From: Streptacidiphilus rugosus AM-16
GTDB lineage: Bacteria; Actinomycetota; Actinomycetes; Streptomycetales; Streptomycetaceae
DNA: 64,000 nucleotides
Direction of reading: 5' to 3'
Assembly (NCBI RefSeq): GCF_000744655.1
Contig: NZ_JQMJ01000004.1
Coordinates: 2,666,001-2,730,000 of the forward strand
Positions 1 through 64,000 of the stretch are shown in pieces. Made by a program: the position numbers and the translations under genes. Under the pieces are notes generated by a model, which did no database searches, was not told the DNA's origin, and worked only from the letters and a program-made list of their open reading frames with translations. Position 1 is the stretch's first letter; every line of letters begins with the position of its first letter.

Positions 1-1779
1 CCAGGACGCGACCGGGGTGCCGCCCGGCCGGGGTCGGGCCGCCGGGAGCGGCGCCTTCGCCGATGCGGCGGTCGTGGGCGGCGGCTCGCTGCTCTGCGGC
101 ATGGTGACCGGGACGGTCCGGTCCGCGGTCCAGGCGCCTGGCGTGGCGAAGGTCAGCGTGCCGACGAAGTCGCGCAGGTGCGTGGTCCCGAAGCGGGGCC
201 GGCAGTAGACGTCGACCCGGTAGCGGCCGTGCAGGCTGACCACGCCGTTCTGACGCGCGACGGCGCGCAGGGTCTGCACCAGCGGGACCGTGTAGCCGCC
301 GGTCGAGGCGGCCGGATAGATCGACGCGGCGGAGACGCCCAGGTCGGAGACGCCGCCCGCGGGGAGCCCCGGACCGGAGACGGAGGCCGAGAGCCACTGG
401 CCGGGCTCGGGGCAGCGGCCGGAGGTGGCCACGTTGATCGGGTCGTCGTCGTGCCCGTTCGGGTAGCCGAAGAACAGCACACCGGCGGCCCCGCCCGCGA
501 CCGCGGTCGGCGAGGGCGAGGTCCCGTCGGCGAACGCGGCGGCCGGGCCGCCCAGCGCAGCGGTCAGCGCGGTTCCCAGCGCCAGCCCGAGGACGGCGAG
601 TGAGCGCAGAGCCTTGCCGGGCCCGGCGCCGGGGACGGCGGGAACCGGAGCCTGGGGCGCGTTGGGAGCCGGAAGGCCGGTGGGCGCCGTGGGCTCGATC
701 GGCGGGGCGGGTGAGGTGGGCCGGGCCGGCGCGGTGGGCGGCGCAGGGACACCGGGGGTACCGGAACCGCTCGGGCCGCCGCGGCGACGTCGGCGCAGGC
801 GCAGCAGCGCACGGGCGATCAGCGCCAGGACCGGCAGCAGCAGGGCGATCAGCGTCCACGGCACGGTCGCGTAGTCGCGGTTGCTGACGGCGGAGGGCAG
901 CGCAGGATCCGCGTCGCCGGGGACGGCCAGCGGATCGACGGTGATCGAGGCGGTGGACCAGAGTGTCGGAAAGACGCCCGGCACCCGCACCGTGTAGGTC
1001 TCCGTGTTGCCCGGCAGCAGTTCGGTCAGTGCCGCGGTGCCGCGCGCCGTGGCGACCAGGCCCAGGGCGTCGCGGACCCGGACGGCCTGCTGTCCGCCCA
1101 GGCGGATGTTGCCGGCGTTGCGCACGGTGTAGCTGACGGTCGTGCTGCCGGTGCCGAAGGGGTTGAGCGTGCCGCGGTAGTGCACGCTCACCGACTCGAC
1201 GACCAACCGCGGGCGCAGCGCCCCGGGAACCCGGAGGTGGATCCTGGTGCCGACGCGCTGGTCGACCGCGACGGCGTTGCCCTTGGCGTCGACGGAGTGG
1301 CGCCGCAGCGCGAGCACGATGCCGCCGGAGTGGTCGCCCGGTCCGGCGGTCGCCGGGACGGCGAGGGTGAACGGGACGATCTGACGGGTGCGCGGCGGCA
1401 GCACCACGGTGCCGGTGGCGAGGTGGACCCAGGAGCCGATGTCTACCGAGGTCCTTCCTGCGGGCAGCACGTCGTAGCCGCCGGTCGAGGTGTTGAAGGC
1501 GTCGGCCGCGTAGAGGGTCAGCGTCAGCGGCTCGTCGCCGTAGTTGAAGACCGCGATGTGGTCCTTGAGCTGCGCGCCGGGGGTCGCCGCGTAGGTGAAG
1601 GCGGCCCGCTGGTCGGGCGCGCCGGCGGAGGCCGGCTGGATGCCGAAGGTCTGCTGCTGGGCGGCCGGGGCGGCGGCGGGCGCGGCAGCGGCCGTCGCAC
1701 CGAGAGCGGTCAGCACGGTGGTGAGCAGGGCCGTCAGCGCGAGCAGCGCTCTCAGCGGCCTCGTCGGGGGGCGTGTCAT
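1..1779 (-). CDS. DUF916/WxL-interacting-type membrane protein fused to a disulfide Ig-like module (3' end outside window)
   Basis: The frame is open from ATG 1779 to the window edge, at least 593 codons, with no stop, so the C-terminus is missing. Residues 1-35 look like a signal peptide (TRPPTRPLRALLALTALLT). Residues about 45-300 resemble the DUF916 (WxL-interacting, peptidoglycan-binding) domain, with the typical start QQQTFGIQPASAGAPDQRA. A TM helix near 303-322 (LIALLLPVLALIARALL) is followed by an Arg stretch and a Pro/Ala-rich linker. A second hydrophobic segment near 393-415 (LAVLGLALGTALTAAL) then leads into a module with two Cys (GRCPEPG, DVYCRPRFG). That module resembles the N-terminus of the next protein upstream in the operon. 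No ATG, GTG or TTG lies before the second hydrophobic segment, so a genuine fusion is preferred to two genes. The predicted topology puts both globular parts outside the cell. Role: probably cell-surface attachment; substrate unknown. Confidence 0.75.
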   Translation of the reverse strand, partial: MTRPPTRPLRALLALTALLTTVLTALGATAAAAPAAAPAAQQQTFGIQPASAGAPDQRAAFTYAATPGAQLKDHIAVFNYGDEPLTLTLYAADAFNTSTGGYDVLPAGRTSVDIGSWVHLATGTVVLPPRTRQIVPFTLAVPATAGPGDHSGGIVLALRRHSVDAKGNAVAVDQRVGTRIHLRVPGALRPRLVVESVSVHYRGTLNPFGTGSTTVSYTVRNAGNIRLGGQQAVRVRDALGLVATARGTAALTELLPGNTETYTVRVPGVFPTLWSTASITVDPLAVPGDADPALPSAVSNRDYATVPWTLIALLLPVLALIARALLRLRRRRRGGPSGSGTPGVPAPPTAPARPTSPAPPIEPTAPTGLPAPNAPQAPVPAVPGAGPGKALRSLAVLGLALGTALTAALGGPAAAFADGTSPSPTAVAGGAAGVLFFGYPNGHDDDPINVATSGRCPEPGQWLSASVSGPGLPAGGVSDLGVSAASIYPAASTGGYTVPLVQTLRAVARQNGVVSLHGRYRVDVYCRPRFGTTHLRDFVGTLTFATPGAWTADRTVPVTMPQSSEPPPTTAASAKAPLPAARPRPGGTPVASW

Positions 1780-1894
1780 CGCGGGCGGATCCTTCACACT
1801 GGCGGGTGACTGGGCAGGCTGTCCCGCCGCACCCCGGCGGGGCGGTGCGACGGGACGGCCATCAATGGCGGCCTTCAGTGACTTCGCTGAGAGG

Positions 1895-1953
1895 ACGTCA
1901 CATCACGGTCGGAGGGGAGCGTGGTGCGAGTGGCGGAACGTCACATCACGGTC
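1895..1953. repeat. 16-bp direct repeat around the end of the Ig/WxL gene
   Basis: The sequence ACGTCACATCACGGTC occurs at 1895-1910 and again at 1938-1953. The second copy covers the stop codon and last codons of the Ig-repeat gene, so the first copy looks like a short duplication of that 3' end. The surrounding gap (1780-1940) shows no other gene. No function is assigned. Confidence 0.6.
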
Positions 1954-3518
1954 AGCGTGAGGACCCCGGTGTAGGTGCCCGCCTTGGTGGAGGTCGGCGC
2001 GACCAGGGAGAGGTCGGCGCCGAGCTGGGCGGTGCCCAGGCCGGTCGCGGAGGCCAGCGTCCGGGAGGACTTCAGGCCGAGCGCGCCGGTGTCGCCCGCG
2101 GCGACGGCGTTGGCCGGGGCCACCGCGCCGCCGAGGGTGACGTTGAGGCCGTCGACCTTGTTCACCAGGTGCGGAGCCCAACCGAGGTTCTCGCCGTTGA
2201 TCGAGTCGGTGCCGTTGGAGAAGTCCGCCACCTGGCCGCTGAGCGCCCAGCCGGGCGCGCCCGCGCGGGTGTCGGTGACCGTGACGGTCTGGATCGGGCC
2301 CGCCGTGGCGAACAGCGTGCTGGCCGAGTTGAGCGCCAGCGGCGGCAGCGCGACGTTGCTGCCCGCCACGCTCAGCACCAGCGCGCCGGGGGCGACGGTG
2401 GTGGTGATGTTCTCGGTGCCGGTGCCCGCACCGCCGCCGCCGTTGCCGCCGGGCGCGCTGACGGTGAACGGGACGGCCGCCGAGGTGGAGGCCGCGTAGG
2501 CGGTGGCGTCGGTGGGCACGAAGGCGGCCGTGATCGAGTGGTCGCCCTGCGGCAGCGTGCTGGTGGTCAGCGTGGCGGAGCCGCCGTTGAGCGGGGCGCT
2601 GCCGATCGCGGTGCCGGTGGTGGTGTCGGTGAAGGTGACGGTGCCGGCGGCGGTGGTCGGGGTGACCGTCGCGTTCAGCGTGACCGGGGAGCCGGCCGGG
2701 GCCGAGGAGCCCTGGGTGATGGCCAGCGCGGTCGTGGTGGCCTTCGCGCCGACCGGGCTCACCGTGTAGTCGGTGACGGTGGAGGTGGAGTTGCCGAACG
2801 CCGCGTCCGTGGAGGTGAACGCTGCGGTCAGCTGGTGGGCGCCGACGCTGAGCGCCGAGGTGGTGAGCGTCGCGGAGCCGGCGGCGACCGCCACCGGGCT
2901 GCCCAGCGCCGTGGTGCCGTCGTAGAACTGGACGTTGCCCGCGGCGGTCGGGGAGACCTGCGCGGTCAGGGTGACCGCCGAGCCCGCGGTGGACGGGCTG
3001 GCCGGGGTGACCGAGAGCGTCGTCGTGGTGGCGGCCTGGGTCGGGTTGGTGGAGGTGTACGTGGTGGGGCTGGTGAACCAGATCTTGCCCACGTAGCTGC
3101 CGAAGGTCGTGGCGCCGAAGGCGTTGCGGCAGCTGAGGGTGAAGTCGTACTCGCCGGACAGGGCGGTGATGCCGGCCTGCTTGGCGAAGAAGTTCATGGT
3201 GTTGTTCAGCGGCACCACGTAGCCGCCGGAGGCGGTCTGCTGGTAGATCGACAGCGGGGAGTTGCCGACGACGTTGGTGCCGGTGGCGGGGAAGCCCTGG
3301 CCGGTGACGGACATCAGCAGGTTGGTGCCGCCGGGGCAGGCGCCGTCGGTGGTGAAGCTCATGCCGTCGGTGTCGGCGCCGGAGGCCGGGGTGGCCGTCA
3401 TGCCGCCGAGGACGGTGTCGGCGTGCGCGGCGCCGGCGGCGAACAGCATGCCGGTGCCGGAGGCCAGCACGGTAGCCGTGACCAGCGCGATGCGCCGGGA
3501 GATCGGAGAGGTCGACAC
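1941..3518 (-). CDS. Secreted Ig-like repeat protein with WxL-like C-terminus
   Basis: The protein has 525 aa. I choose GTG 3518 because it opens a clean signal peptide (VSTSPISRRIALVTATVLAS, Ala-rich, ending AAHADT) and has an AAGGCGAG motif upstream. Residues 35-165 form a module with two Cys (DGACPGG, LSCRNAFG) shared with the neighbouring DUF916 fusion protein. Two Ig-like Big_3_5-type repeats of about 90 residues follow, each opening with a TTTxLxVT-like strand and containing VQFYDG or VTFTDTTTG. A Gly-rich hinge (GGNGGGGAG) leads to a C-terminal domain ending GTYTGVLTLTVM, as in WxL surface domains. No sortase motif or membrane anchor is seen. It probably acts outside the cell, possibly bound through the DUF916 partner; this is inferred from the known WxL/DUF916 pairing. 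Confidence 0.8.
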   Translation of the reverse strand: MSTSPISRRIALVTATVLASGTGMLFAAGAAHADTVLGGMTATPASGADTDGMSFTTDGACPGGTNLLMSVTGQGFPATGTNVVGNSPLSIYQQTASGGYVVPLNNTMNFFAKQAGITALSGEYDFTLSCRNAFGATTFGSYVGKIWFTSPTTYTSTNPTQAATTTTLSVTPASPSTAGSAVTLTAQVSPTAAGNVQFYDGTTALGSPVAVAAGSATLTTSALSVGAHQLTAAFTSTDAAFGNSTSTVTDYTVSPVGAKATTTALAITQGSSAPAGSPVTLNATVTPTTAAGTVTFTDTTTGTAIGSAPLNGGSATLTTSTLPQGDHSITAAFVPTDATAYAASTSAAVPFTVSAPGGNGGGGAGTGTENITTTVAPGALVLSVAGSNVALPPLALNSASTLFATAGPIQTVTVTDTRAGAPGWALSGQVADFSNGTDSINGENLGWAPHLVNKVDGLNVTLGGAVAPANAVAAGDTGALGLKSSRTLASATGLGTAQLGADLSLVAPTSTKAGTYTGVLTLTVM

Positions 3519-3616
3519 AGGAGTACTCGCCTTCGTAGGACGTCGTTCGTCTGCGGTCGTCTGGGGAAGCGGGCGTGCGGAGACGGGGAAGCGGCGGTGC
3601 GGCGGCGTCAGTCGGA

Positions 3617-4600
3617 TCAGCTGGTCTTCGAGGTGTCGCCGCAGCTCGGGTCGATGCCGAAGCCGTAGCTGCGGATGATCGACTGCTGCTGGCAGATCAG
3701 CGCGCTCGGACCGGCGAAGACGGTGCTCCACGGCGCGGTGCCGACGCTCTGGGTCGGGATCACGTTGTAGACCTCGCGGGTGGCCGCGGAGCCGGTGTTG
3801 AGCAGCAGCGACGGGGTGCCGTTGATGCTGCCCAGCACGGCGGAGCCGCGCAGGTCGGCGATGGTGCCCGCGCCCTGGGCGATGAACTGGGCGATGGAGA
3901 AGGGCGCGATGGAGCTGTCGTCGAGGACGCGGCCGTCGTGCTCCTCGATCGGCTTGCCGTTCTTGGTGTCGCTGACGCACGGGTACTTGCCGGCCACCAC
4001 GTCCGCGTCGGCGATGCCGACCGTGGTCTCCCAGAAGGAGCGGGTGCCGGAGCCGGCCTGCGGCAGCAGCGGGTGGACGCTGTAGTTCGGCGCGGTGCCG
4101 ACGTAGTTGGGGTCGCAGGTGTAGATGCCGTGCAGGTCGGTCAGGGTGAGCGTGCGCGGCAGGACGCTGCCCGGCGTGATCGCGTAGGTGACCGCGTCGA
4201 CGGCGAAGGGCACGTAGGTGAGGCCGGGGCTGGACGCGGCCAGGTTCAGGCTGGAGGAACGGGAGAACTGCAGGCAGCCGTTGGCCGCGCCGAGCGAGTT
4301 GAGCAGCGCGGTGCGACCGGCGCCGGAACCGTTCGGGCGCGCCACGTTCTGGCACGCGGCGGCGGCCTGGGTGGAGATGGTGGTCGACCCGACGGCGTCG
4401 TAGGAGCCGATGACCTTGGTGCCGTTGATCGTGATCGCGTTGCCCATGGCGTCCATGACGCCCTGGGTGGTGTCGGAGCCCACGCCCGCGAGCTGACGGT
4501 AGGTGGGCGCGCCGACCGGGTCCGCGTGCGCGGTGCCCGCGCCGACGGCGAGGAGCGCGGCGCCGGTGGCGGCGGCGAGGAGCCTGAGCTTGGCACTCAT
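3617..4600 (-). CDS. Secreted PstS-like (PBP-like) substrate-binding protein
   Basis: The protein has 327 aa. It starts at ATG 4600 with a typical signal peptide (MSAKLRLLAAATGAALLAV, cleavage after AHA). The mature part has features of the PBP-like family related to PstS: GVGSDTTQGVMDAMG at the N-terminus, YVPFAVDAVTYAI, LTLTDLHGIYTCD and PLLPQAGSGTRSFW. The last matches the SGT-type anion-binding loop. Paired Cys suggest disulfides. No lipobox is present, so the protein is either released or held by partners. It lies in the leftward operon with the Pst-like permeases. Phosphate as ligand is possible but not shown. Confidence 0.82.
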   Translation of the reverse strand: MSAKLRLLAAATGAALLAVGAGTAHADPVGAPTYRQLAGVGSDTTQGVMDAMGNAITINGTKVIGSYDAVGSTTISTQAAAACQNVARPNGSGAGRTALLNSLGAANGCLQFSRSSSLNLAASSPGLTYVPFAVDAVTYAITPGSVLPRTLTLTDLHGIYTCDPNYVGTAPNYSVHPLLPQAGSGTRSFWETTVGIADADVVAGKYPCVSDTKNGKPIEEHDGRVLDDSSIAPFSIAQFIAQGAGTIADLRGSAVLGSINGTPSLLLNTGSAATREVYNVIPTQSVGTAPWSTVFAGPSALICQQQSIIRSYGFGIDPSCGDTSKTS

Positions 4601-4634
4601 GAGGAGGTTCCCTTTCGACGGTGGTGCGGAGAGG

Positions 4635-4657
4635 GACGGCCGGGGACTCCGGCCGTC
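4635..4657 (-). terminator. GC-rich hairpin between two binding-protein genes
   Basis: A perfect 9-bp stem, GACGGCCGG/CCGGCCGTC with a 5-nt loop, sits in the 119-bp gap after the 919-aa gene and before the 327-aa gene. It could attenuate the operon or protect the 3' end of the upstream message. No U-tract is seen, as is usual in actinomycetes. Short GTGCGG/GGTCCGGCG repeats follow it. Confidence 0.5.
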
Positions 4658-4719
4658 GGCGGTGCAGGTGCGGGGTCCGGCGGTGGTGCGGGTCCGGCGG
4701 TGGTGCGGTCGGAACGTGG

Positions 4720-7479
4720 TCAGCGACGGCGCTCGGGCAGGTAGCGCGACAGGGCCGGTCCGGTGGCGGCGGCGAGGAGTCCCACCAGCAGCAGGACCAG
4801 GAGGAGGTACTGGAAGGCGCCGACGGAGGTGCGCGCGGTGCGTGCCGCGTTCTGGACGGCGGGCGAGCTCGGCGCGAGGGTCACCACCTTCGTGCCGGGC
4901 GACGCCCCGGAGCCGCCCGCGGAGCCGCCGGACGTCCCTCCGGAGGTGTCGCCGGACGAGCCGCCGATCCCGCCGCCCGCAGCGCCTCCGGAGATGCCGG
5001 AGCCGGCCGAGCCCGTGGCGCCCCCCGTACCGTGGGAGCCTCCGGCGCCGGCCGTGGCGCCGGTGCCGCCCGCCGCTCCCCGCCCGCCCGCGCCGGTGGC
5101 GATCGCCTGCGCCGCCGTCAGGGCCTGGGCGCGCAGGGTCTGCGGCAAGGGGACGTATCCGTCCCCGAGTTGGCCCGCCTGCACGCCGGGCGTCTGGCCC
5201 TGCCCGGCGGAGTAGCGGAGCAGGCCGGCGAAAGCGCCGCGCTCCGTGGCGCTGAGCAGCGAGGGCACGGTGGCCGCGTAGCTGACCATCGTGAGCGGAT
5301 AGGCGCCGGCGGTCTTGTCGGCGGGCGGCAGCAGCCGCACCCCCGTGGCGCCGACCGGGGTCATCGCCGACTCGGCGGCCTGCATGGCCGCCGCCGTGGG
5401 TGCGACGAACTGGCCTGCCCCGTTGCGCAGATCGGCGGTGTCCAGGCCGTAGCGGGCCGCCGTGGCGGTGTCGGTGACGGAGAGGATGCCGATCTGTCCC
5501 TGCGGCTGCGGCGGGGCCTTCTTCAGCTGCGGCGGGGTGGCGGTGGCGTCCCAGATGGAGCGGGACAGGGTGTCGCCGCGCGCCGCCGAGCGGGCCGCGT
5601 CGTGCATGTCGTTGGCGTAGGGGTGCGCGTCGAGCGTGCACCACGGCGGGCGGTTGTTCGGGTCGTTGGGGAAGGTCTGGCAGTAGGGGTCGCTCTTGGG
5701 GAAGTCGTCGCGCGGCAGGTTGAGGGTGCCCGCGGTGTAGTTGGGGTTGACGGTCATCCCCCACGGGTCCTTGGCGCCGGACAGGAACGCCTTCGCGTCC
5801 GGGTCCGCGGCGACCCAGGCCCACAGGTGCCTGGCCGCGTCGGACTGGCCGAGCGGCACCAGCATGTCGGCGATCCTGGAGGTGAAGGCCAGCGGCGTGA
5901 AGTCCGGATTGAGCGCGAGGAAGTCCGGATCGGTGGTGAGGTCGAGCGCGTTGTTCTGGACGTCGGCGGCGCCGTAACCGACCGCGTACCGGTAGGACTG
6001 GGTGAGCAGCTTGGCCACCAGCCGCGGCGTCAGGTTGATCTTCGGGATGCGCTGGCCCTCGCGTTTGCGCACCTCGGGGGGTGCGCTGGCGTAGGACTGG
6101 CTCTGCACGTCGAAGGCGATGGCCACCCCGGACAGGGCGACCGGCGCGTAGACCGGCGTGCGACCGGCCGGCAGCTGGTCGGCGGGGACCGGGTCCGCGA
6201 CGTAGACCAGGCCGGGGTCGGCGTCGTTGACCAGCTTGCCGCGGGCCAGATCGTCGTCGATCTTGGTGTAGCCGAAGATGGAACCGGTCTTCTGGCAGAG
6301 CACCGGCTGCCAGCGGGTGACCGCCTCCTGCACCATCTCGGTGCCGTAGGTCAGCCGCTCGGCGCTGCCGATGGGGCAGTTGAGGCCGAGCGGGGCGAAG
6401 TGCAGCGGCACCACCATGCGGTAACGCCAGTTGCTCGTCGACAGCGGGGAGGACTGCAGCTGCCCGGAGTTGGAGGTCGGCGGCTTGTCGTCCACGTCCA
6501 GCTCGCCGCGCGGAACCGCCACCAGCCAGCAGCGGCGGCCCTCCTTCGGGGGCACCTTGAGGTTGTCGGGCGTCTGACCGCAGCCGAGGCCGGGGGCCTC
6601 CATGCCGGTCTCGGTCTCGAAGTAGACCTGGCCGGTACCGTCGGCGCGCGTGGGCGCGTAGGGCACCTCGTTGGTGGAGCCCAGGTCGAAGAACTGGCTG
6701 ACCGAGCCGTCCTCGGTCACGCCGTTGACGGCGTGGAAGGGGACGTAGACGTTGACGTTGGGCTTGGTCTGCTTGATCGGCTCGCGCTGGTCCACCAGGT
6801 TGGCGCCGTAGTTGAGCTGGCGGGAGGGGACCCACGCGCCGCCCCGGCTGTCGCCGCGGTCGGCGCCGTACTGGCACTGGGTGCGGTCGGGGCCGGTGGC
6901 GGCGTCCCCCCAGCACTGCATCAGCTCCAGGTAGTCCTGCGCGAAGCTGGACGGATTGGGCAGGGTCGGCTTGCCGCCGGTCCAGCTGACCTTGACCACC
7001 TGGTCGACCAGGTCCGTGGTCTGGGCGACCGTCAGCGACAGTCCGGCGAACGGGCCGGTGCCGTGCACGGTGACCGCCGAGCCGGAGGCGGCCGGGCTGA
7101 CCAGGGTCGGCTTGCCCGGCAGCCGTGCGTCGCTGCTGCCCACGGTGGTGAGCGGGCCGGCGGCGTCGGCCCCACCGCCCGTTACGCCGCCGGCCGAGCC
7201 GGACGCCGCGCCGCCGGGGTCGAGCGGCACCGGCTGCCCGGTGACCGGGTCGACCCGTACCGAGGGGCCGGAAGCCGGCAGGGAGACCGAGGCGCTGCCC
7301 GCCCCGCCGGACGGTCCCGAGGTGACCACGCCGGCGGCGACGGCGGCGAGCACGGCGCCGACCAGACCGATCCGCAGCGCCCGCGCCGCGGTCCTGGCCC
7401 GCGGCCGCACCTCGGTCGGCACGGCGGTGCGGGCTGTGGTGCGGGCGGCGGTGTCGGCGCCACGTCGGATACGGATCAT
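4720..7479 (-). CDS. Large membrane-anchored PBP-like surface protein
   Basis: The protein has 919 aa. It starts at ATG 7479, preceded by GGAGGACCAGCG, and the ATGA overlaps the stop of the permease-PstS fusion gene, so the two are translationally coupled. An Arg-rich N-terminus precedes a TM or signal segment at about 35-56 (RIGLVGAVLAAVAAGVV). The body (about 100-780) carries PstS-like elements (VYAPVALSGVAIAFDVQ, INLTPRLVAKLLTQSY) in a much enlarged domain with many Cys. Residues about 790-880 are a Gly/Ser/Ala low-complexity stalk. A C-terminal TM (about 890-912, YLLLVLLLVGLLAAATG) is followed by RYLPERRR. It is therefore displayed on a stalk at the membrane. Ligand unknown; the context suggests it works with the Pst-like permease. 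Confidence 0.78.
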   Translation of the reverse strand: MIRIRRGADTAARTTARTAVPTEVRPRARTAARALRIGLVGAVLAAVAAGVVTSGPSGGAGSASVSLPASGPSVRVDPVTGQPVPLDPGGAASGSAGGVTGGGADAAGPLTTVGSSDARLPGKPTLVSPAASGSAVTVHGTGPFAGLSLTVAQTTDLVDQVVKVSWTGGKPTLPNPSSFAQDYLELMQCWGDAATGPDRTQCQYGADRGDSRGGAWVPSRQLNYGANLVDQREPIKQTKPNVNVYVPFHAVNGVTEDGSVSQFFDLGSTNEVPYAPTRADGTGQVYFETETGMEAPGLGCGQTPDNLKVPPKEGRRCWLVAVPRGELDVDDKPPTSNSGQLQSSPLSTSNWRYRMVVPLHFAPLGLNCPIGSAERLTYGTEMVQEAVTRWQPVLCQKTGSIFGYTKIDDDLARGKLVNDADPGLVYVADPVPADQLPAGRTPVYAPVALSGVAIAFDVQSQSYASAPPEVRKREGQRIPKINLTPRLVAKLLTQSYRYAVGYGAADVQNNALDLTTDPDFLALNPDFTPLAFTSRIADMLVPLGQSDAARHLWAWVAADPDAKAFLSGAKDPWGMTVNPNYTAGTLNLPRDDFPKSDPYCQTFPNDPNNRPPWCTLDAHPYANDMHDAARSAARGDTLSRSIWDATATPPQLKKAPPQPQGQIGILSVTDTATAARYGLDTADLRNGAGQFVAPTAAAMQAAESAMTPVGATGVRLLPPADKTAGAYPLTMVSYAATVPSLLSATERGAFAGLLRYSAGQGQTPGVQAGQLGDGYVPLPQTLRAQALTAAQAIATGAGGRGAAGGTGATAGAGGSHGTGGATGSAGSGISGGAAGGGIGGSSGDTSGGTSGGSAGGSGASPGTKVVTLAPSSPAVQNAARTARTSVGAFQYLLLVLLLVGLLAAATGPALSRYLPERRR

Positions 7480-10325
7480 CGCTGGTCCTCCCTGCGGCGG
7501 TAGAGCCCACGCGCGATGAGCGGGGGAAGCACGACCACGCCGGCCAGAAGAGCCGCGGCCAGGGCCATCAGCGTGTCCTGGAAGGCGCTGCCGGAGGCGG
7601 CGCTGATGGCGACCGGATCGGCGTTGACCTGCACCCCGCCGCCGGAGCCCGAGCCCCCGCTCGACCCGCCGACGAGACCCGGATCGCCGGAGGCGGCCGC
7701 GCCGCCGTTGCCGCCGGTCCCTGCCGTCCCGCCCCCGCCGGTTCCGGCAGTGGCCCCGCTCGTGCCACCGGACCCGCTGCTGCCGCCGGCCCCGCCGGTA
7801 CCCGAGCCGCCCGCAGCGCCGCCCCCGCCCGAACCCCCGGAACCCGCACCCCCGTTGCCGCCGGCCCCGCCGGTGCCGGTGGTGCACTGGCCGGTGTTCC
7901 CCTGCTTGTCGCAGGCGGGCGGATACGGTGCGGTCTTGGCCAGGGTGTTGGTGCCGTTGGAGGAGAAGGTCGGGTTGTTGCAGTCCTTGATGGTGATGTT
8001 CTGCGCCTGCACGCCCGGCACCCGGCGGATCTGGGTCAGGCCCGCCTGCACCAGGTTGATCGGCAGCGGCGAGTAGCCCAGCGCGGGCGCCTGCTGCTGC
8101 CCCTGGCACAGGAAGTAGTAGGCGAAGGCGCCCAGCGTGCGGCCCTTGTCCTGGTTGAAGCCGTTCTCCAGGGCGGTCGGCAGGATCATGTAGCTGTAGC
8201 TGGAGAGCGGGTAGGTGCGCGGGTCGGTGCTGTCGTAGACGCCGGTGAGCTTCTGCGTCAGGTCGCCGTTGATCTGCGCCGAGGTCAGCCCGACCGCGAC
8301 CGCGGCCGCGGTCGGTTCGACGTAGTAGTGCGCGGCGTTGAGCATCTTGGCCACCGGGAACCCGGTGTTGAGCGCGTAGGAGTACTCGACGTAGGTGATC
8401 GAGCCCTCGTTCTGGTCCTGGGCGACGAAGCCGGAGACGCCCTGGGAGCCGCTCAGTGCGATGAAGCCCGAGCCGTTCACGACCGGGAAGAAGGAGGTGA
8501 TCCCGCACGGCGCGCTGCGGCCCGCCTTGACGCAGTAGGCGTCCCACTTGCTCTGCTCGCGCTGGCTCAGCCAGGTGGAGAGCTGGGCGGTGGTGCCCGA
8601 GCCGTCGGAGCGGACCACCGGCACGATCTGACGGGCGGGCAGGTTCAGCCCCGGATTGTCGACGGCGATCGCCGGGTCGTTCCAGTGGGTGATGGTGCCC
8701 GTGAAGATCCCGGCGATGGTGTCGCCGGAGAGCCGCAGGTCGTTCACCCGATGCCCGTTGATCTTCAGGTTGTACATGAACGCGGTGCCGCCCGCGACGA
8801 TGGGCATGTAGGCGAACCTGCGCGACGGCGGGGCCTCGTAGACGCCCTGGTCGGTCACCCCGTACGGGATCTCGGAGACCGCGAAGTCGACGGCTCCGTT
8901 CTTGAACTTGGAGCGGCCGTCGGAGGAGCCGGTGGCGTCGAAGTTGATCTGCATGCCGTACTGCTTGACGTTGGTGGCCCAGGCGTCCATGGCATTGCTG
9001 CTCCAGGTGGAGCCGGCGCCGGAGATCGGCACGAAGCTGCTGGCCAGGGCCTTCGGCGCGGCGACGACGAGCATCAGCAGCGCGAGCACGGTGAGCGTCG
9101 CGGCGGGGGCGGCGCCCTGGCGCAGGCGGGCGAGGAGTCGGCGTCGCACGCCGCGGTCCTTCCTGTCGGGTACGGGTGGGGGGCCCAGCCGGGCGAAGCG
9201 GGCGGCCAGGCGGGCGGAGGCGGCGATCCTGCGGCGCTGCTGACCTGCGGTCAGCACGCCGGCCGGTCGGCCGCCGACGATGCGGGCCAGGAGGAAGAGC
9301 AGGACCACGACGACCAGCAGCACCGCCGCCGCGCCGAACCCGCGGGTGATCTGCGCCTTGGAGGGAAGCCGCACCAGGGTGAAGACCAGCAGCGGCAGCG
9401 ACACCTGCGGCCCCTCGAAGGGGTTCGCGTTGAAGGCCTTGTTGTATCCGGCGGTCAGCAGCACCGGCGAGGTCTCGCCGATCCCCCGGGCGGTGCCCAG
9501 GATCACCGCGGTCATCAGGCCCGAGCGGGCGGTCGGCAGCACCACCCGCAAGGTGGTGCGGATGCGGCTCGCGCCCAGCGCGTAGGAGGCCTCCTTGAGC
9601 GAGGCGGGCACCAGCCGCAGGACCACGTCCGCGGCCCGGATGATGATCGGCAGCATCATCACCGACAGCGCGCAGCCCGCTGCGAAGCCGCTGCGCCCCC
9701 AGCCGAGCACCAGCACGAAGACCGCGTAGATGAAGAGTCCGGCCAGCACCGAGGGCAGCGCCGTCATCGCCTCGACCAGGGTGCGCACGAAGCGGGCGAA
9801 CGCCCCCGGCACCTCCAGCAGGAAGACGGCCGTGGCGATGCCGAGCGGGACCGTGATGACCAGCGCGATGCCGATCTGCTCCAGCGAGCCGACGACGGCG
9901 TGCAGCGCGCCTCCCGTGGTCAGCGGGGTGAGCGAGTCGGCCGAGGACATGTCCTGGGTGTAGAAGTTGGCGTGCCTCAGCGCCCCGGCGCTGCGGAAGG
10001 CGGTGTAGCCGATGATCAGCGCGAGCGCCACCAGCACCAGTGCGGCCACGCTGTGCACCACGGCGGCCGCGAGCCGGTCGCGGACCGCCAGCCCGTTCTC
10101 GTCCTGGGCCACCAGCAGCGCGTACAGGCCCAGGAAGCAGAGCCAGACGGTGACGGCGAAGCCGAGTGCGCCGTTGAACGGCAGCAGGTAGCGGAAGAGC
10201 AGCGTGGTCAGCCCGAACGCGCCCGCCAGCGCTCCGGCCACGGCGTACAGGTCGCGCGGCTTCAGGGCGCCGGGGTTGCGGCGCTGCTGGGCGACGCCGG
10301 GCGGAAGCGGGGCCCGGACGACCAC
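7476..10325 (-). CDS. PstA-type permease fused to PstS-like binding protein
   Basis: The open frame encodes 949 aa. Residues 1-350 are a PstA-like permease with six hydrophobic segments and the ABC permease loop (SLKEASYALGASRIRTTLRVVLP). Residues 350-404 are a basic cytosolic linker. A signal-like helix (TLTVLALLMLVVAAPKALA) then leads to a PstS domain at about 428-800 with phosphate-binding motifs SGAGSTW, TGSSDGRSKF and RSDGSGTTAQL. Residues about 818-908 are a Gly/Ser/Ala stalk, followed by a C-terminal TM and RGLYRRREDQR. GTG 10325 has no clear RBS. A better-placed GTG at 10420 (GTGA overlap with pstC, GGAG upstream) is in another frame, so the true N-terminus is uncertain. An internal GTG at 9149 with an AGGAAGGA site could give a free 557-aa PstS. 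Confidence 0.8.
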   Translation of the reverse strand: MVVRAPLPPGVAQQRRNPGALKPRDLYAVAGALAGAFGLTTLLFRYLLPFNGALGFAVTVWLCFLGLYALLVAQDENGLAVRDRLAAAVVHSVAALVLVALALIIGYTAFRSAGALRHANFYTQDMSSADSLTPLTTGGALHAVVGSLEQIGIALVITVPLGIATAVFLLEVPGAFARFVRTLVEAMTALPSVLAGLFIYAVFVLVLGWGRSGFAAGCALSVMMLPIIIRAADVVLRLVPASLKEASYALGASRIRTTLRVVLPTARSGLMTAVILGTARGIGETSPVLLTAGYNKAFNANPFEGPQVSLPLLVFTLVRLPSKAQITRGFGAAAVLLVVVVLLFLLARIVGGRPAGVLTAGQQRRRIAASARLAARFARLGPPPVPDRKDRGVRRRLLARLRQGAAPAATLTVLALLMLVVAAPKALASSFVPISGAGSTWSSNAMDAWATNVKQYGMQINFDATGSSDGRSKFKNGAVDFAVSEIPYGVTDQGVYEAPPSRRFAYMPIVAGGTAFMYNLKINGHRVNDLRLSGDTIAGIFTGTITHWNDPAIAVDNPGLNLPARQIVPVVRSDGSGTTAQLSTWLSQREQSKWDAYCVKAGRSAPCGITSFFPVVNGSGFIALSGSQGVSGFVAQDQNEGSITYVEYSYALNTGFPVAKMLNAAHYYVEPTAAAVAVGLTSAQINGDLTQKLTGVYDSTDPRTYPLSSYSYMILPTALENGFNQDKGRTLGAFAYYFLCQGQQQAPALGYSPLPINLVQAGLTQIRRVPGVQAQNITIKDCNNPTFSSNGTNTLAKTAPYPPACDKQGNTGQCTTGTGGAGGNGGAGSGGSGGGGAAGGSGTGGAGGSSGSGGTSGATAGTGGGGTAGTGGNGGAAASGDPGLVGGSSGGSGSGGGVQVNADPVAISAASGSAFQDTLMALAAALLAGVVVLPPLIARGLYRRREDQR
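9147..9166 (-). promoter_or_regulatory. Internal ribosome-binding site and GTG inside the permease-PstS fusion
   Basis: On the minus strand AGGAAGGA stands 7 nt before an in-frame GTG (9149). This codon opens VRRRLLARLRQ followed by a hydrophobic stretch, i.e. a complete signal peptide for the PstS half. The site could allow separate synthesis of the binding protein from the fused gene. Confidence 0.5.
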
Positions 10326-10420
10326 GGTGGTGCCGGGTTCGGCGGTCGCCGTCGGCGCGGCGGGCCCGGGTCGGGCGAGGGCGCGCCGGGCAGCGGGGCG
10401 GGCGTGGCGGAGGTGGTCAC
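10262..10420 (-). CDS. Short frame-shifted reading frame at the pstA start
   Basis: GTG 10420 overlaps the pstC stop as GTGA and is preceded by GGAG with 7-nt spacing, which is the expected pstA start. Its frame encodes 52 aa beginning VTTSATPAPLPGAPSPDPG and stops at 10262. The permease frame is open over the same DNA and reads PTATAEPGTTVVVRAP. The two halves look like one N-terminus split by a single-base indel near 10350-10370. This could be a sequencing error, a real frameshift or a coupled leader peptide. Confidence 0.4.
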   Translation of the reverse strand: MTTSATPAPLPGAPSPDPGPPRRRRPPNPAPPWSSGPRFRPASPSSAATPAP

Positions 10421-11439
10421 GAGGCGGCTCCGGAGCGACTGCGGGCGACCACGGCGGACGCGGCGAAGTTGACCACCAGGGTCATCAGGAAGAGGGCCAG
10501 CCCCGCGGCCATCAGGGCGGAGATGCCGAACGGCGAGGAGTCCCCGTAGTGCAGGGCGATCAGTGCGGAGACGGTGCTCGCGCCGCTCTGCAGCACATGC
10601 GGCTGGATGGCGAAGACCATCGAGATGATCATGTAGACGGTGATGGTCTCGCCGAGCGCCCGGCCCAGGCCGAGCATCGTGCCGCCGATGATTCCGCCGC
10701 GCCCGTACGGCAGCACGACCGACCTGATCACTCCCCAGCGGGTCGCGCCGAGCGCGTAGGCGCCCTCACGCTCCCCCTGCGGCGCCTGGCCGAAGACCTC
10801 GCGCATCACCGAGCACATGATCGGCGTGATCATGAAGCCGACCACGGTGCCCGCGATGAAGGTCGAGGAGGTGTACGCCGCGACCGGGGCGAGCGGGTCG
10901 TGCGGGTCGACGCCGTCGACCTTGAAGAGCGGGATCCAGCCCAGGTAGGTGGAGATCCACCGGGCCAGACCGGTCATCCGCTGCTCCAGGAAGAAGAAGC
11001 CCCAGAGGCCGTAGACCACGCTGGGCACCGCGGCCATCAGGTCCACGGCGGTGATCAGCCACTGCCGCAGTCCCCTCGGCGCGTACTCGGAGATGTACAG
11101 CGCGGCACAGAGGGCCATCGGCAGGGCCAGCGAGACCGCCAGCACGCCGACCAGGATCGTGCCGACCAGCACGGCCGCGATGCCGAAGTGGCCGCGGCCG
11201 GCGTCCGGCTCCCAGTTCTGCGTCGTCAGGAAGGCGAAGCCGCCCACCCTGAGCGCGTGCGCGGCCTGGTACGCGAGGAAGGTGCCGATGGCCAGCATCA
11301 CCGCGAGCACCAGCGCGCCCGAGGTGCGGAGGCCGCCGCGGAAGAGCCGGTCGGACAGGCCCGTCCCGGCCGGGGGTCGCACCGGTCGCTGCGGGTTCCC
11401 GGCCGGGCCGGGGCTCGTGGGTCGCATGTCGCCGCTCAT
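10417..11439 (-). CDS. pstC: PstC-type phosphate ABC transporter permease
   Basis: The protein has 340 aa with six predicted TM helices. After a Pro-rich cytosolic N-terminus (MSGDMRPTSPGPAGNPQRP), TM1 is ALVLAVMLAIGTFLAYQAA. The typical PstC features are present: LITAVDLMAAVPSVVYGLWG, the large periplasmic loop and the EAA-like loop EREGAYALGATRWGVIRSVVLP. ALGETITVYMIISMVF follows, with the GE pair common to PstC/PstA. ATG 11439 overlaps the preceding stop (ATGA). It should form a heterodimer with the PstA half of the neighbouring fusion. The partner ATPase PstB is not in the window. Confidence 0.9.
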   Translation of the reverse strand: MSGDMRPTSPGPAGNPQRPVRPPAGTGLSDRLFRGGLRTSGALVLAVMLAIGTFLAYQAAHALRVGGFAFLTTQNWEPDAGRGHFGIAAVLVGTILVGVLAVSLALPMALCAALYISEYAPRGLRQWLITAVDLMAAVPSVVYGLWGFFFLEQRMTGLARWISTYLGWIPLFKVDGVDPHDPLAPVAAYTSSTFIAGTVVGFMITPIMCSVMREVFGQAPQGEREGAYALGATRWGVIRSVVLPYGRGGIIGGTMLGLGRALGETITVYMIISMVFAIQPHVLQSGASTVSALIALHYGDSSPFGISALMAAGLALFLMTLVVNFAASAVVARSRSGAAS

Positions 11440-11870
11440 CGGTTCACCGCCGGTCGGGCCAGGTCGCCCGGCGGCCGGCCACCGTGGCGCACGGACCGCC
11501 GCTGTTCCGGCAGTTCGCCGGGGCGCGCGCCGGCGGCCGGCACGCCCGCGAGGAAGTGGGCCAGGTTGTAGCGGCACTCGCGGAGGCGGTGGTACGCCCG
11601 GCCGGACCTGGCCGCCTCCGCTCCGTCGAGGTCGAGCCGCCAGCGCCAGAGCGCGTCCTGGCGGACCGCGTAGACCACGGGGACCGCGCGTTCGAGGTTG
11701 TCGCCCAGCCGGGCGACGGCCTGCTCGCAGGCCTCCCGGTGCGGGAAGAACCCGGCGCTGCGGCCGAGTTCGCGGTTGTTCGCGCCGACCAGGCGCCAGC
11801 CGAACCACGCGGACTCCCCGCCACCGTCCCGGTCCGTCCCGGTGACGATGAGGAATCTGGCTCTGCCCAC
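11436..11870 (-). CDS. YegP/DUF1508-like small protein, first gene of the Pst-like operon
   Basis: The protein has 144 aa. It starts at GTG 11870 behind a strong GGAGGAGGGG site. Two units resemble the YegP/DUF1508 fold: a first containing AWFGWRLVGANNRELGRSAG with HREACEQAVARL, and a second containing WRWRLDLDGAEAARSGRAYH with RECRYNLAHFL. No signal peptide or TM is present, so it should be cytosolic. Its stop overlaps pstC as ATGA, and it is the first gene of the leftward operon. Function unknown; the family assignment rests on pattern only. Confidence 0.65.
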   Translation of the reverse strand: MGRARFLIVTGTDRDGGGESAWFGWRLVGANNRELGRSAGFFPHREACEQAVARLGDNLERAVPVVYAVRQDALWRWRLDLDGAEAARSGRAYHRLRECRYNLAHFLAGVPAAGARPGELPEQRRSVRHGGRPPGDLARPAVNR

Positions 11871-12187
11871 CGTGCCCCTCCTCCCGCACTGGCCGCGTTC
11901 GGCCGAGGGAGACGGTCCGGCTTCCAGGCGGATTCACAGACACGGGCCAGGGAACGCCGGACATGGACACGGTGAACGCAGAGCGTCCGAGGTGTCAGGA
12001 AGTTGTGTACACGCGGATGGCATGTCAACTCCGTTGACGATCGATCGGAACCTGCTGTGACCTCAGCCTTCCGCTGTGTCACAGCTCTGCCGCGAATCCT
12101 CAAGATCGCCGCAACTATGGTGTGCCTGTCCGGGCGGGCGGCCATACTGCTTGCGACGAAAACTCGAGGGGGAAGGGGGCGCGCGGC
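11871..12187. promoter_or_regulatory. Divergent intergenic region between the Pst-like operon and the PknG cluster
   Basis: This 317-bp gap separates divergent operons and must hold both promoters. On the minus strand GTTCACC (11977-11971) and GTTCCC (11955-11950) lie exactly 22 bp apart, two 11-bp steps, as in a degenerate Streptomyces PHO box; the middle unit matches poorly. On the plus side GCTGTGAC (12054-12061) and GTCACAGC (12078-12085) form an 8-bp inverted repeat with a 16-nt spacer, a possible operator for the sensor operon. GTGTACAC (12005-12012) is a further short palindrome. No confident -10/-35 pair is assigned. Confidence 0.35.
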
Positions 12188-13513
12188 GTGGCGACATCGC
12201 TACAGGAGCGTCCGAAGGGAGCACGGCCGGCCAGAGAGCGGGCAGTCGCCGCGTTGGCGGGCACTCCACCGCGCAGACTGCGGACCGGGGCGACGCTGCT
12301 GGCGCTGCTGGCCCTGCTGTTCGGGGCGTTGACGGCCTGGCAGGTGAGCTCGCGGTCGACGGCGGCCGACAACGTGGTCAACCACAGTCAACCGCTGAGC
12401 GACGACGCGGCCCAGATCTTCCGTTCCCTCGCCGACGCGGACACCACCGCCGCCACCGGATTCCTCCAGGCCGGCAACGAGACCGCCGCGGTCCGCGCCC
12501 AGTACGCGAACGACATCGCCACCGCCTCCCGGCTGCTGGCCCAGGCCGCCGCGCAGACCGGTCCCGGCGACCCCGGCCAGGCCTCGATCCAGCTGCTCAA
12601 CAGCCAGCTCCCGGTCTACGCGGGGCTGGTGGAGACCGCCAAGGCCGACGACCGGCAGCGACTGCCGCTCGGCGGCGCCTACCTGCGGTACGCCTCCGGG
12701 CAGCTGCAGAACCAGATGCTGACCGAGGCGCAGAGCCTCTACCAGGCGGAGACCAAGCGCCTGCACGACGACTACGCCGCCGCAGGCTCGCTGCCCTGGG
12801 CCGCGCTCGGGCTCGGGCTGGTGCTGCTGGCCGCGCTGGTCCGGATGCAGCTGCGGCTGTTCAGGAGGACCAACCGGGTGTTCAACCCGGGCCTGGTCCT
12901 CGCCACCGTCTGCGCGACGGTCGCGCTGCTGTGGCTGGCGGTCGGCCAGAGCGTCGCCGCCTCCTACCTGTCGGACAGCGACACGCGCGGGGCCACCCCG
13001 CTGCAGGTGCTCAACCAGGCCGGCATCGAGGCGCTGAAGTGCCGCGCCGCGGAGAACCTCAACCTGGTCGCGCGCGGTTCGACCACCACCTACGAACAGA
13101 ACTGGGACGCCGAGAGCGCGGTGCTGGCCGGCACGTCCGGCTACCTGCCCCAGGCGCAGCACATGACCTCGGACGACGCCACCGCGCAGCGCGCGATCGG
13201 CGCGGCGCTCACCTCCTGGCACGACTGGCAGTCCAGGCACGACACCGCCCGTGGCGCCAACCAGGGCGGCGACTACCAGACCGCCCTGAACGACACCATC
13301 GGCAGCGGCGGGAGCACCATCAACGCCGCCTTCACCACGCTCGAGACCAGCCTCAACGCCGCGGCCGTCCACGAGCAGGCGCAGTTCCGCAGCCTCGCCG
13401 ACAGCGGTCGCGGCGCGACCTCGCTGCTGGCGCCGGGCGCGGGCCTGCTGGCCGTGCTCGCCGCGGCGGGCGCCGTGGTCGGCATCAACCGACGCGTGGC
13501 CGAGTACCGGTAA
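12188..13513 (+). CDS. GlnX-like four-TM membrane sensor
   Basis: The protein has 441 aa from GTG 12188, which has a GGGGGAAGGGGG tract upstream. A longer in-frame start at 12122 is less likely. Four TM segments are seen: about 34-52 (GATLLALLALLFGALTA), about 193-212 (PWAALGLGLVLLAALV), about 229-252 (LVLATVCATVALLWLAV) and about 415-437 (LLAPGAGLLAVLAAAGAVVG). Two long, mostly helical extracellular loops lie between TM1/TM2 and TM3/TM4. No kinase or HAMP domain is recognised. The gene sits immediately before a glutamine-type binding protein and close to a PknG kinase. This is the known mycobacterial GlnX-GlnH-PknG order, in which GlnX links extracellular amino-acid binding to PknG. Assignment rests on topology and context. 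Confidence 0.72.
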   Translation: MATSLQERPKGARPARERAVAALAGTPPRRLRTGATLLALLALLFGALTAWQVSSRSTAADNVVNHSQPLSDDAAQIFRSLADADTTAATGFLQAGNETAAVRAQYANDIATASRLLAQAAAQTGPGDPGQASIQLLNSQLPVYAGLVETAKADDRQRLPLGGAYLRYASGQLQNQMLTEAQSLYQAETKRLHDDYAAAGSLPWAALGLGLVLLAALVRMQLRLFRRTNRVFNPGLVLATVCATVALLWLAVGQSVAASYLSDSDTRGATPLQVLNQAGIEALKCRAAENLNLVARGSTTTYEQNWDAESAVLAGTSGYLPQAQHMTSDDATAQRAIGAALTSWHDWQSRHDTARGANQGGDYQTALNDTIGSGGSTINAAFTTLETSLNAAAVHEQAQFRSLADSGRGATSLLAPGAGLLAVLAAAGAVVGINRRVAEYR

Positions 13514-13527
13514 GGGGGAGAGCAGAG

Positions 13528-14484
13528 ATGACGACAGGCAACTGGCTGCGCCGCCCGGGCGTCTGGGCCGTGACGGCCGCGCTGCTGCTGGGCGGGTTCG
13601 CGTTCGCCGGCAGTTCGGCGGCCGAGACCGGGACCGGGCGGGTGACCGCGGACGCGCCGCTGCAGATCAAGCTCGCCCCCGGCGACTCGAACTGCGACAA
13701 GCAGGCGACCGTGCCGCCCAGCACCGACGACAGCGGGGTGGACGTCCAGCGGATCAGGAGCCGCGGCAAGCTGATCGCGGGCATCGACACCAACAGCTAC
13801 CAGTGGGGCTTCCGTGACCCCAACACCGGCGAGCTGCAGGGCTTCGACATCGATCTGGTGCGCGCGCTCGCACAGTCCATCCTGGGCAGCCGCGACGACG
13901 TCGAGTTCCTCGCGGTGCCGACCGACCAGCGGATCCCCGCCCTGCAGAGCGGCCTGGTCGACGTGGTGGTGCGCACCTTCACCATCACCTGCGACCGGGA
14001 GAAGTCCGTCTCGTTCTCGGCCCCGTACTACACGACGGGCCAGCAGGTGCTGGTCCCCGGCAACTCCGAGGTCACCGGCCTGAACGACACGATCAAGGGC
14101 AGGCGGATCTGCACCGCCAAGGGGTCGACCGCCGAGGAGCAGTTGCAGGGCAGCCCCTACAAGTCCCAGGAGGTCGCGGTCGCCAACCAGCTGGACTGCC
14201 TGGTGCTGATGCAGCTGGGACAGGTCGACGCCACCATCACCGACGGCGCGCTGGCCGCGGGCCAGAAGGCACAGGACGAGTCCGTCAAGCTGGTCGGTCC
14301 CGAGCTGGACAGCGAGTACTACGGCATCGCGGTCAAGCTCGGCTCGCGCGACCTGGTCGCGCGGATCAACGCCGTGCTGCAGCGCTACGAGAGCGACGGC
14401 GGCTGGCAGTCCAGCTACCAGACCTGGATCTACGGCGTCACCAAGCGGGCCGGCAGCCCGCCGTCGGCGCACTACACGGCCTGA
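13528..14484 (+). CDS. glnH: GlnH-like amino-acid-binding protein
   Basis: The protein has 318 aa. It starts at ATG 13528 with GGGGGAG upstream, 14 bp after the sensor gene. A signal sequence (RRPGVWAVTAALLLGGFAFAG) precedes a family 3 solute-binding domain with GKLIAGIDTNSYQWGFRDP, LQGFDIDLVRALAQ, RIPALQSGLVDVVVRTFTIT and ISFSAPYY-like VSFSAPYYTTGQQVLVP. Mycobacterial GlnH is a lipoprotein, but here no Cys lies at the signal-peptide end, so it is either secreted or held by the uncleaved N-terminal helix. In the family, binding of aspartate or glutamate/glutamine outside the cell controls PknG; the ligand here is inferred. No transport permease accompanies it, which fits a sensing role. Confidence 0.85.
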   Translation: MTTGNWLRRPGVWAVTAALLLGGFAFAGSSAAETGTGRVTADAPLQIKLAPGDSNCDKQATVPPSTDDSGVDVQRIRSRGKLIAGIDTNSYQWGFRDPNTGELQGFDIDLVRALAQSILGSRDDVEFLAVPTDQRIPALQSGLVDVVVRTFTITCDREKSVSFSAPYYTTGQQVLVPGNSEVTGLNDTIKGRRICTAKGSTAEEQLQGSPYKSQEVAVANQLDCLVLMQLGQVDATITDGALAAGQKAQDESVKLVGPELDSEYYGIAVKLGSRDLVARINAVLQRYESDGGWQSSYQTWIYGVTKRAGSPPSAHYTA

Positions 14485-14603
14485 CACCGAGCACGCCGGT
14501 CGGACCCCGTCAGGGAACCGACAAGGTGTGGCCCCGCATCCCCCCGGAGCGATCGGGATCTGACAATCTGACCACGGCACGACCTTCAGGGAGACAAGCA
14601 AGC

Positions 14604-15935
14604 ATGGCGTTGACCGGACCCGGCGGTCCCGTGATGACCCGCGAGGAGGTGGACCGCGCACTCGCCCGCCTCGGCACCGAGCGCGAGGCCGTCGAAGCCT
14701 CCCTGCTGGCGTTGCAGGACCACCCCGGCCGACGCCTGCTGGAGGGCGCGGAGCTGACCGGCCGCACCCGCGAGCGCTGGTCCGCGGCCGAGCCCGGCCT
14801 CCAGCTGCTCTGGACGCTGTTCGACACCTACGCGGAGGCGCTGGCCGCCGCCCGCGCGGTGCGTTCCCGGCGCAGCCGGCCCAGCCAGTCCGAGCTGATC
14901 GAGCTGACCGAGCTGCTGCGGGGCAGCGGGGTCACCATCTCCGGCAGCCAACTCCCCGAGGCCTCCCACTCGCTGACCGGCGGCGCCCGGCTCAGCCAGC
15001 AGTTCAGCCTGACCGAGCTGGTCGAGCGGATGAACGACTGGTACAGCCGGATCATCGAGATCGCCTCGGCCGCCGACGCGGTCTGGTCCGCGCTGCCGGC
15101 CAGGATCGACCTGCTGCTGGCCGAGCTCGGCCGGGTCCACGCGCTGGCCCGCTCGGTCGGCGTCCACCCGGGCGAGCATCCGGCGGGCGACGCGCTGCAG
15201 GAGATGGGCAAGGAACTCGCCTCGCTGCGCAGCGAGGTCGTCTCCGATCCGCTCGCCTTCTGGACCCCGCGCCCGGCCGGCGCCGCGCCCCACGGCCGCG
15301 CCCCGGTCGGCGGCACGGTCGAGACCGGCCGCTACGACCGGGCCGCCAGGACGGTCGACGACATCCGGCTGGAGCTCACCGACCTGCTGCGGCTGCGCGA
15401 CGACGCCGACGAGCGGCTGGAGCGCGTCGGCGAGACGCTGGCCCGCGCGGACGCCACCCTGGCCGAGGCGCGCCGGGCGCGCGGCGAGGTGCTGGCGAAG
15501 ATCGCCGCGACCGAGGTGCCGACCGTGCCGGGCCCGGCCAGCGCCATGCGCGAACGGCTGGCCCAGGCGGACCAGTTGCGGGCCCACGGCCAGTGGCACC
15601 GGCTGGCTCCGCTGCTGGACACCCTGGAGGCGGCCTCGCTGCGCGAGCTGGAGCGGGCCAGGGAGTCGCTGACCGCGGTCACCGCGCCGCTCGCGGTCCG
15701 CGCGGAACTGCGCGGGCGGCTGGACGCGTACAAGGCGATGGCGGCGCGACTCGGCGTCGCCGAGGACCCGGAACTGATCGAACGCTACGACCAGGCCCGG
15801 CGGATGCTCTGGAGCGCCCCCTGCGACCTGCGCGCCGCCGACTACGCGGTCCAGCGCTACCAGCAGGGGCTCCGCGCCGTTCAACAGCACGCGGCCCCGC
15901 CCGGGCCACGTGACGGACGGCCCTACGGTGCCTGA
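14604..15935 (+). CDS. Coiled-coil cytosolic protein of the PknG cluster
   Basis: The protein has 443 aa. It starts at ATG 14604, 8 nt after AGGGAGAC. No signal or TM is found. The sequence is helical and rich in Ala, Arg, Glu and Leu, with predicted coiled-coil stretches: TREEVDRALARLGTEREAVE at the start, DIRLELTDLLRLRDDADERL with ADATLAEARRARGEVLAKI in the middle, and RELERARESLTAV later. No catalytic motif is recognised. It lies between glnH and the PknG-like kinase, so a scaffold or adaptor role in the signalling cluster is likely but unproven. Confidence 0.7.
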   Translation: MALTGPGGPVMTREEVDRALARLGTEREAVEASLLALQDHPGRRLLEGAELTGRTRERWSAAEPGLQLLWTLFDTYAEALAAARAVRSRRSRPSQSELIELTELLRGSGVTISGSQLPEASHSLTGGARLSQQFSLTELVERMNDWYSRIIEIASAADAVWSALPARIDLLLAELGRVHALARSVGVHPGEHPAGDALQEMGKELASLRSEVVSDPLAFWTPRPAGAAPHGRAPVGGTVETGRYDRAARTVDDIRLELTDLLRLRDDADERLERVGETLARADATLAEARRARGEVLAKIAATEVPTVPGPASAMRERLAQADQLRAHGQWHRLAPLLDTLEAASLRELERARESLTAVTAPLAVRAELRGRLDAYKAMAARLGVAEDPELIERYDQARRMLWSAPCDLRAADYAVQRYQQGLRAVQQHAAPPGPRDGRPYGA

Positions 15936-15956
15936 CGGCCAACTGGGGGAAGCATC

Positions 15957-16058
15957 ATGACAGACGGACAGCTCAGGCAGACCGGACAGAGCAGGCGAGC
16001 GAAGCAGCTCGGGCAGACGACTTTTGCGGCACCGGCCGCAGGGGGATGGCGGGGATGA
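15957..16058 (+). CDS. 33-aa leader ORF coupled to the PknG-like kinase
   Basis: ATG 15957 follows CTGGGGGAAGC with ideal spacing and encodes MTDGQLRQTGQSRRAKQLG and 14 more residues. Its TGA (16056-16058) overlaps the kinase ATG 16055 as ATGA. The kinase has no good RBS of its own, so this leader may drive its translation. Alternatively, one missing G in the five-G run at 16041-16045 would join the leader to the kinase as its true N-terminus. Confidence 0.5.
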   Translation: MTDGQLRQTGQSRRAKQLGQTTFAAPAAGGWRG

Positions 16059-18676
16059 ACGCGGTACCGTGCACACGGCCGGACTGCACCGGCACGGGAG
16101 TGATCGACGAGGACGGCTACTGCACCGAGTGCGGGCTCGCCCCGCTCCCGGTCGCGACCGGGGTCGGCGCGCGCGGCGGGGCATCCGCTCCGGCCGTGGC
16201 GACCCCGGCGGCGGTTCCGACGGGGCCGGGCGCGCCCTGCGTCCGCCCCGACTGCACCGGGACGGGCGTCATCGACGCCGACGGCTACTGCACCGAGTGC
16301 GGGCTCGCCCCGCTCCCGGCGACCGCGGCCTCCTCCATCCCCGCGCAGTCCTCGGGAGTGACCCGCAGCAGCTCGACCTCCCGCAGCTCGCGCAGTTCCC
16401 GTTCGCTGTCCGGCCGTTCGCGGACCGGGCGGACCGGGCGCAGCACCTCCGTCTCGGTGCGCAGCACCCGCACCAGCAGCCAGGGCACCCGCGGCCAGCT
16501 CGGCGCCGGACTGGTCACCGTGCCGCCGATCCCGCGGCCCGACCCGCGCGCGGCGGTGCTGGCCAACCCCGAGGTGCCCGAGCGCAAGCGCTTCTGCAGC
16601 AAGTGCGAGTCGCCCGTCGGGCGTTCCCGCAACGGTGCGCCCGGGCGCACCGAGGGCTTCTGCAGCAAGTGCGGCACCGAGTACTCCTTCACCCCCAAGC
16701 TCTTCCCCGGCGATGTGGTCGGCGGCCAGTACGAGGTGGTCGGCTGCCTCGCCCACGGCGGTCTGGGCTGGATCTACCTGGGCATCGACCGGCGTGTCAA
16801 CGACAAGTGGGTCGTGCTGAAGGGCCTGCTGGACACCGGTGACGAGGAGGCGCTTGCGGTCGCCATCGCCGAGCGCCGCTACCTGGCCGAGGTCGACCAC
16901 CCCAACATCGTCCGCATCATCAACTTCGTCGAGCACCCCGACGCGCGCAAGGGCACCCGTGACGGCTACATCGTCATGGACTACGTGGGCGGCAAGTCCC
17001 TCAAGGACATCGCCGACGCCCGGCGCACACCCGACGGCCGTCGCGACCCGCTGCCGGTCGAGCAGGCCATCGCCTACGCGCTGGAGGCCCTCCCCGCCCT
17101 CGGCTACCTGCACAGCAGAGGCCTGATCTACTGCGACTTCAAGCTGGACAACGTGATCCAGTCCGAGGACCAGCTGAAGATCATCGACATGGGCGCGGTG
17201 CGCCGCCAGGACGACGACGGCGCGATCTACGGCACCATCGGCTACCAGGCCCCCGAGATCGCCACCGACGGCGTCTCCCCCGCCTCCGACCTCTACACGG
17301 TCGCACGGGCGCTCGCGGTGATGAGCTTCGACTTCCAGGGCTTCTCCACGGTCTACCGGGACACGCTGCCCGGCCCGGAGGAGGTCGAGGTCTTCGACCG
17401 CTACGAGTCCTTCTACCGGCTGCTGGTGCGGGCGACGGACGCCGACCCCGGACGCCGCTTCGCCTCCGCGCAGGAGATGGCGGAACAGCTGACCGGCGTG
17501 CTGCGGGAGGTGCTGGCCCTTCAGGACCAGCGCCCGCGCCCCGCGCTGTCGACCCTGTTCGGGCCCGAACTGCGGGTCGTGGACACCGATCTGGTCCACG
17601 CCGAGCTGGAGGAGCCGCCCGCGTCCGTGCGCGGTCGTAGGGCGCAGCCCGCCGTTCCCGTCGCCGTGCCGGTCGCGGGCCCGCCGCAGACGCTCGCGGC
17701 CGGGCTGGTCGCCGCGCCGAGGGTGCTGCCGCTGGACACCAGGGCGGCGGCGCTGGCCCTGCCGGTCCCGCGGATCGACCCGGGCGACCCGAACGCCGGC
17801 TTCCTCGCCTCGCTGATGGCGACGGCGCCCGAGGAGGTGCTGACGGCGCTGCAGACCGCGCCGGTCAACTCCGTCGAGCTGCGGCTGCGCGGCCTGCGCG
17901 CGGTGATCGAGCAGGGCGGACTGACGGCGGTGCAGGCGGCGCTGAACGAGCTGAGCGCGGACTTCCCCGACGACTGGCGGGTGGTCTGGTACCGCGGCCT
18001 GGCGGCGCTGGTCGCCTCGGCGCAGCCAGGCGGCCCCGAGGCGCGGGCGGCGCTGTCCGCCGCGGCCGAGGCCTTCGACGCGGTCTACGACGCGTTCCCC
18101 GGCGAGGCGGCCCCGAAGCTGGCCCTCGGGGTCTGCGCGGAGGCGCTGGGCGAGCGGGAGGACGCGGCCGAGTTCTACCGGCTGGTCTGGACGACGGACC
18201 GGGCCTACGTGAGCGCGGCGTTCGGGCTGGCCCGGGTGCTGCTCGCCTCAGGCGACCGGCCGGGCGCGGTGGCGGCGCTGGAGTCCGTGCCCGAGGCCTC
18301 GACGCACTACGTCGCGGCGCGGGTCGCGGCGGTCCGCGCGCGGCTGCGCGAACGCGCCGCGCAGGAGCCGCTCCGCGCGGACCTCGACGCGTCCTCACGC
18401 CAGCTGGACGGCCTCGGCCTGGACGCGCGACGCCGGGAGGAGCTCTCGGTCGAGGTCCTCGGCAAGGCCCTCGGCTGGGTCCTCGCCGGCCGCCCGGACG
18501 TCACGGCGCCGGCGGGAGCGCCGCTGACCCTGCTGGGTCACTCGGCGGAGGAGCGCGACCTGCGGTTCGCCCTTGAGGCGTCCTACCGCGTGCTCGCGCG
18601 ACTGGCGGACAGTACCGAACAGCGAATCGCATGGGTCGAGCGGGCCAACCGCACGCGCCCCAAGACCTGGGTGTGA
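16055..18676 (+). CDS. pknG: PknG-like serine/threonine protein kinase with extra N-terminal zinc ribbons
   Basis: The protein has 873 aa from ATG 16055; ATG 16046 is an alternative. Two near-identical Cys motifs come first (C6, C11, C23, C26 and C62, C67, C79, C82; CTRPDCTGTGVIDEDGYC). A Ser/Arg-rich linker and the PknG rubredoxin-like unit follow (C181, C184, C203, C206). The kinase domain starts near 223 with AHGGLGWIYLG. Lys256 (VVLKGL) is the ATP lysine, Asp361 (YCDFKLDN) the catalytic base, and Asp378 lies in DMG, where PknG has DLG. The C-terminal 300 residues are TPR-like (FPGEAAPKLALGVCAEALGE, VSAAFGLARVLL). No TM is present. In mycobacteria PknG phosphorylates the FHA protein GarA to control glutamate metabolism; a matching FHA partner is encoded downstream here. 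Confidence 0.93.
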   Translation: MNAVPCTRPDCTGTGVIDEDGYCTECGLAPLPVATGVGARGGASAPAVATPAAVPTGPGAPCVRPDCTGTGVIDADGYCTECGLAPLPATAASSIPAQSSGVTRSSSTSRSSRSSRSLSGRSRTGRTGRSTSVSVRSTRTSSQGTRGQLGAGLVTVPPIPRPDPRAAVLANPEVPERKRFCSKCESPVGRSRNGAPGRTEGFCSKCGTEYSFTPKLFPGDVVGGQYEVVGCLAHGGLGWIYLGIDRRVNDKWVVLKGLLDTGDEEALAVAIAERRYLAEVDHPNIVRIINFVEHPDARKGTRDGYIVMDYVGGKSLKDIADARRTPDGRRDPLPVEQAIAYALEALPALGYLHSRGLIYCDFKLDNVIQSEDQLKIIDMGAVRRQDDDGAIYGTIGYQAPEIATDGVSPASDLYTVARALAVMSFDFQGFSTVYRDTLPGPEEVEVFDRYESFYRLLVRATDADPGRRFASAQEMAEQLTGVLREVLALQDQRPRPALSTLFGPELRVVDTDLVHAELEEPPASVRGRRAQPAVPVAVPVAGPPQTLAAGLVAAPRVLPLDTRAAALALPVPRIDPGDPNAGFLASLMATAPEEVLTALQTAPVNSVELRLRGLRAVIEQGGLTAVQAALNELSADFPDDWRVVWYRGLAALVASAQPGGPEARAALSAAAEAFDAVYDAFPGEAAPKLALGVCAEALGEREDAAEFYRLVWTTDRAYVSAAFGLARVLLASGDRPGAVAALESVPEASTHYVAARVAAVRARLRERAAQEPLRADLDASSRQLDGLGLDARRREELSVEVLGKALGWVLAGRPDVTAPAGAPLTLLGHSAEERDLRFALEASYRVLARLADSTEQRIAWVERANRTRPKTWV

Positions 18677-18684
18677 TCGAGAGC

Positions 18685-20349
18685 ATGGACCAACTGACCC
18701 TTTCCTGCCCCAACTGCGCCCAGCCGGTCGCAGAGGCGGACCGTTACTGCGAGGAATGCGGCATCGACCTCGCCGCCGCCCGCGCCGCCACCCCCGACCC
18801 CCGCGCCGGCCTCCCCCCGATCCCGGCCACCCGCCCGGCCGAACCGGAACCCACGGGCTTCGCCGAGAACGCCGGCGGCACCGGCTGGCCGGCCGCCACC
18901 GCCACCCCCGCGGGGGCAGCCCGCACGAGCGCGGCCGAGGGCGGGAGCCCGGCGGCGCCCGCGGGCGGACACCCGCTCGGCGGCGCTGCCGCGGCTGAGT
19001 GGCCCGGGGACGCGAGCCGGACCGGCGGGGTGGCCTTCGCCGAAGGCGAGGCCGGAACCGGACGGCCGGTCGTGGCCGAGGCCGGCATCCCGGCTGCGTC
19101 CTCAGGCAGGCACCCGCTCGGCGGCGCTGCCGCGGCTGAGTGGCCCGGTGGCGAAGGCGCGCACGGCGGGCAGGCGGGGGACGCGAGCCGGACCGGCGGG
19201 GTGGCCTTGGGCGCGGGCGATGCCGGCGGCCAGGCGGCGCCCACCGCCGCGCATCCGCTCGGCGGGGGTGGGTGGCCGAGTGGCGACACGGCGGGGGCTG
19301 CGGCGGGGTCCGGGATGACCGGGGACTTCGTGTTGGCGGCGCCGGTGCTCGTCAGTGAGGACGAGGGCGCGGAGGAGGGGCCGCGCTGTGTCGGGTGCGG
19401 GGCCCAGCGGATCGACACCGACGGGTACTGCGAGGTCTGCGGCCGAGCACAGCCGCGGCCGAGGGACCATCAGGAGCGGGCGCTCGCGGGCGTCTGCGGG
19501 GTGAGCGACCGCGGGCACCGGCACCACAGGAACGAGGACGCCTTCGCCGTCGCCGCGACCTCGCGGCCCGGCGGCGCGCCCGCCGTCGTCGCGGTCGTCT
19601 GCGACGGCGTCTCCTCCGCCACCCGCCCCGACGAGGCCTCCCAGGCCGCCGCCGACTCCGCCAGCGAGTCGCTGCTTGAGCAGTTGGAGTCGGGCGAGGC
19701 GCTGGAGACGGCCATGGAGAAGGCCATCCTCGCCGCCGCCGCCCGCGTCGACGCGCTCGCGGACGAGTTCGAGCGCGAGCCCAGCCGCAACTCCCCCGCC
19801 TGCACCATCGTCAGCGCCGTCGTCGCCGAGGGCCGGGTCACCGTCGGCTGGGTCGGCGACAGCCGGGCCTACTGGATGCCCGACGACCGCAGCGGCGCGA
19901 CCCGGCTGACCGTCGACGACTCCTGGGCGACCAGGATGGTCGAGGCCGGACTGATGTCGGAGGCCGAGGCCTTCGCCGACCCCCGCGCCCACGCGATCAC
20001 CGGCTGGCTCGGCGCCGACGCGATCGAGGTCGAGCCGCACACCGTCAGCTTCGTGCCCGAGAGCACCGGCGCCGTCCTGATCTGCACCGACGGTCTGTGG
20101 AACTACCTGGAGGCCGCCGCCGACCTCGCCGCCGTCGTGCCGGCCGACGCCCGCACCCGTCCGCTGCAGGCGGCGCAGACGCTGGTGCGCTACGCCTGCG
20201 ACCGCGGCGGCCACGACAACATCACCGTCGCCCTGCTGCCCATCGACCGCGTCGAAGGCGTCGACGCCTCGGAGCCGGACCACCCGGCGACCCTGGCGGT
20301 CGGGACGCTCGATTCACCCACCATTCAGCTACGCGAGGGGGAGAGCTGA
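18685..20349 (+). CDS. PP2C-type protein phosphatase with two zinc ribbons
   Basis: The protein has 554 aa from ATG 18685. GTG 18673, which overlaps the kinase stop as GTGA, is an alternative start. Residues 8-26 form a zinc ribbon (CPNCAQPVAEADRYCEECG). About 200 Ala/Gly/Pro-rich residues follow, containing coding repeats. A second ribbon has C235, C238, C249 and C252 (CVGCG, YCEVCG). The PP2C domain (about 265-525) has all the metal motifs: VSDRGHRHHRNEDAFAV, VVCDGVSS, VGWVGDSRAYW, LICTDGLWNYL and GGHDNITVALLP. It should dephosphorylate Ser/Thr targets of the adjacent PknG-like kinase. No TM is present. Confidence 0.92.
   Translation: MDQLTLSCPNCAQPVAEADRYCEECGIDLAAARAATPDPRAGLPPIPATRPAEPEPTGFAENAGGTGWPAATATPAGAARTSAAEGGSPAAPAGGHPLGGAAAAEWPGDASRTGGVAFAEGEAGTGRPVVAEAGIPAASSGRHPLGGAAAAEWPGGEGAHGGQAGDASRTGGVALGAGDAGGQAAPTAAHPLGGGGWPSGDTAGAAAGSGMTGDFVLAAPVLVSEDEGAEEGPRCVGCGAQRIDTDGYCEVCGRAQPRPRDHQERALAGVCGVSDRGHRHHRNEDAFAVAATSRPGGAPAVVAVVCDGVSSATRPDEASQAAADSASESLLEQLESGEALETAMEKAILAAAARVDALADEFEREPSRNSPACTIVSAVVAEGRVTVGWVGDSRAYWMPDDRSGATRLTVDDSWATRMVEAGLMSEAEAFADPRAHAITGWLGADAIEVEPHTVSFVPESTGAVLICTDGLWNYLEAAADLAAVVPADARTRPLQAAQTLVRYACDRGGHDNITVALLPIDRVEGVDASEPDHPATLAVGTLDSPTIQLREGES
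18970..19208 (+). repeat. In-frame duplicated blocks in the phosphatase linker
   Basis: A 38-bp block (starting CACCCGCTCGGCGGCGCTGC) at 18970-19007 is repeated exactly at 19111-19148. A second block (starting GACGCGAGCCGGACCGGCGG) at 19009-19037 recurs at 19180-19208. The offsets of 141 and 171 bp are multiples of three, so the frame is kept and only the low-complexity linker grows. Confidence 0.85.
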
Positions 20350-20353
20350 CACC

Positions 20354-21706
20354 ATGGCCAGGCTCACCAAGTCCAACTTCCCGCAGTTCTCGGTCGACAT
20401 CTTCCAGAACGCGTACCTCGCCCAGGGGGCGAGCGAGGTCAACGCGATCGTGACGGTCACCTCGACCGGCGGCGGCACCGGCGCCTCGGTCTCGGCCGCC
20501 GGCAGCCCCGCCGGCTTCGGCCTCGCCGACGGCCCGGACGCCGCCGTGGTCATCGCGGTCGACTGCTCCGGCTCGATGGACTACCCGCCCACCAAGATCC
20601 GCAACGCCCGCGAGGCCACCGCCGTCGCCATCGACTCGGTGCGCGACGGCGTGGCCTTCGCCGTCGTCGCCGGCACGCACGAGGCCAAGGAGGTCTACCC
20701 CGGCGGCGGGCAGCTGGCCGTCTCCGGCCCCGGGACCCGCGAGGAGGCCAAGCAGTCGCTGCGTCGGCTCACCCCGGGCGGCGGCACCGCGATCGGCACC
20801 TGGCTGACCAAGGCCGACCAGGTCTTCTCGACCCGGCCGGACATCACCATCCGTCACGCGATCCTGCTCACCGACGGCCGCAACGAGCACGAGAAGCCGG
20901 AGCAGCTGCAGCGCACCCTCGACCACGTGCAGGGCCGCTTCACCGCGGACTGCCGCGGCGTCGGGACCGACTGGGAGGTCGCCGAGCTGCGCCGGATCTC
21001 CTCGGTCCTGCTCGGCACCGTCGACATCGTCGCCGACCCCTCCGGTCTCGCCGACGACTTCCGGGCCATGATGGAGAACGCGATGGGCAAGGAGGTCGCC
21101 GACGTCGCCCTGCGGGTCTGGACCCCGGCCAACGCCCGGGTGAAGTTCGTCAAGCAGGTCGCGCCGGCCGTCGAGGACCTCACCGCCCGCCGCAAGGACT
21201 CGGGACCGCGGGCCGGCGACTACCCGACCGGCTCCTGGGGCGAGGAGAGCCGGGACTACCACGTCTGCATCGAGGTGCCCCCGGCCGGCGTCGGCGACGA
21301 GATGCTGGCCGGCCGGATCAGCCTGGTCGTCCCGCAGCCCGACGGCAGCAGCGAGGTACTCTCGCAAGGCCTGGTCAAGGCGGTCTGGACGGACGACCTG
21401 AACGCCTCCACGAAGATCAACCCCCAGGTCGCGCACTACACCGGCCAGGCGGAACTGGCCGGCGCGATCCAGGAGGGGTTGGACGCGCACCGACGCGGGG
21501 ACCTGGACAATGCCACCGCCAAGCTCGGCAAGGCGGTCCAGCTGGCCGCCGCGTCGGGCAACGAGGACACCTTCAGGCTGCTCTCGAAGGTGGTCGACGT
21601 GGTGGACGCGCGGGAAGGTACGGTTCGCTTCCGCAAGAATGTGTCCGAAGAGGACTCGATGACACTCGAGACCCGATCGACCAAGACCGTCAGGGTGAAG
21701 AAGTAG
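20354..21706 (+). CDS. Von Willebrand factor A domain protein of the PknG cluster
   Basis: The protein has 450 aa. It starts at ATG 20354, 4 bp after the phosphatase stop. Residues about 60-240 form a VWA domain with an intact MIDAS motif (VIAVDCSGSMD), the Thr loop (GGGTAIGTWL) and LLTDGRNEHE. A middle beta-rich region and a helical segment (QEGLDAHRRGDLDNATAKL, TPR-like) follow. The tail is Thr/Ser-rich and basic (EEDSMTLETRSTKTVRVKK), which could be a phosphorylation site read by the neighbouring FHA protein; that is inference. No signal peptide is seen, so it is cytosolic. Likely a metal-dependent protein-interaction partner in the kinase/phosphatase module. Confidence 0.88.
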   Translation: MARLTKSNFPQFSVDIFQNAYLAQGASEVNAIVTVTSTGGGTGASVSAAGSPAGFGLADGPDAAVVIAVDCSGSMDYPPTKIRNAREATAVAIDSVRDGVAFAVVAGTHEAKEVYPGGGQLAVSGPGTREEAKQSLRRLTPGGGTAIGTWLTKADQVFSTRPDITIRHAILLTDGRNEHEKPEQLQRTLDHVQGRFTADCRGVGTDWEVAELRRISSVLLGTVDIVADPSGLADDFRAMMENAMGKEVADVALRVWTPANARVKFVKQVAPAVEDLTARRKDSGPRAGDYPTGSWGEESRDYHVCIEVPPAGVGDEMLAGRISLVVPQPDGSSEVLSQGLVKAVWTDDLNASTKINPQVAHYTGQAELAGAIQEGLDAHRRGDLDNATAKLGKAVQLAAASGNEDTFRLLSKVVDVVDAREGTVRFRKNVSEEDSMTLETRSTKTVRVKK

Positions 21707-21762
21707 CGGCGTCTTCGCCCGACCGCGACCGCCGCCGAGCACCACCAGAGGGGGGCTCCACA

Positions 21763-22731
21763 ATGCCGATCTGCCCGCACGGACACAACTCGCAGACGAC
21801 CGACTACTGCGACTACTGCGGCACGCCGATCACCGGTCAGCCGGCCATGCCGCCGCAGCCGATGCACGGCGGGCAGCCGGCCCAGTCCATGGCGACGACG
21901 GGGCTGCCGGTCTGTCCGATCTGCGCGACGCCGCGCACCGGCCGCTACTGCGAGGAGTGCGGCTACGACTGGGAGCTCGCCCCGCAGCAGCCCCACGCGG
22001 CCGCTCCACCGCAGCCGACGCCGCAGCCGCTGTCCCAGCCCATGGCGCCGCCGATGTCGCCGATGTCACCGCCCCCGTCGGCGGGCGGCTACTCGGGCTA
22101 TGTGACGGGCGACACCAACGGCGGCAACACCGAGTACATGATCGCTCCGCCCAGCCCGCTGCCCGGGTCGAACGTCGGCATGGACCCCGACCCGTTCCAG
22201 CAGCAGGGCATGGGCCACCAGGGCATGGGCGGCGGATACGCGCAGCCGGATCCGTACGGGCAGCAGCCCTTCGGCCAGCAGCCGTACGGCCAGCAGCCGC
22301 AGCCGCCCGCCCCGGCGTACCGCGGCACCTGGATCGCGGTGGTCAGCGCCGACCGCACGTACTTCCAGGACATGATGACCCGCAGCGGACCGGAGGCCGC
22401 GGGCCTCTACTTCCCGCCGTACTCCCCGGAGCGGCGGGTGCCGATGACCGGGCAGGGCCAGCTCAGAATCGGCCGCCGCAGCCACCAGCGCGGCACCGTC
22501 CCCGAGATCGACCTGTCCATCGCCCCCGAGGATCCCGGCGCCTCGCACAACCACGCGCTGCTCCAGGAGCAGCCGGACGGCAGCTGGGTGGTCATCGACC
22601 AGGACTCCACCAACGGCACGACGCTCAACGGCGCGGAGGACCCGCTGCCGAAGTTCGTCCCGGTGGAGCTGAAGGACGGCGACCGGATCCACGTCGGAGC
22701 CTGGACCACGATCACCGTCCACTGCGCCTGA
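21763..22731 (+). CDS. FHA-domain protein with paired zinc ribbons
   Basis: The protein has 322 aa. It starts at ATG 21763 behind AGAGGGGGG. Two short Cys motifs lie at the N-terminus: CPHGHNSQTTDYCDYCG and CPICATPRTGRYCEECG. A long Pro/Gln/Met/Gly-rich linker (QQQGMGHQGMGGG, GQQPFGQQPYGQQP) follows. The C-terminal FHA domain (about 235-320) has the phosphothreonine-binding residues in LRIGRRSHQRG, GASHNHALL and DSTNGTTLNG. In the PknG system the FHA protein GarA/OdhI is the kinase target and metabolic switch, and this protein takes the equivalent place in the cluster. Unlike GarA it has no ETTS-type N-terminal motif, so its mechanism may differ. Confidence 0.9.
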   Translation: MPICPHGHNSQTTDYCDYCGTPITGQPAMPPQPMHGGQPAQSMATTGLPVCPICATPRTGRYCEECGYDWELAPQQPHAAAPPQPTPQPLSQPMAPPMSPMSPPPSAGGYSGYVTGDTNGGNTEYMIAPPSPLPGSNVGMDPDPFQQQGMGHQGMGGGYAQPDPYGQQPFGQQPYGQQPQPPAPAYRGTWIAVVSADRTYFQDMMTRSGPEAAGLYFPPYSPERRVPMTGQGQLRIGRRSHQRGTVPEIDLSIAPEDPGASHNHALLQEQPDGSWVVIDQDSTNGTTLNGAEDPLPKFVPVELKDGDRIHVGAWTTITVHCA

Positions 22732-22742
22732 CCTCGGGCCGC

Positions 22743-22791
22743 ACCGGCGGGCGTCGGACCACGGGATCTCCCGACGGCCGCGCCCGCCGGT
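22743..22791 (+). terminator. Hairpin after the FHA gene
   Basis: ACCGGCGGGCG (22743-22753) and CGCCCGCCGGT (22781-22791) form an 11-bp perfect stem, with a second short TCGG/CCGA pairing inside. It lies 11 bp after the FHA stop and just before glbO, and probably ends the signalling operon transcript. Confidence 0.5.
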
Positions 22792-22807
22792 CTGAGAGGA
22801 TGGTCGC

Positions 22808-23212
22808 GTGGACCAGATCAGGCGAGGAACCTTGCAGACCGAGACCTTCTACGAGCAGGTCGGCGGCGAGCCGACCTTCCGACGCCTGGTCCACCGCTTC
22901 TACGCGGGCGTCGCCGAGGACCCGCTGCTGCGCCCGATGTACCCGGAGCAGGACCTCGGGCCCGCCGAGGAGCGGCTGGTCCTCTTCCTGATGCAGTACT
23001 GGGGCGGCCCGCGCACGTACAGTGACGAGCGCGGCCATCCGCGGCTGCGGATGCGGCACGCGCCGTTCGTCGTCGACCGCGCCGCGCACGACGCCTGGCT
23101 GCGGCACATGCGGACCGCCGTCACCGAGCTCGAGCTGGGCGAGGAGCACGAGCGGCAGCTCTGGGACTACCTCGTCTACGCCGCCGAGTCGATGATCAAT
23201 TCGCCCGGATAG
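22808..23212 (+). CDS. glbO: Group II truncated haemoglobin (GlbO/trHbO)
   Basis: The protein has 134 aa from GTG 22808. It shows the group II truncated globin pattern: [51 protein letters not shown], the proximal His in [12 protein letters not shown] and the conserved Trp in [11 protein letters not shown]. Length and lack of a signal fit the cytosolic family, which binds oxygen and is linked to protection from reactive oxygen or nitrogen species. It is monocistronic after a hairpin and is not obviously tied to its neighbours. Confidence 0.95.
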
Positions 23213-23347
23213 GGGCGTAGGACCGCACTTCGGGCAGCCGTCGGTAACAAGCACGGGGCCATTTCCTTCACCCTCTTCCGTCACCACTCGCGCGGATGAC
23301 AGCATCGTCCGCGAACGGCATGGGCGACGGGGGTCGGGGGTCCGCGG

Positions 23348-26300
23348 GTGGGTGGCTTTGTTCTGCTGCGGCTGCGCGCCCACCGGCTGCTGGTGCTGGC
23401 AGCCGTCTGCACCATGGTGCTCACCACCGCCGCGCTCACCGCGCTGGCCGGCTACGGCAACGCGGTCGACGACGCGGGCATCAGACACGCGCTGCAGGTG
23501 GCGGACCGGTCGGCCACGCCGCTGCTGCTGAGCGAGTTCGCCCCGCGCACCCAGGACAACGGCAGGACCACCGCGCTGTCCGCGGCCCACCGTGCCTTTC
23601 CCGGGCTCCCGGTCAGCCTCGACACGCTCTCGCGTTCGGACTCGCTCGGCCTGCCGCTCCGGCCCGGCCAGGCGGCGGACAACGCCGACCTGGTCACGGT
23701 GGCCGACCTGGACCGCTCCCGGCTGCGGCTGATCGCCGGTCAGTGGCCGAGCGGCAGCGCGGTCGACGGGGTCCTCGACGCCGCCGTCCCCGTCACAGCC
23801 GCCGCACGCTTCGAAGCCGCGAACCAGTCCGCGGCCGCGGCCGCCGTCGGGACCCGGGTCCACGTCACCGACCGCTTCACCCACGGAGCGCTCACCCTCC
23901 ACATCGTCGGCGTCTACACCCCGACGGACATCACCGACCCCTACTGGCGGCTGGACCCCCTCGGCGGGCACGGGCGGCAGGCGGGCACCGCGTACGTCAG
24001 CGCCGTCTACGGGCCGCTGCTCGTCGACGACCGGGCCTTCTCCGCGCAGTCGGTCGCCCAGAGCTCCGTCGCCTACGCCGCTCTCGCCGACTTCCGCCAC
24101 ATCCGGGCCGACCAGCTCGACGCCCTCGCCCGGGCGACCCGCGGCGTCGTCGGCGTCGGGCCCTCGCCGGGGCACGTGGGCCCGTTCTCGGCACAGAGCC
24201 AGCTACAGGGCCTGATCTCCACCCTGCAGCGCTCGATGCTGGTGGCCAGGTCGACGCTGCTCGTCGTCGGACTCCAGCTCGTCCTGCTGGCCGCCATGAC
24301 GCTGCTGCTGGCCGCCAGGCTCCTGGCCGAGGAGCGGGACGCGGAGAACATGCTGCTGCGGGCGCGCGGCGCCACGCCCCGACGGATCATCAGGCTCGCC
24401 GCCACCGAGGGGCTGCTGCTGGCCCTGCCCGGCGCCGCGCTGGCGCCCCTGCTGTCCGGACCGCTGCTGCGGCTGCTGGGTTCCTTCGGCCCGCTGCACC
24501 GGGCCGGGCTCAGCCTCGACACCGGCCCGACGGCGACCTCCTGGGCCGCCGCCGCGGTCGCCGCCCTGGTCTGCGCCCTGCTGGTCACCGCCCCCACGCT
24601 GGCCCGCTACCGGACCTTCACCGAGGCGCGCGCCCGGCGCGGGCGCCGCGGCGCCCGCCCCGAGCTGCTGCGCGGCGGGGCGGACCTGGCCCTGCTCGCC
24701 CTGGCCGTCCTGGGCTACCTGCAGTTGCGGCACTACGCCGACAGCAGTTCGGGCTCGGGCGTGATCACCGACAACGCCTCGGGCACCCCGGGCATCGATC
24801 CCCTGCTGGTCGCCGCCCCGACGCTGGCGCTGGCGGCGGGCGCGGTGCTGACGCTGCGACTTCTGCCGCCGCTGAGCCGGATCGGCGAGCGGCTGGCGAC
24901 GCGCGGCCGGGGGCTGCCCGCCGCGCTCACCGGCTGGCAGCTGGCCCGACGCCCGCAGCGCGGCGCGGGTCCGGTGCTGGCGCTCGCCCTCGCCGCCGCG
25001 ATCGGCACGCTCGCGATCGGACAGAGTGCGACCTGGCTCCGATCGCAGGACGAGCAGGCCGACTACCGGACCGGAGCCGACCTGCGACTGACCGCACTGC
25101 ACACCACCGCCTTCGGCCAGGGCGGCGCGCTCGCCTCCGTGCCGGGGGTGACCAGGGCCGTGCCGGTGCACCGCGAGACGCTGGTGCTGAACAACGGCAT
25201 GCTCGGCGAGATGATCGCCCTCGACACGGGGGCGCTGTCCCACGAGCTCCCGCTCCGCGGCGACCTGACGGTCAGCCCGGCCAAGGCCACGCCGGAGGCC
25301 CTGCTCGCCCCCCTGGCGTCCGAGCCCGTCCCGCCCGCGCAGGCCGGCATCGCGCTGCCCGGCCGCCCCCGGATCCTCTCCTTCTCCGTGCGGACCAGGG
25401 CGGCAGTCCCGCAGGGCGGCGTCCCCGCCGCGCCGTCGGGCCAGGACGTCTCGGACGACTTCAGCGTCCAGCTGACGGACAGCCAGGGCCAGGTGTGGCC
25501 CTTCCCCGTCGGCTCGCTGCCCGAGGACGGAGCCGTGCACACGCTCACCCTGGACCTGGCGGCCGCCGCAGGGAGCGGCTCCCCGGCCTACCCGCTGACC
25601 CTCAGCGGCTTCGGCTTCGTCGTCCCCTACACCCAGGCGACCGGGACGGATCCGAACCCGGCCGGCCGTGCGGTCGACGCGTCCGTGGTCGCGGTCACCG
25701 CCGACGGCGTCGCCACGACAACGCCGGCCGGGCTCGGCTGGCACAGCGTCGCCGACTGGAGCGCCGCGACGACCGACGCCCCGGACGGCGGGCCACCCGC
25801 CTGCACCCAGGGCACCACCGCGGACGGCCGGGCCTCCGGGACCGCCCCGCTCGACGTCACCCTCACCACCGGGGTCTGCGGCGCCGGTCGGACCAACCCC
25901 TCGGGCGCCCCGCTCACCGTCCTGCTCCTGGTGACCCCGTCGACCACCCGCTCGGTCGCCGAGCCGCTGCCCGCCGTGGTGGACCAGCGTTTCCTTGACG
26001 CGACACGGAGCAGAGTCGGCTCGGTGCTGAATCCGCAGGCCTCCCTCTCGGGCCTGCGGATCCGGATCGTCGGAGTGGTCTCGGTGCTGCCCGGCGTCGG
26101 CGCCGAGGCCGAGCAGGGGCTCAACGGATCCACCCTGGACTCGGGCACCGCCTTCGGCGGGTCGAACCCGACCGACTACGGCGGCGCGATCCTGATCGAC
26201 CTGCCCTCCTACGCCTGGTACTTCACCGGCAACGCGGCCGGCGACCGGACGGATCCCCCGCGACCCAACGAGTGGTGGCTCACCACCGCGCCGGGCACGG

Positions 26301-26824
26301 AGCGGCAGGCGGCGGCCGTCCTGCGGGCGCGACCGGACATCGGCCTGGTCTTCGGCCGCACCGAGACCGCCGACTCGCTGCGCCAGGACCCGCTGGGCAG
26401 CGGACCCCTGGCGGCCATGTTCGCGGCGGTCGCACTGGCCGTGGCACTGTCCGCCATCGGCTTCGGCACCGACGCCGCGGGCGCGATCCGGCAGCGGGCC
26501 GGGGAGTTCGCGGTGCTCTCCGCCCTCGGGCTCCGTCGCCGCCGGCTCGCCCGCTCGACCGCGGTGGAGCTGGTCATCCCGGTGGTGCTCGGGCTCGGCG
26601 TCGGGGTCGCGCTGGGCGAGGTGCTGACCCGGCTGATCGTCCCGCTGCTGGTGCTGACCTCCGAGGCGGACCGGCCCACTCCGCCGGTGCAGGTCGACAT
26701 ACCCGTCGGCACGCTGCTGCTCCTGCTCGCCGGGATCGCGGCGGTGCCCGTGCTGGTGGCGGCCTTCGCCGGGTTCCGGGGCGGCGACACCGCCCGCCGA
26801 CTGCGGCAGCCCGAGGAGTCCTGA
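23348..26824 (+). CDS. Large FtsX-family ABC permease (first of pair)
   Basis: The protein has 1158 aa from GTG 23348. TM1 is RLLVLAAVCTMVLTTAALTAL. A long extracellular segment follows, and then repeated FtsX-type membrane blocks: LLLVGLQLVLLAAMTLLLAARLLAEERDAE-like near 310 with RARGATPRRIIRLAATEGLL, a second cluster near 480-560, and a C-terminal block with AMFAAVALAVALSAIGFGTD and SALGLRRRRLARSTAVELV. The extracellular domain between about 570 and 1010 is large and rich in Thr, Pro and Asp. Its stop overlaps the next permease start (TGATG). The family moves lipids, peptides or other hydrophobic compounds, or transmits force; the substrate here is unknown. Confidence 0.88.
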   Translation: MGGFVLLRLRAHRLLVLAAVCTMVLTTAALTALAGYGNAVDDAGIRHALQVADRSATPLLLSEFAPRTQDNGRTTALSAAHRAFPGLPVSLDTLSRSDSLGLPLRPGQAADNADLVTVADLDRSRLRLIAGQWPSGSAVDGVLDAAVPVTAAARFEAANQSAAAAAVGTRVHVTDRFTHGALTLHIVGVYTPTDITDPYWRLDPLGGHGRQAGTAYVSAVYGPLLVDDRAFSAQSVAQSSVAYAALADFRHIRADQLDALARATRGVVGVGPSPGHVGPFSAQSQLQGLISTLQRSMLVARSTLLVVGLQLVLLAAMTLLLAARLLAEERDAENMLLRARGATPRRIIRLAATEGLLLALPGAALAPLLSGPLLRLLGSFGPLHRAGLSLDTGPTATSWAAAAVAALVCALLVTAPTLARYRTFTEARARRGRRGARPELLRGGADLALLALAVLGYLQLRHYADSSSGSGVITDNASGTPGIDPLLVAAPTLALAAGAVLTLRLLPPLSRIGERLATRGRGLPAALTGWQLARRPQRGAGPVLALALAAAIGTLAIGQSATWLRSQDEQADYRTGADLRLTALHTTAFGQGGALASVPGVTRAVPVHRETLVLNNGMLGEMIALDTGALSHELPLRGDLTVSPAKATPEALLAPLASEPVPPAQAGIALPGRPRILSFSVRTRAAVPQGGVPAAPSGQDVSDDFSVQLTDSQGQVWPFPVGSLPEDGAVHTLTLDLAAAAGSGSPAYPLTLSGFGFVVPYTQATGTDPNPAGRAVDASVVAVTADGVATTTPAGLGWHSVADWSAATTDAPDGGPPACTQGTTADGRASGTAPLDVTLTTGVCGAGRTNPSGAPLTVLLLVTPSTTRSVAEPLPAVVDQRFLDATRSRVGSVLNPQASLSGLRIRIVGVVSVLPGVGAEAEQGLNGSTLDSGTAFGGSNPTDYGGAILIDLPSYAWYFTGNAAGDRTDPPRPNEWWLTTAPGTERQAAAVLRARPDIGLVFGRTETADSLRQDPLGSGPLAAMFAAVALAVALSAIGFGTDAAGAIRQRAGEFAVLSALGLRRRRLARSTAVELVIPVVLGLGVGVALGEVLTRLIVPLLVLTSEADRPTPPVQVDIPVGTLLLLLAGIAAVPVLVAAFAGFRGGDTARRLRQPEES

Positions 26825-29751
26825 TGCGCCTTCCCCTCCCGACGCGCCACGGCTCCCGCCCCGGCTCCCGCTCCTCCGAGGGGGTGCCGTGGGTGTCCAC
26901 CCGACTGCGGCACGGCCCGGCCTTCGCCTTCGGGCTCGGGCTGCTGGTGCTGGCCTGCACCTTCCTCGCGGCGGCCCTGCCGCTGGGTCTGAACCGCTAC
27001 CAGAGCTCGGCGCTGCACACGACGGTGGCCCACGCGCCGCTCGAGAACCGCTCGCTGCAGGCCGCGCCCGCGTTCGCCGGAGACCCCGACGGCAGCGCCA
27101 CGGACACGTCGGCAACCCACGTGCCGCCGCTGACCGGCCTGTCGCCGCAGAGCGACGCCGCCGCGGTCACCGCCGAGATGGCGCAGGTGACCGCAGAGAT
27201 CCGCTCGCAGATCGGCGCCCCGTTGACGGTCCAGGACGCGGACGTCTCCTACGGCGTGCACTCGACCGCCGAGGACGGACACTTCCACGGTCTGCCGGTG
27301 CAGAACGCCCCCGGCGCGCCGCAACTCCCCGCGCCGAACGGGATCGCTCCGCACCTGACCGTCGGCTGGCAGCCGGCGCAGCGTCTGGCGCTGCTCTCCG
27401 GCCGGCTGCCCGGCGCGCCCCGGATGAACGCCGGAGCCGACGGGCTGCCGACCGTGGCCGGGGTGCTGGAGCTGGCCGTCAGTCACAGCACGGCCGCGGC
27501 GATGCACTGGTCGGTCGGCAGCCGGATCTCGGTCTCCCTGGGCAGGAACGCGCACGCCGGTGCGGTGTCCGCCGAGGTGGTCGGGGTCTACCGCGATCCC
27601 ACCGCACAGCAGGCCGGTGCCGCCTACTGGGCGGGCGAGCCCCGGCTCGGCACGCCCGAACTGGCCGTCTACTCGACGCGCACGGACCGCTTCGAGTACT
27701 GGCACGTGGAGGCCCTGGTCGCCCCGGGCGCGGTGCCCGCCCTGTCGGAGTTCGGCGGTTCGCAGGCGTACTGGTGGCTCCCGTTCGACGGGACCCGGCT
27801 CGACAACGCACAGATCCCGGCCGCCAAGGCGATGCTGGACTCGCTGGTCAACGGCGACCGGGCGCAGCAACTGAGCCAGTTCCGGCAGCTTCCCGGCGGC
27901 GTCGTCGTCCAGAGCGGCTTCGGACGGGTGCTGGACACCTTCGGCCGGCAGCGTGACGCCCTCACGCCGCTGGTCACCGTCGGGGTCGCCGGCACGGCCG
28001 GGACCGCGGTCGCGGTCCTGCTGATGGTCTTCGGCTGGGCGGGCGAGCGGCGCGCCGAGGAGTTGGCGCTGCTGCGGGCGCGAGGGGCGGGGCTCCCCTT
28101 CCTGCTGCTCCGGCTGATCGCCGAGGCGGCGGCGTGCACGGTGCCCGCCGCGCTGCTCGGCATCGCGCTGGCACTGGTCCTGCTGCCCGGTCGGACACGC
28201 TCCGCCGCGCTCGTCTGCGGAGCAGCGGTCTGGTTGGTGGCCACCCTGGCCGGCCCGGTGCTGATCCTGGCCCGACACCGCCGGCTCCAGGCGACACGCT
28301 CGGACCTGACGCTGCGCCGGACCTCGCGCCGACGGGCCGTGCTGGAACTCCTGGTGCTGGTGCTGACCGTGGCCGCCGTGGTGGCGCTGCACCGACGCGG
28401 CCTGGCTCCCACCGGCGGCACGGGTCTGGATCCGCTGACCGCGGCAGCCCCGCTGTTGCTGGCCACCGCGGGCGCGGTGGTGCTGGTCCGCGCCTTCCCG
28501 CTGCCGCTGCGGCTCGCGGCCCGCCCCGTCGCCCGCCGACGCGGCGCGGTCGGCTTCCTCGGCCTGGCCCGGTCCGGCCGCGCCCCCGCCGCGGGCACCC
28601 TGCTGCCGCTGCTGGCCCTGCTGCTGGCGCTGACGACGACGGTCTTCGGCGAGACCGTGCTCAGCGGGGTCGCCGCAGCGCGCGACCTCACCACCCTGAA
28701 CGCGCTCGGCGCGGACGCGCGGGTCGCGACCGCGAACGTCGGCCTCGACCCCTCCCTCGTCGCGGCGCTGCGCACCGCGCCCGGGGTGCGGCTCGCCACC
28801 GGAGTGGTGACGGACGCCCAGGCCTCCGCGAACACCTCAGGCCTGGCCGCCGCGACGCTGGTACTGGTCGACCCGGTTTCCTACGCCCGCATGGCCCGGG
28901 CCACCGGTCTGGGCCCGTTCGACCCGAAGCTGCTCGCCGGCGGCACCGGGAGCGGGCAGCCGATCCCGCTGCTCGCCTCACCCGGCGCGGCCGTCACCCT
29001 GGGCCGGGGCACGCAGGAGCTCGACTCCTCCTTCGGCGGCCTGACCGTGCGGATCGCGGCCGTGATCCCGAGCACGCCGGCGGCGCCCCAGGGCGACTTC
29101 ATGATCGCCCCGGCCGAGCCGGTCCTGGCTCTGCAGCAGGCGGCCTTCCACGTGCGATCGACCCCGAACGTGGTGCTGCTCGCCGGTCCCGTCGACGCGG
29201 CCGCCGTGCACCGGCTGACGAACGCGTCCGCACAGCAGGCGCTGCTCGCGGTGGGCCTGCGCTCGGAGCTGCGGGCCCAGCTCGACGCGGCGCCGCTGCC
29301 CGCGGGCGCGTCCACGGTGTTCCGCTCGGCCGTGGTGGCCACGACGCTCCTGGCCCTGCTGGCCGTCGTCCTCTCGCTGCTCCAGGCCGCGCCGGCCCGG
29401 GCCGCGCTGCTGGCGCGGCTGCGCACGATGGGCCTGCGTCCGCGGCAGGGCTACGCCCTGATCCTGACGGAGACGCTGCCGATGGTGCTGCTGTCGGGCG
29501 TGGCGGGCTCGGCGCTGGGCGCGGCGGCGGTCCCGCTGCTGGGCTCGGGCGTGGATCTGGGCACCCTGTCGGGCTCGCTCGACGGCCCGCTGATCAACAT
29601 CGCCCACGCGGCTCCGGCCGTGCGGTGGGCGGACGTGTTCCTGCCCGCCGGGGTGCTGCTGGTCCTGGCGGTGGCGGTGGTGGCGGTCGAGGCCGCGCTG
29701 ATCGGAAGGCGCCAGATCGGCGCCCAGTTGAGGGCAGGTGACAGGGCATGA
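26824..29751 (+). CDS. Large FtsX-family ABC permease (second of pair)
   Basis: The protein has 975 aa from ATG 26824, which overlaps the first permease stop by one base. TM1 is FAFGLGLLVLACTFLAAALP. Extracellular domain, FtsX block (GVAGTAGTAVAVLLMVFGWAGERRAEELALLRARGA), middle TM cluster, second extracellular domain (about 620-830) and final block (LLALLAVVLSLLQAAPARAALLARLRTMGL to GVLLVLAVAVVAVEAALIG) follow in order. It has the same duplicated layout as its partner, so the two probably form the membrane heterodimer of one exporter. Its stop overlaps the ATPase start (ATGA). Confidence 0.88.
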   Translation: MRLPLPTRHGSRPGSRSSEGVPWVSTRLRHGPAFAFGLGLLVLACTFLAAALPLGLNRYQSSALHTTVAHAPLENRSLQAAPAFAGDPDGSATDTSATHVPPLTGLSPQSDAAAVTAEMAQVTAEIRSQIGAPLTVQDADVSYGVHSTAEDGHFHGLPVQNAPGAPQLPAPNGIAPHLTVGWQPAQRLALLSGRLPGAPRMNAGADGLPTVAGVLELAVSHSTAAAMHWSVGSRISVSLGRNAHAGAVSAEVVGVYRDPTAQQAGAAYWAGEPRLGTPELAVYSTRTDRFEYWHVEALVAPGAVPALSEFGGSQAYWWLPFDGTRLDNAQIPAAKAMLDSLVNGDRAQQLSQFRQLPGGVVVQSGFGRVLDTFGRQRDALTPLVTVGVAGTAGTAVAVLLMVFGWAGERRAEELALLRARGAGLPFLLLRLIAEAAACTVPAALLGIALALVLLPGRTRSAALVCGAAVWLVATLAGPVLILARHRRLQATRSDLTLRRTSRRRAVLELLVLVLTVAAVVALHRRGLAPTGGTGLDPLTAAAPLLLATAGAVVLVRAFPLPLRLAARPVARRRGAVGFLGLARSGRAPAAGTLLPLLALLLALTTTVFGETVLSGVAAARDLTTLNALGADARVATANVGLDPSLVAALRTAPGVRLATGVVTDAQASANTSGLAAATLVLVDPVSYARMARATGLGPFDPKLLAGGTGSGQPIPLLASPGAAVTLGRGTQELDSSFGGLTVRIAAVIPSTPAAPQGDFMIAPAEPVLALQQAAFHVRSTPNVVLLAGPVDAAAVHRLTNASAQQALLAVGLRSELRAQLDAAPLPAGASTVFRSAVVATTLLALLAVVLSLLQAAPARAALLARLRTMGLRPRQGYALILTETLPMVLLSGVAGSALGAAAVPLLGSGVDLGTLSGSLDGPLINIAHAAPAVRWADVFLPAGVLLVLAVAVVAVEAALIGRRQIGAQLRAGDRA

Positions 29752-30728
29752 GTTCGACCGCGCAGGACAGCCGGCACGAGGTCACGCTGGACGAGCTGCG
29801 GGCCCGGGTCGCGACGGACCGGGAGCGTCCGCAGTACGGCCACGACGCGCTGATCGTCTGCGAGCGGCTGGTCCGGATCTACCGGACCGAGGGCGTCGAG
29901 GTGCAGGCTCTCCAGGGCCTCGACCTCACGGTGGCCAAGGGCGAGCTGATGGCCCTGGTCGGGGCCTCCGGCAGCGGCAAGTCGACGCTGCTGCAGATCC
30001 TGGCCGGTCTGGACGTCCCGACGGCGGGCAAGGCGCGGGTCGGCGACAGCGATCTGCTGGCGATGGACGCGAAGGCGCGGCTGCGGTACCGCCGCGAGGT
30101 CGTCGGCTTCGTCTGGCAGCAGACCGCGCGCAACCTGCTGCCGTTCCTGACGGCCCGCCAGAACGTCCAGCTCCCGATGCGGCTGACCCGCGCGGCGCGG
30201 GGGGCCTCCCGCCGGGCCGGGCGGACGCGGGCGCTGGAGCTGCTGGAACTGCTGGGCGTCGGCGACTGCCGCGACCGCCGGCCCGACCAGCTGTCCGGCG
30301 GGCAGCAGCAGCGGGTCGCGATCGCGGTGGCGCTGGCGAACCGGCCCGAGGTGCTGCTCGCGGACGAGCCGACGGGCGAGCTGGACTCGGAGACGGGCGC
30401 GCAGATCTTCGAGGCCTTCCGCCGGGTGAATGCCGAGCTGAGCTCGACCGTGGTGATCGTCACCCACGACCCGCTCGTCGCCGGCGAGGTCCGCCGCACG
30501 GTCGCGGTCCGCGACGGCCGCGCCGCGATGGAGGTCCTGCGCCGGACGTCCACGGACGCGGACGGCACGGAGTCGATCATCGAACGCGAGTACGCGATGC
30601 TGGACCGCGCGGGCCGCGTCCAGCTGCCGCGCGCCTTCATGGAAGCCCTCGGCATGGAACACCGGGTCGAACTCACCCTCGACCCCGACCACGTCAAACT
30701 CTGGCCGGAACACCGCGCCGAGTCCTGA
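29748..30728 (+). CDS. MacB/LolD-type ABC ATPase with AbrB-like C-terminal tail
   Basis: The protein has 326 aa from ATG 29748 (ATGA overlap). The nucleotide-binding domain carries Walker A GASGSGKST, Q-loop FVWQQTARNLLPF, signature LSGGQQQR, Walker B VLLADEPTGELD and the switch His in VIVTHD. Typical members end near residue 230-250. Here residues about 275-326 add REYAMLDRAGRVQLPRAFME and ALGMEHRVELTLDPDHVKLW, which read like a SpoVT/AbrB fold (GRVxLP, LGM, VELxxxxDHVxLWP). The role of this tail is unknown; dimerisation or DNA contact is possible. The ATPase energises the two FtsX permeases upstream. Confidence 0.92.
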   Translation: MSSTAQDSRHEVTLDELRARVATDRERPQYGHDALIVCERLVRIYRTEGVEVQALQGLDLTVAKGELMALVGASGSGKSTLLQILAGLDVPTAGKARVGDSDLLAMDAKARLRYRREVVGFVWQQTARNLLPFLTARQNVQLPMRLTRAARGASRRAGRTRALELLELLGVGDCRDRRPDQLSGGQQQRVAIAVALANRPEVLLADEPTGELDSETGAQIFEAFRRVNAELSSTVVIVTHDPLVAGEVRRTVAVRDGRAAMEVLRRTSTDADGTESIIEREYAMLDRAGRVQLPRAFMEALGMEHRVELTLDPDHVKLWPEHRAES

Positions 30729-30754
30729 GCCGCACCACGCGACGGCGGGCGCGT

Positions 30755-30870
30755 GGCACTGCCCCGGGGGCGCGAGGAACTGCGCGAGGAACCACCCTGC
30801 GCGGATGGCCCTGAACATGGAGGACCACCGGCTCGTCAGTGGCTTGTCGCGCAGTTCCCCGCCCCGACAG
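30755..30870. terminator. Long imperfect inverted repeat between convergent genes
   Basis: GGGGCGCGAGGAACTGCGCG (30767-30786) pairs with TCGCGCAGTTCCCCGCCCC (30847-30865), apart from a two-base bulge. An outer CACTG/CAGTG pair extends it. The arms resemble the GGGGCGCGGGGAACTGCGCG-type intergenic repeat that I recall as frequent in Streptomyces. It lies between the ABC ATPase and the reductase/deaminase gene, where it can stop transcription from both sides. Confidence 0.6.
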
Positions 30871-30875
30871 TGCAA

Positions 30876-32036
30876 CTACCGCACGAGGTGGGCGTTGACC
30901 GCGCGGGCCTCGGCGGCGAGGGCGGGGAGTTCGAGGACCGTCGCGCCGGAGGCCTCCAGGAGTTCGACGCCCTGGCAGTCCGCGACGAAGAGCGCGGGCT
31001 CGCGCCACGCGAGGACGACGCGGCCGACGCCCGCGGCGCGGACGAGCTCGGCGCAGGGGGACGGGCGGGAGGCGCGGACCGAGCAGGGTTCCAGCGTGGA
31101 GTAGATCGTCGCCGTGCGCAGGCGGGGATCGGTGAGGTCGAGCTTGGCCAGCGCCGCCTCCTCCGCGTGGACCTTGTCGTCGCCGCCCTCGCGGCTGTGG
31201 CCGCGAGCCAGCTCCGCGCCGTCCGCGGCGACGATCACCGCGCCGACCGAGTACGCCGTCTCCGACCGCGGGCACTCCCGCGACAGCGCGATCGCGACCC
31301 GCATCCAGTCCATGTCCGCCTCGGTCACCCGCGCCGCGTCCGAGCGCCGCGCCGCGTACCGCAGGACCGTCAGATCCCCCAGCACGTCCGCGCCCAGCAG
31401 CGTCATCCGGTGCAGCGCGTCCTGCGGGAACGGCGAGACTCCCGGCGGGGCGAACCGCGGGGCGGCGGCGTCGCCGACGAAGAAGGGGGCGACCGCGAGC
31501 TGGATCTCGTCCACCAGACCCGCCGTCAGGAAGAGCGTCTGGATCGCGCCGCCGCCCTCGATCATCAGCCGGCGTACTCCCCGCGCCGCCAGCTCGTCCA
31601 GGACCCGCGCGGGGTCCAACGACGGTCCGGTGCCCACGACCTCCGCCGCCGCGCCCAGTTCCGCGCGCAGTCCACCGACCGCCTCGTCCGGCGCGAGGAC
31701 CAGCTTCGCGCCGCCGCTCTGCCACAGGCGCAGGTCCGCGGAGAGACCGCCGCTGCCGGCGAGCGCGACCTTGAGCGGGTGGGCGGGCAGGCCGCGCGCC
31801 TCGCGCGCGGCGCGGCGGGCCGGGTCACGGACCTCGAGCCGCGGGTCGTCGGCCCGCAACGTGCCCGCGCCGACCAGGACGGCGTCGCTCTCGGAGCGCA
31901 GACGGTCCACCCGGTCGAAGTCCTCGGACGAGGAGAGCAGGAGCCTTTCGGGCGATGCGTCGTCGATATGCCCGTCGATTGACATGGCCGCGCTGATCAG
32001 CACGGACGGGCGCGTGGGCAGAGGCTGCTGACTCAT
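30876..32036 (-). CDS. RibD-like bifunctional protein with reversed domains (reductase then deaminase)
   Basis: The protein has 386 aa. ATG 32036 is chosen because MSQQPLPTRPSVLISAAMSI matches the usual start of a RibD reductase domain. Residues about 10-225 form the DHFR-like RibD_C reductase (SVLISAAMSIDGHID, VLVGAGTLRADDPRL, RRLMIEGGGAIQTLFL, VDEIQLAVAPFFVG). Residues about 245-386 form a cytidine/deoxycytidylate-type deaminase with zinc ligands VHAEEAAL and TLEPCSVRASRPSPC. Classical RibD has the deaminase first, so the order is reversed. It may carry out the second and third steps of riboflavin synthesis or a related pyrimidine reaction. No other rib gene is nearby. Confidence 0.82.
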   Translation of the reverse strand: MSQQPLPTRPSVLISAAMSIDGHIDDASPERLLLSSSEDFDRVDRLRSESDAVLVGAGTLRADDPRLEVRDPARRAAREARGLPAHPLKVALAGSGGLSADLRLWQSGGAKLVLAPDEAVGGLRAELGAAAEVVGTGPSLDPARVLDELAARGVRRLMIEGGGAIQTLFLTAGLVDEIQLAVAPFFVGDAAAPRFAPPGVSPFPQDALHRMTLLGADVLGDLTVLRYAARRSDAARVTEADMDWMRVAIALSRECPRSETAYSVGAVIVAADGAELARGHSREGGDDKVHAEEAALAKLDLTDPRLRTATIYSTLEPCSVRASRPSPCAELVRAAGVGRVVLAWREPALFVADCQGVELLEASGATVLELPALAAEARAVNAHLVR

Positions 32037-32374
32037 GTCCTGCTGCAACGATCGTGTCCTTCTCGGTATGCCCCGACTTCTTGGCAGCACACGCAAAGTA
32101 GTGCCACACTCACTTCACGTTATCTTCACGAACTGCAAAATGGGGGAACGGCCTCCGCGACGGAATGGGAACCGTCCGCACTGGGCCGAACGTGGGTAGT
32201 TGCGTGTGACACACACCACGCCCGGGGACACATGTCGGAAGTCAACCGCCTCAGCGTCTCGAATCCTCGCGCGTGCTCGGCCCAGGCCGCCCGACCGTGA
32301 TGTGAGTCGACGTCAGTCGATGCCAGACGTCAGCAGGCATTGCCCGCAGGGGGATGAATGAACGGGGGACGTTC
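32037..32374. promoter_or_regulatory. Divergent region between the RibD-like gene and the RND operon
   Basis: The gap is about 338 bp and must hold promoters for both sides. Two TTCACG units (TTCA at 32114 and 32125) are exactly 11 bp apart, a spacing used by PHO-box direct repeats, but only two units match. GACGTCAG occurs twice (32309-32316 and 32326-32333). The stretch 32090-32145 is clearly AT-richer than its surroundings and is the likely core promoter area. No start site is assigned. Confidence 0.35.
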
Positions 32375-35300
32375 GTGCGTTGGCTGATCTCGTCGAGTCT
32401 GCGGCTGGCCGCCGCAGTCGTGGTGGCGGCGCTGGTGGTGATGGGGCTCGGCGTGAACTCCCTGCGTCACGCCGCCGTCGACACGCTGCCTGAGTTCCTG
32501 CCGCCCCAGATCCAGGTGCAGACGGAGGCGCTGGGGCTGTCCGCCAACGAGGTGGAGCAGCTGATCACCGTGCCGATGGAGGACGAGCTCAACGGGCTCC
32601 CCTTCCTCGACCATCTGCGCTCCCAGTCGCTGCCCGGCCTGTCCGCCATCGAGCTGACCTTCAAGCCGGGCACCGACATCTACCAGGCTCGTCAGCTCAC
32701 GCACGAGCGCGTCGCGCAGGGCCCCGCCGTGGTCAACATCGGCACCCCGCCGGTGATGATCCAGCCGCTCTCCGCCGAGTCCAGAGCCATGATGATCGGC
32801 CTGTCCTCGTCCACGGTCAGCCCGATCGACCTGTCCACGCTGGCGCGCTGGCGGATCAGGCCTCGGCTGCTGGCCGTTCCCGGCGTCGCCAACGTCACCA
32901 TCTGGGGGCAGCGTGACCAGCAGCTCCAGGTGCTGGTCGACCCGGCGAGGCTGCACGCCAAGGGCGTGACGCTGTCCCAGGTCATCAACACCGCGGGCGA
33001 CGCGATGTGGACCTCGCCGCTGACCTTCGTCGAGGCGTCCTCCCCCGGCGCGGACGGCTTCATCGACACCCCCAACCAGCGTCTCTCGGTGCAGCACCTG
33101 CTGCCCATCTCCACCCCCGCGGACCTGGCCAAGGTCCCGATCGAAGCCGACGTCGGCGTGAGCAAGCTCAAGCTCGGCGACGTCTCCACGGTCGTCGAGG
33201 ACCACCCCGCCCTGCGCGGCGACGCCGTGCTGACCTCGCAGTCCCCCGACGGCACCGGCTTCCTGCTGGTGGTGGAGAAGTTCCCCGGCGCCAACACCCT
33301 GGCCGTGGACAAGGGCGTCCGGCAGGCGATGGCCGAACTGCAGCCCGGCCTGTCCGGGGTGACCATCGACACGCAGGTCTTCACCCCCGCCTCCTACATC
33401 GACTCCGCCCTGGCCAACCTCGGCTGGGCCGCGCTGGCCGGGCTGGTGCTGCTGGTGGCCTGGTTCGGGCTGGCCTGGCGGTCCTGGCGGGTCGCCCTGC
33501 TCGGCCTCGTCGCGGTCGCGCTGCCGCTGATCACCGCGGGCTGGGTGCTGGAGCTGCGCGGCTCGACCTTCACCACGCTGACCCTGGCCGGGCTGGCCGT
33601 CGCCCTGGCGATCGTGGTCGACGACGCCGTCTCCGCGATGGCGGCGCTCCGGCGCGGCCTGGACGTGCCCGATCCCGACGGCGCCACGGCCGGCTCCCGC
33701 GAGTCCCGCGGCGCGGCGATCACCGAGGCGCTGCTCGGCGTGCGCCGTCCGCTGGGCTACGCGCTCGCGGTGGTGCTCCTCGCGGCCGTCCCGCTGCTGG
33801 TGATCCCCGGCAGCAACGGCCAGCTGACCCGGCCGATGCTCTTCACCTACCTGCTCACGGTCGTGGCGGCCACCGCCGTCGCCCTGACCGTCACCCCGGC
33901 GCTAGCGCTGCTGCTGCTCCGCCGCGCGCCCGAGCGGCGGGCCGCGCCGCCGGTCGCGCGCTGGATGGAGGCCGCCTACGACCGGATCGGTCCGGCCCTC
34001 GCCCGGCGGCGCGCCGGAGCGGTCGCGCTGACCGCGGTGCTGGGGCTGGCCGCGCTGGCGATCATCCCGCAGTTCGGCCACGGCGGGCTGCTGCCCGTCC
34101 CGCAGGACCGCGACCTGCTGGTGCAGTGGAGCGCCGCACCCGGCACCTCGCTGCCGGCGATGCGGCAGACCACCGAGGCGGCCGGCGCCGAGCTGCGCGG
34201 CGTCGCCGGGGTCACCAACGTCGCCAGCGACATCGGGCAGGCGCTGCTGGGCGACCAGATCGTCAGCGTCGACTCGGCGCAGACCTGGATCTCCGTCTCC
34301 AAGAGCGCGGACTACGGCCGCACCAAGGACGCGATCGCGACCGTCCTGTCGCACTACCCGGCCCTGCGCCACCAGCTCCTGACGTACGCGCAGACCGCGC
34401 TGGCCGAGGCTCCCCGGTCGGACACCGGGCCCGGCGGCACCGCGCCGCTGACCGTCCGTCTCTACGGAACGGACTGGGCGGCGCTGACGGCACAGGCGGA
34501 CCGTCTGCGCTCGGTCGTCGACGGCGTCTCCGGTGTGAGCGGCGCGACGGTGCACGAGCCGACGCAGGAGCCGTCGATCACCATCGACACGGACGTGGAC
34601 AAGGCCGCGAGGTACGGTCTCAAGCCCGGCGACGTGCGGCGCGCGACGGCCGTGCTGATCTCCGGCATCCCGGTCGGCAGCTACTACCAGCAGCAGCAGA
34701 TCTTCGACGTCGCGGTGTGGAGCGTCCCGGCCGTCAGGTCGAGCCTCGCCGACGTCCAGAACCTGCTGCTGGACACCCCGAGCGGCGGCCAGGTCGCGCT
34801 GAAGGACGTGGCGAGCGTCAGCATCACGCCCGCCCCGACCGAGATCGACCACGACCAGGCCTCGCGCTACCTCGACATCACCGCGAACGTGCGCGGCACG
34901 GACCTGGACACCGCGGTGTCGCGGGTGAAGACGGCGGTGCTCGGGGTGAGCCTGCCGCTCGGCTATCACGCGGAGGTCACCAGCGGTCTGCAGGAGCAGC
35001 AGAGCGACGCGCTGCGGCTGATCCTGGTCGCGATCGGCTGCGCGCTGGGCGTGCTGCTGCTCTTCCAGGCGGCGTTCCGGAGCTGGTCGCGGGCGCTGGT
35101 GCTACTGCTGTCGCTGCCGCTCTCGCTGGCGGGCGGCGTACTGACGGCGCTGATCGCCGGGCGGGACCTGTCCGCCGGCGAGCTGATCGGCTTCCTCGGC
35201 GTGCTGGCCCTGGCCGTCCGCGGCGGGCTGCTCGTGCTGCGCCGGGCCCAGGACCTGGAGCGCGACGGCCGCCACGACGCGGCGCTGCGCGCGGCCAGGG

Positions 35301-35896
35301 AGGCGGCGTTCCCGGTGACCACCTCGGCGGTGGGCCTGGTGCTGCTGGTCCTGCCGTTCACGGTGCGCGGCGACGTCCCCGGGCTGGAGCTGGTCCGTCC
35401 GCTCTCCCTGGTCCTGATCGGCGGCGCGGTCTCCAGCACCCTGGTCACCCTGCTCCTCCTTCCCGCCTTCGCGGGCCGGGGCGGCGGGGGCGAGGGCAGC
35501 GACGAGGGCCTCTTCCGCACCCCGGACTCCGGCTTCGACGCGAGCGGCCTCACACCGGCTCTGTCGGGCGCGAGCGCGGGCGGAGCGATCGGCGGCCCGT
35601 CGGGCCCCGGCAGCTCCTCGGGATCCGGAGGCTCCTCCGGCTCCGGCGGCTCCGCGCGCTCGAACGACGCGGCGACGGCGGGTGGCTCGGAGGAGGCGGG
35701 CTCGGCCGACGCGTCGGATTCCCCGGCCGAGGCGCGCGATCCGGACGGCGGTGTCGGCCGGAACGGCAGCGGCGGTCCGAACGGCCACAACGGCCGGAAC
35801 GGCGACGGCACGGCGAACGGCGGCGAGGCGTCCGCTCCCGCCGAGGCCGACAGGGAGTCGGAGTCCGCCGAGGCAGAGGAAGGCGCCAGCCGATGA
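32375..35896 (+). CDS. CusA/CzcA-type RND transporter, divergent paralogue with low-complexity tail
   Basis: The protein has 1173 aa from GTG 32375, which has GGGGGA at good spacing and aligns with the start of the second RND gene. ATG 32354 would add seven residues. The RND order is clear: TM1, first porter domain (AVDTLPEFLPPQIQVQTEAL, LITVPMEDELNGLP), TM2-6, second porter domain and TM8-12. In TM4 the paralogue and HME family carry VDDAIxxVEN, while this protein has VDDAVSAMAALRRGL. In TM10 the ARNGIL motif is replaced by AVRGGLL. The last 150 residues are a Gly/Ser/Asn-rich tail (GSSSGSGGSSGSGGS, NGHNGRNGDG). It may be a specialised subunit paired with the second RND protein. Substrate unknown; metal efflux is the family norm. 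Confidence 0.87.
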   Translation: MRWLISSSLRLAAAVVVAALVVMGLGVNSLRHAAVDTLPEFLPPQIQVQTEALGLSANEVEQLITVPMEDELNGLPFLDHLRSQSLPGLSAIELTFKPGTDIYQARQLTHERVAQGPAVVNIGTPPVMIQPLSAESRAMMIGLSSSTVSPIDLSTLARWRIRPRLLAVPGVANVTIWGQRDQQLQVLVDPARLHAKGVTLSQVINTAGDAMWTSPLTFVEASSPGADGFIDTPNQRLSVQHLLPISTPADLAKVPIEADVGVSKLKLGDVSTVVEDHPALRGDAVLTSQSPDGTGFLLVVEKFPGANTLAVDKGVRQAMAELQPGLSGVTIDTQVFTPASYIDSALANLGWAALAGLVLLVAWFGLAWRSWRVALLGLVAVALPLITAGWVLELRGSTFTTLTLAGLAVALAIVVDDAVSAMAALRRGLDVPDPDGATAGSRESRGAAITEALLGVRRPLGYALAVVLLAAVPLLVIPGSNGQLTRPMLFTYLLTVVAATAVALTVTPALALLLLRRAPERRAAPPVARWMEAAYDRIGPALARRRAGAVALTAVLGLAALAIIPQFGHGGLLPVPQDRDLLVQWSAAPGTSLPAMRQTTEAAGAELRGVAGVTNVASDIGQALLGDQIVSVDSAQTWISVSKSADYGRTKDAIATVLSHYPALRHQLLTYAQTALAEAPRSDTGPGGTAPLTVRLYGTDWAALTAQADRLRSVVDGVSGVSGATVHEPTQEPSITIDTDVDKAARYGLKPGDVRRATAVLISGIPVGSYYQQQQIFDVAVWSVPAVRSSLADVQNLLLDTPSGGQVALKDVASVSITPAPTEIDHDQASRYLDITANVRGTDLDTAVSRVKTAVLGVSLPLGYHAEVTSGLQEQQSDALRLILVAIGCALGVLLLFQAAFRSWSRALVLLLSLPLSLAGGVLTALIAGRDLSAGELIGFLGVLALAVRGGLLVLRRAQDLERDGRHDAALRAAREAAFPVTTSAVGLVLLVLPFTVRGDVPGLELVRPLSLVLIGGAVSSTLVTLLLLPAFAGRGGGGEGSDEGLFRTPDSGFDASGLTPALSGASAGGAIGGPSGPGSSSGSGGSSGSGGSARSNDAATAGGSEEAGSADASDSPAEARDPDGGVGRNGSGGPNGHNGRNGDGTANGGEASAPAEADRESESAEAEEGASR

Positions 35897-36408
35897 CACC
35901 ACGTCAGCGAGGGGCGCGCACCGCGCTCGCCGGGCTGGCGTGCGTGGTGACGCTCACCCTCACCGTCACCGGCTGCGGGCCCAGGAGCGAGACGCCGCAC
36001 GATCCGGCCCCGGCCACGCTGCTTCCGGTCCCGGGGAGCGGCGGAGGCGGCCCGACCGGCGCGGCCAACGGCGCACCCGCGCCGGCGGAGTCCGGGTACG
36101 GGGCGGTGCACCGGGTCGCGCTCACGCCGCTGGCCTTCCAGCGCCTGGGCATCCGCACGGTCCCCGCCCAGCGCGTCGGCGCCGGCCAGGAGCTCGTGCC
36201 GATCACCGCGGTGATCTACGACCCGAACGGAGTCCCCTGGGTCTACGTGCCCGTCGGGACCCGCACCTACCAGCGACAGGCCATCACCATCCAGCGCTAC
36301 GAGGGCGACAAGGTCGTCCTCAGCCGCGGTCCCTCCGCGGGCACGCCGGTCGTCGTGGTCGCCGCCGCCGAGCTTCTCGGCACCGAGTACGGAGTCGGGG
36401 AGGAATAG
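35893..36408 (+). CDS. Miniature adaptor-like lipoprotein between RND genes
   Basis: The protein has 171 aa from ATG 35893, with ATGA overlap to the RND gene. The signal peptide ends in a lipobox (LTVTGCG), so it is anchored to the outer face of the membrane. After a Pro/Gly linker the only folded part (about 75-171) resembles the membrane-proximal C-terminal domain of CusB/HlyD-type adaptors: PITAVIYDPNGVPWVYVPVG, QRQAITIQRYEGDKVVLSRG and AGTPVVVVAAAELLGTEYG. The lipoyl and hairpin domains needed to reach an outer-membrane channel are absent, as expected for a monoderm cell. It likely caps or regulates the RND pump. Confidence 0.78.
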   Translation: MTPRQRGARTALAGLACVVTLTLTVTGCGPRSETPHDPAPATLLPVPGSGGGGPTGAANGAPAPAESGYGAVHRVALTPLAFQRLGIRTVPAQRVGAGQELVPITAVIYDPNGVPWVYVPVGTRTYQRQAITIQRYEGDKVVLSRGPSAGTPVVVVAAAELLGTEYGVGEE

Positions 36409-36815
36409 TCGTGGCGCAGCTGAGGTGCAGCGAAGGTGGGGGGCCTTCGCAGCGAGGAACGAGCGGAGCAGGCACCCCGCCGCAGCGGAACCGAAGCGGA
36501 GCACGACGGAAGGGGCAGTCGTGGCGCAGCTGAGGTGCAGCGAAGGTGGGGGGCCTTCGCAGCGAGGAACGAGCGGAGCAGGCACCCCGCCGCAGCGGAA
36601 CCGAAGCGGAGCACGACGGAAGGGGCAGTCGTGGCGCAGCTGAGGTGCAGCGAAGGTGGGGGGCCTTCGCAGCGAGGAACGAGCGGAGCAGGCACCCCGC
36701 CGCAGCGGAACCGAAGCGGAGCACGACGGAAGGGGCAGTCGTGGCGCAGCTGAGGTGCAGCGAAGGTGGGGGGCCTTCGCAGCGAGGAACGAGCGGAGCA
36801 CGACGGGAGGGGCAG
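36407..36815 (+). repeat. 110-bp tandem repeat array (3.6 units)
   Basis: Three identical 110-bp units (36407-36516, 36517-36626, 36627-36736) are followed by a partial fourth (36737-36800) that jumps to the end of the unit across a GCGGAGCA microrepeat, a typical slippage deletion. Each unit carries AGGGGCAGTC followed by GTG, resembling the start region of the second RND gene. Units end in CAGCGGAACCGAAGCGGAGC, resembling GAGCGGAGC-rich intergenic repeats of actinomycetes. The array lies exactly between the lipoprotein and the second RND gene. Confidence 0.95.
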
Positions 36816-36821
36816 CCGTGA
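36411..36821 (+). other. Chain of four overlapping mini-ORFs leading into the second RND gene
   Basis: Each repeat opens a GTG mini-ORF with an SD-like GGGG tract: 36411-36533, 36521-36643 and 36631-36753 (40 aa each, VAQLRCSEGGGPSQRGTSGA and 20 more) and 36741-36821 (26 aa). Because 110 is not a multiple of three, each stops 13 nt inside the next. The last stop (36819-36821) overlaps the RND GTG at 36818 as GTGA. The first starts 2 nt after the lipoprotein stop. Ribosomes could reinitiate along the whole chain. Whether the peptides are made is unknown. Confidence 0.55.
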
Positions 36822-39800
36822 CCGCACCACGGGGGGAGAGCAAGCGCCGCGAGGGGGCGCGGGGCGGGGTGATGCGCGCCATCGTCGCCTGGAGCCTCAA
36901 TTTCCGGTTCCTGGTCGTCGCCGCCGCCGTCGCACTGATGACCGTCGGCATCGCCAGCGTGGGCAGCACGCCCGTCGACGTGTTCCCCGAGTTCGCGCCG
37001 CCGCAGGTGGAGATCCAGACCGAGAGCCTCGGCCTGTCCACCTCCGACGTCGAGAAGCTCGTCACCGTCCCGCTCGAACTGGCCATGAACGGCATGCCGG
37101 GCCTGACCCAGATGCGTTCCACGTCCGTTCCGCAGCTCTCGTCCATCGTCATGGTCTTCTCGCCGAGCACGGACCTGCTGCACGCGCGCCAGCTGGTGCA
37201 GGAGCGGCTGGCGACGGTCAGGCCCACGCTGCCGCGCTGGGCCAGCCCGCCGGTGATGCTCGCGCCCGTCTCGGCCACCGCCCGTGTCCTGCAGATCGGC
37301 ATGACCGCCAGCGGCAACGGCCCCGACGGCAAGCCGATGACCCCGATGCAGCTCTCCCAGCTCGCCTACTGGACCATCAAGCCCCGGCTGCTGCACGTCG
37401 ACGGCGTCGCCGACGTCTCAATCTGGAACCAGCGCCCTGAGGCGTTCCAGGTCCAGGTGGACCCGGCCAGGATGACCGCGCAGAAGGTGACCCTCGACGA
37501 CGTCGAGCGGACCACCTCCGACGCGCTCGACTCCGGCGCGCTGCAGTTCTCCACCGGCTCCGTGGTCGGCGCCGGCGGCTTCCTGGACGGCACGCCGGGC
37601 CTGCCCGACCAGCGGCTGCCGATCGCGCACCAGCTCTCCATCCAGACCCCGGCCGACCTGGCCAAGGTTCCGCTGGAGGACCAGGCCGCCAACGGCAGGA
37701 CGGTGACGCTCGGCCAGATCGGCACGGTCGTGCAGGGCTACCAGCCGCTGATCGGGGACGCCGTGATCAACGGCAAGCCCGGCATCCTGCTGGTGGTCGA
37801 GAAGCTGCCCTGGGGCAACACTCTCAAGATCACCTCCGGGGTCGACGACGCGCTGAAGGCCATGCAGCCGGGCCTGCAGGGGGTCGCCTTCGACAACCAC
37901 ATCTTCCGGCCGGCCGACTTCATCGACGACTCCGTGCACAACCTGCTGGACTCGCTGCTGCTCGGCTTCCTGCTGGTCGTGGTGATCCTGGTGCTCTTCC
38001 TCTTCGAGTGGCGGGTCGCGCTGATCAGCCTGGTCAGCATCCCGCTGTCGCTGACGGCGGCCGTGCTGGTGCTGCGGCTGGTGGGGGCGACCGTCAACAC
38101 CATGGTGCTGGCGGGACTGATCATCGCGCTGGGCGCGGTGGTCGACGACGCGATCATCGACGTCGAGAACATCCTGAGACGTCTGAGAATCGCCCGCAGA
38201 ACCGGCACCGACGAGGGCGGCGGACAGCGGTCCACCGCCCGGATCATCCTCGGCGCCTCGCTGGAGGTCCGCAGCCCGATCGTCTACGCCACGCTGATCA
38301 TCGTGGCCGCCGCGATCCCGGTGTTCATGCTGCACGGCCTGACCGCCGCCTTCTTCCGGCCGCTCGCCTTCGCCTACACACTCGCCATCCTGGCCTCGAT
38401 GGCCGTCGCGCTGACCGTCACCCCGGCCCTGACCCTGATCCTGCTGCGCCGGGCCAAGCTCAAGCGCTTCCAGTCCCCGCTGGTGCGGGTGCTGCGGCGC
38501 TGGTACTCCCGGATGCTGGACCGGATCGTGGCGCGGCCCTTCGCGGCCTACGGCGTCTTCGCGGCCATCGTGCTGTGCGGGGCCCTGATCGCGCCGCAGC
38601 TCGGGCAGTCGCTCTTCCCCAGCTTCCAGCAGCGTGACCTGCTGATCCACTGGGACGCCATCCCCGGCACCTCCGACGACGAGGTGCTGCGCACCACCAC
38701 GCAGCTGAACGCGGAGCTGAAGGCGATCCCCGGGGTGGAGGACTTCGGCGCGCACATCGGCCGGGCGCCGCAGGGCGAGGAGATCGTCGGCATCAACGCG
38801 GCCGAGGTGTGGATCCACATCTCGCCGAAGGTCGACTACGACAGGACGGTCGACAAGGTGCGCGCCGTCGTCGACAGCTATCCGGGCCTCTACCGGGACG
38901 TCGAGACCTACCTGAACGAGCGCATCGAGGAGGTGCTGAGCGGCTCGAAGCAGGCCGTCACGGTCCGCGTCTACGGCCAGGACCTGGGCGCGATGCGGAA
39001 CACCGCGCAGTCGGTGCTCAACCAGGTCGCCTCGGTGCAGGGCGTGGTCGACCCGCACATGGACCTCTCGGTGGACACGCCGCAGATCCAGGTGAACGTC
39101 GATCTGGCGAAGGCCGCGAAGTACGGGCTGAAGCCCGGCGACGTCCGGCGTCAGGCCGCGACCGTCGTGGCCGGGCAGGAGATGGGCAACGTCTTCGAGA
39201 ACAACCAGGTCTACGGCGTCTACGTGTGGAGCGTCCCGTCCGCGAGGAACAACGCGGGCGCGATCAGCAACCTCCAGCTGGACACCCCGGCCGGCGGCCA
39301 CGTGCGGCTGGGCGATCTGGCGACGGTGCAGCTCGCGCCGGACCCGTACCTGATCACCCGTGAGGACAACTCCCGCTACATCGACGTCGGCGCGAACGTG
39401 CAGGGACGCGACCTGTCGGCGGTGGTCTCGGACATCCAGAACAAGCTGAAGACCGTCCAGGTGCCGCGCGGCTCCCACTACTCGCTGCTCGGCGAGTACC
39501 AGGAGCGGCAGCAGGCGCAGAACAGCCTGCTGACCACGGCACTGCTGGCCGGGGTGGCGATCATGCTGCTGCTCCAGCTCGCCTTCGGCTCCTGGCGACT
39601 GGCCGCGCTGCTCTTCATCACGCTGCCGATGGCGCTGGTGGGCGGCCTGATCGCGATCTGGCTCGGCGGCGCGGAGGTGACGATCGGGGCGCTGGTCGGC
39701 TTCTTCACGGTCTTCGGGATCGCCGCGCGCAACGGCATCCTGATGATCAATCACTGCCAGCATCTGGAACGCGAGGAGGACATGCCCTTCGGTCCCGACC

Positions 39801-40069
39801 TCGTGGTCAGGGGCGCCAGCGAGCGGCTCGCGCCGATCCTGATGACCTCGCTGGCGACGGCGCTGGCGCTGGTGCCGCTGGTGATCGCCGGCGACCAGCC
39901 GGGCCGGGAGATCGAGTACCCGCTGGCCATCGTGATCCTGGGCGGACTGGCGAGCTCCACGCTGCTGACGCTCTTCGTGGTGCCCTCGCTCTACCTCCGC
40001 TTCGGGCGGCGCGACACGGGTTCGCCCGCGGGCCGCGCAGAGCTGGAGACCGCGGCCGGCCACCCCTGA
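36818..40069 (+). CDS. CusA/CzcA-type RND transporter
   Basis: The protein has 1083 aa from GTG 36818, which has GGGAGGGG upstream; ATG 36872 is an alternative. It shows full HME/CzcA hallmarks: FRFLVVAAAVALMTVGIASV (TM1), TPVDVFPEFAPPQVEIQTES, VTVPLELAMNGMPGLTQMRS, TM4 GAVVDDAIIDVENILRRLR, DRTVDKVRAVVDSYPGLYRD, and TM10-11 FGIAARNGILMINHCQHLE. Twelve TM helices and two large extracellular loops are expected. It keeps the charged TM4 residues that its upstream paralogue has lost, so it is probably the proton-conducting active subunit. RND pumps of this type normally span two membranes; here only a short lipoprotein adaptor is encoded. Substrate unknown. Confidence 0.9.
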   Translation: MTAPRGESKRREGARGGVMRAIVAWSLNFRFLVVAAAVALMTVGIASVGSTPVDVFPEFAPPQVEIQTESLGLSTSDVEKLVTVPLELAMNGMPGLTQMRSTSVPQLSSIVMVFSPSTDLLHARQLVQERLATVRPTLPRWASPPVMLAPVSATARVLQIGMTASGNGPDGKPMTPMQLSQLAYWTIKPRLLHVDGVADVSIWNQRPEAFQVQVDPARMTAQKVTLDDVERTTSDALDSGALQFSTGSVVGAGGFLDGTPGLPDQRLPIAHQLSIQTPADLAKVPLEDQAANGRTVTLGQIGTVVQGYQPLIGDAVINGKPGILLVVEKLPWGNTLKITSGVDDALKAMQPGLQGVAFDNHIFRPADFIDDSVHNLLDSLLLGFLLVVVILVLFLFEWRVALISLVSIPLSLTAAVLVLRLVGATVNTMVLAGLIIALGAVVDDAIIDVENILRRLRIARRTGTDEGGGQRSTARIILGASLEVRSPIVYATLIIVAAAIPVFMLHGLTAAFFRPLAFAYTLAILASMAVALTVTPALTLILLRRAKLKRFQSPLVRVLRRWYSRMLDRIVARPFAAYGVFAAIVLCGALIAPQLGQSLFPSFQQRDLLIHWDAIPGTSDDEVLRTTTQLNAELKAIPGVEDFGAHIGRAPQGEEIVGINAAEVWIHISPKVDYDRTVDKVRAVVDSYPGLYRDVETYLNERIEEVLSGSKQAVTVRVYGQDLGAMRNTAQSVLNQVASVQGVVDPHMDLSVDTPQIQVNVDLAKAAKYGLKPGDVRRQAATVVAGQEMGNVFENNQVYGVYVWSVPSARNNAGAISNLQLDTPAGGHVRLGDLATVQLAPDPYLITREDNSRYIDVGANVQGRDLSAVVSDIQNKLKTVQVPRGSHYSLLGEYQERQQAQNSLLTTALLAGVAIMLLLQLAFGSWRLAALLFITLPMALVGGLIAIWLGGAEVTIGALVGFFTVFGIAARNGILMINHCQHLEREEDMPFGPDLVVRGASERLAPILMTSLATALALVPLVIAGDQPGREIEYPLAIVILGGLASSTLLTLFVVPSLYLRFGRRDTGSPAGRAELETAAGHP

Positions 40070-40090
40070 CGGAGGTCACCGACGGCCGGT

Positions 40091-40118
40091 CGCCGAGCGG
40101 GCTCAGGCCCGCTCGGCG
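40091..40118. terminator. Bidirectional hairpin between RND and TetR genes
   Basis: CGCCGAGCGGGC (40091-40102) and GCCCGCTCGGCG (40107-40118) form a perfect 12-bp stem with loop TCAG. The loop holds the first two bases' complement of the tetR stop codon (40103-40105), so the tetR stop lies in the loop. It should end both convergent transcripts. Confidence 0.75.
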
Positions 40119-40738
40119 ATGCCGTCCAGCACCATGGTCAGGTACTGGCGGGCGATCTCCTCCGGGCTGTGGCGTCCGCCCGGGCGGTACCAGGAGGCGG
40201 CGACCCAGACCGTGTCGCGGACGAAGCGGTAGGTCAGCCGGATGTCCAGGTCGGCGCGGAAGACGCCGTCGGCGACGCCGCGTTCGAGGGTGCGCAGCCA
40301 GGCCTTCTCGAACTTCTGCTGCGACTCGGCCAGGAAGGCGAAGCGCGGCTGGGGTGCGAGCTGCTTGGACTCCTTCTGGTAGATCGCGACCGCCGCGCGG
40401 TGCCGGTCGATCTCCCTGAACGACTCGACGACCAGGGCCTCCAGCGTCTGCCGCGGGCCGAGATCCGCGTCGAGCACGGCGTCGTAGCCGGTCCAGAGCT
40501 CGCCGAGGAAGCGGCTCAGGATCTCCTCCAGCATCGACTCCTTGGAGTCGAAGTGGTAGTAGAGGCTGCCGGCCAGCATGCCGGCCTGGTCGGCGATCTT
40601 GCGGACCGTCGTGGCGTTGTAGCCCTGCTCGGCGAAGACCTCGGCGGCGGTGTCCAGGATCTCCTGGCGCCGCGCGGGGGCCGCGGATCCCTGCGCCGGG
40701 CTCGCGGCCTGGCTCTTGCTCTTCTGCGTACTCGGCAC
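40103..40738 (-). CDS. TetR-family transcriptional repressor
   Basis: The protein has 211 aa from GTG 40738; upstream in-frame starts are possible. A disordered N-terminus (PSTQKSKSQAASPAQGSAAP) precedes the HTH: RRQEILDTAAEVFAEQGYNA, TTVRKIADQAGMLAGSLYYHFDSK. The recognition helix MLAGSLYYHF is of the type found in regulators of acyl-CoA or steroid catabolism (KstR2/FadR-like). The ligand domain contains VWVAASWYRPGGRHSPEEIA. It is transcribed away from an SDR and a hydrolase, with a palindrome between them, so it likely represses both that pair and itself. Confidence 0.9.
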   Translation of the reverse strand: MPSTQKSKSQAASPAQGSAAPARRQEILDTAAEVFAEQGYNATTVRKIADQAGMLAGSLYYHFDSKESMLEEILSRFLGELWTGYDAVLDADLGPRQTLEALVVESFREIDRHRAAVAIYQKESKQLAPQPRFAFLAESQQKFEKAWLRTLERGVADGVFRADLDIRLTYRFVRDTVWVAASWYRPGGRHSPEEIARQYLTMVLDGIAERA

Positions 40739-40821
40739 CCGTCCATTGTCCCTGCCGACGTCACCGCGGTTCACCCGACCGGTGCCTGTGGACGACTCGA
40801 CGCTCGCCCCCGGCTCGACTA

Positions 40822-40843
40822 ACCTACCAAACACTTGTTAGGT
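40822..40843. promoter_or_regulatory. Palindromic TetR operator
   Basis: Half-sites ACCTACCAA (40822-40830) and TTGTTAGGT (40835-40843) flank ACAC; the outer ACCTA/TAGGT arms are perfect and one inner pair differs. It lies between tetR and the SDR gene, about 43 bp before the SDR start. The CAAxxxxTTG core is like operators of acyl-CoA-responsive TetR proteins. It probably controls both directions. Confidence 0.75.
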
Positions 40844-40885
40844 CCGATCACTCGAGCTCGGTCGTCATCGGGTGGGGGTCGCCGC

Positions 40886-41620
40886 ATGGATCCGTCGTCG
40901 CTCGACGGGAAGGTCGTCGTCATCACCGGCGCGGCGCGTGGTCAGGGCGCGGTCGAGGCCCGGCTGTGCGCGGAGGCCGGGGCCCGCGTCGTGCTCACGG
41001 ACGTGCTGGAGGAACAGGGCCGGGCCACGGCCCGGGCTCTGGGAGCCGCCGCCCTCTTCGTGCCGCACGACGTCACGGACGCGAAGCAGTGGTCGGCCGT
41101 GGCCGACGCGGCGGTCTCGGCCTTCGGCCGCCTCGACGGCCTGGTCAACAACGCGGCCGTGTGGCGTACCGCCACGATCGAGGCGGAGACGCGGGAGAGC
41201 TTCGAGTCGCTGCTCCAGGTCAACCTGATCGGACCGTTCCTCGGGATCCAGGCGGTGCTGCCGGAGCTCCGCCGCGCGGGCGGCGGCTCGATCGTCAACA
41301 TCTCCTCGACGGCGGGCCTGGTCGGCATACCCCGTCACGCGGCCTACGGATCCACGAAGTTCGCCCTGCGCGGGCTGACCCGCTCCAGCGCGCTGGATCT
41401 CGGTCCGGACCGGATCCGGGTCAACTCGGTGCACCCCGGCGCGATCGAGACGCCGATGGTCGGGGCGGCCACGCCCGGCCGCGACTGGTCGCATCTCGCG
41501 CTGGGCCGGATCGGACAGCCGGAGGAGGTGGCCGGGCTCGTCCGCTTCCTGCTGTCCGACGCCGCGTCCTACATCACCGGCGCCGAGTTCACCGTCGACG
41601 GAGGGATGACCACCGCATGA
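40886..41620 (+). CDS. Short-chain dehydrogenase/reductase
   Basis: The protein has 244 aa. ATG 40886 is chosen because the longer frame would start inside the operator. Classical SDR motifs are present: cofactor loop TGAARGQG, NNAA, catalytic Ser in NISSTAGL, YGSTK, and the C-terminal PGAIETPMVG and ITGAEFTVDGGM. Asp at LTDVLEE after beta-2 suggests NAD(H) preference. The sequence is of the 3-alpha/20-beta hydroxysteroid dehydrogenase kind, but the true substrate is unknown. Its stop overlaps the hydrolase start (ATGA), and the pair is probably under TetR control. Confidence 0.92.
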   Translation: MDPSSLDGKVVVITGAARGQGAVEARLCAEAGARVVLTDVLEEQGRATARALGAAALFVPHDVTDAKQWSAVADAAVSAFGRLDGLVNNAAVWRTATIEAETRESFESLLQVNLIGPFLGIQAVLPELRRAGGGSIVNISSTAGLVGIPRHAAYGSTKFALRGLTRSSALDLGPDRIRVNSVHPGAIETPMVGAATPGRDWSHLALGRIGQPEEVAGLVRFLLSDAASYITGAEFTVDGGMTTA

Positions 41621-42591
41621 CCACGTCCGAGACTCCGCCAGAGGCTTCGGACCGGCTCTCGCCGGCCGCTCGCGCGCTGTGCGACCTGCTGGCGTCGGCC
41701 TTTCCCGATCCGGCGCGCGAGCCGCTCACCGTCGCCTCGATGCGGGCCGCGGCCAGGGCGGGCGTCCCGACGGACGGCAGGCCGAGCGGGCCGGTGCTCG
41801 CCGAGGTGCGCGACCTCGGCGCGGGCGGGTCCGTGCCGGTGCCGATGCGGCTCTACCGGCCGGACACCGCGGCCGGCCGACCGCTGCTGGTCTTCCTGCA
41901 CGGCGGCGGCTTCGTGATCTGCGATCTGGACACCCACGACCGCACCGCCAGGGAGCTCGCCCACCGCACCGGCGCGGCGGTCCTCTCCGTCGACTACCGG
42001 CTCGCACCGGAGCATCCCTTCCCCGCGGCGGCGGAGGACGCCCTCGCCGCCCTGTCCTGGGCGGTCGCCCACGCGGCGGAGCTGGGCTGCGATCCGGCAC
42101 GCGTCTTCGTCGGCGGCGACTCGGCCGGCGGGAACCTCGCCGTCGGCGCGGCGCTCGGGCTGCGGGACGCGGGAGGTCCGGCGCTCGCGGGGCAACTGCT
42201 GATCTACCCCTCCGTCCAGCAGGACGTGGCGGGCGGCTCGGCGGAGGAGTTCGCCCAGGGGTACTTCATGACGATCGACCACATCCGGTGGTTCTCCCGC
42301 CAGTACCTGGGCCCGTCCGGGGACCCGTACGACCCCCGGGCCTCCCCCGTGCTCGCCGCCGATCTCGCCGGGCTGCCGCCGGCCCTGCTGGTCGTCGCCG
42401 ACTGCGACACCCTGCGGGACCAGGCCCTCGCCTACGCACGCCGGCTGGCGGCGGCGGGCGTCCCGGCGGAGGTGCAGCTGCACCCGGGCGTGTTCCACGG
42501 CTTCCTCGGCGTACTGGGCGCGTTGCCGGAGGCCGAGTCGGCGCTGGCGGGCGCGGCGTCCTGGCTGCGGCGGCGGGCCGGGCAGACATGA
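41617..42591 (+). CDS. HSL-type alpha/beta hydrolase (esterase/lipase)
   Basis: The protein has 324 aa from ATG 41617. It carries the hormone-sensitive-lipase family motif FLHGGGF for the oxyanion hole, the nucleophile elbow GGDSAGGN, YRLAPEHPFPAA, the acid region VVADCDTLRDQ and the catalytic His in PGVFHGFLG. No signal peptide is found. It is coupled to the SDR gene, so the two may act in sequence on an ester- or hydroxyl-bearing lipid. The last 160 bp overlap ureD on the opposite strand. Confidence 0.93.
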   Translation: MTTSETPPEASDRLSPAARALCDLLASAFPDPAREPLTVASMRAAARAGVPTDGRPSGPVLAEVRDLGAGGSVPVPMRLYRPDTAAGRPLLVFLHGGGFVICDLDTHDRTARELAHRTGAAVLSVDYRLAPEHPFPAAAEDALAALSWAVAHAAELGCDPARVFVGGDSAGGNLAVGAALGLRDAGGPALAGQLLIYPSVQQDVAGGSAEEFAQGYFMTIDHIRWFSRQYLGPSGDPYDPRASPVLAADLAGLPPALLVVADCDTLRDQALAYARRLAAAGVPAEVQLHPGVFHGFLGVLGALPEAESALAGAASWLRRRAGQT

Positions 42592-43379
42592 GCGGCCGCG
42601 GCCTGCGGGCCGGGTCCGCCGGGTAGGGCTGCGCACCGCGCGAGGGCGGTGCGCAGTACGAGCGCGTCGGGGGCCAGCGCGCTGAGCAGCGTCAGTCCGT
42701 CCCCGAGCGCGAAGAGCGCGGCCTCGACGCCGCAGGGGAGGTCGGGCCACGGCGGAAGCGGTCCGGTGCTGAGCAGTTGGCCGAGCGCCCGGTGATCGGC
42801 GAGCACGGCGGGGCCGTCCCAGCCCGGCGCGCCTCCGGCCGTGCCGCCGAGGTCGGTCGACTGGTCGAGGACCAGCCGGTCGCCCCGGCGGACCGTCAGT
42901 CGGGCCGCGAGCCTTCCCGGCGGTTCGCCGTGCCGGCCGAGCACCTGTTCCTCGCGCAACAGCAACCGGGCGGTCCTGTCGAGGCGGATCCGCGTCCACA
43001 GCCGCAGCTCGCTCCCCGAGGCGGCGATCACCGGTTCGGGGAGCCACTCGAGTTCGGCCTCCGCTCCGACGGTGAGATCGAGCTCGTAGTGGGCCGGGAC
43101 GGGTTCGCGCCCGGGCAGGCTGACGGTGGCGGCCGCGGCGGACACACGCAGCCGCGCCCCCGGCTCCACCACGACCTCGATCCGCAGCCGGTCCCCTCCG
43201 AGCGGGGCGGCCATCGCGCCCACCACGACCACATGGGCGGCGGCCTCGCGCTCCGGATGCCGACTGCGGCGCAGCGCGAGCGGCCCGTCACCGGCCAGCA
43301 CCGGCAGCGCGGTTCCGCCCCGCCCGTCCGGGGCCGCGACGATCCGGGCGAGCGCGGTGACGCGGCCGGCCCCGCTCAC
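42432..43379 (-). CDS. ureD: Urease accessory protein UreD
   Basis: The protein has 315 aa from GTG 43379, which overlaps the ureG stop as GTGA. UreD features are [74 protein letters not shown] and [17 protein letters not shown]. The family normally ends shortly after this last region. Here the frame runs on for about 50 Ser/Ala/Arg-rich residues antisense to the hydrolase gene, suggesting loss of the original stop. UreD with UreF and UreG loads nickel into the urease active site. Confidence 0.88.
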
Positions 43380-44056
43380 ACCGGCTGCCACTCGGCGAGC
43401 CGCTCGCGCACCCACGCCGCGATCGGCGCGACGCCGTCCGGCCGCGCGAGCGAACAGAAGACGACGGGCAGGTCGCCGCGCTGCGCGGCGGCGTCCCTGG
43501 CCATGACGGAGAGGTCGGCGCCGACGAGCGGGGCGAGATCGGTCTTGTTGACGACGAGCAGGTCGGACGTGGTGACGCCGGGGCCGCCCTTGCGCGGGAT
43601 CTTGTCCCCCCCGGAGACGTCGATGACGAAGATCTGGTGGTCGACGAGACCCCGGCTGAAGGTGGCCGTCAGGTTGTCGCCGCCGCTCTCGACCAGCACC
43701 AGGTCGAGCGGGCCGACCCCGGCCTCCAGCTCCTCGACGGCTTCCAGGTTGGCGCTGATGTCGTCGCGGATCGCGGTGTGGGGACAGCAGCCGGTCTCCA
43801 CGGCGGAGATCCGCTCGGGCGGCAGGACGGCGTTCCGCAGCAGGAACTCGGCGTCCTCGGTGGTGTAGATGTCGTTGGTGACGACGGCGAGCGAGAGTTC
43901 GTCGCGCAGCGCACGGCAGAGCGCCGCGACGGTGGCGGTCTTCCCCGAGCCGACCGGGCCGCCGAGGCCGATCCGCAGCGCCCGGCGTCCGCCGATCGCC
44001 GGGAGCGGCGGGGCGGTGTGGTGGTCGTGGACGGGGAGGTCGGGGTCGAGGTGCAT
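43376..44056 (-). CDS. ureG: Urease accessory GTPase UreG
   Basis: The protein has 226 aa from ATG 44056. An N-terminal His/Asp stretch ([12 protein letters not shown]) may hold metal. Motifs: P-loop [49 protein letters not shown] with the nickel-binding [16 protein letters not shown], and [13 protein letters not shown] for guanine recognition. UreG hydrolyses GTP to deliver nickel to the apo-urease complex with UreF and UreD. Confidence 0.97.
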
Positions 44057-44090
44057 GGGTGGCTCCGATCGTGGGGCGGGCGTGCGACGG

Positions 44091-44771
44091 TCAGGACGCG
44101 AAGAGCCGGACGGGCCAGGCTGCGTGCTGTTCGGCGTGGAGGTCGAGGAGGGGCGCCCCGGCCGTCGGCAGGAGGTCGAGGTCGCCGGTTCTGGACGCCT
44201 CGGCAGCGGCTGCGACGGCGGTCCGGCCGACTTCGCCGATCGGCTCGGCGAGCGTGGCCAGGACGGCGGTCGCCCGGAAGGGATCCAGGCCGATCAGTCG
44301 CACGCAGGCGGTGACCGGCCCGGAGACCGACTCGTAGGCCACCGCCGTCGCGGCGTCCTCCGGCAGGAGTCCGGCCACCGCGGCGACCAGCCCGAGGACG
44401 ACCGCCTGGTGTCCGCCGCCCGGCAGTTCGCGCGCGAGGGCGTCCAGGGAGGGGTCCGGCCAGGCCGCACGCGCCGCGCGCAGCAGTTGCCGGCCGAGCC
44501 GCCGGGACACGGCGCGCAGCGCCGGGGAGGGCGTCCGCGCCTCGGCCGCCTCGTCCAGGGCGAGCAGGTCGAGGCCCGAGGCGGCGGCCGCCGCCAGCGC
44601 GGCCGAGGTGAGCCCGACCGTGCGCAGCCGTCCGGTGCAGAACGCCTCCAGACTCACCGCGTCGTGCACCCGGCCGGCCCGGACCGCCGCCTCGACGCCG
44701 CCGGAGTGCGCGTGCCCCCCGGCGGGGAAACGCCCGTCGGCGAGGACCAGGAGGGCCGGATGCACTGCCAT
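44091..44771 (-). CDS. ureF: Urease accessory protein UreF
   Basis: The protein has 226 aa. ATG 44771 is preferred to GTG 44777 because AAGAGG lies 8 nt before it. It begins [20 protein letters not shown] and [16 protein letters not shown], the usual UreF N-terminus (LLxLADxRFPxGGxAHSGG). It is helical throughout, with [20 protein letters not shown] near the end. UreF gates GTPase activity of UreG during nickel insertion. It lies between ureC and ureG in the standard order. Confidence 0.94.
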
Positions 44772-44837
44772 CGTCACGACCTCTTCACGCGGGCGGGGGC
44801 GTCTCAGGATTGCGACCGGTCAGGACGGTCGAAGCGG

Positions 44838-46598
44838 TCAGAACAGGAAGTACCGCTGGGCCATGGGCAGTTCCTCGGCCGGGTGCGGTTCGACCACGTC
44901 GCCGTCGATCCGCACGGTGAAGGTGTCAGGATCGACGGTGACCCCGGGCAGGGCGCTGTTCTCGCGCATCGTGCTCTTGGTCACGGCCCGGGTGTCGGTG
45001 ATCGCCGTGAAGGCCTTGGCCACACCGAGCCGCTCCGCGAGCCGCTCGGGCAGGCCGTCGTCGAGCGCCCACCGGGTGGTGAAGTTCAGCGAGTTGGCCG
45101 AGGGAGCGCGCCCGATGCCGCCGAACATGGGACGGGGGAACACCGGCTGCGGGGTCGGGATGGAGGCGTTCGCGTCCCCCATCTGGGCCCAGGCGATCTG
45201 CCCTCCCTTGAGCACCAGATCGGGCTTCACCCCGAAGAAGGCCGGCGTCCACAGCACCAGGTCGGCGAGCTTCCCCGGCTCCACCGAGCCGATCTCCTCG
45301 GCCATGCCCTGGGCCAGCGCGGGATTGATCGTGTACTTGGCCACGTAGCGGCGCGCACGCCGGTTGTCCGCGCGCCCGTCGCCGGGCAGCGCGCCGCGGC
45401 GTCGCTTCATCACGTGCGCTGTCTGCCAGGTGCGCAGCACCACCTCGCCGATCCGGCCCATGGCCTGCGAGTCCGAGCTGATGATCGAGATCGCGCCCAG
45501 GTCGTGCAGCACGTCCTCCGCCGCGATCGTGGTCGGCCGGATCCTCGACTCGGCGAAGGCCAGGTCCTCCGGCACGTTCGCGCTCAGATGGTGGCAGACC
45601 ATCAGCATGTCGAGGTGCTCCGCCACCGTGTTGTGGGTGTGCGGGCGGGTCGGATTGGTGGAGCTGGGCAGGATGTTCGGCTCGGAGACGACGGTGATGA
45701 TGTCCGGCGCGTGCCCGCCGCCCGCGCCCTCCGCGTGGTAGGCGTGGACCCCGCGTCCGGCGATCGCGGCCAGGGTGTCCTGGACGAATCCGGCCTCGTT
45801 CAGCGTGTCCGTGTGCAGCGCCAGCTGTGCGCCGCTCTCCTCGCAGACGCGCAGGCACGCGTCGATCGCGGCGGGCGTCGCACCCCAGTCCTCGTGGATC
45901 TTGAACCCGACGGCGCCACCGCGCAGTTGCGCGTGCATCGCCTCCCTGGAGACCGTGTTGCCCTTGCCGAGCAGTCCGAGGTTGACCGGGTACTGCTCCG
46001 CCGCCGCGAACATCCGGGCCAGGTGCCAGGAACCTGGCGTGATCGTCGTCGCCTTCGAGCCCTCGGCCGGGCCGGTCCCGCCGCCGACCAGGGTGGTCAC
46101 CCCGGAGGCGAGCGCCTCCTCGAAGAGCTGCGGGCAGATGAAGTGCACGTGCGCGTCCACGGCCCCCGCGGTGAGGATCCGGCCGTTTCCGGCGATCACC
46201 TCCGTCTCTGGGCCGATCACCAGGTCCGGATGGACGCCGTCCATCGTCTCGGGGTTGCCGGCCTTGCCCAGGGCGGTGATCCGGCCGTCGCGGATGCCGA
46301 CGTCGGCCTTGACGACGCCCCAGTGGTCCAGCACGACAGCGCCGGTGACGACCGTGTCCGGCGCGCCCTCGGCCCGGGAGACGCGACTCTGCCCCATGGA
46401 CTCGCGGATCACCTTGCCGCCGCCGAAGACGGCCTCGTCGCCGCCGCCGCAGCGGTCCTCCTCGACCTCGATCAGCAGGTCGGTGTCGGCGAGCCGGATC
46501 CGGTCCCCGACGGTCGGCCCGTAGAGGTCGGCGTAGCGCCGCCGAGTCACCGTCAGGGCCGCCGCGCGCGGTCCTTCGGCTTCCGGATTCCCGCTCAT
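44838..46598 (-). CDS. ureC: Urease alpha subunit UreC
   Basis: The protein has 586 aa; the usual length is about 570. Nickel ligands and catalytic residues are intact: [10 protein letters not shown], the carbamylated Lys in [33 protein letters not shown], and the flap His in [29 protein letters not shown] supplies a metal Asp. The start ATG 46598 overlaps the ureB stop. The enzyme hydrolyses urea to ammonia and carbamate in the cytosol. Confidence 0.98.
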
Positions 46599-46927
46599 CG
46601 CGCCTCCTCCGGCCCGTCCAGGGGACCGGCCGTCCCGCCGCGCAGACCCAGCACCTCGCGGCGGCCGCCCAGCGGCACCAGCTCCACCCGGGCCGGGATG
46701 CCGGGTTCGAAGCGGACCGCGGTCCCTGCGGGGATGTTGAGTCTGAGCCCGCGCGCGGCGGCGCGGTCGAAGTCGAGGCCCGGATTGGCCTCGGCGAAGT
46801 GGTAGTGCGAGCCGACCTGCACCGGGCGGTCGGCGGTGTTGAGGACGGTGAGCACGGTCACCGCCCGCCCGACGTTGAGCGCGACATCGCCCTCGCCGAG
46901 CAGCAGTTCACCTGGGATCAGGGACAT
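46595..46927 (-). CDS. ureB: Urease beta subunit UreB
   Basis: The protein has 110 aa from ATG 46927. Typical UreB text is [60 protein letters not shown] and [20 protein letters not shown]. It is a separate polypeptide, as in most actinomycetes, and assembles with UreA and UreC. Confidence 0.97.
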
Positions 46928-46957
46928 CTCCGCAGCTTCCCCTCCGGTCGGGCCGTG

Positions 46958-47260
46958 TCAGTGGATGGGCTCGTGCAGGGTGACGAGCTTGGTGCCGTCG
47001 GGGAAGGTCGCCTCGACCTGGACGTCGGGGATCATCTCCGGCACGCCCTCCATCACGTCCGCGCGGCCCAGCACCGAACGCCCCGACTCCATCAGTTCGG
47101 CGACGGTCCGCCCGTCGCGGGCGCCCTCCAGCACATGGACGGTCAGGATCGCGAGCGCCTCGGGATGGTTGAGCCTCAGCCCGCGCGCTCTGCGGGCGGA
47201 GGCGACGTCGGCGGCCACATGGATGAGCAGTCGTTCCTGCTCGTGCGGGGTGAGTCTCAT
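46958..47260 (-). CDS. ureA: Urease gamma subunit UreA
   Basis: The protein has 100 aa from ATG 47260, with GAGGAGC upstream. It begins [20 protein letters not shown] and contains [34 protein letters not shown] and [20 protein letters not shown], the full family pattern. It is the first gene of the ureABCFGD operon. Confidence 0.97.
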
Positions 47261-47564
47261 CGGACGCTGCTCCTCGGGTGGGAGGCCGGACTCGTCGCCG
47301 CAGGGGCACCGCCCTGTGCCGCCGCGTGCCACGAGTGCGGCCACCGTAGCCGAAGCCGGGGCCGCCGGTCAGCGAACCTCGGCCAGAAACTACGCGCGTC
47401 ACACAGAAGTAACCTGACGGTCCATGAGCCGCTTCCGCGGCGCCGACCCGGGCGGGCCCTCCGGTCATCGGACGCACGGCCTCTTCCGCCGCCGCCGTCG
47501 CTGCGTCACCATGGTGTCGCGAACAGTCACCAGCAGGAGCGACACCACCGAGCAAGGGGTTGTC
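47261..47564. promoter_or_regulatory. Divergent region with possible GlnR box upstream of urease
   Basis: The 304-bp gap lies between ureA (left) and a small coupled gene pair (right). GTCAC-N6-GTAAC at 47398-47413, with GAAAC at 47386-47390 seven bases before, resembles the a/b half-sites of GlnR operators (GTnAC and GAAAC with 6-bp spacing). Urease is a known GlnR target in Streptomyces, so nitrogen control is plausible. No nickel-repressor (TTGCAA) repeat is visible. Confidence 0.4.
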
Positions 47565-47723
47565 ATGAGGTTGGGCAAGATCGTCGCCACGGGCATCGCC
47601 GAGGACGTCGTGGACGCGTCCGTCGAGGAGTCCCTCCCCACCGTCACCAGTGAGACCACCGCCGCCGACCCGGCGGTCGACGCGCCCGCCCCCGCGCAGG
47701 CGGGTTCGAGCGCGGAGCGGTGA
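47565..47723 (+). CDS. 52-aa acidic small protein
   Basis: ATG 47565 follows AAGGGG at good spacing. The protein begins MRLGKIVATGIAEDVVDASV and is then acidic and Pro/Ala/Thr-rich, without Cys or TM. Its TGA overlaps the GTG of the next gene (GTGA), so the two are translated together. Not recognised. Confidence 0.55.
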   Translation: MRLGKIVATGIAEDVVDASVEESLPTVTSETTAADPAVDAPAPAQAGSSAER

Positions 47724-48439
47724 CACCCTTCCGGCGCGCCCCCAGGGAGCGTCCGGACCGGCCGCCGGTCGGGTACAAGATCGCCCGCCCGATGCTCTCC
47801 GCGGACGGCGCCCGCCTGGGCTTCCGCGGGGTGTCGCTCGGCGGGGACATCGTCTACGGGCCGCTCGACGACGCCCGTTGCGGTTACGAGCGGCGGCACC
47901 GGCCGCCGTCGCGGTGGTGCGCCTGCGGCTTCTACTGCCTGCACGACGCGGCCGCGGCGATCGAGCTCGGCTGTGCGACGGAGTACCGCGACACGGTGCT
48001 GCTCGAGGTCGCGGTCCTGGGCGTCTACCTGCGCCACGAACGCGGCATGCGCTTCGAGCGGCAGCGGGTCCGCCGGATCCTGTGGCCTCGCTGTGCCTGC
48101 GGCCGCCGGTCCGAGGGCGTGCTCGACACGGGCGAGGGAATCCTCGGCTGGCGCGCGCTCACCGGCAGCTGCGCCGTCTGCGCCGGGCACCGGCCGCTGC
48201 TCCGCTTCGACGCGTACGCGGGGCTGGGCGGTCCCGGCGTCACCGCGGCCTGCGACGAACGTCTCGCTCCCCCGGCGCCGCGCGCCCCGATCGCCGCCGA
48301 CCTCACCCTCTCGCTCGACCAGGCCGGCGGCGCCGACGGCCTGGTCCCCCAGCTCGCCGCCGAGGCCGCACTGCTCCAGGCCCGCCTGGACTGGTTCCAG
48401 CTGCAACTCGGCCGCCTCGGCGACCCGACGGACGGCTGA
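47720..48439 (+). CDS. Cys-rich protein of unknown function
   Basis: The protein has 239 aa from GTG 47720, coupled to the 52-aa gene. It carries many Cys in metal-site-like spacing: WCACGFYCLHDAAAA, LGCATEY, RCACGRRSEG and SCAVCAGH, which suggests two zinc or redox sites. RPMLSADGARLGFRGVSLGG and DTVLLEVAVLGVYLRHERGM frame them. A C-terminal helix (AAEALLQARL-like, LQLGRLGD) follows. No signal or TM is present. I do not recognise the family; the spacing points to a cytosolic metal-binding protein. Confidence 0.7.
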   Translation: MTPFRRAPRERPDRPPVGYKIARPMLSADGARLGFRGVSLGGDIVYGPLDDARCGYERRHRPPSRWCACGFYCLHDAAAAIELGCATEYRDTVLLEVAVLGVYLRHERGMRFERQRVRRILWPRCACGRRSEGVLDTGEGILGWRALTGSCAVCAGHRPLLRFDAYAGLGGPGVTAACDERLAPPAPRAPIAADLTLSLDQAGGADGLVPQLAAEAALLQARLDWFQLQLGRLGDPTDG

Positions 48440-48537
48440 CCCACCGGGACGACGCCCACACCGTCGCGGCCGGCCGGGCGTCGCCGAGCACTCCGGGTCG
48501 GCCTCGGGCCCGGCCCGGCAGGGCCTATGGTGGCTGC

Positions 48538-48918
48538 ATGACTCAGGAGCTTCCCACCGCGCCGGTGCGGGTCGACGCCTGGATCTGGTCGGTGCGGCTC
48601 GCCAAGACCCGGTCCGCGGCCGGGGCCGCCTGCCGGGCCGGGCACGTCCGGGTGAACGGCGAGCGGGCCAAGCCCGCGCAGCCGGTGAAGCCCGGCGACG
48701 AGGTGCGGCTGCGGCAGGAGGGCCGGGAGCGCATCGTGATCGTCCAGCGGACCGTCGTCAAGCGGGTCGGCGCGCCGGTCGCCGCCGAGTGCCTGATCGA
48801 CAAGAGCCCGCCGCCCCCGCCCCGCGAGCTGCTCGCCGCGCTGCCGGTCCGCGACCGCGGCGCGGGCCGGCCCACCAAGCGCGAACGGCGCGAGACGGAC
48901 CGGCTCAAGGGGCTCTGA
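48538..48918 (+). CDS. S4-domain RNA-binding protein (Hsp15-like)
   Basis: The protein has 126 aa from ATG 48538. Residues 9-70 form an S4 domain: RVDAWIWSVRLAKTRSAAGA, ACRAGHVRVNGERAKPAQPV and KPGDEVRLRQ. A basic C-terminus (GRPTKRERRETDRLKGL) follows, as in the Hsp15/RlbA group that binds stalled large ribosomal subunits. It is a single gene ending in a shared hairpin. Confidence 0.92.
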   Translation: MTQELPTAPVRVDAWIWSVRLAKTRSAAGAACRAGHVRVNGERAKPAQPVKPGDEVRLRQEGRERIVIVQRTVVKRVGAPVAAECLIDKSPPPPPRELLAALPVRDRGAGRPTKRERRETDRLKGL

Positions 48919-48919
48919 G

Positions 48920-48941
48920 GCGGGCCCGGGCTCAGGCCCGC
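48920..48941. terminator. Hairpin between S4 and methyltransferase genes
   Basis: GCGGGCC (48920-48926) and GGCCCGC (48935-48941) form a 7-bp stem with an 8-nt loop in the 13-bp gap between convergent genes, and it includes the methyltransferase stop. Confidence 0.5.
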
Positions 48942-49801
48942 TTGACCGAGACCACGCCGTAGCCGGCGACGTCCTCCGCGGTCAGGGCACGGTCGTCGTC
49001 GCTGACGTCCTCCGCGCCCGCGTGCCACTCGTTGACCGGGACCACCCCGGGAGCGACCGGCTCCCAGCCGTGGCCGGAGGCGAAGCGCAGGATCTCGTCG
49101 TGCGAGCGCGAGGCGATGTGCAGGCCCGAACCGCTGTAGACGCGGGTCACCGCCTCGGCCACCTCGGGCGAGAGGAAGTCGCCGCTGCCGTGGGAGAGGA
49201 TCAGCGCGCTGCCGGCCGGAAGCATCTGCTTGTACCGGTCGAGCAGGCCGTACGGGTCGTCGCCGTCGGGCAGGAAGTGCAGCAGCGCCACCACGAGCAG
49301 GGCCACCGGCTCGTCGAAGTCCAGCAGTTCCTTCGTCGCCGGGGCGTTGAGGATCGACGCCGGGTCGTGGAAGTCCGCGTCGACGTAGGCGGTACGGCCC
49401 TCGGGCGTGCTGCTGAGCAGTGCGCGGGCGTGGGTCAGCACCATCGGGTCGTTGTCCACGTAGACCACCCGCGCGTCGGGCGCGAGCAGCTGCGCGACCT
49501 CGTGGGTGTTGTTCGCCGTCGGGATCCCGGTGCCGATGTCGAGGAACTGACGGATCCCCAGGGAGCCCGCGTAGCGCACCGCGCGGCCGAGGAAGCGCCG
49601 GTTGGCCCGCGCGCCGGCCGGTGCGGTCGGCAGCAGTTTGACGACCTGCTCGGCGGCGACCCGGTCGGCGGGGAAGTTGTCCTTGCCGCCGAGGTAGTAG
49701 TCGTACATCCGCGCCGGGTGCGGGATGTCGGTGCGCAGCTCCGTGTGGCGCGCGGCGTCCCCGCCGTCCTCACCCGTGGCCCAGTCCCAGCTCTCGTCCA
49801 C
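48932..49801 (-). CDS. DUF574-type S-adenosyl-L-methionine methyltransferase
   Basis: The protein has 289 aa from GTG 49801, placed 8 nt after GGGGAGG; GTG 49810 is an alternative. The family pattern is clear: ELRTDIPHPARMYDYYLGGK, DNFPADRVAAEQVV, ANRRFLGRAVRYAGSLGIRQ, the SAM site FLDIGTGIPTANNTHEVAQ, VVYVDNDPMVLTHARALL and LPDGDDPYGLLDRYKQMLPA. These proteins are abundant and of unknown substrate in Streptomyces. Confidence 0.93.
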   Translation of the reverse strand: MDESWDWATGEDGGDAARHTELRTDIPHPARMYDYYLGGKDNFPADRVAAEQVVKLLPTAPAGARANRRFLGRAVRYAGSLGIRQFLDIGTGIPTANNTHEVAQLLAPDARVVYVDNDPMVLTHARALLSSTPEGRTAYVDADFHDPASILNAPATKELLDFDEPVALLVVALLHFLPDGDDPYGLLDRYKQMLPAGSALILSHGSGDFLSPEVAEAVTRVYSGSGLHIASRSHDEILRFASGHGWEPVAPGVVPVNEWHAGAEDVSDDDRALTAEDVAGYGVVSVKRA

Positions 49802-49917
49802 CGCGGACACCTCCCCAGCTGTTCCCGCACGCGAGAACACCACACCCCGGACCGGGGTGACATTTCGCCTCCCCGTAAATCCCCACCATGCTAACTGTGG
49901 CACGAGAGACTGGCAGC

Positions 49918-50322
49918 ATGCATCACGGATCTTTCACGCCCGGTCAACTTCGTTCCTATTGCCTTGAATTCAACGGATCTGAAGAAACTTTCCCCTTCAA
50001 TCCCGAGACTTCCGTCTTCAAGGTGGGTGGAAAGATGTTCGCGCTCGTCGAGTTGGACGGTGCGCCGCCACTCACTGTGAGCCTCAAGTGCGATCCCGAA
50101 CTCGCCGTCCGACTGAGGGAGGAACACCCGGCGATCACCGGCGGGTGGCACCTGAACAAGCGCCACTGGAACAGCGTGCTGCTGGACGGCTCGCTGCCGG
50201 AACGGCTGGTCCACGAGATGATCGAGGACTCCTACGACCTGGTCGTCTCCTCACTGCCGCGCAGGCAGCAACTGCTCCTGGACTGGCCCGGCACACGACG
50301 GCGTGAGCGCGACGGGGAGTGA
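49918..50322 (+). CDS. MmcQ/YjbR family protein
   Basis: The protein has 134 aa from ATG 49918; ATG 49888 would add ten residues. It reads MHHGSFTPGQLRSYCLEFNG, SEETFPFNPETSVFKVGGKM, FALVELDGAPPLTVSLKCDP, ITGGWHLNKRHWNSVLLDGS and DSYDLVVSSLPRR, the standard YjbR/CyaY-like fold pattern with a DNA-binding-like surface. The first 40 codons use many A/T third positions (GAATTCAACGGATCTGAAGA), unlike neighbours, which may favour initiation. Function unknown. Confidence 0.92.
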   Translation: MHHGSFTPGQLRSYCLEFNGSEETFPFNPETSVFKVGGKMFALVELDGAPPLTVSLKCDPELAVRLREEHPAITGGWHLNKRHWNSVLLDGSLPERLVHEMIEDSYDLVVSSLPRRQQLLLDWPGTRRRERDGE

Positions 50323-50326
50323 GGGA

Positions 50327-50346
50327 AGGCGCGCGGGGTCGCGCCT
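50327..50346. terminator. Hairpin between YjbR and cupin genes
   Basis: AGGCGCG (50327-50333) and CGCGCCT (50340-50346) form a 7-bp stem with a 6-nt loop in the short gap between convergent genes, reaching the cupin stop codon. Confidence 0.5.
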
Positions 50347-50690
50347 CAGAGGTCGATCGTGATGTAGGTCTTGCGCAGCGTCTCGTGGATCTCCCAGACG
50401 CCGCTCCAGCCGGCCGGGGTCACCAGGGTGTCGCCGGGGCCGATCTCGACGGGCGCGCCGCCGTCCGGGGTGAGCGTCGCCCGGCCGGCCAGGATCTGGC
50501 AGATCTCGTGGTAGCCCTCGCGTGTGGCCGTGAAGCGGCCCGGCGTCGCCTCCCAGATCCCCGCCTCCACACCTTCCGGCGCGGTCCAGACGGTCAGCGC
50601 CGCCTCCTGCTGCCCCTGGCTGGTGCTGGTCGGCTTGGGCGCGAAGGCGCCGAGCTCGGCCTGGTCGGCGTGGCGGAGGACGATGGCCAT
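50346..50690 (-). CDS. Cupin-domain protein
   Basis: The protein has 114 aa from ATG 50690 behind AGGAGC. It belongs to the short (S)-ureidoglycine/EutQ-like cupin group: VWTAPEGVEAGIWEATPGRF, TATREGYHEICQILAGRATL, TPDGGAPVEIGPGDTLVTPA and GWSGVWEIHETLRKTYI. Metal residues are reduced (YHEIC), so the catalytic role is uncertain. Single gene, divergent from an unknown protein. Confidence 0.85.
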   Translation of the reverse strand: MAIVLRHADQAELGAFAPKPTSTSQGQQEAALTVWTAPEGVEAGIWEATPGRFTATREGYHEICQILAGRATLTPDGGAPVEIGPGDTLVTPAGWSGVWEIHETLRKTYITIDL

Positions 50691-50953
50691 GGTCGGATGC
50701 TCCTGGGGCGGCGTCGGCGGTGCTTCGGTCAGGGGTGCGGAGCAGGCCTCGGTGGGGCGTGCTCCGGCGTGTGTGGGGCGTGCGGACACGGGCGAGCGCC
50801 AGGCTGCCAAAGGGGCGGCCTTCCCACCACCGGCAAGGTGTAAGGCGGTCACCGGCCTCGTTCGCAATCCGACGGTTTCCCGGGTACGGGTGACGTGGGC
50901 GGCGTACCGTCAGTGCTCCAACAGATCCCGCGCGCGAGCCGGAGGGGCGTCGG

Positions 50954-51583
50954 ATGAAGGTCGCGGGGGCGGCGTCATGGACGATCGTGGTGGACGAGTG
51001 GAGCTCGTTGCTCGAGTCCCCCCTGTGGCTGCGCGCGGCGGAGCGCATCGAGGTCGCGCCCGAGGGCCTGGTGCCCGGCGCTCTGGCGATCGACCCGCTG
51101 CCCGCCCCCTCGTTGGAAGCAGGGCTCGCCGCCGAGCCGGCCCTCGCCGAGGCCTGGCGGGCCTGGTGGCAGGCGTCGGTGGCGCAGGCCTTCGGCAAGC
51201 CGACCGGGGACTTCGCCCGTGACACCGCCATCCGGGCCCGCTTCGGCCCGCCCGGCTTCGAGAGCGTCGCGCCGGGCCCGCTGCGGGAGGCGGCGCAACG
51301 GCGCTGGGCGGAGGCGATGAAGTGGCACAACGCCCGCAAGCGCGCGGGCGTCCAGGCCATGATCGCGGACGGCGCCCGGCAGCCCGAGGGCGAGGTCGTC
51401 CGGGCGGTCGAGGCGCAGCTCGGGCGGCGCGCGGAGCCCTTCTCGGTCTCACTCACCGTCATCCCGGTCCTCGACGACCGGATCCGCAGCGTCGGCGGCC
51501 GGGCCTTCCTGATCCCCGAGCACCTGCGGGGCACGCCCCGGTACGCCGACTGGCTCCACGGCCTGGTGCGCGCGCTGGCCTGA
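50954..51583 (+). CDS. Cytosolic protein of unknown function
   Basis: The protein has 209 aa from ATG 50954, with GGAGGGG upstream. It has no signal, TM or Cys cluster. Readable blocks are ASWTIVVDEWSSLLESPLWL, RFGPPGFESVAPGPLREAAQ, RRWAEAMKWHNARKRAGVQA and the C-terminal FSVSLTVIPVLDDRIRSVGG with FLIPEHLRGTPRYADWLHGL. Trp is frequent. I do not recognise the family. The 263-bp gap before it (50691-50953) is a divergent promoter region with no clear boxes. Confidence 0.75.
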   Translation: MKVAGAASWTIVVDEWSSLLESPLWLRAAERIEVAPEGLVPGALAIDPLPAPSLEAGLAAEPALAEAWRAWWQASVAQAFGKPTGDFARDTAIRARFGPPGFESVAPGPLREAAQRRWAEAMKWHNARKRAGVQAMIADGARQPEGEVVRAVEAQLGRRAEPFSVSLTVIPVLDDRIRSVGGRAFLIPEHLRGTPRYADWLHGLVRALA

Positions 51584-51736
51584 ACCCGCGTGAAAAGCTC
51601 TCGACCCTGTCCTCTTCTGTCCCTTCCGTCCCCGTACCGTCCCGGTCCGGCAACAGTCCGGGGGTGACGCTGTGCGCTGCGCGCCGCGGACGATAACGTG
51701 CGGGGGCAGCGACCAGGAAACGGGAGGACAGCCGCC

Positions 51737-52501
51737 ATGCAGGCTGAGATCAAGGGCAGCACCATGCCGGTGCTCGAGGTGCAGTTGGCGCCGGGCGAGA
51801 GCGTGGTGACCCCGCACGGCGAACTGTCGTGGATGTCGGCCAACATGCAGATGTCGCAGACGATGTCGACGGGCAACCAGGGCCAGGGTGGTGGCGGCGG
51901 CGGGTTCATGGGCGCCATGAAGCGCGTCCTGGGCGGCGGCAGCCTCTTCCTGACCCAGTACCAGGCGCAGGGCACGGCCGGACTGGTCGCCTTCGCGTCC
52001 AAGGTCCCCGGTCACATCGTGCCGGTCGACATCACCCCGGGCCGCGCCTTCATGGTGCACCGGCACGGATGGCTGTGCGGGACCCCGGGGATCACCCCGT
52101 CGGTCGGCCTGCAGCAGTCGTTCCGCGGCGGCCTCTGGGGCGGCGACGGCTTCGTCATGCAGAAGCTGGAGGGCCAGGGGCGCGCCTGGATCGAGCTCTC
52201 CGGCGAGCTGACCACCTACACGCTCGGCCCCGGCCAGACCATGCTGGTGCACCCGGGCCACGTCGGCATGTTCGACCTCCAGGTCCAGTTCACCATCACC
52301 CGGGTCCCCGGCATCGCCAACAAGATCTTCGGTGGCGACGGCTTCCACCTCGTCGCGCTCACCGGCCCGGGCCAGATCTGGCTGCAGAGCATGCCGCTGC
52401 CCAACCTCGCCCACTCCCTCGCCCCGTACATGCCGGGCAACGGGGCCGAGAACGCGGAAGCGGCCGGCATGGGCGGCCTCCTCGGCGGCATGATGCGCTG
52501 A
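51737..52501 (+). CDS. AIM24/TIGR00266 family protein
   Basis: The protein has 254 aa from ATG 51737 after GGGAGGACA. It reads MQAEIKGSTMPVLEVQLAPG, ESVVTPHGELSWMSANMQMS, a Gly-rich loop, LTQYQAQGTAGLVAFASKVP, GGLWGGDGFVMQKLEGQGRA and MLVHPGHVGMFDLQVQFTIT. This double-stranded beta-helix family is related to mitochondrial Aim24 and to TerD-like neighbours; its biochemical role is unknown. Confidence 0.93.
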   Translation: MQAEIKGSTMPVLEVQLAPGESVVTPHGELSWMSANMQMSQTMSTGNQGQGGGGGGFMGAMKRVLGGGSLFLTQYQAQGTAGLVAFASKVPGHIVPVDITPGRAFMVHRHGWLCGTPGITPSVGLQQSFRGGLWGGDGFVMQKLEGQGRAWIELSGELTTYTLGPGQTMLVHPGHVGMFDLQVQFTITRVPGIANKIFGGDGFHLVALTGPGQIWLQSMPLPNLAHSLAPYMPGNGAENAEAAGMGGLLGGMMR

Positions 52502-52580
52502 CGCGCTCCCGCCCCGACGTAAGACTTCCGTAGCCGGGGCGAACCACCGCAACCCTGCTGAGCAGCGGTCTCATGGAGAC

Positions 52581-53771
52581 ATGAGACCGCGCACCACTCC
52601 GCCGACCCCGCCGTCCCGGCGGCGCCCGCTGGACCTGCCCCTGCCGACGCCCCCCGAGGCCCTGCGGCGCGGGCCGCTGCGCGAGGGCGCGTTCCGCTCC
52701 CGGCTGCACGAGCCGCGGACCGCGGTCGTGATCGGGCGATGGCTCGGCCTGGCCGTGCTGACCTGTTTCGTGACCGGTCTGATCAGTCACGAGCTGCAGC
52801 AGCCGCCGGGCTGGCTCAGGGACCACCTGCCGAGCCGCCCGGTGCAGGGCTACCGGATCACCCAGGGCCTTCACGTGATCAGCGGCATCGCCGCGATCCC
52901 GCTGCTGGGCGCGAAGCTGTGGACCGTCTACCCCAGGCTGTTCGCCTGGCCGCCGGCGCGCAGCGTCCGGCACGCACTGGAGCGGCTGGGCGTCGCGCTG
53001 CTGGTCGGCTCGATGGTGTTGGAACTGTTCACCGGGCTGCTCAACACGCTGCAGTGGTACCCGTGGCCGTTCCCGTTCCGGCAGACGCACTTCTGGCTCG
53101 CCTGGATCGCGGTCGGCGGCCTGTTGCTGCACATCTCCGCGAAGGGGCCGGAGATCGCCGAGCACTGGCGTCGCAGCAGGCCCGCGCTCGCCGGACGGCG
53201 GGCGATGCTGGGCACGGTGGCGGCCGCGGTCGGCGCGGTCACCCTGGTGACGGCCGGTCAGACCGTGCCGTGGCTGCGCTCCCTCGACCTGCTGGCCCCG
53301 CGCCGACCCGACCTCGGCCCGCAGGGGCTGCCGGTCAACCGGACCGCCGCCCAGGCGGGTACCGTCCGGACGCCGGCCGACTGGCGGCTGCGGGTGGACG
53401 GCCCGCGCCCCTACACCCTCACCATGGCCGAACTACTGGCCCTGCCCCAGGCGGAGGCCGAGCTGCCGATCGCCTGCGTGGAGGGGTGGAGCGCCTCCGC
53501 CCGCTGGGGCGGCGTCCGGCTGCGCGACCTGCTGGACCGGGCCGGTGCACCGCCCGGAGCGCTGATCCGGGTGACCTCGCTGGAGGCCGACGGTCCGTAC
53601 GCCGTCATGGAGATGCCGCACACCTACGCCCGCGACCCGCTGACGCTGCTGGCCCTGCGCGTCAACGGCCTCCCGCTGCACCCGGACCACGGCTACCCGG
53701 CCCGGATCATCGCGCCGAACCGGCCCGGCGTGCTGCAGACCAAGTGGGTCTCCCGGCTGGAGGTGCTCTGA
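52581..53771 (+). CDS. Membrane cytochrome-b-like / SUOX-fold molybdopterin oxidoreductase fusion
   Basis: The protein has 396 aa from ATG 52581. The N-terminal half (about 50-230) has four or five TM helices with His residues suited to haem (LISHELQQ, GLHVISGIAAIP, QTHFWLAW, GGLLLHIS). The C-terminal half (about 255-396) is a sulfite-oxidase-type domain with DWRLRVDGPRPYTLTMAELL, the Moco Cys in PIACVEGWSASARWGGVRLR, YAVMEMPHTYARDPLTLLAL, GLPLHPDHGYPARIIAPNRP and KWVSRLEVL. It resembles a single-chain version of the MsrQ/MsrP (YedZ/YedY) pair. The substrate is unknown. The neighbouring genes encode a small membrane protein and a MOSC protein. Confidence 0.88.
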   Translation: MRPRTTPPTPPSRRRPLDLPLPTPPEALRRGPLREGAFRSRLHEPRTAVVIGRWLGLAVLTCFVTGLISHELQQPPGWLRDHLPSRPVQGYRITQGLHVISGIAAIPLLGAKLWTVYPRLFAWPPARSVRHALERLGVALLVGSMVLELFTGLLNTLQWYPWPFPFRQTHFWLAWIAVGGLLLHISAKGPEIAEHWRRSRPALAGRRAMLGTVAAAVGAVTLVTAGQTVPWLRSLDLLAPRRPDLGPQGLPVNRTAAQAGTVRTPADWRLRVDGPRPYTLTMAELLALPQAEAELPIACVEGWSASARWGGVRLRDLLDRAGAPPGALIRVTSLEADGPYAVMEMPHTYARDPLTLLALRVNGLPLHPDHGYPARIIAPNRPGVLQTKWVSRLEVL

Positions 53772-54331
53772 TGGCGCGGACGGGGCGGACGGGGCGGACG
53801 GCGGGGGCGACGCAGGCACCGCGGAAGGCCCGGTCGGTCCGGGCTGCGCGGGCGGTGAGGGTGCTGACCGGTGCGGCCGGGGCCGGCGTGATCAGCTACG
53901 GGATCTACGGCCTGCTCCACGACCCCTACATCGGGGACCCCTTGTCGGTGCTGTTCTGGGGCGTCGGCGGGCTCGTCCTGCACGACGGGCTGTGGCTGCC
54001 GCTGGTCCTGCTCGCCGGCACCGCCCTGGTCCGCCGCCCGCTGCTGCGCGCCGGGCTGGTCGTCGCCGCCGCGCTGACCGCCGTGGGGCTGCCGGCCGTG
54101 CTGCGCGCCGGGGTCGACCACGGCAACGCGAGCCTGCTGCCGCTGCCCTATCTGCGGAACCTGCTGCTGTCGCTGGCGGCGGTCGCGGTGGTGGTCGGGG
54201 CGATCGCGGTCGGCCGGGCGGTCGCGCCCAGGGTTCCGCCCGCGCTGGGCCGACTGCGGCGGGCCCGGCAGGCGGTGCGCGTCCGGCGGACCTCGCGCGG
54301 GGCCCGACGCAGCCCCGCACGGCCCGGCTGA
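53771..54331 (+). CDS. Small integral membrane protein after the Mo oxidoreductase
   Basis: The protein has 186 aa from ATG 53771, which overlaps the upstream stop by one base. A basic N-terminus (ARTGRTGRTAGATQAPRKAR) precedes four TM segments: VLTGAAGAGVISYGIYGLL, VLFWGVGGLVLHDGLWLPLVL, LRAGLVVAAALTAVGLPAVL and LLLSLAAVAVVVGAIAVGRA. The C-terminus is Arg-rich. Coupling suggests a partner of the molybdoenzyme; function unknown. Confidence 0.8.
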   Translation: MARTGRTGRTAGATQAPRKARSVRAARAVRVLTGAAGAGVISYGIYGLLHDPYIGDPLSVLFWGVGGLVLHDGLWLPLVLLAGTALVRRPLLRAGLVVAAALTAVGLPAVLRAGVDHGNASLLPLPYLRNLLLSLAAVAVVVGAIAVGRAVAPRVPPALGRLRRARQAVRVRRTSRGARRSPARPG

Positions 54332-54378
54332 GAGAATGGGTCGCAAGCTGACCACCGGCGAGAGAGGTGCCGCAGCAC

Positions 54379-54936
54379 ATGGGCGACATATCGGTCGGCG
54401 CGACGGTGACCGCCGTCAGCCGTGACGCGACGCACAACTTCAGCAAGCCGAACGTGGCCGGCATCCGGCTGCTGGAGGGCCTGGGGGTCGACGGTGACGC
54501 TCATCTGGGCGTCACCGTGCAGCACCTCTCGCGCGTCGCGGCCGACCCGACCCAGCCCAACCTCCGCCAGGTCCACCTGATCCACGCCGAGCTGCACGAC
54601 GAACTGCGCGAGGCGGGTCACGAGGTCATCCCCGGCGCCATGGGCGAGAACATCACGACGCGGGGGATCGACCTGCTCGGCCTGCCCCGCGGCGCACGCC
54701 TGCGGCTGGGCGCGGAGGCCGAGATCGAGATCACCGGCCTGCGCAATCCCTGCCCGCAGATCGAGAACTTCCAGCGCGGCCTGCTCAAGAAGGTCGTCGG
54801 CAGGAACGAGCTGGGCGAGATCGTGCGCAAGGCGGGGATCATGGCCGTGGTCCTGGCGAGCGGCGAGGTCCGCCCGGGCGACGCCATCACCGTCGAGCTG
54901 CCGGACGGCCCGCACCAGCCGCTCGAACGCGTCTGA
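54379..54936 (+). CDS. MOSC-domain protein
   Basis: The protein has 185 aa from ATG 54379; GTG 54367 is possible. The MOSC core is seen in VTAVSRDATHNFSKPNVAGI, LEGLGVDGDAHLGVTVQHLS, RQVHLIHAELHDELREAGHE, VIPGAMGENITTRGIDLLGL and TGLRNPCPQIENFQRGLLKK, with the conserved Cys in NPCPQI. MOSC domains handle sulfur or molybdenum cofactor. It follows the Mo oxidoreductase and may serve it. Confidence 0.92.
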   Translation: MGDISVGATVTAVSRDATHNFSKPNVAGIRLLEGLGVDGDAHLGVTVQHLSRVAADPTQPNLRQVHLIHAELHDELREAGHEVIPGAMGENITTRGIDLLGLPRGARLRLGAEAEIEITGLRNPCPQIENFQRGLLKKVVGRNELGEIVRKAGIMAVVLASGEVRPGDAITVELPDGPHQPLERV

Positions 54937-54966
54937 ACGAGGGCGACCGACGGGGACGTCTGAACG

Positions 54967-55009
54967 CCGCTTCCGAACGGACGCTTCCGAACGCGCGCTT
55001 CCGAGCGCA
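54967..55009 (+). repeat. Short tandem GCTTCCGAACG-like repeats
   Basis: GCTTCCGAACG occurs at about 54969 and 54983 and as GCTTCCGAGCG at about 54998, spaced 14-15 bp, between the MOSC gene and the terminator. No function is assigned. Confidence 0.6.
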
Positions 55010-55052
55010 CGCGACGCCCGCCGCGTCCTGGTGGGAGGCGGCGGGCGTCGCG
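55010..55052. terminator. Strong bidirectional hairpin between MOSC and GH8 genes
   Basis: CGCGACGCCCGCCGC (55010-55024) and GCGGCGGGCGTCGCG (55038-55052) form a perfect 15-bp stem with a 13-nt loop, placed between convergent genes. Confidence 0.85.
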
Positions 55053-55060
55053 TCGGCTCG

Positions 55061-56752
55061 TCAGACCCGGACGCTGTCCACGTCGGGGGCGCGGGACGAG
55101 GCGTTGGTGAACGCGATCGTGTTGCCGCTGCCGGCGTTGAGCTGGACGTCGATGGTGATGGTCTGCGGCTGCGGAGCGCTGAAGGTCCCGAGCGGCGGCA
55201 CGCTGACGGTGTGGGCGACGCCGTCGACCGTCACCGTCGCCGTGCGGGCGCTGGTGGCCCCGTTGACGAAGCTGATGGCCAGCGGGTAGCTGCCTGCGGC
55301 GACCGCCTTGACCCCGTTGATGGTCAGGGTTCCGGTGGCCGAGGTGCTGTATCCGATGTAGCCGACACGCGAGCCGCCGGAGCAGCCCGACGCGCAGGCG
55401 ACGGCCTTGGCTCCGCCGGCGAGCGTGTTCGCGGAGGCCTCCGCCTCGTAGAGCGCGGGGGTCTGGGTGGGCGACGCCGAGGGGCTGGACGAGGGGCCGG
55501 CGGCGCCTGCGGTCGGGCTCCAGTAGTCCCCGGCCATCACCAGGTAGACCAGCATCTTGATGGTCTCGCCGTAGTAGGAGTCACCGAAGGGGTTGCTCCC
55601 GAGCTGGCTCCAGATGGCGTCGGTCCAGGCCTGGTCGCCGGCGGCCATGGCGGCGGGGCCGATCGAGTCTCCCGCCTCCTCGGCCGTCGTGTCTCCGGAG
55701 ACGTTTCCGTTGGCGCAGTTCAGCTTGATGTGCGGCTGGACCTTGGCCGGGTTGCCGCCCGCCAGTCCCTTGGTGCAGGCCGACCACTTCTTCGCGTCGG
55801 CGTAGGAGACCGCCGCCGTGGTGGAGCCGTTGAGCAGCGCGTCGGTGCCCAGGTGCCACGGGACGCGGATGGAGTTGTAGCCGACGATGTTGTCCGGCTG
55901 GTCCTCCTGGTAGTTGGCGGGCGCCGGGGAGGGCGAGGTGGTGTTGGCGTTGACCACGAAGTCGGACATCAGTCCGGCGCTGGAGGAGTAGGCGCCGGTG
56001 AACTCGGTGACGATCGCCTGCATCCGGTCGACGACCTTGGTCCAGTCGTGCGCGGTGTCGTAGGCGGCGAAGGCGCGCAGGTGGTCCAGCATGTTGTCGG
56101 ACGGACGGGTGTCGGTGGACGGGCCGTCGTCCTCGCACTTGAGGTGGCCGTCGGAGGTCACGTCGTGGGCGTAGACGCTCGCCAGCCAGGCCTTCGCGTC
56201 GGCGGTGTAGCCACCCCACTGCCTGTCCGCGAGGATCAGGCCGTAGCCGATGTCGAGGTCGCCGTCGGTGGCGGCGTCCGGGGTGCCGGAGCTGTAGTAC
56301 TTGCAGCTCTTGCCGTCCAGCTGCCACTGCATCAGGCCCCACTGGTCCTTGTGGTCCTTGACCAGCTGCCAGAGGCCGTTGAACTCGGTCTGCGCGTCGG
56401 CGTCGTAACCGGCCATCAGCGGCACGATGTTCATGCCGTAGCCCTGGGCTTCGGACACCGTGCCGTTGTTGGTGGCGTCGCCGTCGCCCTTGGTCGAGAC
56501 GTAGTACTCGTTCGAGGCACAGCCGTGGACGAGATAGCTGCTCTTCCAGGAGTTGTACTGCTTCTCGACCGCGGCGTCGCGGCTCGCCTGGGAGGCGGAG
56601 GGCATCACGCCCACCTTGTAGGTCTGGTGCTGCGGGAACGGCATCGCCGGCGTCGCGGCGGCGTGGGCGCTGCCGCCCGCCACGGCGAACCCGGCGGCGA
56701 TGGCGGCCGCTGCGGCCACTCCCGCCAGGACGCGTTGCGGAGTACGGACCAT
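55061..56752 (-). CDS. Secreted GH8 glycoside hydrolase with C-terminal carbohydrate-binding module
   Basis: The protein has 563 aa from ATG 56752 after GAGGAG. The signal peptide is VRTPQRVLAGVAAAAAIAAG, cleaved near AHAAA. The GH8 domain (about 45-400) has VSEAQGYGMNIVPLMAGYDA with the catalytic Glu, and ATDGDLDIGYGLILADRQWG, matching the family signature with its catalytic Asp. After a Ser/Pro/Thr linker (SSSPSASPTQTP) a CBM35-like domain (about 430-563) starts EAEASANTLAGGAKAVACAS and ends ASSRAPDVDSVRV. GH8 includes endoglucanases, chitosanases and xylanases; the operator type upstream hints at chitosan or cellulose, but the substrate is not settled. Confidence 0.93.
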   Translation of the reverse strand: MVRTPQRVLAGVAAAAAIAAGFAVAGGSAHAAATPAMPFPQHQTYKVGVMPSASQASRDAAVEKQYNSWKSSYLVHGCASNEYYVSTKGDGDATNNGTVSEAQGYGMNIVPLMAGYDADAQTEFNGLWQLVKDHKDQWGLMQWQLDGKSCKYYSSGTPDAATDGDLDIGYGLILADRQWGGYTADAKAWLASVYAHDVTSDGHLKCEDDGPSTDTRPSDNMLDHLRAFAAYDTAHDWTKVVDRMQAIVTEFTGAYSSSAGLMSDFVVNANTTSPSPAPANYQEDQPDNIVGYNSIRVPWHLGTDALLNGSTTAAVSYADAKKWSACTKGLAGGNPAKVQPHIKLNCANGNVSGDTTAEEAGDSIGPAAMAAGDQAWTDAIWSQLGSNPFGDSYYGETIKMLVYLVMAGDYWSPTAGAAGPSSSPSASPTQTPALYEAEASANTLAGGAKAVACASGCSGGSRVGYIGYSTSATGTLTINGVKAVAAGSYPLAISFVNGATSARTATVTVDGVAHTVSVPPLGTFSAPQPQTITIDVQLNAGSGNTIAFTNASSRAPDVDSVRV

Positions 56753-56789
56753 CGACACTCCTCGCAAGGGAAGTTGAAGCCTCAATTGG

Positions 56790-56808
56790 GTTAGGAAACT
56801 TTCCTAAC
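56790..56808. promoter_or_regulatory. Perfect palindromic operator upstream of the GH8 gene
   Basis: GTTAGGAAACTTTCCTAAC is a perfect inverted repeat around one central base, 37 bp before the GH8 start. AGGAAA/TTTCCT palindromes of this type precede Streptomyces chitosanase genes and are bound by the CsnR-type repressor. It is the likely induction switch for this enzyme. Confidence 0.8.
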
Positions 56809-56850
56809 TGAGATGCCGGTGAGTCTCCCGCCCCGTCCTGAGCGCGTCAA

Positions 56851-56940
56851 GATGTCCGTCAAGATCCGCGAAGATCCGTAAAGTTCCGCGCCGGTCCGCG
56901 CCGGTCCGCGCTGATCCGCCCTGATCCGCCCTGATCCGCC
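56851..56940. repeat. 10-bp tandem repeat between GH8 and ATP-grasp genes
   Basis: Nine consecutive 10-bp units share a TCCG core at the same phase, e.g. AAGATCCGCG twice-like, CCGGTCCGCG twice and CTGATCCGCC three times. The period matches one helical turn, so the cores face one side of the DNA. It ends about 60 bp before the ATP-grasp start. Confidence 0.85.
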
Positions 56941-57001
56941 GACGGGATAGGCTCCGAAACAAGGCCGCGAGGCCGTACGCAACGGAGAGGGAAGCGCGTC
57001 C

Positions 57002-57871
57002 ATGTCCGACATCGTCCTGCTCACCGGCCGCACCATGCCCCGCGAGGTCTCCGAGAACGACCTGCTGGCAGACGAGTTGCGGACCCTCGGCGTCAGGGCG
57101 GAGATCCAGCCCTGGGACGAGCCGCTGGACTGGAGCGAGCACGGTATCGCCGTCGTCCGCACCACCTGGGACTACTGGGACCGGCTCGACGAGTTCCTCG
57201 CGTGGGCCGAGCGGACCCGGAAGCAGACGACGCTGCACAACCCCGCCGAGGTCATCGTCTGGAACCACCACAAGGGCTACCTCGTCGGACTGGGCGAGTC
57301 GGGCGTCCCGGTGATACCCACGCGACTGCTCCGCGCGGGTTCGGGCGCAGCGGAGATCGCCACTGCCCTGGCCGAGTTCGACGAGCGGCACGGCGGCGTC
57401 GAGCTCGTCGCCAAGCCCGCCGTCTCGGCCGGCGCGCGCGGCGCCCTGCGCACCCGCGCCGACCACCCCGAGGCCGCCGCGCACCTGCGGGAGCTCGTCG
57501 CGAAGGGCGACGCCCTGCTGCAGCCGCTCGCCGAGTCCGTGCTGACCCGGGGCGAGACCTCGCTGGTCTTCTTCGGTCAGGAGTTCAGCCACGCCGTCCG
57601 CAAGGTGCCGGCCGGTGGTGAGTACCGCATCCACGAGCACCACGGCGGCAGCGTGCAGCCGCACGCCCCCACGGAGGCCGAACTCGCCGCCGCCCGGCTC
57701 GCGTTGGCGTCGGCTCCGGCGCGGACCGCCTACGGGCGGGTCGATCTGGTCGAGCTCTCGGAGGGACCGGCCGTGATGGAGCTGGAACTCATCGAACCAG
57801 AGCTGTTCCTCCCCTACGCGGACGGCGCGACGGCCCGCTACGCCCGGCACCTCGCGGCGCTGCTGCCGTGA
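57002..57871 (+). CDS. ATP-grasp-fold ligase-like protein
   Basis: The protein has 289 aa from ATG 57002. It begins MSDIVLLTGRTMPREVSEND and contains VVRTTWDYWDRLDEFLAWAE, HNPAEVIVWNHHKGYLVGLG, LVAKPAVSAGARGALRTRAD for nucleotide binding, LLQPLAESVLTRGETSLVFF, GEYRIHEHHGGSVQPHAPTE and RVDLVELSEGPAVMELELIE with EPELFLPY. This is the RimK/glutathione-synthetase-like ATP-grasp pattern (metal Glu/Asn region ELELIEPELF). Such enzymes join a carboxylate to an amine or thiol. Substrate unknown. It is coupled to a PPTase gene. Confidence 0.88.
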   Translation: MSDIVLLTGRTMPREVSENDLLADELRTLGVRAEIQPWDEPLDWSEHGIAVVRTTWDYWDRLDEFLAWAERTRKQTTLHNPAEVIVWNHHKGYLVGLGESGVPVIPTRLLRAGSGAAEIATALAEFDERHGGVELVAKPAVSAGARGALRTRADHPEAAAHLRELVAKGDALLQPLAESVLTRGETSLVFFGQEFSHAVRKVPAGGEYRIHEHHGGSVQPHAPTEAELAAARLALASAPARTAYGRVDLVELSEGPAVMELELIEPELFLPYADGATARYARHLAALLP

Positions 57872-58605
57872 CCGGAGCTGTCACCGGGGCCGTCACCGGA
57901 GCCGCCACCGGCACGCCGGTCGAGGTCTGGCTGCTGGACGCGCGCCGACCGGTGCCGGGCCTGGATGCCGAGGCGATCGACACCCTGCTCGACACGCAGG
58001 AGCGGTCACGCGCGGCCGCGTTCGTCCGCGAGAGCGACCGCGTGCTCTACCGCGTCGCCCACGCGGCCCTGCGCACGGTGCTCGCGACCCGGACCGGACT
58101 GGCCGGGTCCGGTCTTCGCTTCTCGCGCGAGCCGTGTCCCTGTTGCGGTGAGCCGCACGGCCGCCCGCGCCTAGAGAGCCCGGACGGGCCGCAGTTCTCG
58201 CTCTCGCACGGCGGCGATCTGGTGATGATCGGCCTGGCCCGGAGCGCCACACCGATCGGCGTAGACGTCGAGCCGCTCCCTTCACCCGAGGTGACGCTCG
58301 AACTCACGCACCTGCTGCACCCCTGGGAGCAGGACGAGCTCGGCGCGGGGCGGGCGGACGCCGCCGACCGGACTCCCGACCCCGAGGCGTTCGCGCGCAT
58401 CTGGACGCGGAAGGAGGCCTACCTGAAGGGCCTCGGGACCGGACTGGGTCGCGACCCCTCCGAGGACTACACCGGCGAGGCCGAACCAGCCTCTCTGCCT
58501 GCGGGTTGGGCTCTCGCCACGGTTCCGGCCGGACCAGCCCACGCCGCCGCCCTCGCGGTCCGCGCCGCCGCCGTGGAGATCACCCTGCACAGCTCGCTGC
58601 GCTGA
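57868..58605 (+). CDS. Sfp-type 4'-phosphopantetheinyl transferase
   Basis: The protein has 245 aa from GTG 57868 (GTGA overlap). The N-terminus is a short coding repeat (TGAVTGAVTGAATG). Sfp-type motifs follow: ERSRAAAFVRESDRVLYRVA, FSREPCPCCGEPHGRPRLES, FSLSHGGDLVMIGLA, the magnesium motif IGVDVEPL, and the WTRKEAYLKGLGTGL motif with the conserved Lys-Glu pair. It transfers phosphopantetheine from CoA to carrier proteins of polyketide, peptide or fatty-acid synthases. No such synthase is in the window. Confidence 0.94.
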   Translation: MTGAVTGAVTGAATGTPVEVWLLDARRPVPGLDAEAIDTLLDTQERSRAAAFVRESDRVLYRVAHAALRTVLATRTGLAGSGLRFSREPCPCCGEPHGRPRLESPDGPQFSLSHGGDLVMIGLARSATPIGVDVEPLPSPEVTLELTHLLHPWEQDELGAGRADAADRTPDPEAFARIWTRKEAYLKGLGTGLGRDPSEDYTGEAEPASLPAGWALATVPAGPAHAAALAVRAAAVEITLHSSLR

Positions 58606-58618
58606 GGCGGGAGCCGGC

Positions 58619-59266
58619 TCAGGCCAGGCGCCTGCGGACACGTTCCAGCTCCCTCGCCGGGAACGCCTCGGCGACGAGCAGACGCGGCAGCAGGTCCGGC
58701 TCAAGCGTCAACGCCCGGAAGGAGAGCGCGATCGTGACGTCGTGGTCGGGCCGCTGCAGGACCTCCACGCTGTCGCCCGCGCGGATCTCGCCCGGCTGGA
58801 GCACCCGCAGGTAGGCGCCCGGCCTGGCGGCCTCGGTGAACCGCCTGATCCAGCCCTCACGGCGCAGCCGGCCCTGGAAGGTCGCACACGGGATCCGCGG
58901 ACAGGACACCTCCAGCACGACGTCCGACCCGATCCGCCAACGCTCGCCGATCAGCGCCTCGTTGACGTCCAGCCCCGCGGTGGTGAGGTTCTCCCCGAAC
59001 TCGCCGTTGCGCAACGGACGGCCCAGCTCCGGCTCCCAGCCGTCGAGGTGCTCGCGGGCGTAGGCGTAGACCGCCTGGTCGTCGCCGCCGTGGTGCTTGA
59101 CGTCGTACACCCGGTCACCCGCGAGCCCGACCGCGCCGGTCCCCTTCGGGCCCGGCGTGCAGACGGCGACCGGCCCCTCGACGGGCCGCTTGTCGATGCC
59201 CGTCGCCTCCAGCCCCTTCCACGGGTTGGGGCGGGGTCGGCCGACGTTGACGGAGAGCAGCTTCAT
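58619..59266 (-). CDS. MOSC-domain protein (YiiM-like)
   Basis: The protein has 215 aa from ATG 59266. YiiM-like features are MKLLSVNVGRPRPNPWKGLE, GTGAVGLAGDRVYDVKHHGG, DQAVYAYAREHLDGWEPELG, NGEFGENLTTAGLDVNEALI, the Cys in VSCPRIPCATFQGRL and RRLVLQ-like LRVLQPGEIRAGDSVEVL. YiiM acts in molybdenum-dependent reduction of N-hydroxylated compounds in E. coli. It is convergent with the PPTase gene and is the second MOSC gene in the window. Confidence 0.93.
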   Translation of the reverse strand: MKLLSVNVGRPRPNPWKGLEATGIDKRPVEGPVAVCTPGPKGTGAVGLAGDRVYDVKHHGGDDQAVYAYAREHLDGWEPELGRPLRNGEFGENLTTAGLDVNEALIGERWRIGSDVVLEVSCPRIPCATFQGRLRREGWIRRFTEAARPGAYLRVLQPGEIRAGDSVEVLQRPDHDVTIALSFRALTLEPDLLPRLLVAEAFPARELERVRRRLA

Positions 59267-59334
59267 GGAACGTGACGCTACGGGTCCGGTCGCGCCCCCG
59301 CGAATCGATTTCCAGATGCTCCGTGACCTGCGAT

Positions 59335-59364
59335 GGGGCCCGCCGGTTCCCGCCGGCGGGCCCC
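59335..59364 (-). terminator. Hairpin after the alpha-galactosidase gene
   Basis: GGGGCCCGCCGG (59335-59346) and CCGGCGGGCCCC (59353-59364) form a perfect 12-bp stem with a 6-nt loop, about 55 bp past the alpha-galactosidase stop on the minus strand and before the MOSC gene. Confidence 0.8.
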
Positions 59365-59419
59365 ACCCGTTCGCGCCACGCCCCACACGCAGGCGAACCC
59401 TCGGATCAGGTCTGGATCA

Positions 59420-61519
59420 TCAACTCTGGGCGAAGCCGGAGAAGTCGGACTCGCCACGGGTGCCGTCGCTGTGCGAGCTGGTGAACACTCCGACGTCCTG
59501 CGTCGCGGCGGTGCCGGGAACGGTCACCTGACCGACCTGGGTCCAGCTGCTGTCGTCCGTCGAGTAGAAGCCGGTGAAGACGGGCCCGTTCCGGACCAGC
59601 TTGAGCCAGGACGGGTAGACCGCGCTGCCGCTGCCCTGGTCGGCCGGCGCGCTGTTCGAGTCGAGCTGTCCGTCGCCGTCGCTGTCCCACTGCAGGACGT
59701 AGCCCTTGCCGGGGGCCTCGGCCAGGATCAGGTAGCCGGGCGAACTGTCCGCCGCGGTGATGTCGTTGCGCACCATGATGCCCGCCTTGGCCCAGTCGCT
59801 CGTCGCGGCCTGGGCGGTCAGCTCGACGACCGTCGTCGAGCCGTCGTGCTCGGCGCCCGGCCGGTAGACCGCGCTGTACTGGTCGGTGCTGCCGTAGAGG
59901 TCGGCGCCCGCGCCGTCGATCGCGAGGTCGCCGCCCAACTGGCCGAAGACGGCGGTGGTGTCGGTGAAGGTCCGGAACGGCGCCTGCACCGTGGAGGGGA
60001 CCTCGGCGAGGTTGGGCGAGCCGAGCTGCTCCGTCCCGCCGGGCCAGTGGGCACGGGCCGTGCCGGTCAGGGTGACCTTCGCTATCGGCGCGCTCGGGAT
60101 CGCCGGCGCGGTGACCCTGAAGGCGGCGATCGCCATCCGGCCGCCGCCCACCCTGGCGAAGTGCACCGCCGTGAGCGGCTTGACGGTCCATCCGGTGGGA
60201 GCCGTGATGCCGAGCCGCAGGTCGGTGACGGCGGCGGCGCCGTCGTCGGTGTAGGTCGAGGTGACCGTGGCGGAGCTGCCGCTGGTGAACTCCGGTGCGG
60301 TCGTCTCCAGCACGGAGGCGGGTGCGAGGGCGCCGGGTCGGTCCGTGGGCGTCACCCGGTACATGACCGTTCCGTGGCCGGGCACCGAAGCGGCGATGGT
60401 TCCGGCGGCGCCCGCCGAGGTGCTGCTGTGCGCCCAGAGATCCCGCAGCACATACCCCTTGGCCGCGGGCAGGCCCACGGCCGCGGCGCTGGTCGCGATG
60501 GTCGCCCGGCCCGCGTTCTCGTTGAACAGCGTCACGGCGACGCTGCCGTCGGCCAACGGCTTGGCCAGGACGTCGTGGCCGCCCGCGAGGGTGACCGGGG
60601 TACCCTGCCGGCCGAGCCGGTCCTGGTCGACGGCGATGACCTCGCGGTTGGCGTAGATCGACAGGGTGTCCGCACCGGCGGTGCGCAGATCGGCCCCGGA
60701 GATCAACGGGGCGGCCATCTCGGCCCAGAGGGAGAACTCGCTGCGGTCCTCGGCCGCGGTCATCCCGTTACCGACCTCCAGCATGTCCGGGTCGTTCCAC
60801 GCCCCCGGCCCGGCCCCGGCGGCCAGCTGCACGTTCTGGTGGAAGTTCCAGAGCATGTCGCCGAAGGAGGGGTCGATGTCCCCGGTGGTGCGCCAGAGGT
60901 TGCCGACGCCGGAACCCCAGGAGGCGACGTTCTCGTTGCCCCAGTTGCACAGGCTGTAGACGATGGGCCGGCCGGTGGCGGCCAGGGCGTCGCGCATGGC
61001 GGTGTAGCGCTGGAGCGAGGGGACGCCCTGGTTGTAGCAGTTGTCGTACTTGAGGTAGTCGACGCCCCAGGAGGCGAAGCTCGCCGCGTCCTGCTGCTCG
61101 TGGCCGAGGCTGCCCGGATAGCCGGCGCAGGTGAGCGTGCCCGCGCTCTCGTAGATGCCGAGCTTGAGGCCCTTCGCGTGGACGTAGTCCGCGACGCCCT
61201 TGATCCCGTCGGGGAACTTGACGGGGTCGGGAACCAGCGCCCCGTTCGCGTCCCGACTGTGCGTCAGCCAGCAGTCGTCGATGTTGACGTAGGTGTAGCC
61301 GGCGTCCTTGAGACCGCTTGCGACGATCTTGTCGGCGGTCTGCTCGACCAGTTTCTCGCTGACGTCGCAGCCGAAGGCGTTCCAGTCGTTCCAGCCCATG
61401 GGCGGGGTGAGCGCCAGCCCGTTGTCGAGCGCGACCGCCGGGGTGGCGGCCAGGGGAACGGCGGCGAGTGACGCCGCGGAGAGTGCGGTCGCGACCAGCG
61501 CGGCCCACGTCTTGCGCAT
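59420..61519 (-). CDS. Secreted GH27 alpha-galactosidase with C-terminal accessory domains
   Basis: The protein has 699 aa from ATG 61519. The signal peptide is MRKTWAALVATALSAASLAA, cleaved near AVA. The GH27 barrel (about 35-320) has LTPPMGWNDWNAFGCDVSEK, YTYVNIDDCWLTHSRDANG, the nucleophile Asp in VDYLKYDNCYNQG, and the acid/base Asp in WNDPDMLEVGNGM with SEFSLWAEMAAPLISGADLR. A beta domain (about 320-415) follows, then a NEW3-type Ig-like domain (about 420-510) and a C-terminal jelly-roll of about 180 residues (VFGQLGGDLAIDGAGADLYG, WAKAGIMVRNDITAADSSPG). It removes terminal alpha-galactose outside the cell and is divergent from a sugar importer that may take up the product. Confidence 0.95.
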   Translation of the reverse strand: MRKTWAALVATALSAASLAAVPLAATPAVALDNGLALTPPMGWNDWNAFGCDVSEKLVEQTADKIVASGLKDAGYTYVNIDDCWLTHSRDANGALVPDPVKFPDGIKGVADYVHAKGLKLGIYESAGTLTCAGYPGSLGHEQQDAASFASWGVDYLKYDNCYNQGVPSLQRYTAMRDALAATGRPIVYSLCNWGNENVASWGSGVGNLWRTTGDIDPSFGDMLWNFHQNVQLAAGAGPGAWNDPDMLEVGNGMTAAEDRSEFSLWAEMAAPLISGADLRTAGADTLSIYANREVIAVDQDRLGRQGTPVTLAGGHDVLAKPLADGSVAVTLFNENAGRATIATSAAAVGLPAAKGYVLRDLWAHSSTSAGAAGTIAASVPGHGTVMYRVTPTDRPGALAPASVLETTAPEFTSGSSATVTSTYTDDGAAAVTDLRLGITAPTGWTVKPLTAVHFARVGGGRMAIAAFRVTAPAIPSAPIAKVTLTGTARAHWPGGTEQLGSPNLAEVPSTVQAPFRTFTDTTAVFGQLGGDLAIDGAGADLYGSTDQYSAVYRPGAEHDGSTTVVELTAQAATSDWAKAGIMVRNDITAADSSPGYLILAEAPGKGYVLQWDSDGDGQLDSNSAPADQGSGSAVYPSWLKLVRNGPVFTGFYSTDDSSWTQVGQVTVPGTAATQDVGVFTSSHSDGTRGESDFSGFAQS

Positions 61520-61828
61520 GCCTGCTCCAGGATCCGTAGGGGTCCGTCAGGGGTGGTTCACGGCCCGCCAAGCGAAGCAAAGTCAACAGCATCCGTCAAT
61601 AACAAACACAGCCGCGTTCAACCTCTGGCGCAGTGTGGCATGTGCCATTACACTCACGCCGCAGCAAAGCAGCAGCTCAAGCCCGACTCTCCTTGCGGAG
61701 TCCAGGGCGACACTGCCACGCACCCGGAACCAGCCCTTGTGTCAACGTACTTGACACAAATTTTGATCGTTCTAATATCTGCAGGCCAACGTTTGTTTGT
61801 GCATTTTTGTTTGAGACTCGGAGGGGAC
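61520..61828. promoter_or_regulatory. Divergent regulatory region with sigma-70-type promoter and operator
   Basis: The 309-bp gap separates the alpha-galactosidase and the sugar-transporter operon. TTGACA (61751-61756) and TAATAT (61773-61778), 16 bp apart, form a near-consensus promoter for the transporter. GTGTCAACGTACTTGACAC (61739-61757) is an inverted repeat with 7-bp arms covering the -35, a likely repressor site. The leader after it is AT-rich with repeated GTTTG (61789-61814), unusual for this genome. A good GGAGGGG stands before the ATG. No small gene is seen. Confidence 0.72.
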
Positions 61829-63130
61829 ATGTCGGTCACACGACGCGGACTGCTGCGCGGGGCACTGCTCGGAGCGGGCGCGATCGCGCTGCCCAGCGCG
61901 CTGACGGCGTGTGGGAGCAGCAGTGGGAGCGGCGGTTCCGCCGGTGGCGCCGCCGGCAAGACGGTCAGTTTCGGCTCCAACGCCGCAGTGCCGCAGCCGA
62001 AGGGGGCCTACCAGTCGCTCTTCGCCCAGGCACAGCGGGAGACCGGGCTGACGGTCGACGTCAACTGGGTGGACCACAACACCTTCCAGCAGAACATCAC
62101 CACCTACCTGCAGGGCAACCCGCAGGACGTGTTCAACTGGTTCGCCGGCGAGCGCATGGAGTTCTTCGCCGGCCAGGGGCTGCTGCACGACGTCGACGAG
62201 GTCTGGGCCGGCATCGGCGGCAACTACACCGAGGCGATGAAGGCCCAGAGCAAGGGCCCTGACGGTCACTACTACTTCGTGCCCTTCGACTACTACCCCT
62301 GGGCCGTCTACTACAGCAGGAGCCTGTGGCAGGCGAAGGGGTACACCGAGCCCACCACCTGGGACGAGTACATCGCACTGGCCAGGAGGATGAAGCGCGA
62401 CGGGCTGATCCCGATCGCCTTCACCGACAAGGACGGCTGGCCCGCGATGGGCACCTTCGACTACCTCAACATGCGCATCAACGGCTTCGACTTCCACGTC
62501 GAGCTGATGCGCAAGGGCGACCGGTGGAACTCGCCCCAGGTCAAGGCGGTCTTCGACCAGTGGGCGCAGCTGATCCCCTTCTACTCCCCCGGCTTCATGG
62601 GTCTGACCTGGCAGGAGGGCGCACAGCAGATCCTGAACAAGCAGGCGGGGATGATGGTGCTCGGACTCGACCAGATCGGCACCGTCTTCACCGGCGACAA
62701 GGCCGCCGACCTCGGCTTCTTCGCCTTCCCTGAGATCAACCCGAAGTACGGCCAGGACGCGGTCGAGGCGCCGATCGACGGCTTCATGATGTCCCACTCC
62801 CCCAGGAACCACGACGGCGCGGTCAGGCTGCTGCAGTACCTCGGCACCGCCCGGGCCCAGCAGACCTGGCTCGGCTCCAACCCTGCGGACATCGCCACCG
62901 CCGACGGGGTGGACGCGAGCAAGTACACCCAGGCCCAGGCCGACTCGGTGAAGCTGATCCAGAAGGCCGCCCACATCTCGCAGTTCATGGACCGCGACAC
63001 CCGCCCGGACTTCGCCGACCCGGTGATGCTGCCGGCGATCCAGCAGTTCCTGAACCATCCCAAGGACGCGGCGTCGATCATCGCGAGCATCGACAAGCAG
63101 GCCACCTCGATCTGGGCCGGCAACGGATGA
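61829..63130 (+). CDS. Sugar ABC transporter substrate-binding lipoprotein
   Basis: The protein has 433 aa from ATG 61829 behind GGAGGGGAC. The N-terminus has twin Arg (SVTRRGLLRGALLGAGAIAL) and a lipobox (ALTACGSS), so Tat export and lipid anchoring are likely. The family 1 binding fold shows TVSFGSNAAVPQPKGAYQSL, FQQNITTYLQGNPQDVFNWF, YYFVPFDYYPWAVYYSRSLW, TTWDEYIALARRMKRDGLIP, DGWPAMGTFDYLNMRINGFD and GFMMSHSPRNHDGAVRLLQY. Aromatic residues suggest a sugar ligand, plausibly an oligosaccharide related to galactoside use given the divergent alpha-galactosidase. Its stop overlaps the permease start. Confidence 0.94.
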   Translation: MSVTRRGLLRGALLGAGAIALPSALTACGSSSGSGGSAGGAAGKTVSFGSNAAVPQPKGAYQSLFAQAQRETGLTVDVNWVDHNTFQQNITTYLQGNPQDVFNWFAGERMEFFAGQGLLHDVDEVWAGIGGNYTEAMKAQSKGPDGHYYFVPFDYYPWAVYYSRSLWQAKGYTEPTTWDEYIALARRMKRDGLIPIAFTDKDGWPAMGTFDYLNMRINGFDFHVELMRKGDRWNSPQVKAVFDQWAQLIPFYSPGFMGLTWQEGAQQILNKQAGMMVLGLDQIGTVFTGDKAADLGFFAFPEINPKYGQDAVEAPIDGFMMSHSPRNHDGAVRLLQYLGTARAQQTWLGSNPADIATADGVDASKYTQAQADSVKLIQKAAHISQFMDRDTRPDFADPVMLPAIQQFLNHPKDAASIIASIDKQATSIWAGNG

Positions 63131-64000
63131 CACGCCGCCTCTCCGTACGGGACCGGATCACCCTGGGTCTCATGGCCGGCGTGCCGCTGCTGCTGACCAC
63201 CGCCCTGGTCTGGCTGCCCGCGCTGCTCTCGGTCGTGCTCTCCTTCGCCAGCTGGCCCGGCATCGGCGGGGTGGAGAACATCCACTGGGTCGGGCTGCAG
63301 AACTACCGGAACATCCTCACCATCTATCCGCCCTTCCAGCCGGCCGTCGAGCACAACCTGATCTGGCTGGTGGTCTTCTTCTGCGTGCCGGCTCCCGTCG
63401 GGCTCTTCCTGGCGACGCAGTTGGACAAGCAGATGCGGGGCTCGCGCCTCTACCAGAGCGTGCTCTTCCTGCCCGTGGTGCTGTCACTGGCACTGATCGG
63501 CTTCATGACCGAGCTGATCTTCTCGCCCACCCAGGGCCTGCTCAACAACCTGACCGGCCACGCCAGAGGCTCGTCGGTGGTGGACTGGCTGGGTGATCCG
63601 CACCTGAACATCTGGGCGGTGCTGCTGATGGCCTGCTGGCGGCAGACCGGCTACGTCATGATCATGTATCTCGCCGGGCTCAAGTCGGTGGACCCCTCGC
63701 TGAAGGAGGCGGCCGCCCTGGACGGCGCCGGCGGGCGGCAGACCTTCCGCCACGTGGTCTGGCCCGCGCTGCGGCCGATCAACGTCGTGGTGCTCGTGAT
63801 CACCGTGATCGAGTCGCTGCGCGCGTTCGACATCGTCTACGTCATCAACCGCGGCACCAACGGTCTGGAGCTGCTCTCCGTCCTGGTCACCGACAACATC
63901 GTCGGCGAGGCCAGCCGCATCGGCTTCGGCTCCGCGCTGGCGACCATCCTGCTCGTGATCTCGATGGCCTTCGTCATCCCGTATCTCTTCAGCACCTTCC
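63127..64000 (+). CDS. MalF-type sugar ABC permease (3' end outside window)
   Basis: The reading frame starts at ATG 63127 (ATGA overlap) and is open to the window edge, 291 codons, lacking only the C-terminus. TM1 is GVPLLLTTALVWLPALLSVVL. ENIHWVGLQNYRNILTIYPP, YQSVLFLPVVLSLALIGFMT and the EAA loop KEAAALDGAGGRQTFRHVVW with P after it are typical of MalF/UgpA permeases. It forms the transporter with the preceding lipoprotein; a second permease probably follows outside the window. Confidence 0.93.
   Translation, partial: MTRRLSVRDRITLGLMAGVPLLLTTALVWLPALLSVVLSFASWPGIGGVENIHWVGLQNYRNILTIYPPFQPAVEHNLIWLVVFFCVPAPVGLFLATQLDKQMRGSRLYQSVLFLPVVLSLALIGFMTELIFSPTQGLLNNLTGHARGSSVVDWLGDPHLNIWAVLLMACWRQTGYVMIMYLAGLKSVDPSLKEAAALDGAGGRQTFRHVVWPALRPINVVVLVITVIESLRAFDIVYVINRGTNGLELLSVLVTDNIVGEASRIGFGSALATILLVISMAFVIPYLFSTF

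Follow-up and report, generated by a model that had tools for sequence, protein, structure and literature searches.

A candidate second Pst-type importer of Actinomycetota with a putative cell-surface capture layer and a pseudo-sortase

Introduction

When PstC and PstA genes stand among long binding proteins and wall proteins, do they form an ordinary phosphate importer or something else? This question is raised by a locus of Streptacidiphilus rugosus AM-16, in a window of 64,000 nucleotides (the whole stretch of DNA analysed here). In Gram-positive bacteria, nutrients must cross a thick wall, and to our knowledge the placement of binding proteins in this wall is poorly known. Moreover, phosphate supply controls antibiotic production in actinobacteria, which would make a second Pst-type system that has gone unnoticed a matter of practical importance. 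A sequence-only reading of the window had seen here a dedicated surface capture machine rather than ordinary phosphate uptake, with emphasis on the WxL/DUF916 surface genes. We followed up this proposal by profile searches, analysis of residues and a survey of related loci.

Results

Gene content of the operon

Seven adjacent leftward genes, as initially described, occupy positions 1-11870 of the window, and all are taken as coding because their third-position GC is 0.92-0.99. The overlaps between start and stop codons that had been reported are indeed present: two of 4 nt fall within the window, and one more sits at its left edge. The remaining gaps measure 57-161 nt and, since some of them reach 91-161 nt, a single transcript is unproven. 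The operon continues past the left window edge with a sortase-fold gene and then pstB. Coordinates below are window positions, negative ones lying to the left of the window edge on the same strand; L002 is the locus of the window in our survey.

11436..11870, minus strand: DUF1508-like protein, 144 aa, first gene, 4-nt overlap with pstC (PF07411, E 0.02, under the cut-off)
10417..11439, minus strand: PstC permease, 340 aa (TIGR02138, 256.3 bits, over the cut-off of 196.45)
7476..10325, minus strand: PstA-PstS fusion, 949 aa (TIGR00974, 204.6 bits against a cut-off of 193.45; TIGR00975, 202.2 against 205)
4720..7479, minus strand: PBP919, 919 aa (no Pfam match; PstS-like by hhalign)
3617..4600, minus strand: PBP327, secreted PstS-like protein (PF12849, E 4.9e-5, under the cut-off)
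1941..3518, minus strand: Ig/WxL protein, 525 aa (PF16640, E 4.7e-29)
1779 to -152, cut by the window edge, minus strand: WxLIP (DUF916) fusion, 643 aa (PF06030, E 1.9e-5)
-1117..-149 (L002:4883-5851), minus strand: predicted pseudo-sortase, 322 aa (PF04203, E 1.4e-10, over the cut-off)
-2011..-1175 (L002:3989-4825), minus strand: PstB, 278 aa (ABC_tran, 117.6 bits; PstB model, 335.3 bits)

The two permeases both exceed their NCBIfam cut-offs, which confirms their earlier identification. PstB falls just short of the formal name (equivalog cut-off of 343.2 bits), its motifs being intact by eye. The sequence-only reading had stated that PstB is absent and had named beforehand, as refuting, a pstB immediately outside the window; this part fails because pstB lies just there. 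Its other absence stands, as no PhoU was found near the operon. A canonical pst is also present elsewhere in the same genome.

Three binding proteins, two of them with stalks and anchors

Three PBP-like binding proteins had been proposed, two of them with Gly/Ser stalks and C-terminal transmembrane segments, and our searches agree. In the fusion protein, PstA (about residues 1-380) is followed by a transmembrane segment (405-423) and a signal-peptidase-like ALA-S; then come a PstS domain (434-766; PF12849, E 1.8e-42), a Gly/Ser stalk and a C-terminal transmembrane segment (919-937). A frameshift or assembly artefact was ruled out, as the fusion is read in one frame with a third-position GC of at least 0.86 in every 60-codon block, and PstA and PstS also share one ORF in the S. 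anmyonensis locus L005 and in L079 (3/43 loci, including the window). The fusion is therefore considered as derived, PstA and PstS being separate in the other 40/43.

The window PstS keeps the RSDGSGT signature. Across the PstS domains of the module, this type of signature retains its last Gly in 43/43 and its key Arg in 35/43, with His or Gln taking the place of this Arg in 8/43. The position equivalent to E. coli Asp56 (we take the pocket residue numbers to be those of E. coli PstS) is Glu in the window and in 31/43 domains overall, a comparison in which one canonical PstS row begins at a late start codon and serves as a control for part of the columns only. Because the Asp56 position is Glu and the key Arg is partly replaced, the ligand of the module may differ from plain phosphate.

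In PBP919, an N-terminal region precedes a PstS-like domain (about residues 364-792) that lacks the phosphate signature; a Gly/Ser-rich stalk follows and ends, as in the fusion, with a C-terminal transmembrane segment. Its match to the PstS profile reaches 97.6% in an hhalign profile-profile comparison; its AlphaFold model is of very low confidence (pLDDT 28.9). The profile of PBP327 matches solved phosphate-binding proteins (best E 6.3e-16), and the phosphate boxes of both PBP919 and PBP327 are altered. A C-terminal transmembrane segment was predicted in 43/43 PstS, 42/47 PBP919 and 0/47 PBP327 homologues. No PBP919 match was found in the plasmid collection.

A sortase homologue without its catalytic residues

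Beyond the window edge, the sortase-fold protein consists of a transmembrane segment, a sortase domain, two further transmembrane segments and the tail LLPNLI. Its catalytic His is replaced by Arg and its Cys by Ala. Throughout the family, the catalytic His is Arg or Lys (40/40), the Cys is replaced (40/40) and the Arg column mostly holds Val, Ala, Ile or Thr; these counts leave out a sortase fragment (G050, C-terminal half, 106.6 bits) that scored below the threshold. The Cys position is occupied by Ala in 27/40, Gly in 2/40 and Val in 1/40, so that most members have no nucleophile there. A misalignment of the catalytic Cys and His was ruled out, since no Cys was found anywhere in the sortase domain of the 40/40 members and the alignment with solved sortases agrees on these columns; as a control, 12 ordinary sortases from the genome of the window retain both residues. 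The His of GPGH and an LLPN-type tail are each conserved in 40/40, and the family profile matches solved sortases with an E of 2.8e-19. Judged from its residues, the module's sortase homologue is a predicted pseudoenzyme that has lost all catalytic residues and kept the fold. This fold is assigned by sequence only, the AlphaFold model being of very low confidence (pLDDT 34.6). In the literature searched, matches for pseudo-sortases were limited to Lactococcus pili, and a pseudo-sortase conserved throughout the assessable loci would be a rarity.

Constant and optional parts of the module

We surveyed 48 loci, each ratio counting those that are assessable given contig ends. PBP919 is accompanied by PstC, PstA and PstS (43/43 each), PBP327 (45/46), the pseudo-sortase (40/40) and PstB (34/37). 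PstB is missing from L067 and L070, and the third exception, L077, is truncated at the end of the locus. DUF1508-like homologues occur in 21/48 loci. Within the class, 13 families have the same gene set, which also occurs in other classes. When 296 genomes of the class were searched twice, independently, PBP919 was detected in 40 and the pseudo-sortase in 40, with 37 shared; a contig scan with narrow patterns returned three loci. Absences in the class and phylum searches are uncertain because these sampled 296 and 396 genomes, a part of the total, and few candidates were scored per genome (at most 3 and 8 in the class searches, 2 in the phylum search). The Fisher p-values for co-occurrence and for the PHO-box-like repeats are likewise descriptive only, related genomes not being independent.

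In a tree of PstC sequences, those of the module (n=46), including that of the window, form a clade separate from the canonical ones (n=21 sampled). At least two PstCs over the cut-off are present in 45/48 module-bearing genomes. Together with the conserved gene set, this led us to reject the notion of an ordinary pst operon.

The Ig/WxL protein and the DUF916 fusion were correctly recognised in the window. The former has a signal peptide, an N-terminal domain, two Big_3_5 Ig domains and a C-terminal WxL domain, and its N-terminal domain recurs as a second copy that forms the fused C-terminal part of the WxLIP protein. The WxL assignment is supported by homologues, 15/24 of which match PF13731 with E values no higher than 0.1 (1.3e-6 for the best and 0.04 for the window copy). 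The DUF916 match passes the cut-off in the genome search and falls just short of it in hmmscan. The putative peptidoglycan binding of the module comes from these WxL, WxLIP and Ig proteins, which are optional. Proteins with LAxTG/LPxTG-type C-termini lie beside the module in 4/48 loci, and the window operon has none.

The neighbourhood survey thus bears out the association of permeases and binding proteins. The surface genes are optional members, with a WxL gene in 26/41 and a DUF916 gene in 23/38 assessable loci, and we rejected them as the heart of the system. The emphasis initially placed on them fell on the variable part; the most unusual constant part is the dead sortase, which lies outside the window.

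PHO-box-like repeats

PHO-box-like repeats, defined as at least 12 of 14 matching positions, were found upstream of 17/42 module operons, L072 and L097 among them, versus 12/860 control windows from the same loci; scrambled motifs gave 0-1/42 upstream regions. The operon of the window has no such repeat (best 10 of 14). In the related operons, these repeats point towards phosphate limitation. The view of the sequence-only reading that the module is more than ordinary pst stands, strengthened by the conserved gene set, the separate PstC lineage and the additional PstC of most genomes. Its further claim of a role "rather than" phosphate uptake is unsupported, since the repeats are found at these related operons.

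Discussion

As predicted from their sequences, the products of the module are PstC, PstA and PstB, a tethered PstS, a giant PBP919 that is mostly tethered alike, a soluble PBP327 and a catalytically dead class-E-type sortase. Altogether, this looks like an undescribed phosphorus capture system at the cell surface, beside the normal phosphate importer in some actinobacteria. The reading that we favour, with modest confidence, is that Actinomycetota have a second Pst-type ABC importer, which split off long ago and includes its own capture layer at the cell surface, with the pseudo-sortase as a scaffold. We can propose the following working order. Retained in the wall through the Ig/WxL proteins, PBP327 would catch phosphate or a phosphorylated compound and hand it to the membrane-tethered PstS. 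The latter would feed PstC-PstA, powered by PstB, and the pseudo-sortase could act as a non-catalytic receptor or scaffold docking binding or wall proteins beside the permease. In many relatives, phosphate limitation probably switches the operon on through PhoP.

It is unlikely that the module is simply an extra phosphate importer in which the additional binding proteins and a sortase relic are passengers of little role. PstB, PstC and PstA score near-canonical, PHO-box-like repeats lie upstream and multiple Pst copies are described for other actinobacteria in PMC2797804. Nevertheless, the pseudo-sortase and PBP327 persist in nearly all assessable loci from many families, and relics would decay or vanish instead of keeping the LLPN-type tail and a uniform change of His to Arg/Lys. 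We give the same low likelihood to a sensor or wall-building device, in which the Pst-like ATPase and permease drive conformational signalling or surface-protein assembly and the pseudo-sortase presents proteins. The three binding proteins per permease would fit such a device, as would the other PstC of most of these genomes, the two loci without PstB and the proteins with sorting signals (LAxTG) that adjoin a few loci; however, PstC, PstA, PstS and PstB occur together in most assessable loci, the PstS signature is mostly kept and the PHO-box-like repeats suggest nutrient supply. Far less probable still is a sortase homologue alive through other chemistry, re-using the conserved Arg and the Ser/Thr/Ala position: the invariant Arg/Lys and GPGH His could serve it, but Ala, Gly or Val at the Cys position of most members argues against it. 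As for a chance neighbourhood or assembly artefact, nothing was found in its favour beyond the longer intergenic gaps, which bear on whether there is a single transcript, and the recurrence of the gene set across families and classes makes it barely conceivable.

Returning to the second importer with its capture layer, a bolder version of it seems possible to us, although doubtful: a wall-spanning ABC importer whose dead sortase has become the receptor docking wall-held binding proteins onto the permease. In many lineages, phosphate limitation would induce this importer, and it may serve phosphorylated wall polymers or organic phosphates and not free phosphate. If true, it would represent a new class of Gram-positive nutrient-capture machine. 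In any case, the module encodes wall-placement parts and the pump together, and these have been kept together over many families.

Comparison with known systems

The module shares with PstSCAB the PstC, PstA and PstB homologues and a PstS domain with an RSDGSGT-type signature. It differs by two further PstS-like proteins, the pseudo-sortase, optional wall proteins, a separate PstC lineage and the lack of PhoU nearby. Its PstS is tethered by a C-terminal transmembrane segment, whereas the canonical Streptomyces PstS is described as a lipoprotein in PMC2605767. According to the review PMC7866108, only PstSCAB and Pit systems are universally conserved among the actinobacteria studied.

More than one Pst system per genome is also known from mycobacteria, with two to four high-affinity systems (PMC2797804), and from the duplicated Pst1/Pst2 of pneumococci (PMC4913102). 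The extracts of these two papers mention neither a sortase-fold partner nor extra binding proteins, both of which are present in the module.

With class E sortases such as SrtE, the pseudo-sortase has in common the sortase fold, its best NCBIfam match being to class E, under the cut-off of that model. Unlike them, it has other residues in place of all three catalytic ones (His, Cys and Arg), and it carries two C-terminal transmembrane segments and an LLPN tail. Finally, the WxL/DUF916 clusters of Firmicutes resemble the module in having a WxL domain and a WxLIP (DUF916) protein side by side; the words "phosphate" and "transporter" occur 0 times in the two WxL papers searched for them, PMC10599100 and PMC9772566. 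The module differs from these clusters in that its surface genes are tied to an ABC importer.

Extent and conservation of the operon

The operon, read from the window alone as lacking PstB, continues past the left edge of the window, which spans G000:C4:2666001-2730000. An ABC ATPase match lies on the operon's strand at C4:2664235-2664708, 1.3 kb beyond that edge, and the left flank (locus L002; window position = L002 position minus 6000) holds the following features, negative positions lying outside the window:

end at -152, operon strand: WxLIP (DUF916) gene
-1117..-149, operon strand: sortase-fold gene, overlapping the WxLIP gene by 4 nt
-2011..-1175, operon strand: pstB, 57 nt past the sortase-fold gene

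Likely genes beyond pstB run in the opposite direction. At the other end, the operon is headed by a DUF1508-like small protein (window 11436-11870; homologues in 21/48 loci) and adjoined by a divergent 463-aa protein without Pfam match (12122-13513).

We call "module" this second Pst-type operon, made of PstC, PstA, PstS, two additional PstS-like binding proteins (PBP919 and PBP327), a pseudo-sortase and PstB, with WxL and WxLIP proteins being optional. In a search of genome contigs, three named Streptacidiphilus species showed the gene order of the window as far as their contigs reach, with protein identities of ~60-90%. Among 296 genomes drawn from the class, strong PBP919 matches (E <=2.9e-30) were found in 40 genomes of 13 families, including 3 of the 28 genomes of the window's own family. 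Weaker matches of ~32 bits or less, almost all falling on the profile's final portion, resemble canonical PstS and were excluded from this count. An independent search of the same 296 genomes with the pseudo-sortase profile retrieved 40 genomes at >=158 bits, the next match scoring 110.8. The two sets have 37 genomes in common; G067, G069 and G229 have PBP919 without a pseudo-sortase match, and G015, G060 and G137 the reverse. In a draw of 396 genomes from the phylum, PBP919 was detected (E up to 1e-15) in nine; five belong to other classes, and two of those five are divergent.

The 47 strong PBP919 match rows comprise the window itself, two on short fragments that were left out (G004:C141, G140:C62) and 44 loci, which together with L002-L005 form a neighbourhood set of 48 loci annotated by iterated profiles. 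Wherever the contig permits the test, PstC, PstA and PstS are each present in 43/43 loci, PBP327 in 45/46, the pseudo-sortase in 40/40 and PstB in 34/37. PstB was not found by profile annotation in L067 and L070; the third locus counted as missing, L077, has a pstB cut by the locus edge and scoring below threshold. The surface genes are less constant (WxL 26/41, WxLIP 23/38). When one protein was sampled from each of five loci without a WxL match (L063, not fully assessable, L064, L071, L072 and L097), all five had Big_3_5 Ig domains, three of them sharing an ORF with PBP327.

Two genomes of one family, G134 (L067, L071) and G059 (L070, L076), carry two module copies each: one with WxL/WxLIP, in which PstB was not found, the other with PstB and an LAQTG protein. 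Such a module-adjacent protein, with a terminal LAQTG sorting signal, TM and basic tail, is seen in L071, L072, L075 and L076, and has two Big_3_5 Ig domains in the two checked (L071, L072). It is likely a substrate of active class E sortases, adjoining a dead one. The window's genome also holds a second WxL and WxLIP pair (L101:9662-11177; G000:C4, ~3.17 Mb), with no Pst-type matches within 20 kb.

A sortase fold without catalytic residues

As controls for the 40 module proteins, we included in the same alignment 12 sequences from the window's genome, which has 15 further PF04203 places. The catalytic His, present in 12/12 controls, is replaced in 40/40 module proteins (R 36, K 4), and the Cys, also 12/12 in controls, by A (27), S (9), G (2), T (1) or V (1). 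In the Arg column, the controls have R (5) or N (7), and the module proteins mostly carry V, A, I or T. Cys is absent throughout the sortase domain of all 40, and an LLPN-type C-terminal tail (L-[LIVMF]-P-[NASK]) is found in 40/40. Against solved sortases, GH stands opposite GR of the module and TC opposite TA. Ten further sequences inspected by eye had the same replacements where covered (His 9/9, Cys 10/10).

Transporter, binding proteins and fusions

PstC and PstA of the window operon pass their equivalog cut-offs; PstB (335.3 bits vs 343.2) and the fused PstS domain (202.2 vs 205) fall narrowly short. PBP919 had no match in a Pfam domain search, and its profile (37 sequences) aligned at residues ~364-792 with that of module PstS (97.6%) and matched solved PstS proteins (E 3.4e-10). 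Opposite the PstS loop RSDGSGT, PBP919 has a stretch without GSGT; since the phosphate loop is gone, it may have another ligand or an adaptor role. PBP327 resembles phosphate-binding proteins of solved structure (E 6.3e-16) and carries PQxGSGTR at the position of RSDGSGT. A C-terminal TM is found in 43/43 PstS homologues, 42/47 for PBP919 and 0/47 for PBP327. The last domain of the Ig protein (window 1941-3518) is WxL: PF13731 is matched there by 15/24 homologues at E up to 0.1 (best 1.3e-6), and by the copy in the window only at E 0.04.

The window's operon contains two fusions: PstA joined to PstS in a single 949-aa product, and WxLIP extended by a further copy of the domain that opens the Ig protein. 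PstA and PstS share an ORF in 3/43 loci and are encoded separately in 40/43, so their fusion is derived. In both fusions, the second half opens on a stretch that resembles a signal peptide and has an AxA-type site at its end (ALA-S; AFA-D), and PstA-PstS may be cut after synthesis. The two fusions of this one operon (7476-10325 and 1-1779) are possible signal peptidase-cut polyproteins.

PHO-box-like repeats

PhoP-box repeats have the letters GTTCACC. The Streptomyces PhoP box consists of two 11-nt direct repeats (PMC7866108, PMC2605767). Upstream of the first operon gene, the best score was >=12 of 14 in 17/42 loci, several of them mutual close relatives, vs 0.24 expected from Markov sequences, and >=13 in 7/42 (0.00 expected). 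Controls for >=12 gave 12/860 for random 500-nt windows of the same loci and 7/185 for regions preceding internal operon domains; scrambled motifs gave 0, 0, 1 and 0 of 42. Canonical pstS in the window's genome reaches a score of 12 and the window operon only 10; a pattern search across the window gave 6 matches vs 4.69 expected.

Proposed function and relation to canonical Pst

The sequence comparisons establish the module's parts, their anchoring, their co-conservation and the loss of the sortase catalytic residues. On this basis, PBP327 and the Ig/WxL proteins would capture the ligand within the wall and hand it to the tethered PstS for import through PstC-PstA-PstB, the pseudo-sortase having a docking role. 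In the PstS domains, an Asp-to-Glu change (31/43) and loss of the key Arg (8/43) mean that the ligand may be something else than free phosphate. Among the matches listed, the titles and abstract beginnings of the open-access PMC literature describe no such system.

PstC exceeds the cut-off in all 48 module genomes tested, at least twice in 45; G137, G140 and G060 have a single match, that of G137 adjoining the pseudo-sortase. In G137, G296 and G310 a divergent module adjoins pstC-pstA-pstB-pstS. Divergent modules from other lineages beside such a gene set (L114, L119, L120) may represent the ancestral state. A FastTree phylogeny was built from 46 PstCs of the module, 3 of divergent modules and 21 canonical ones (20 picked from module-genome matches and one from the window's genome). 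All 46 module PstCs form one clade (support 0.939) without any canonical member, and the three divergent-module PstCs fall on the module's side. By this phylogeny, the module represents a Pst lineage separate from the canonical one.
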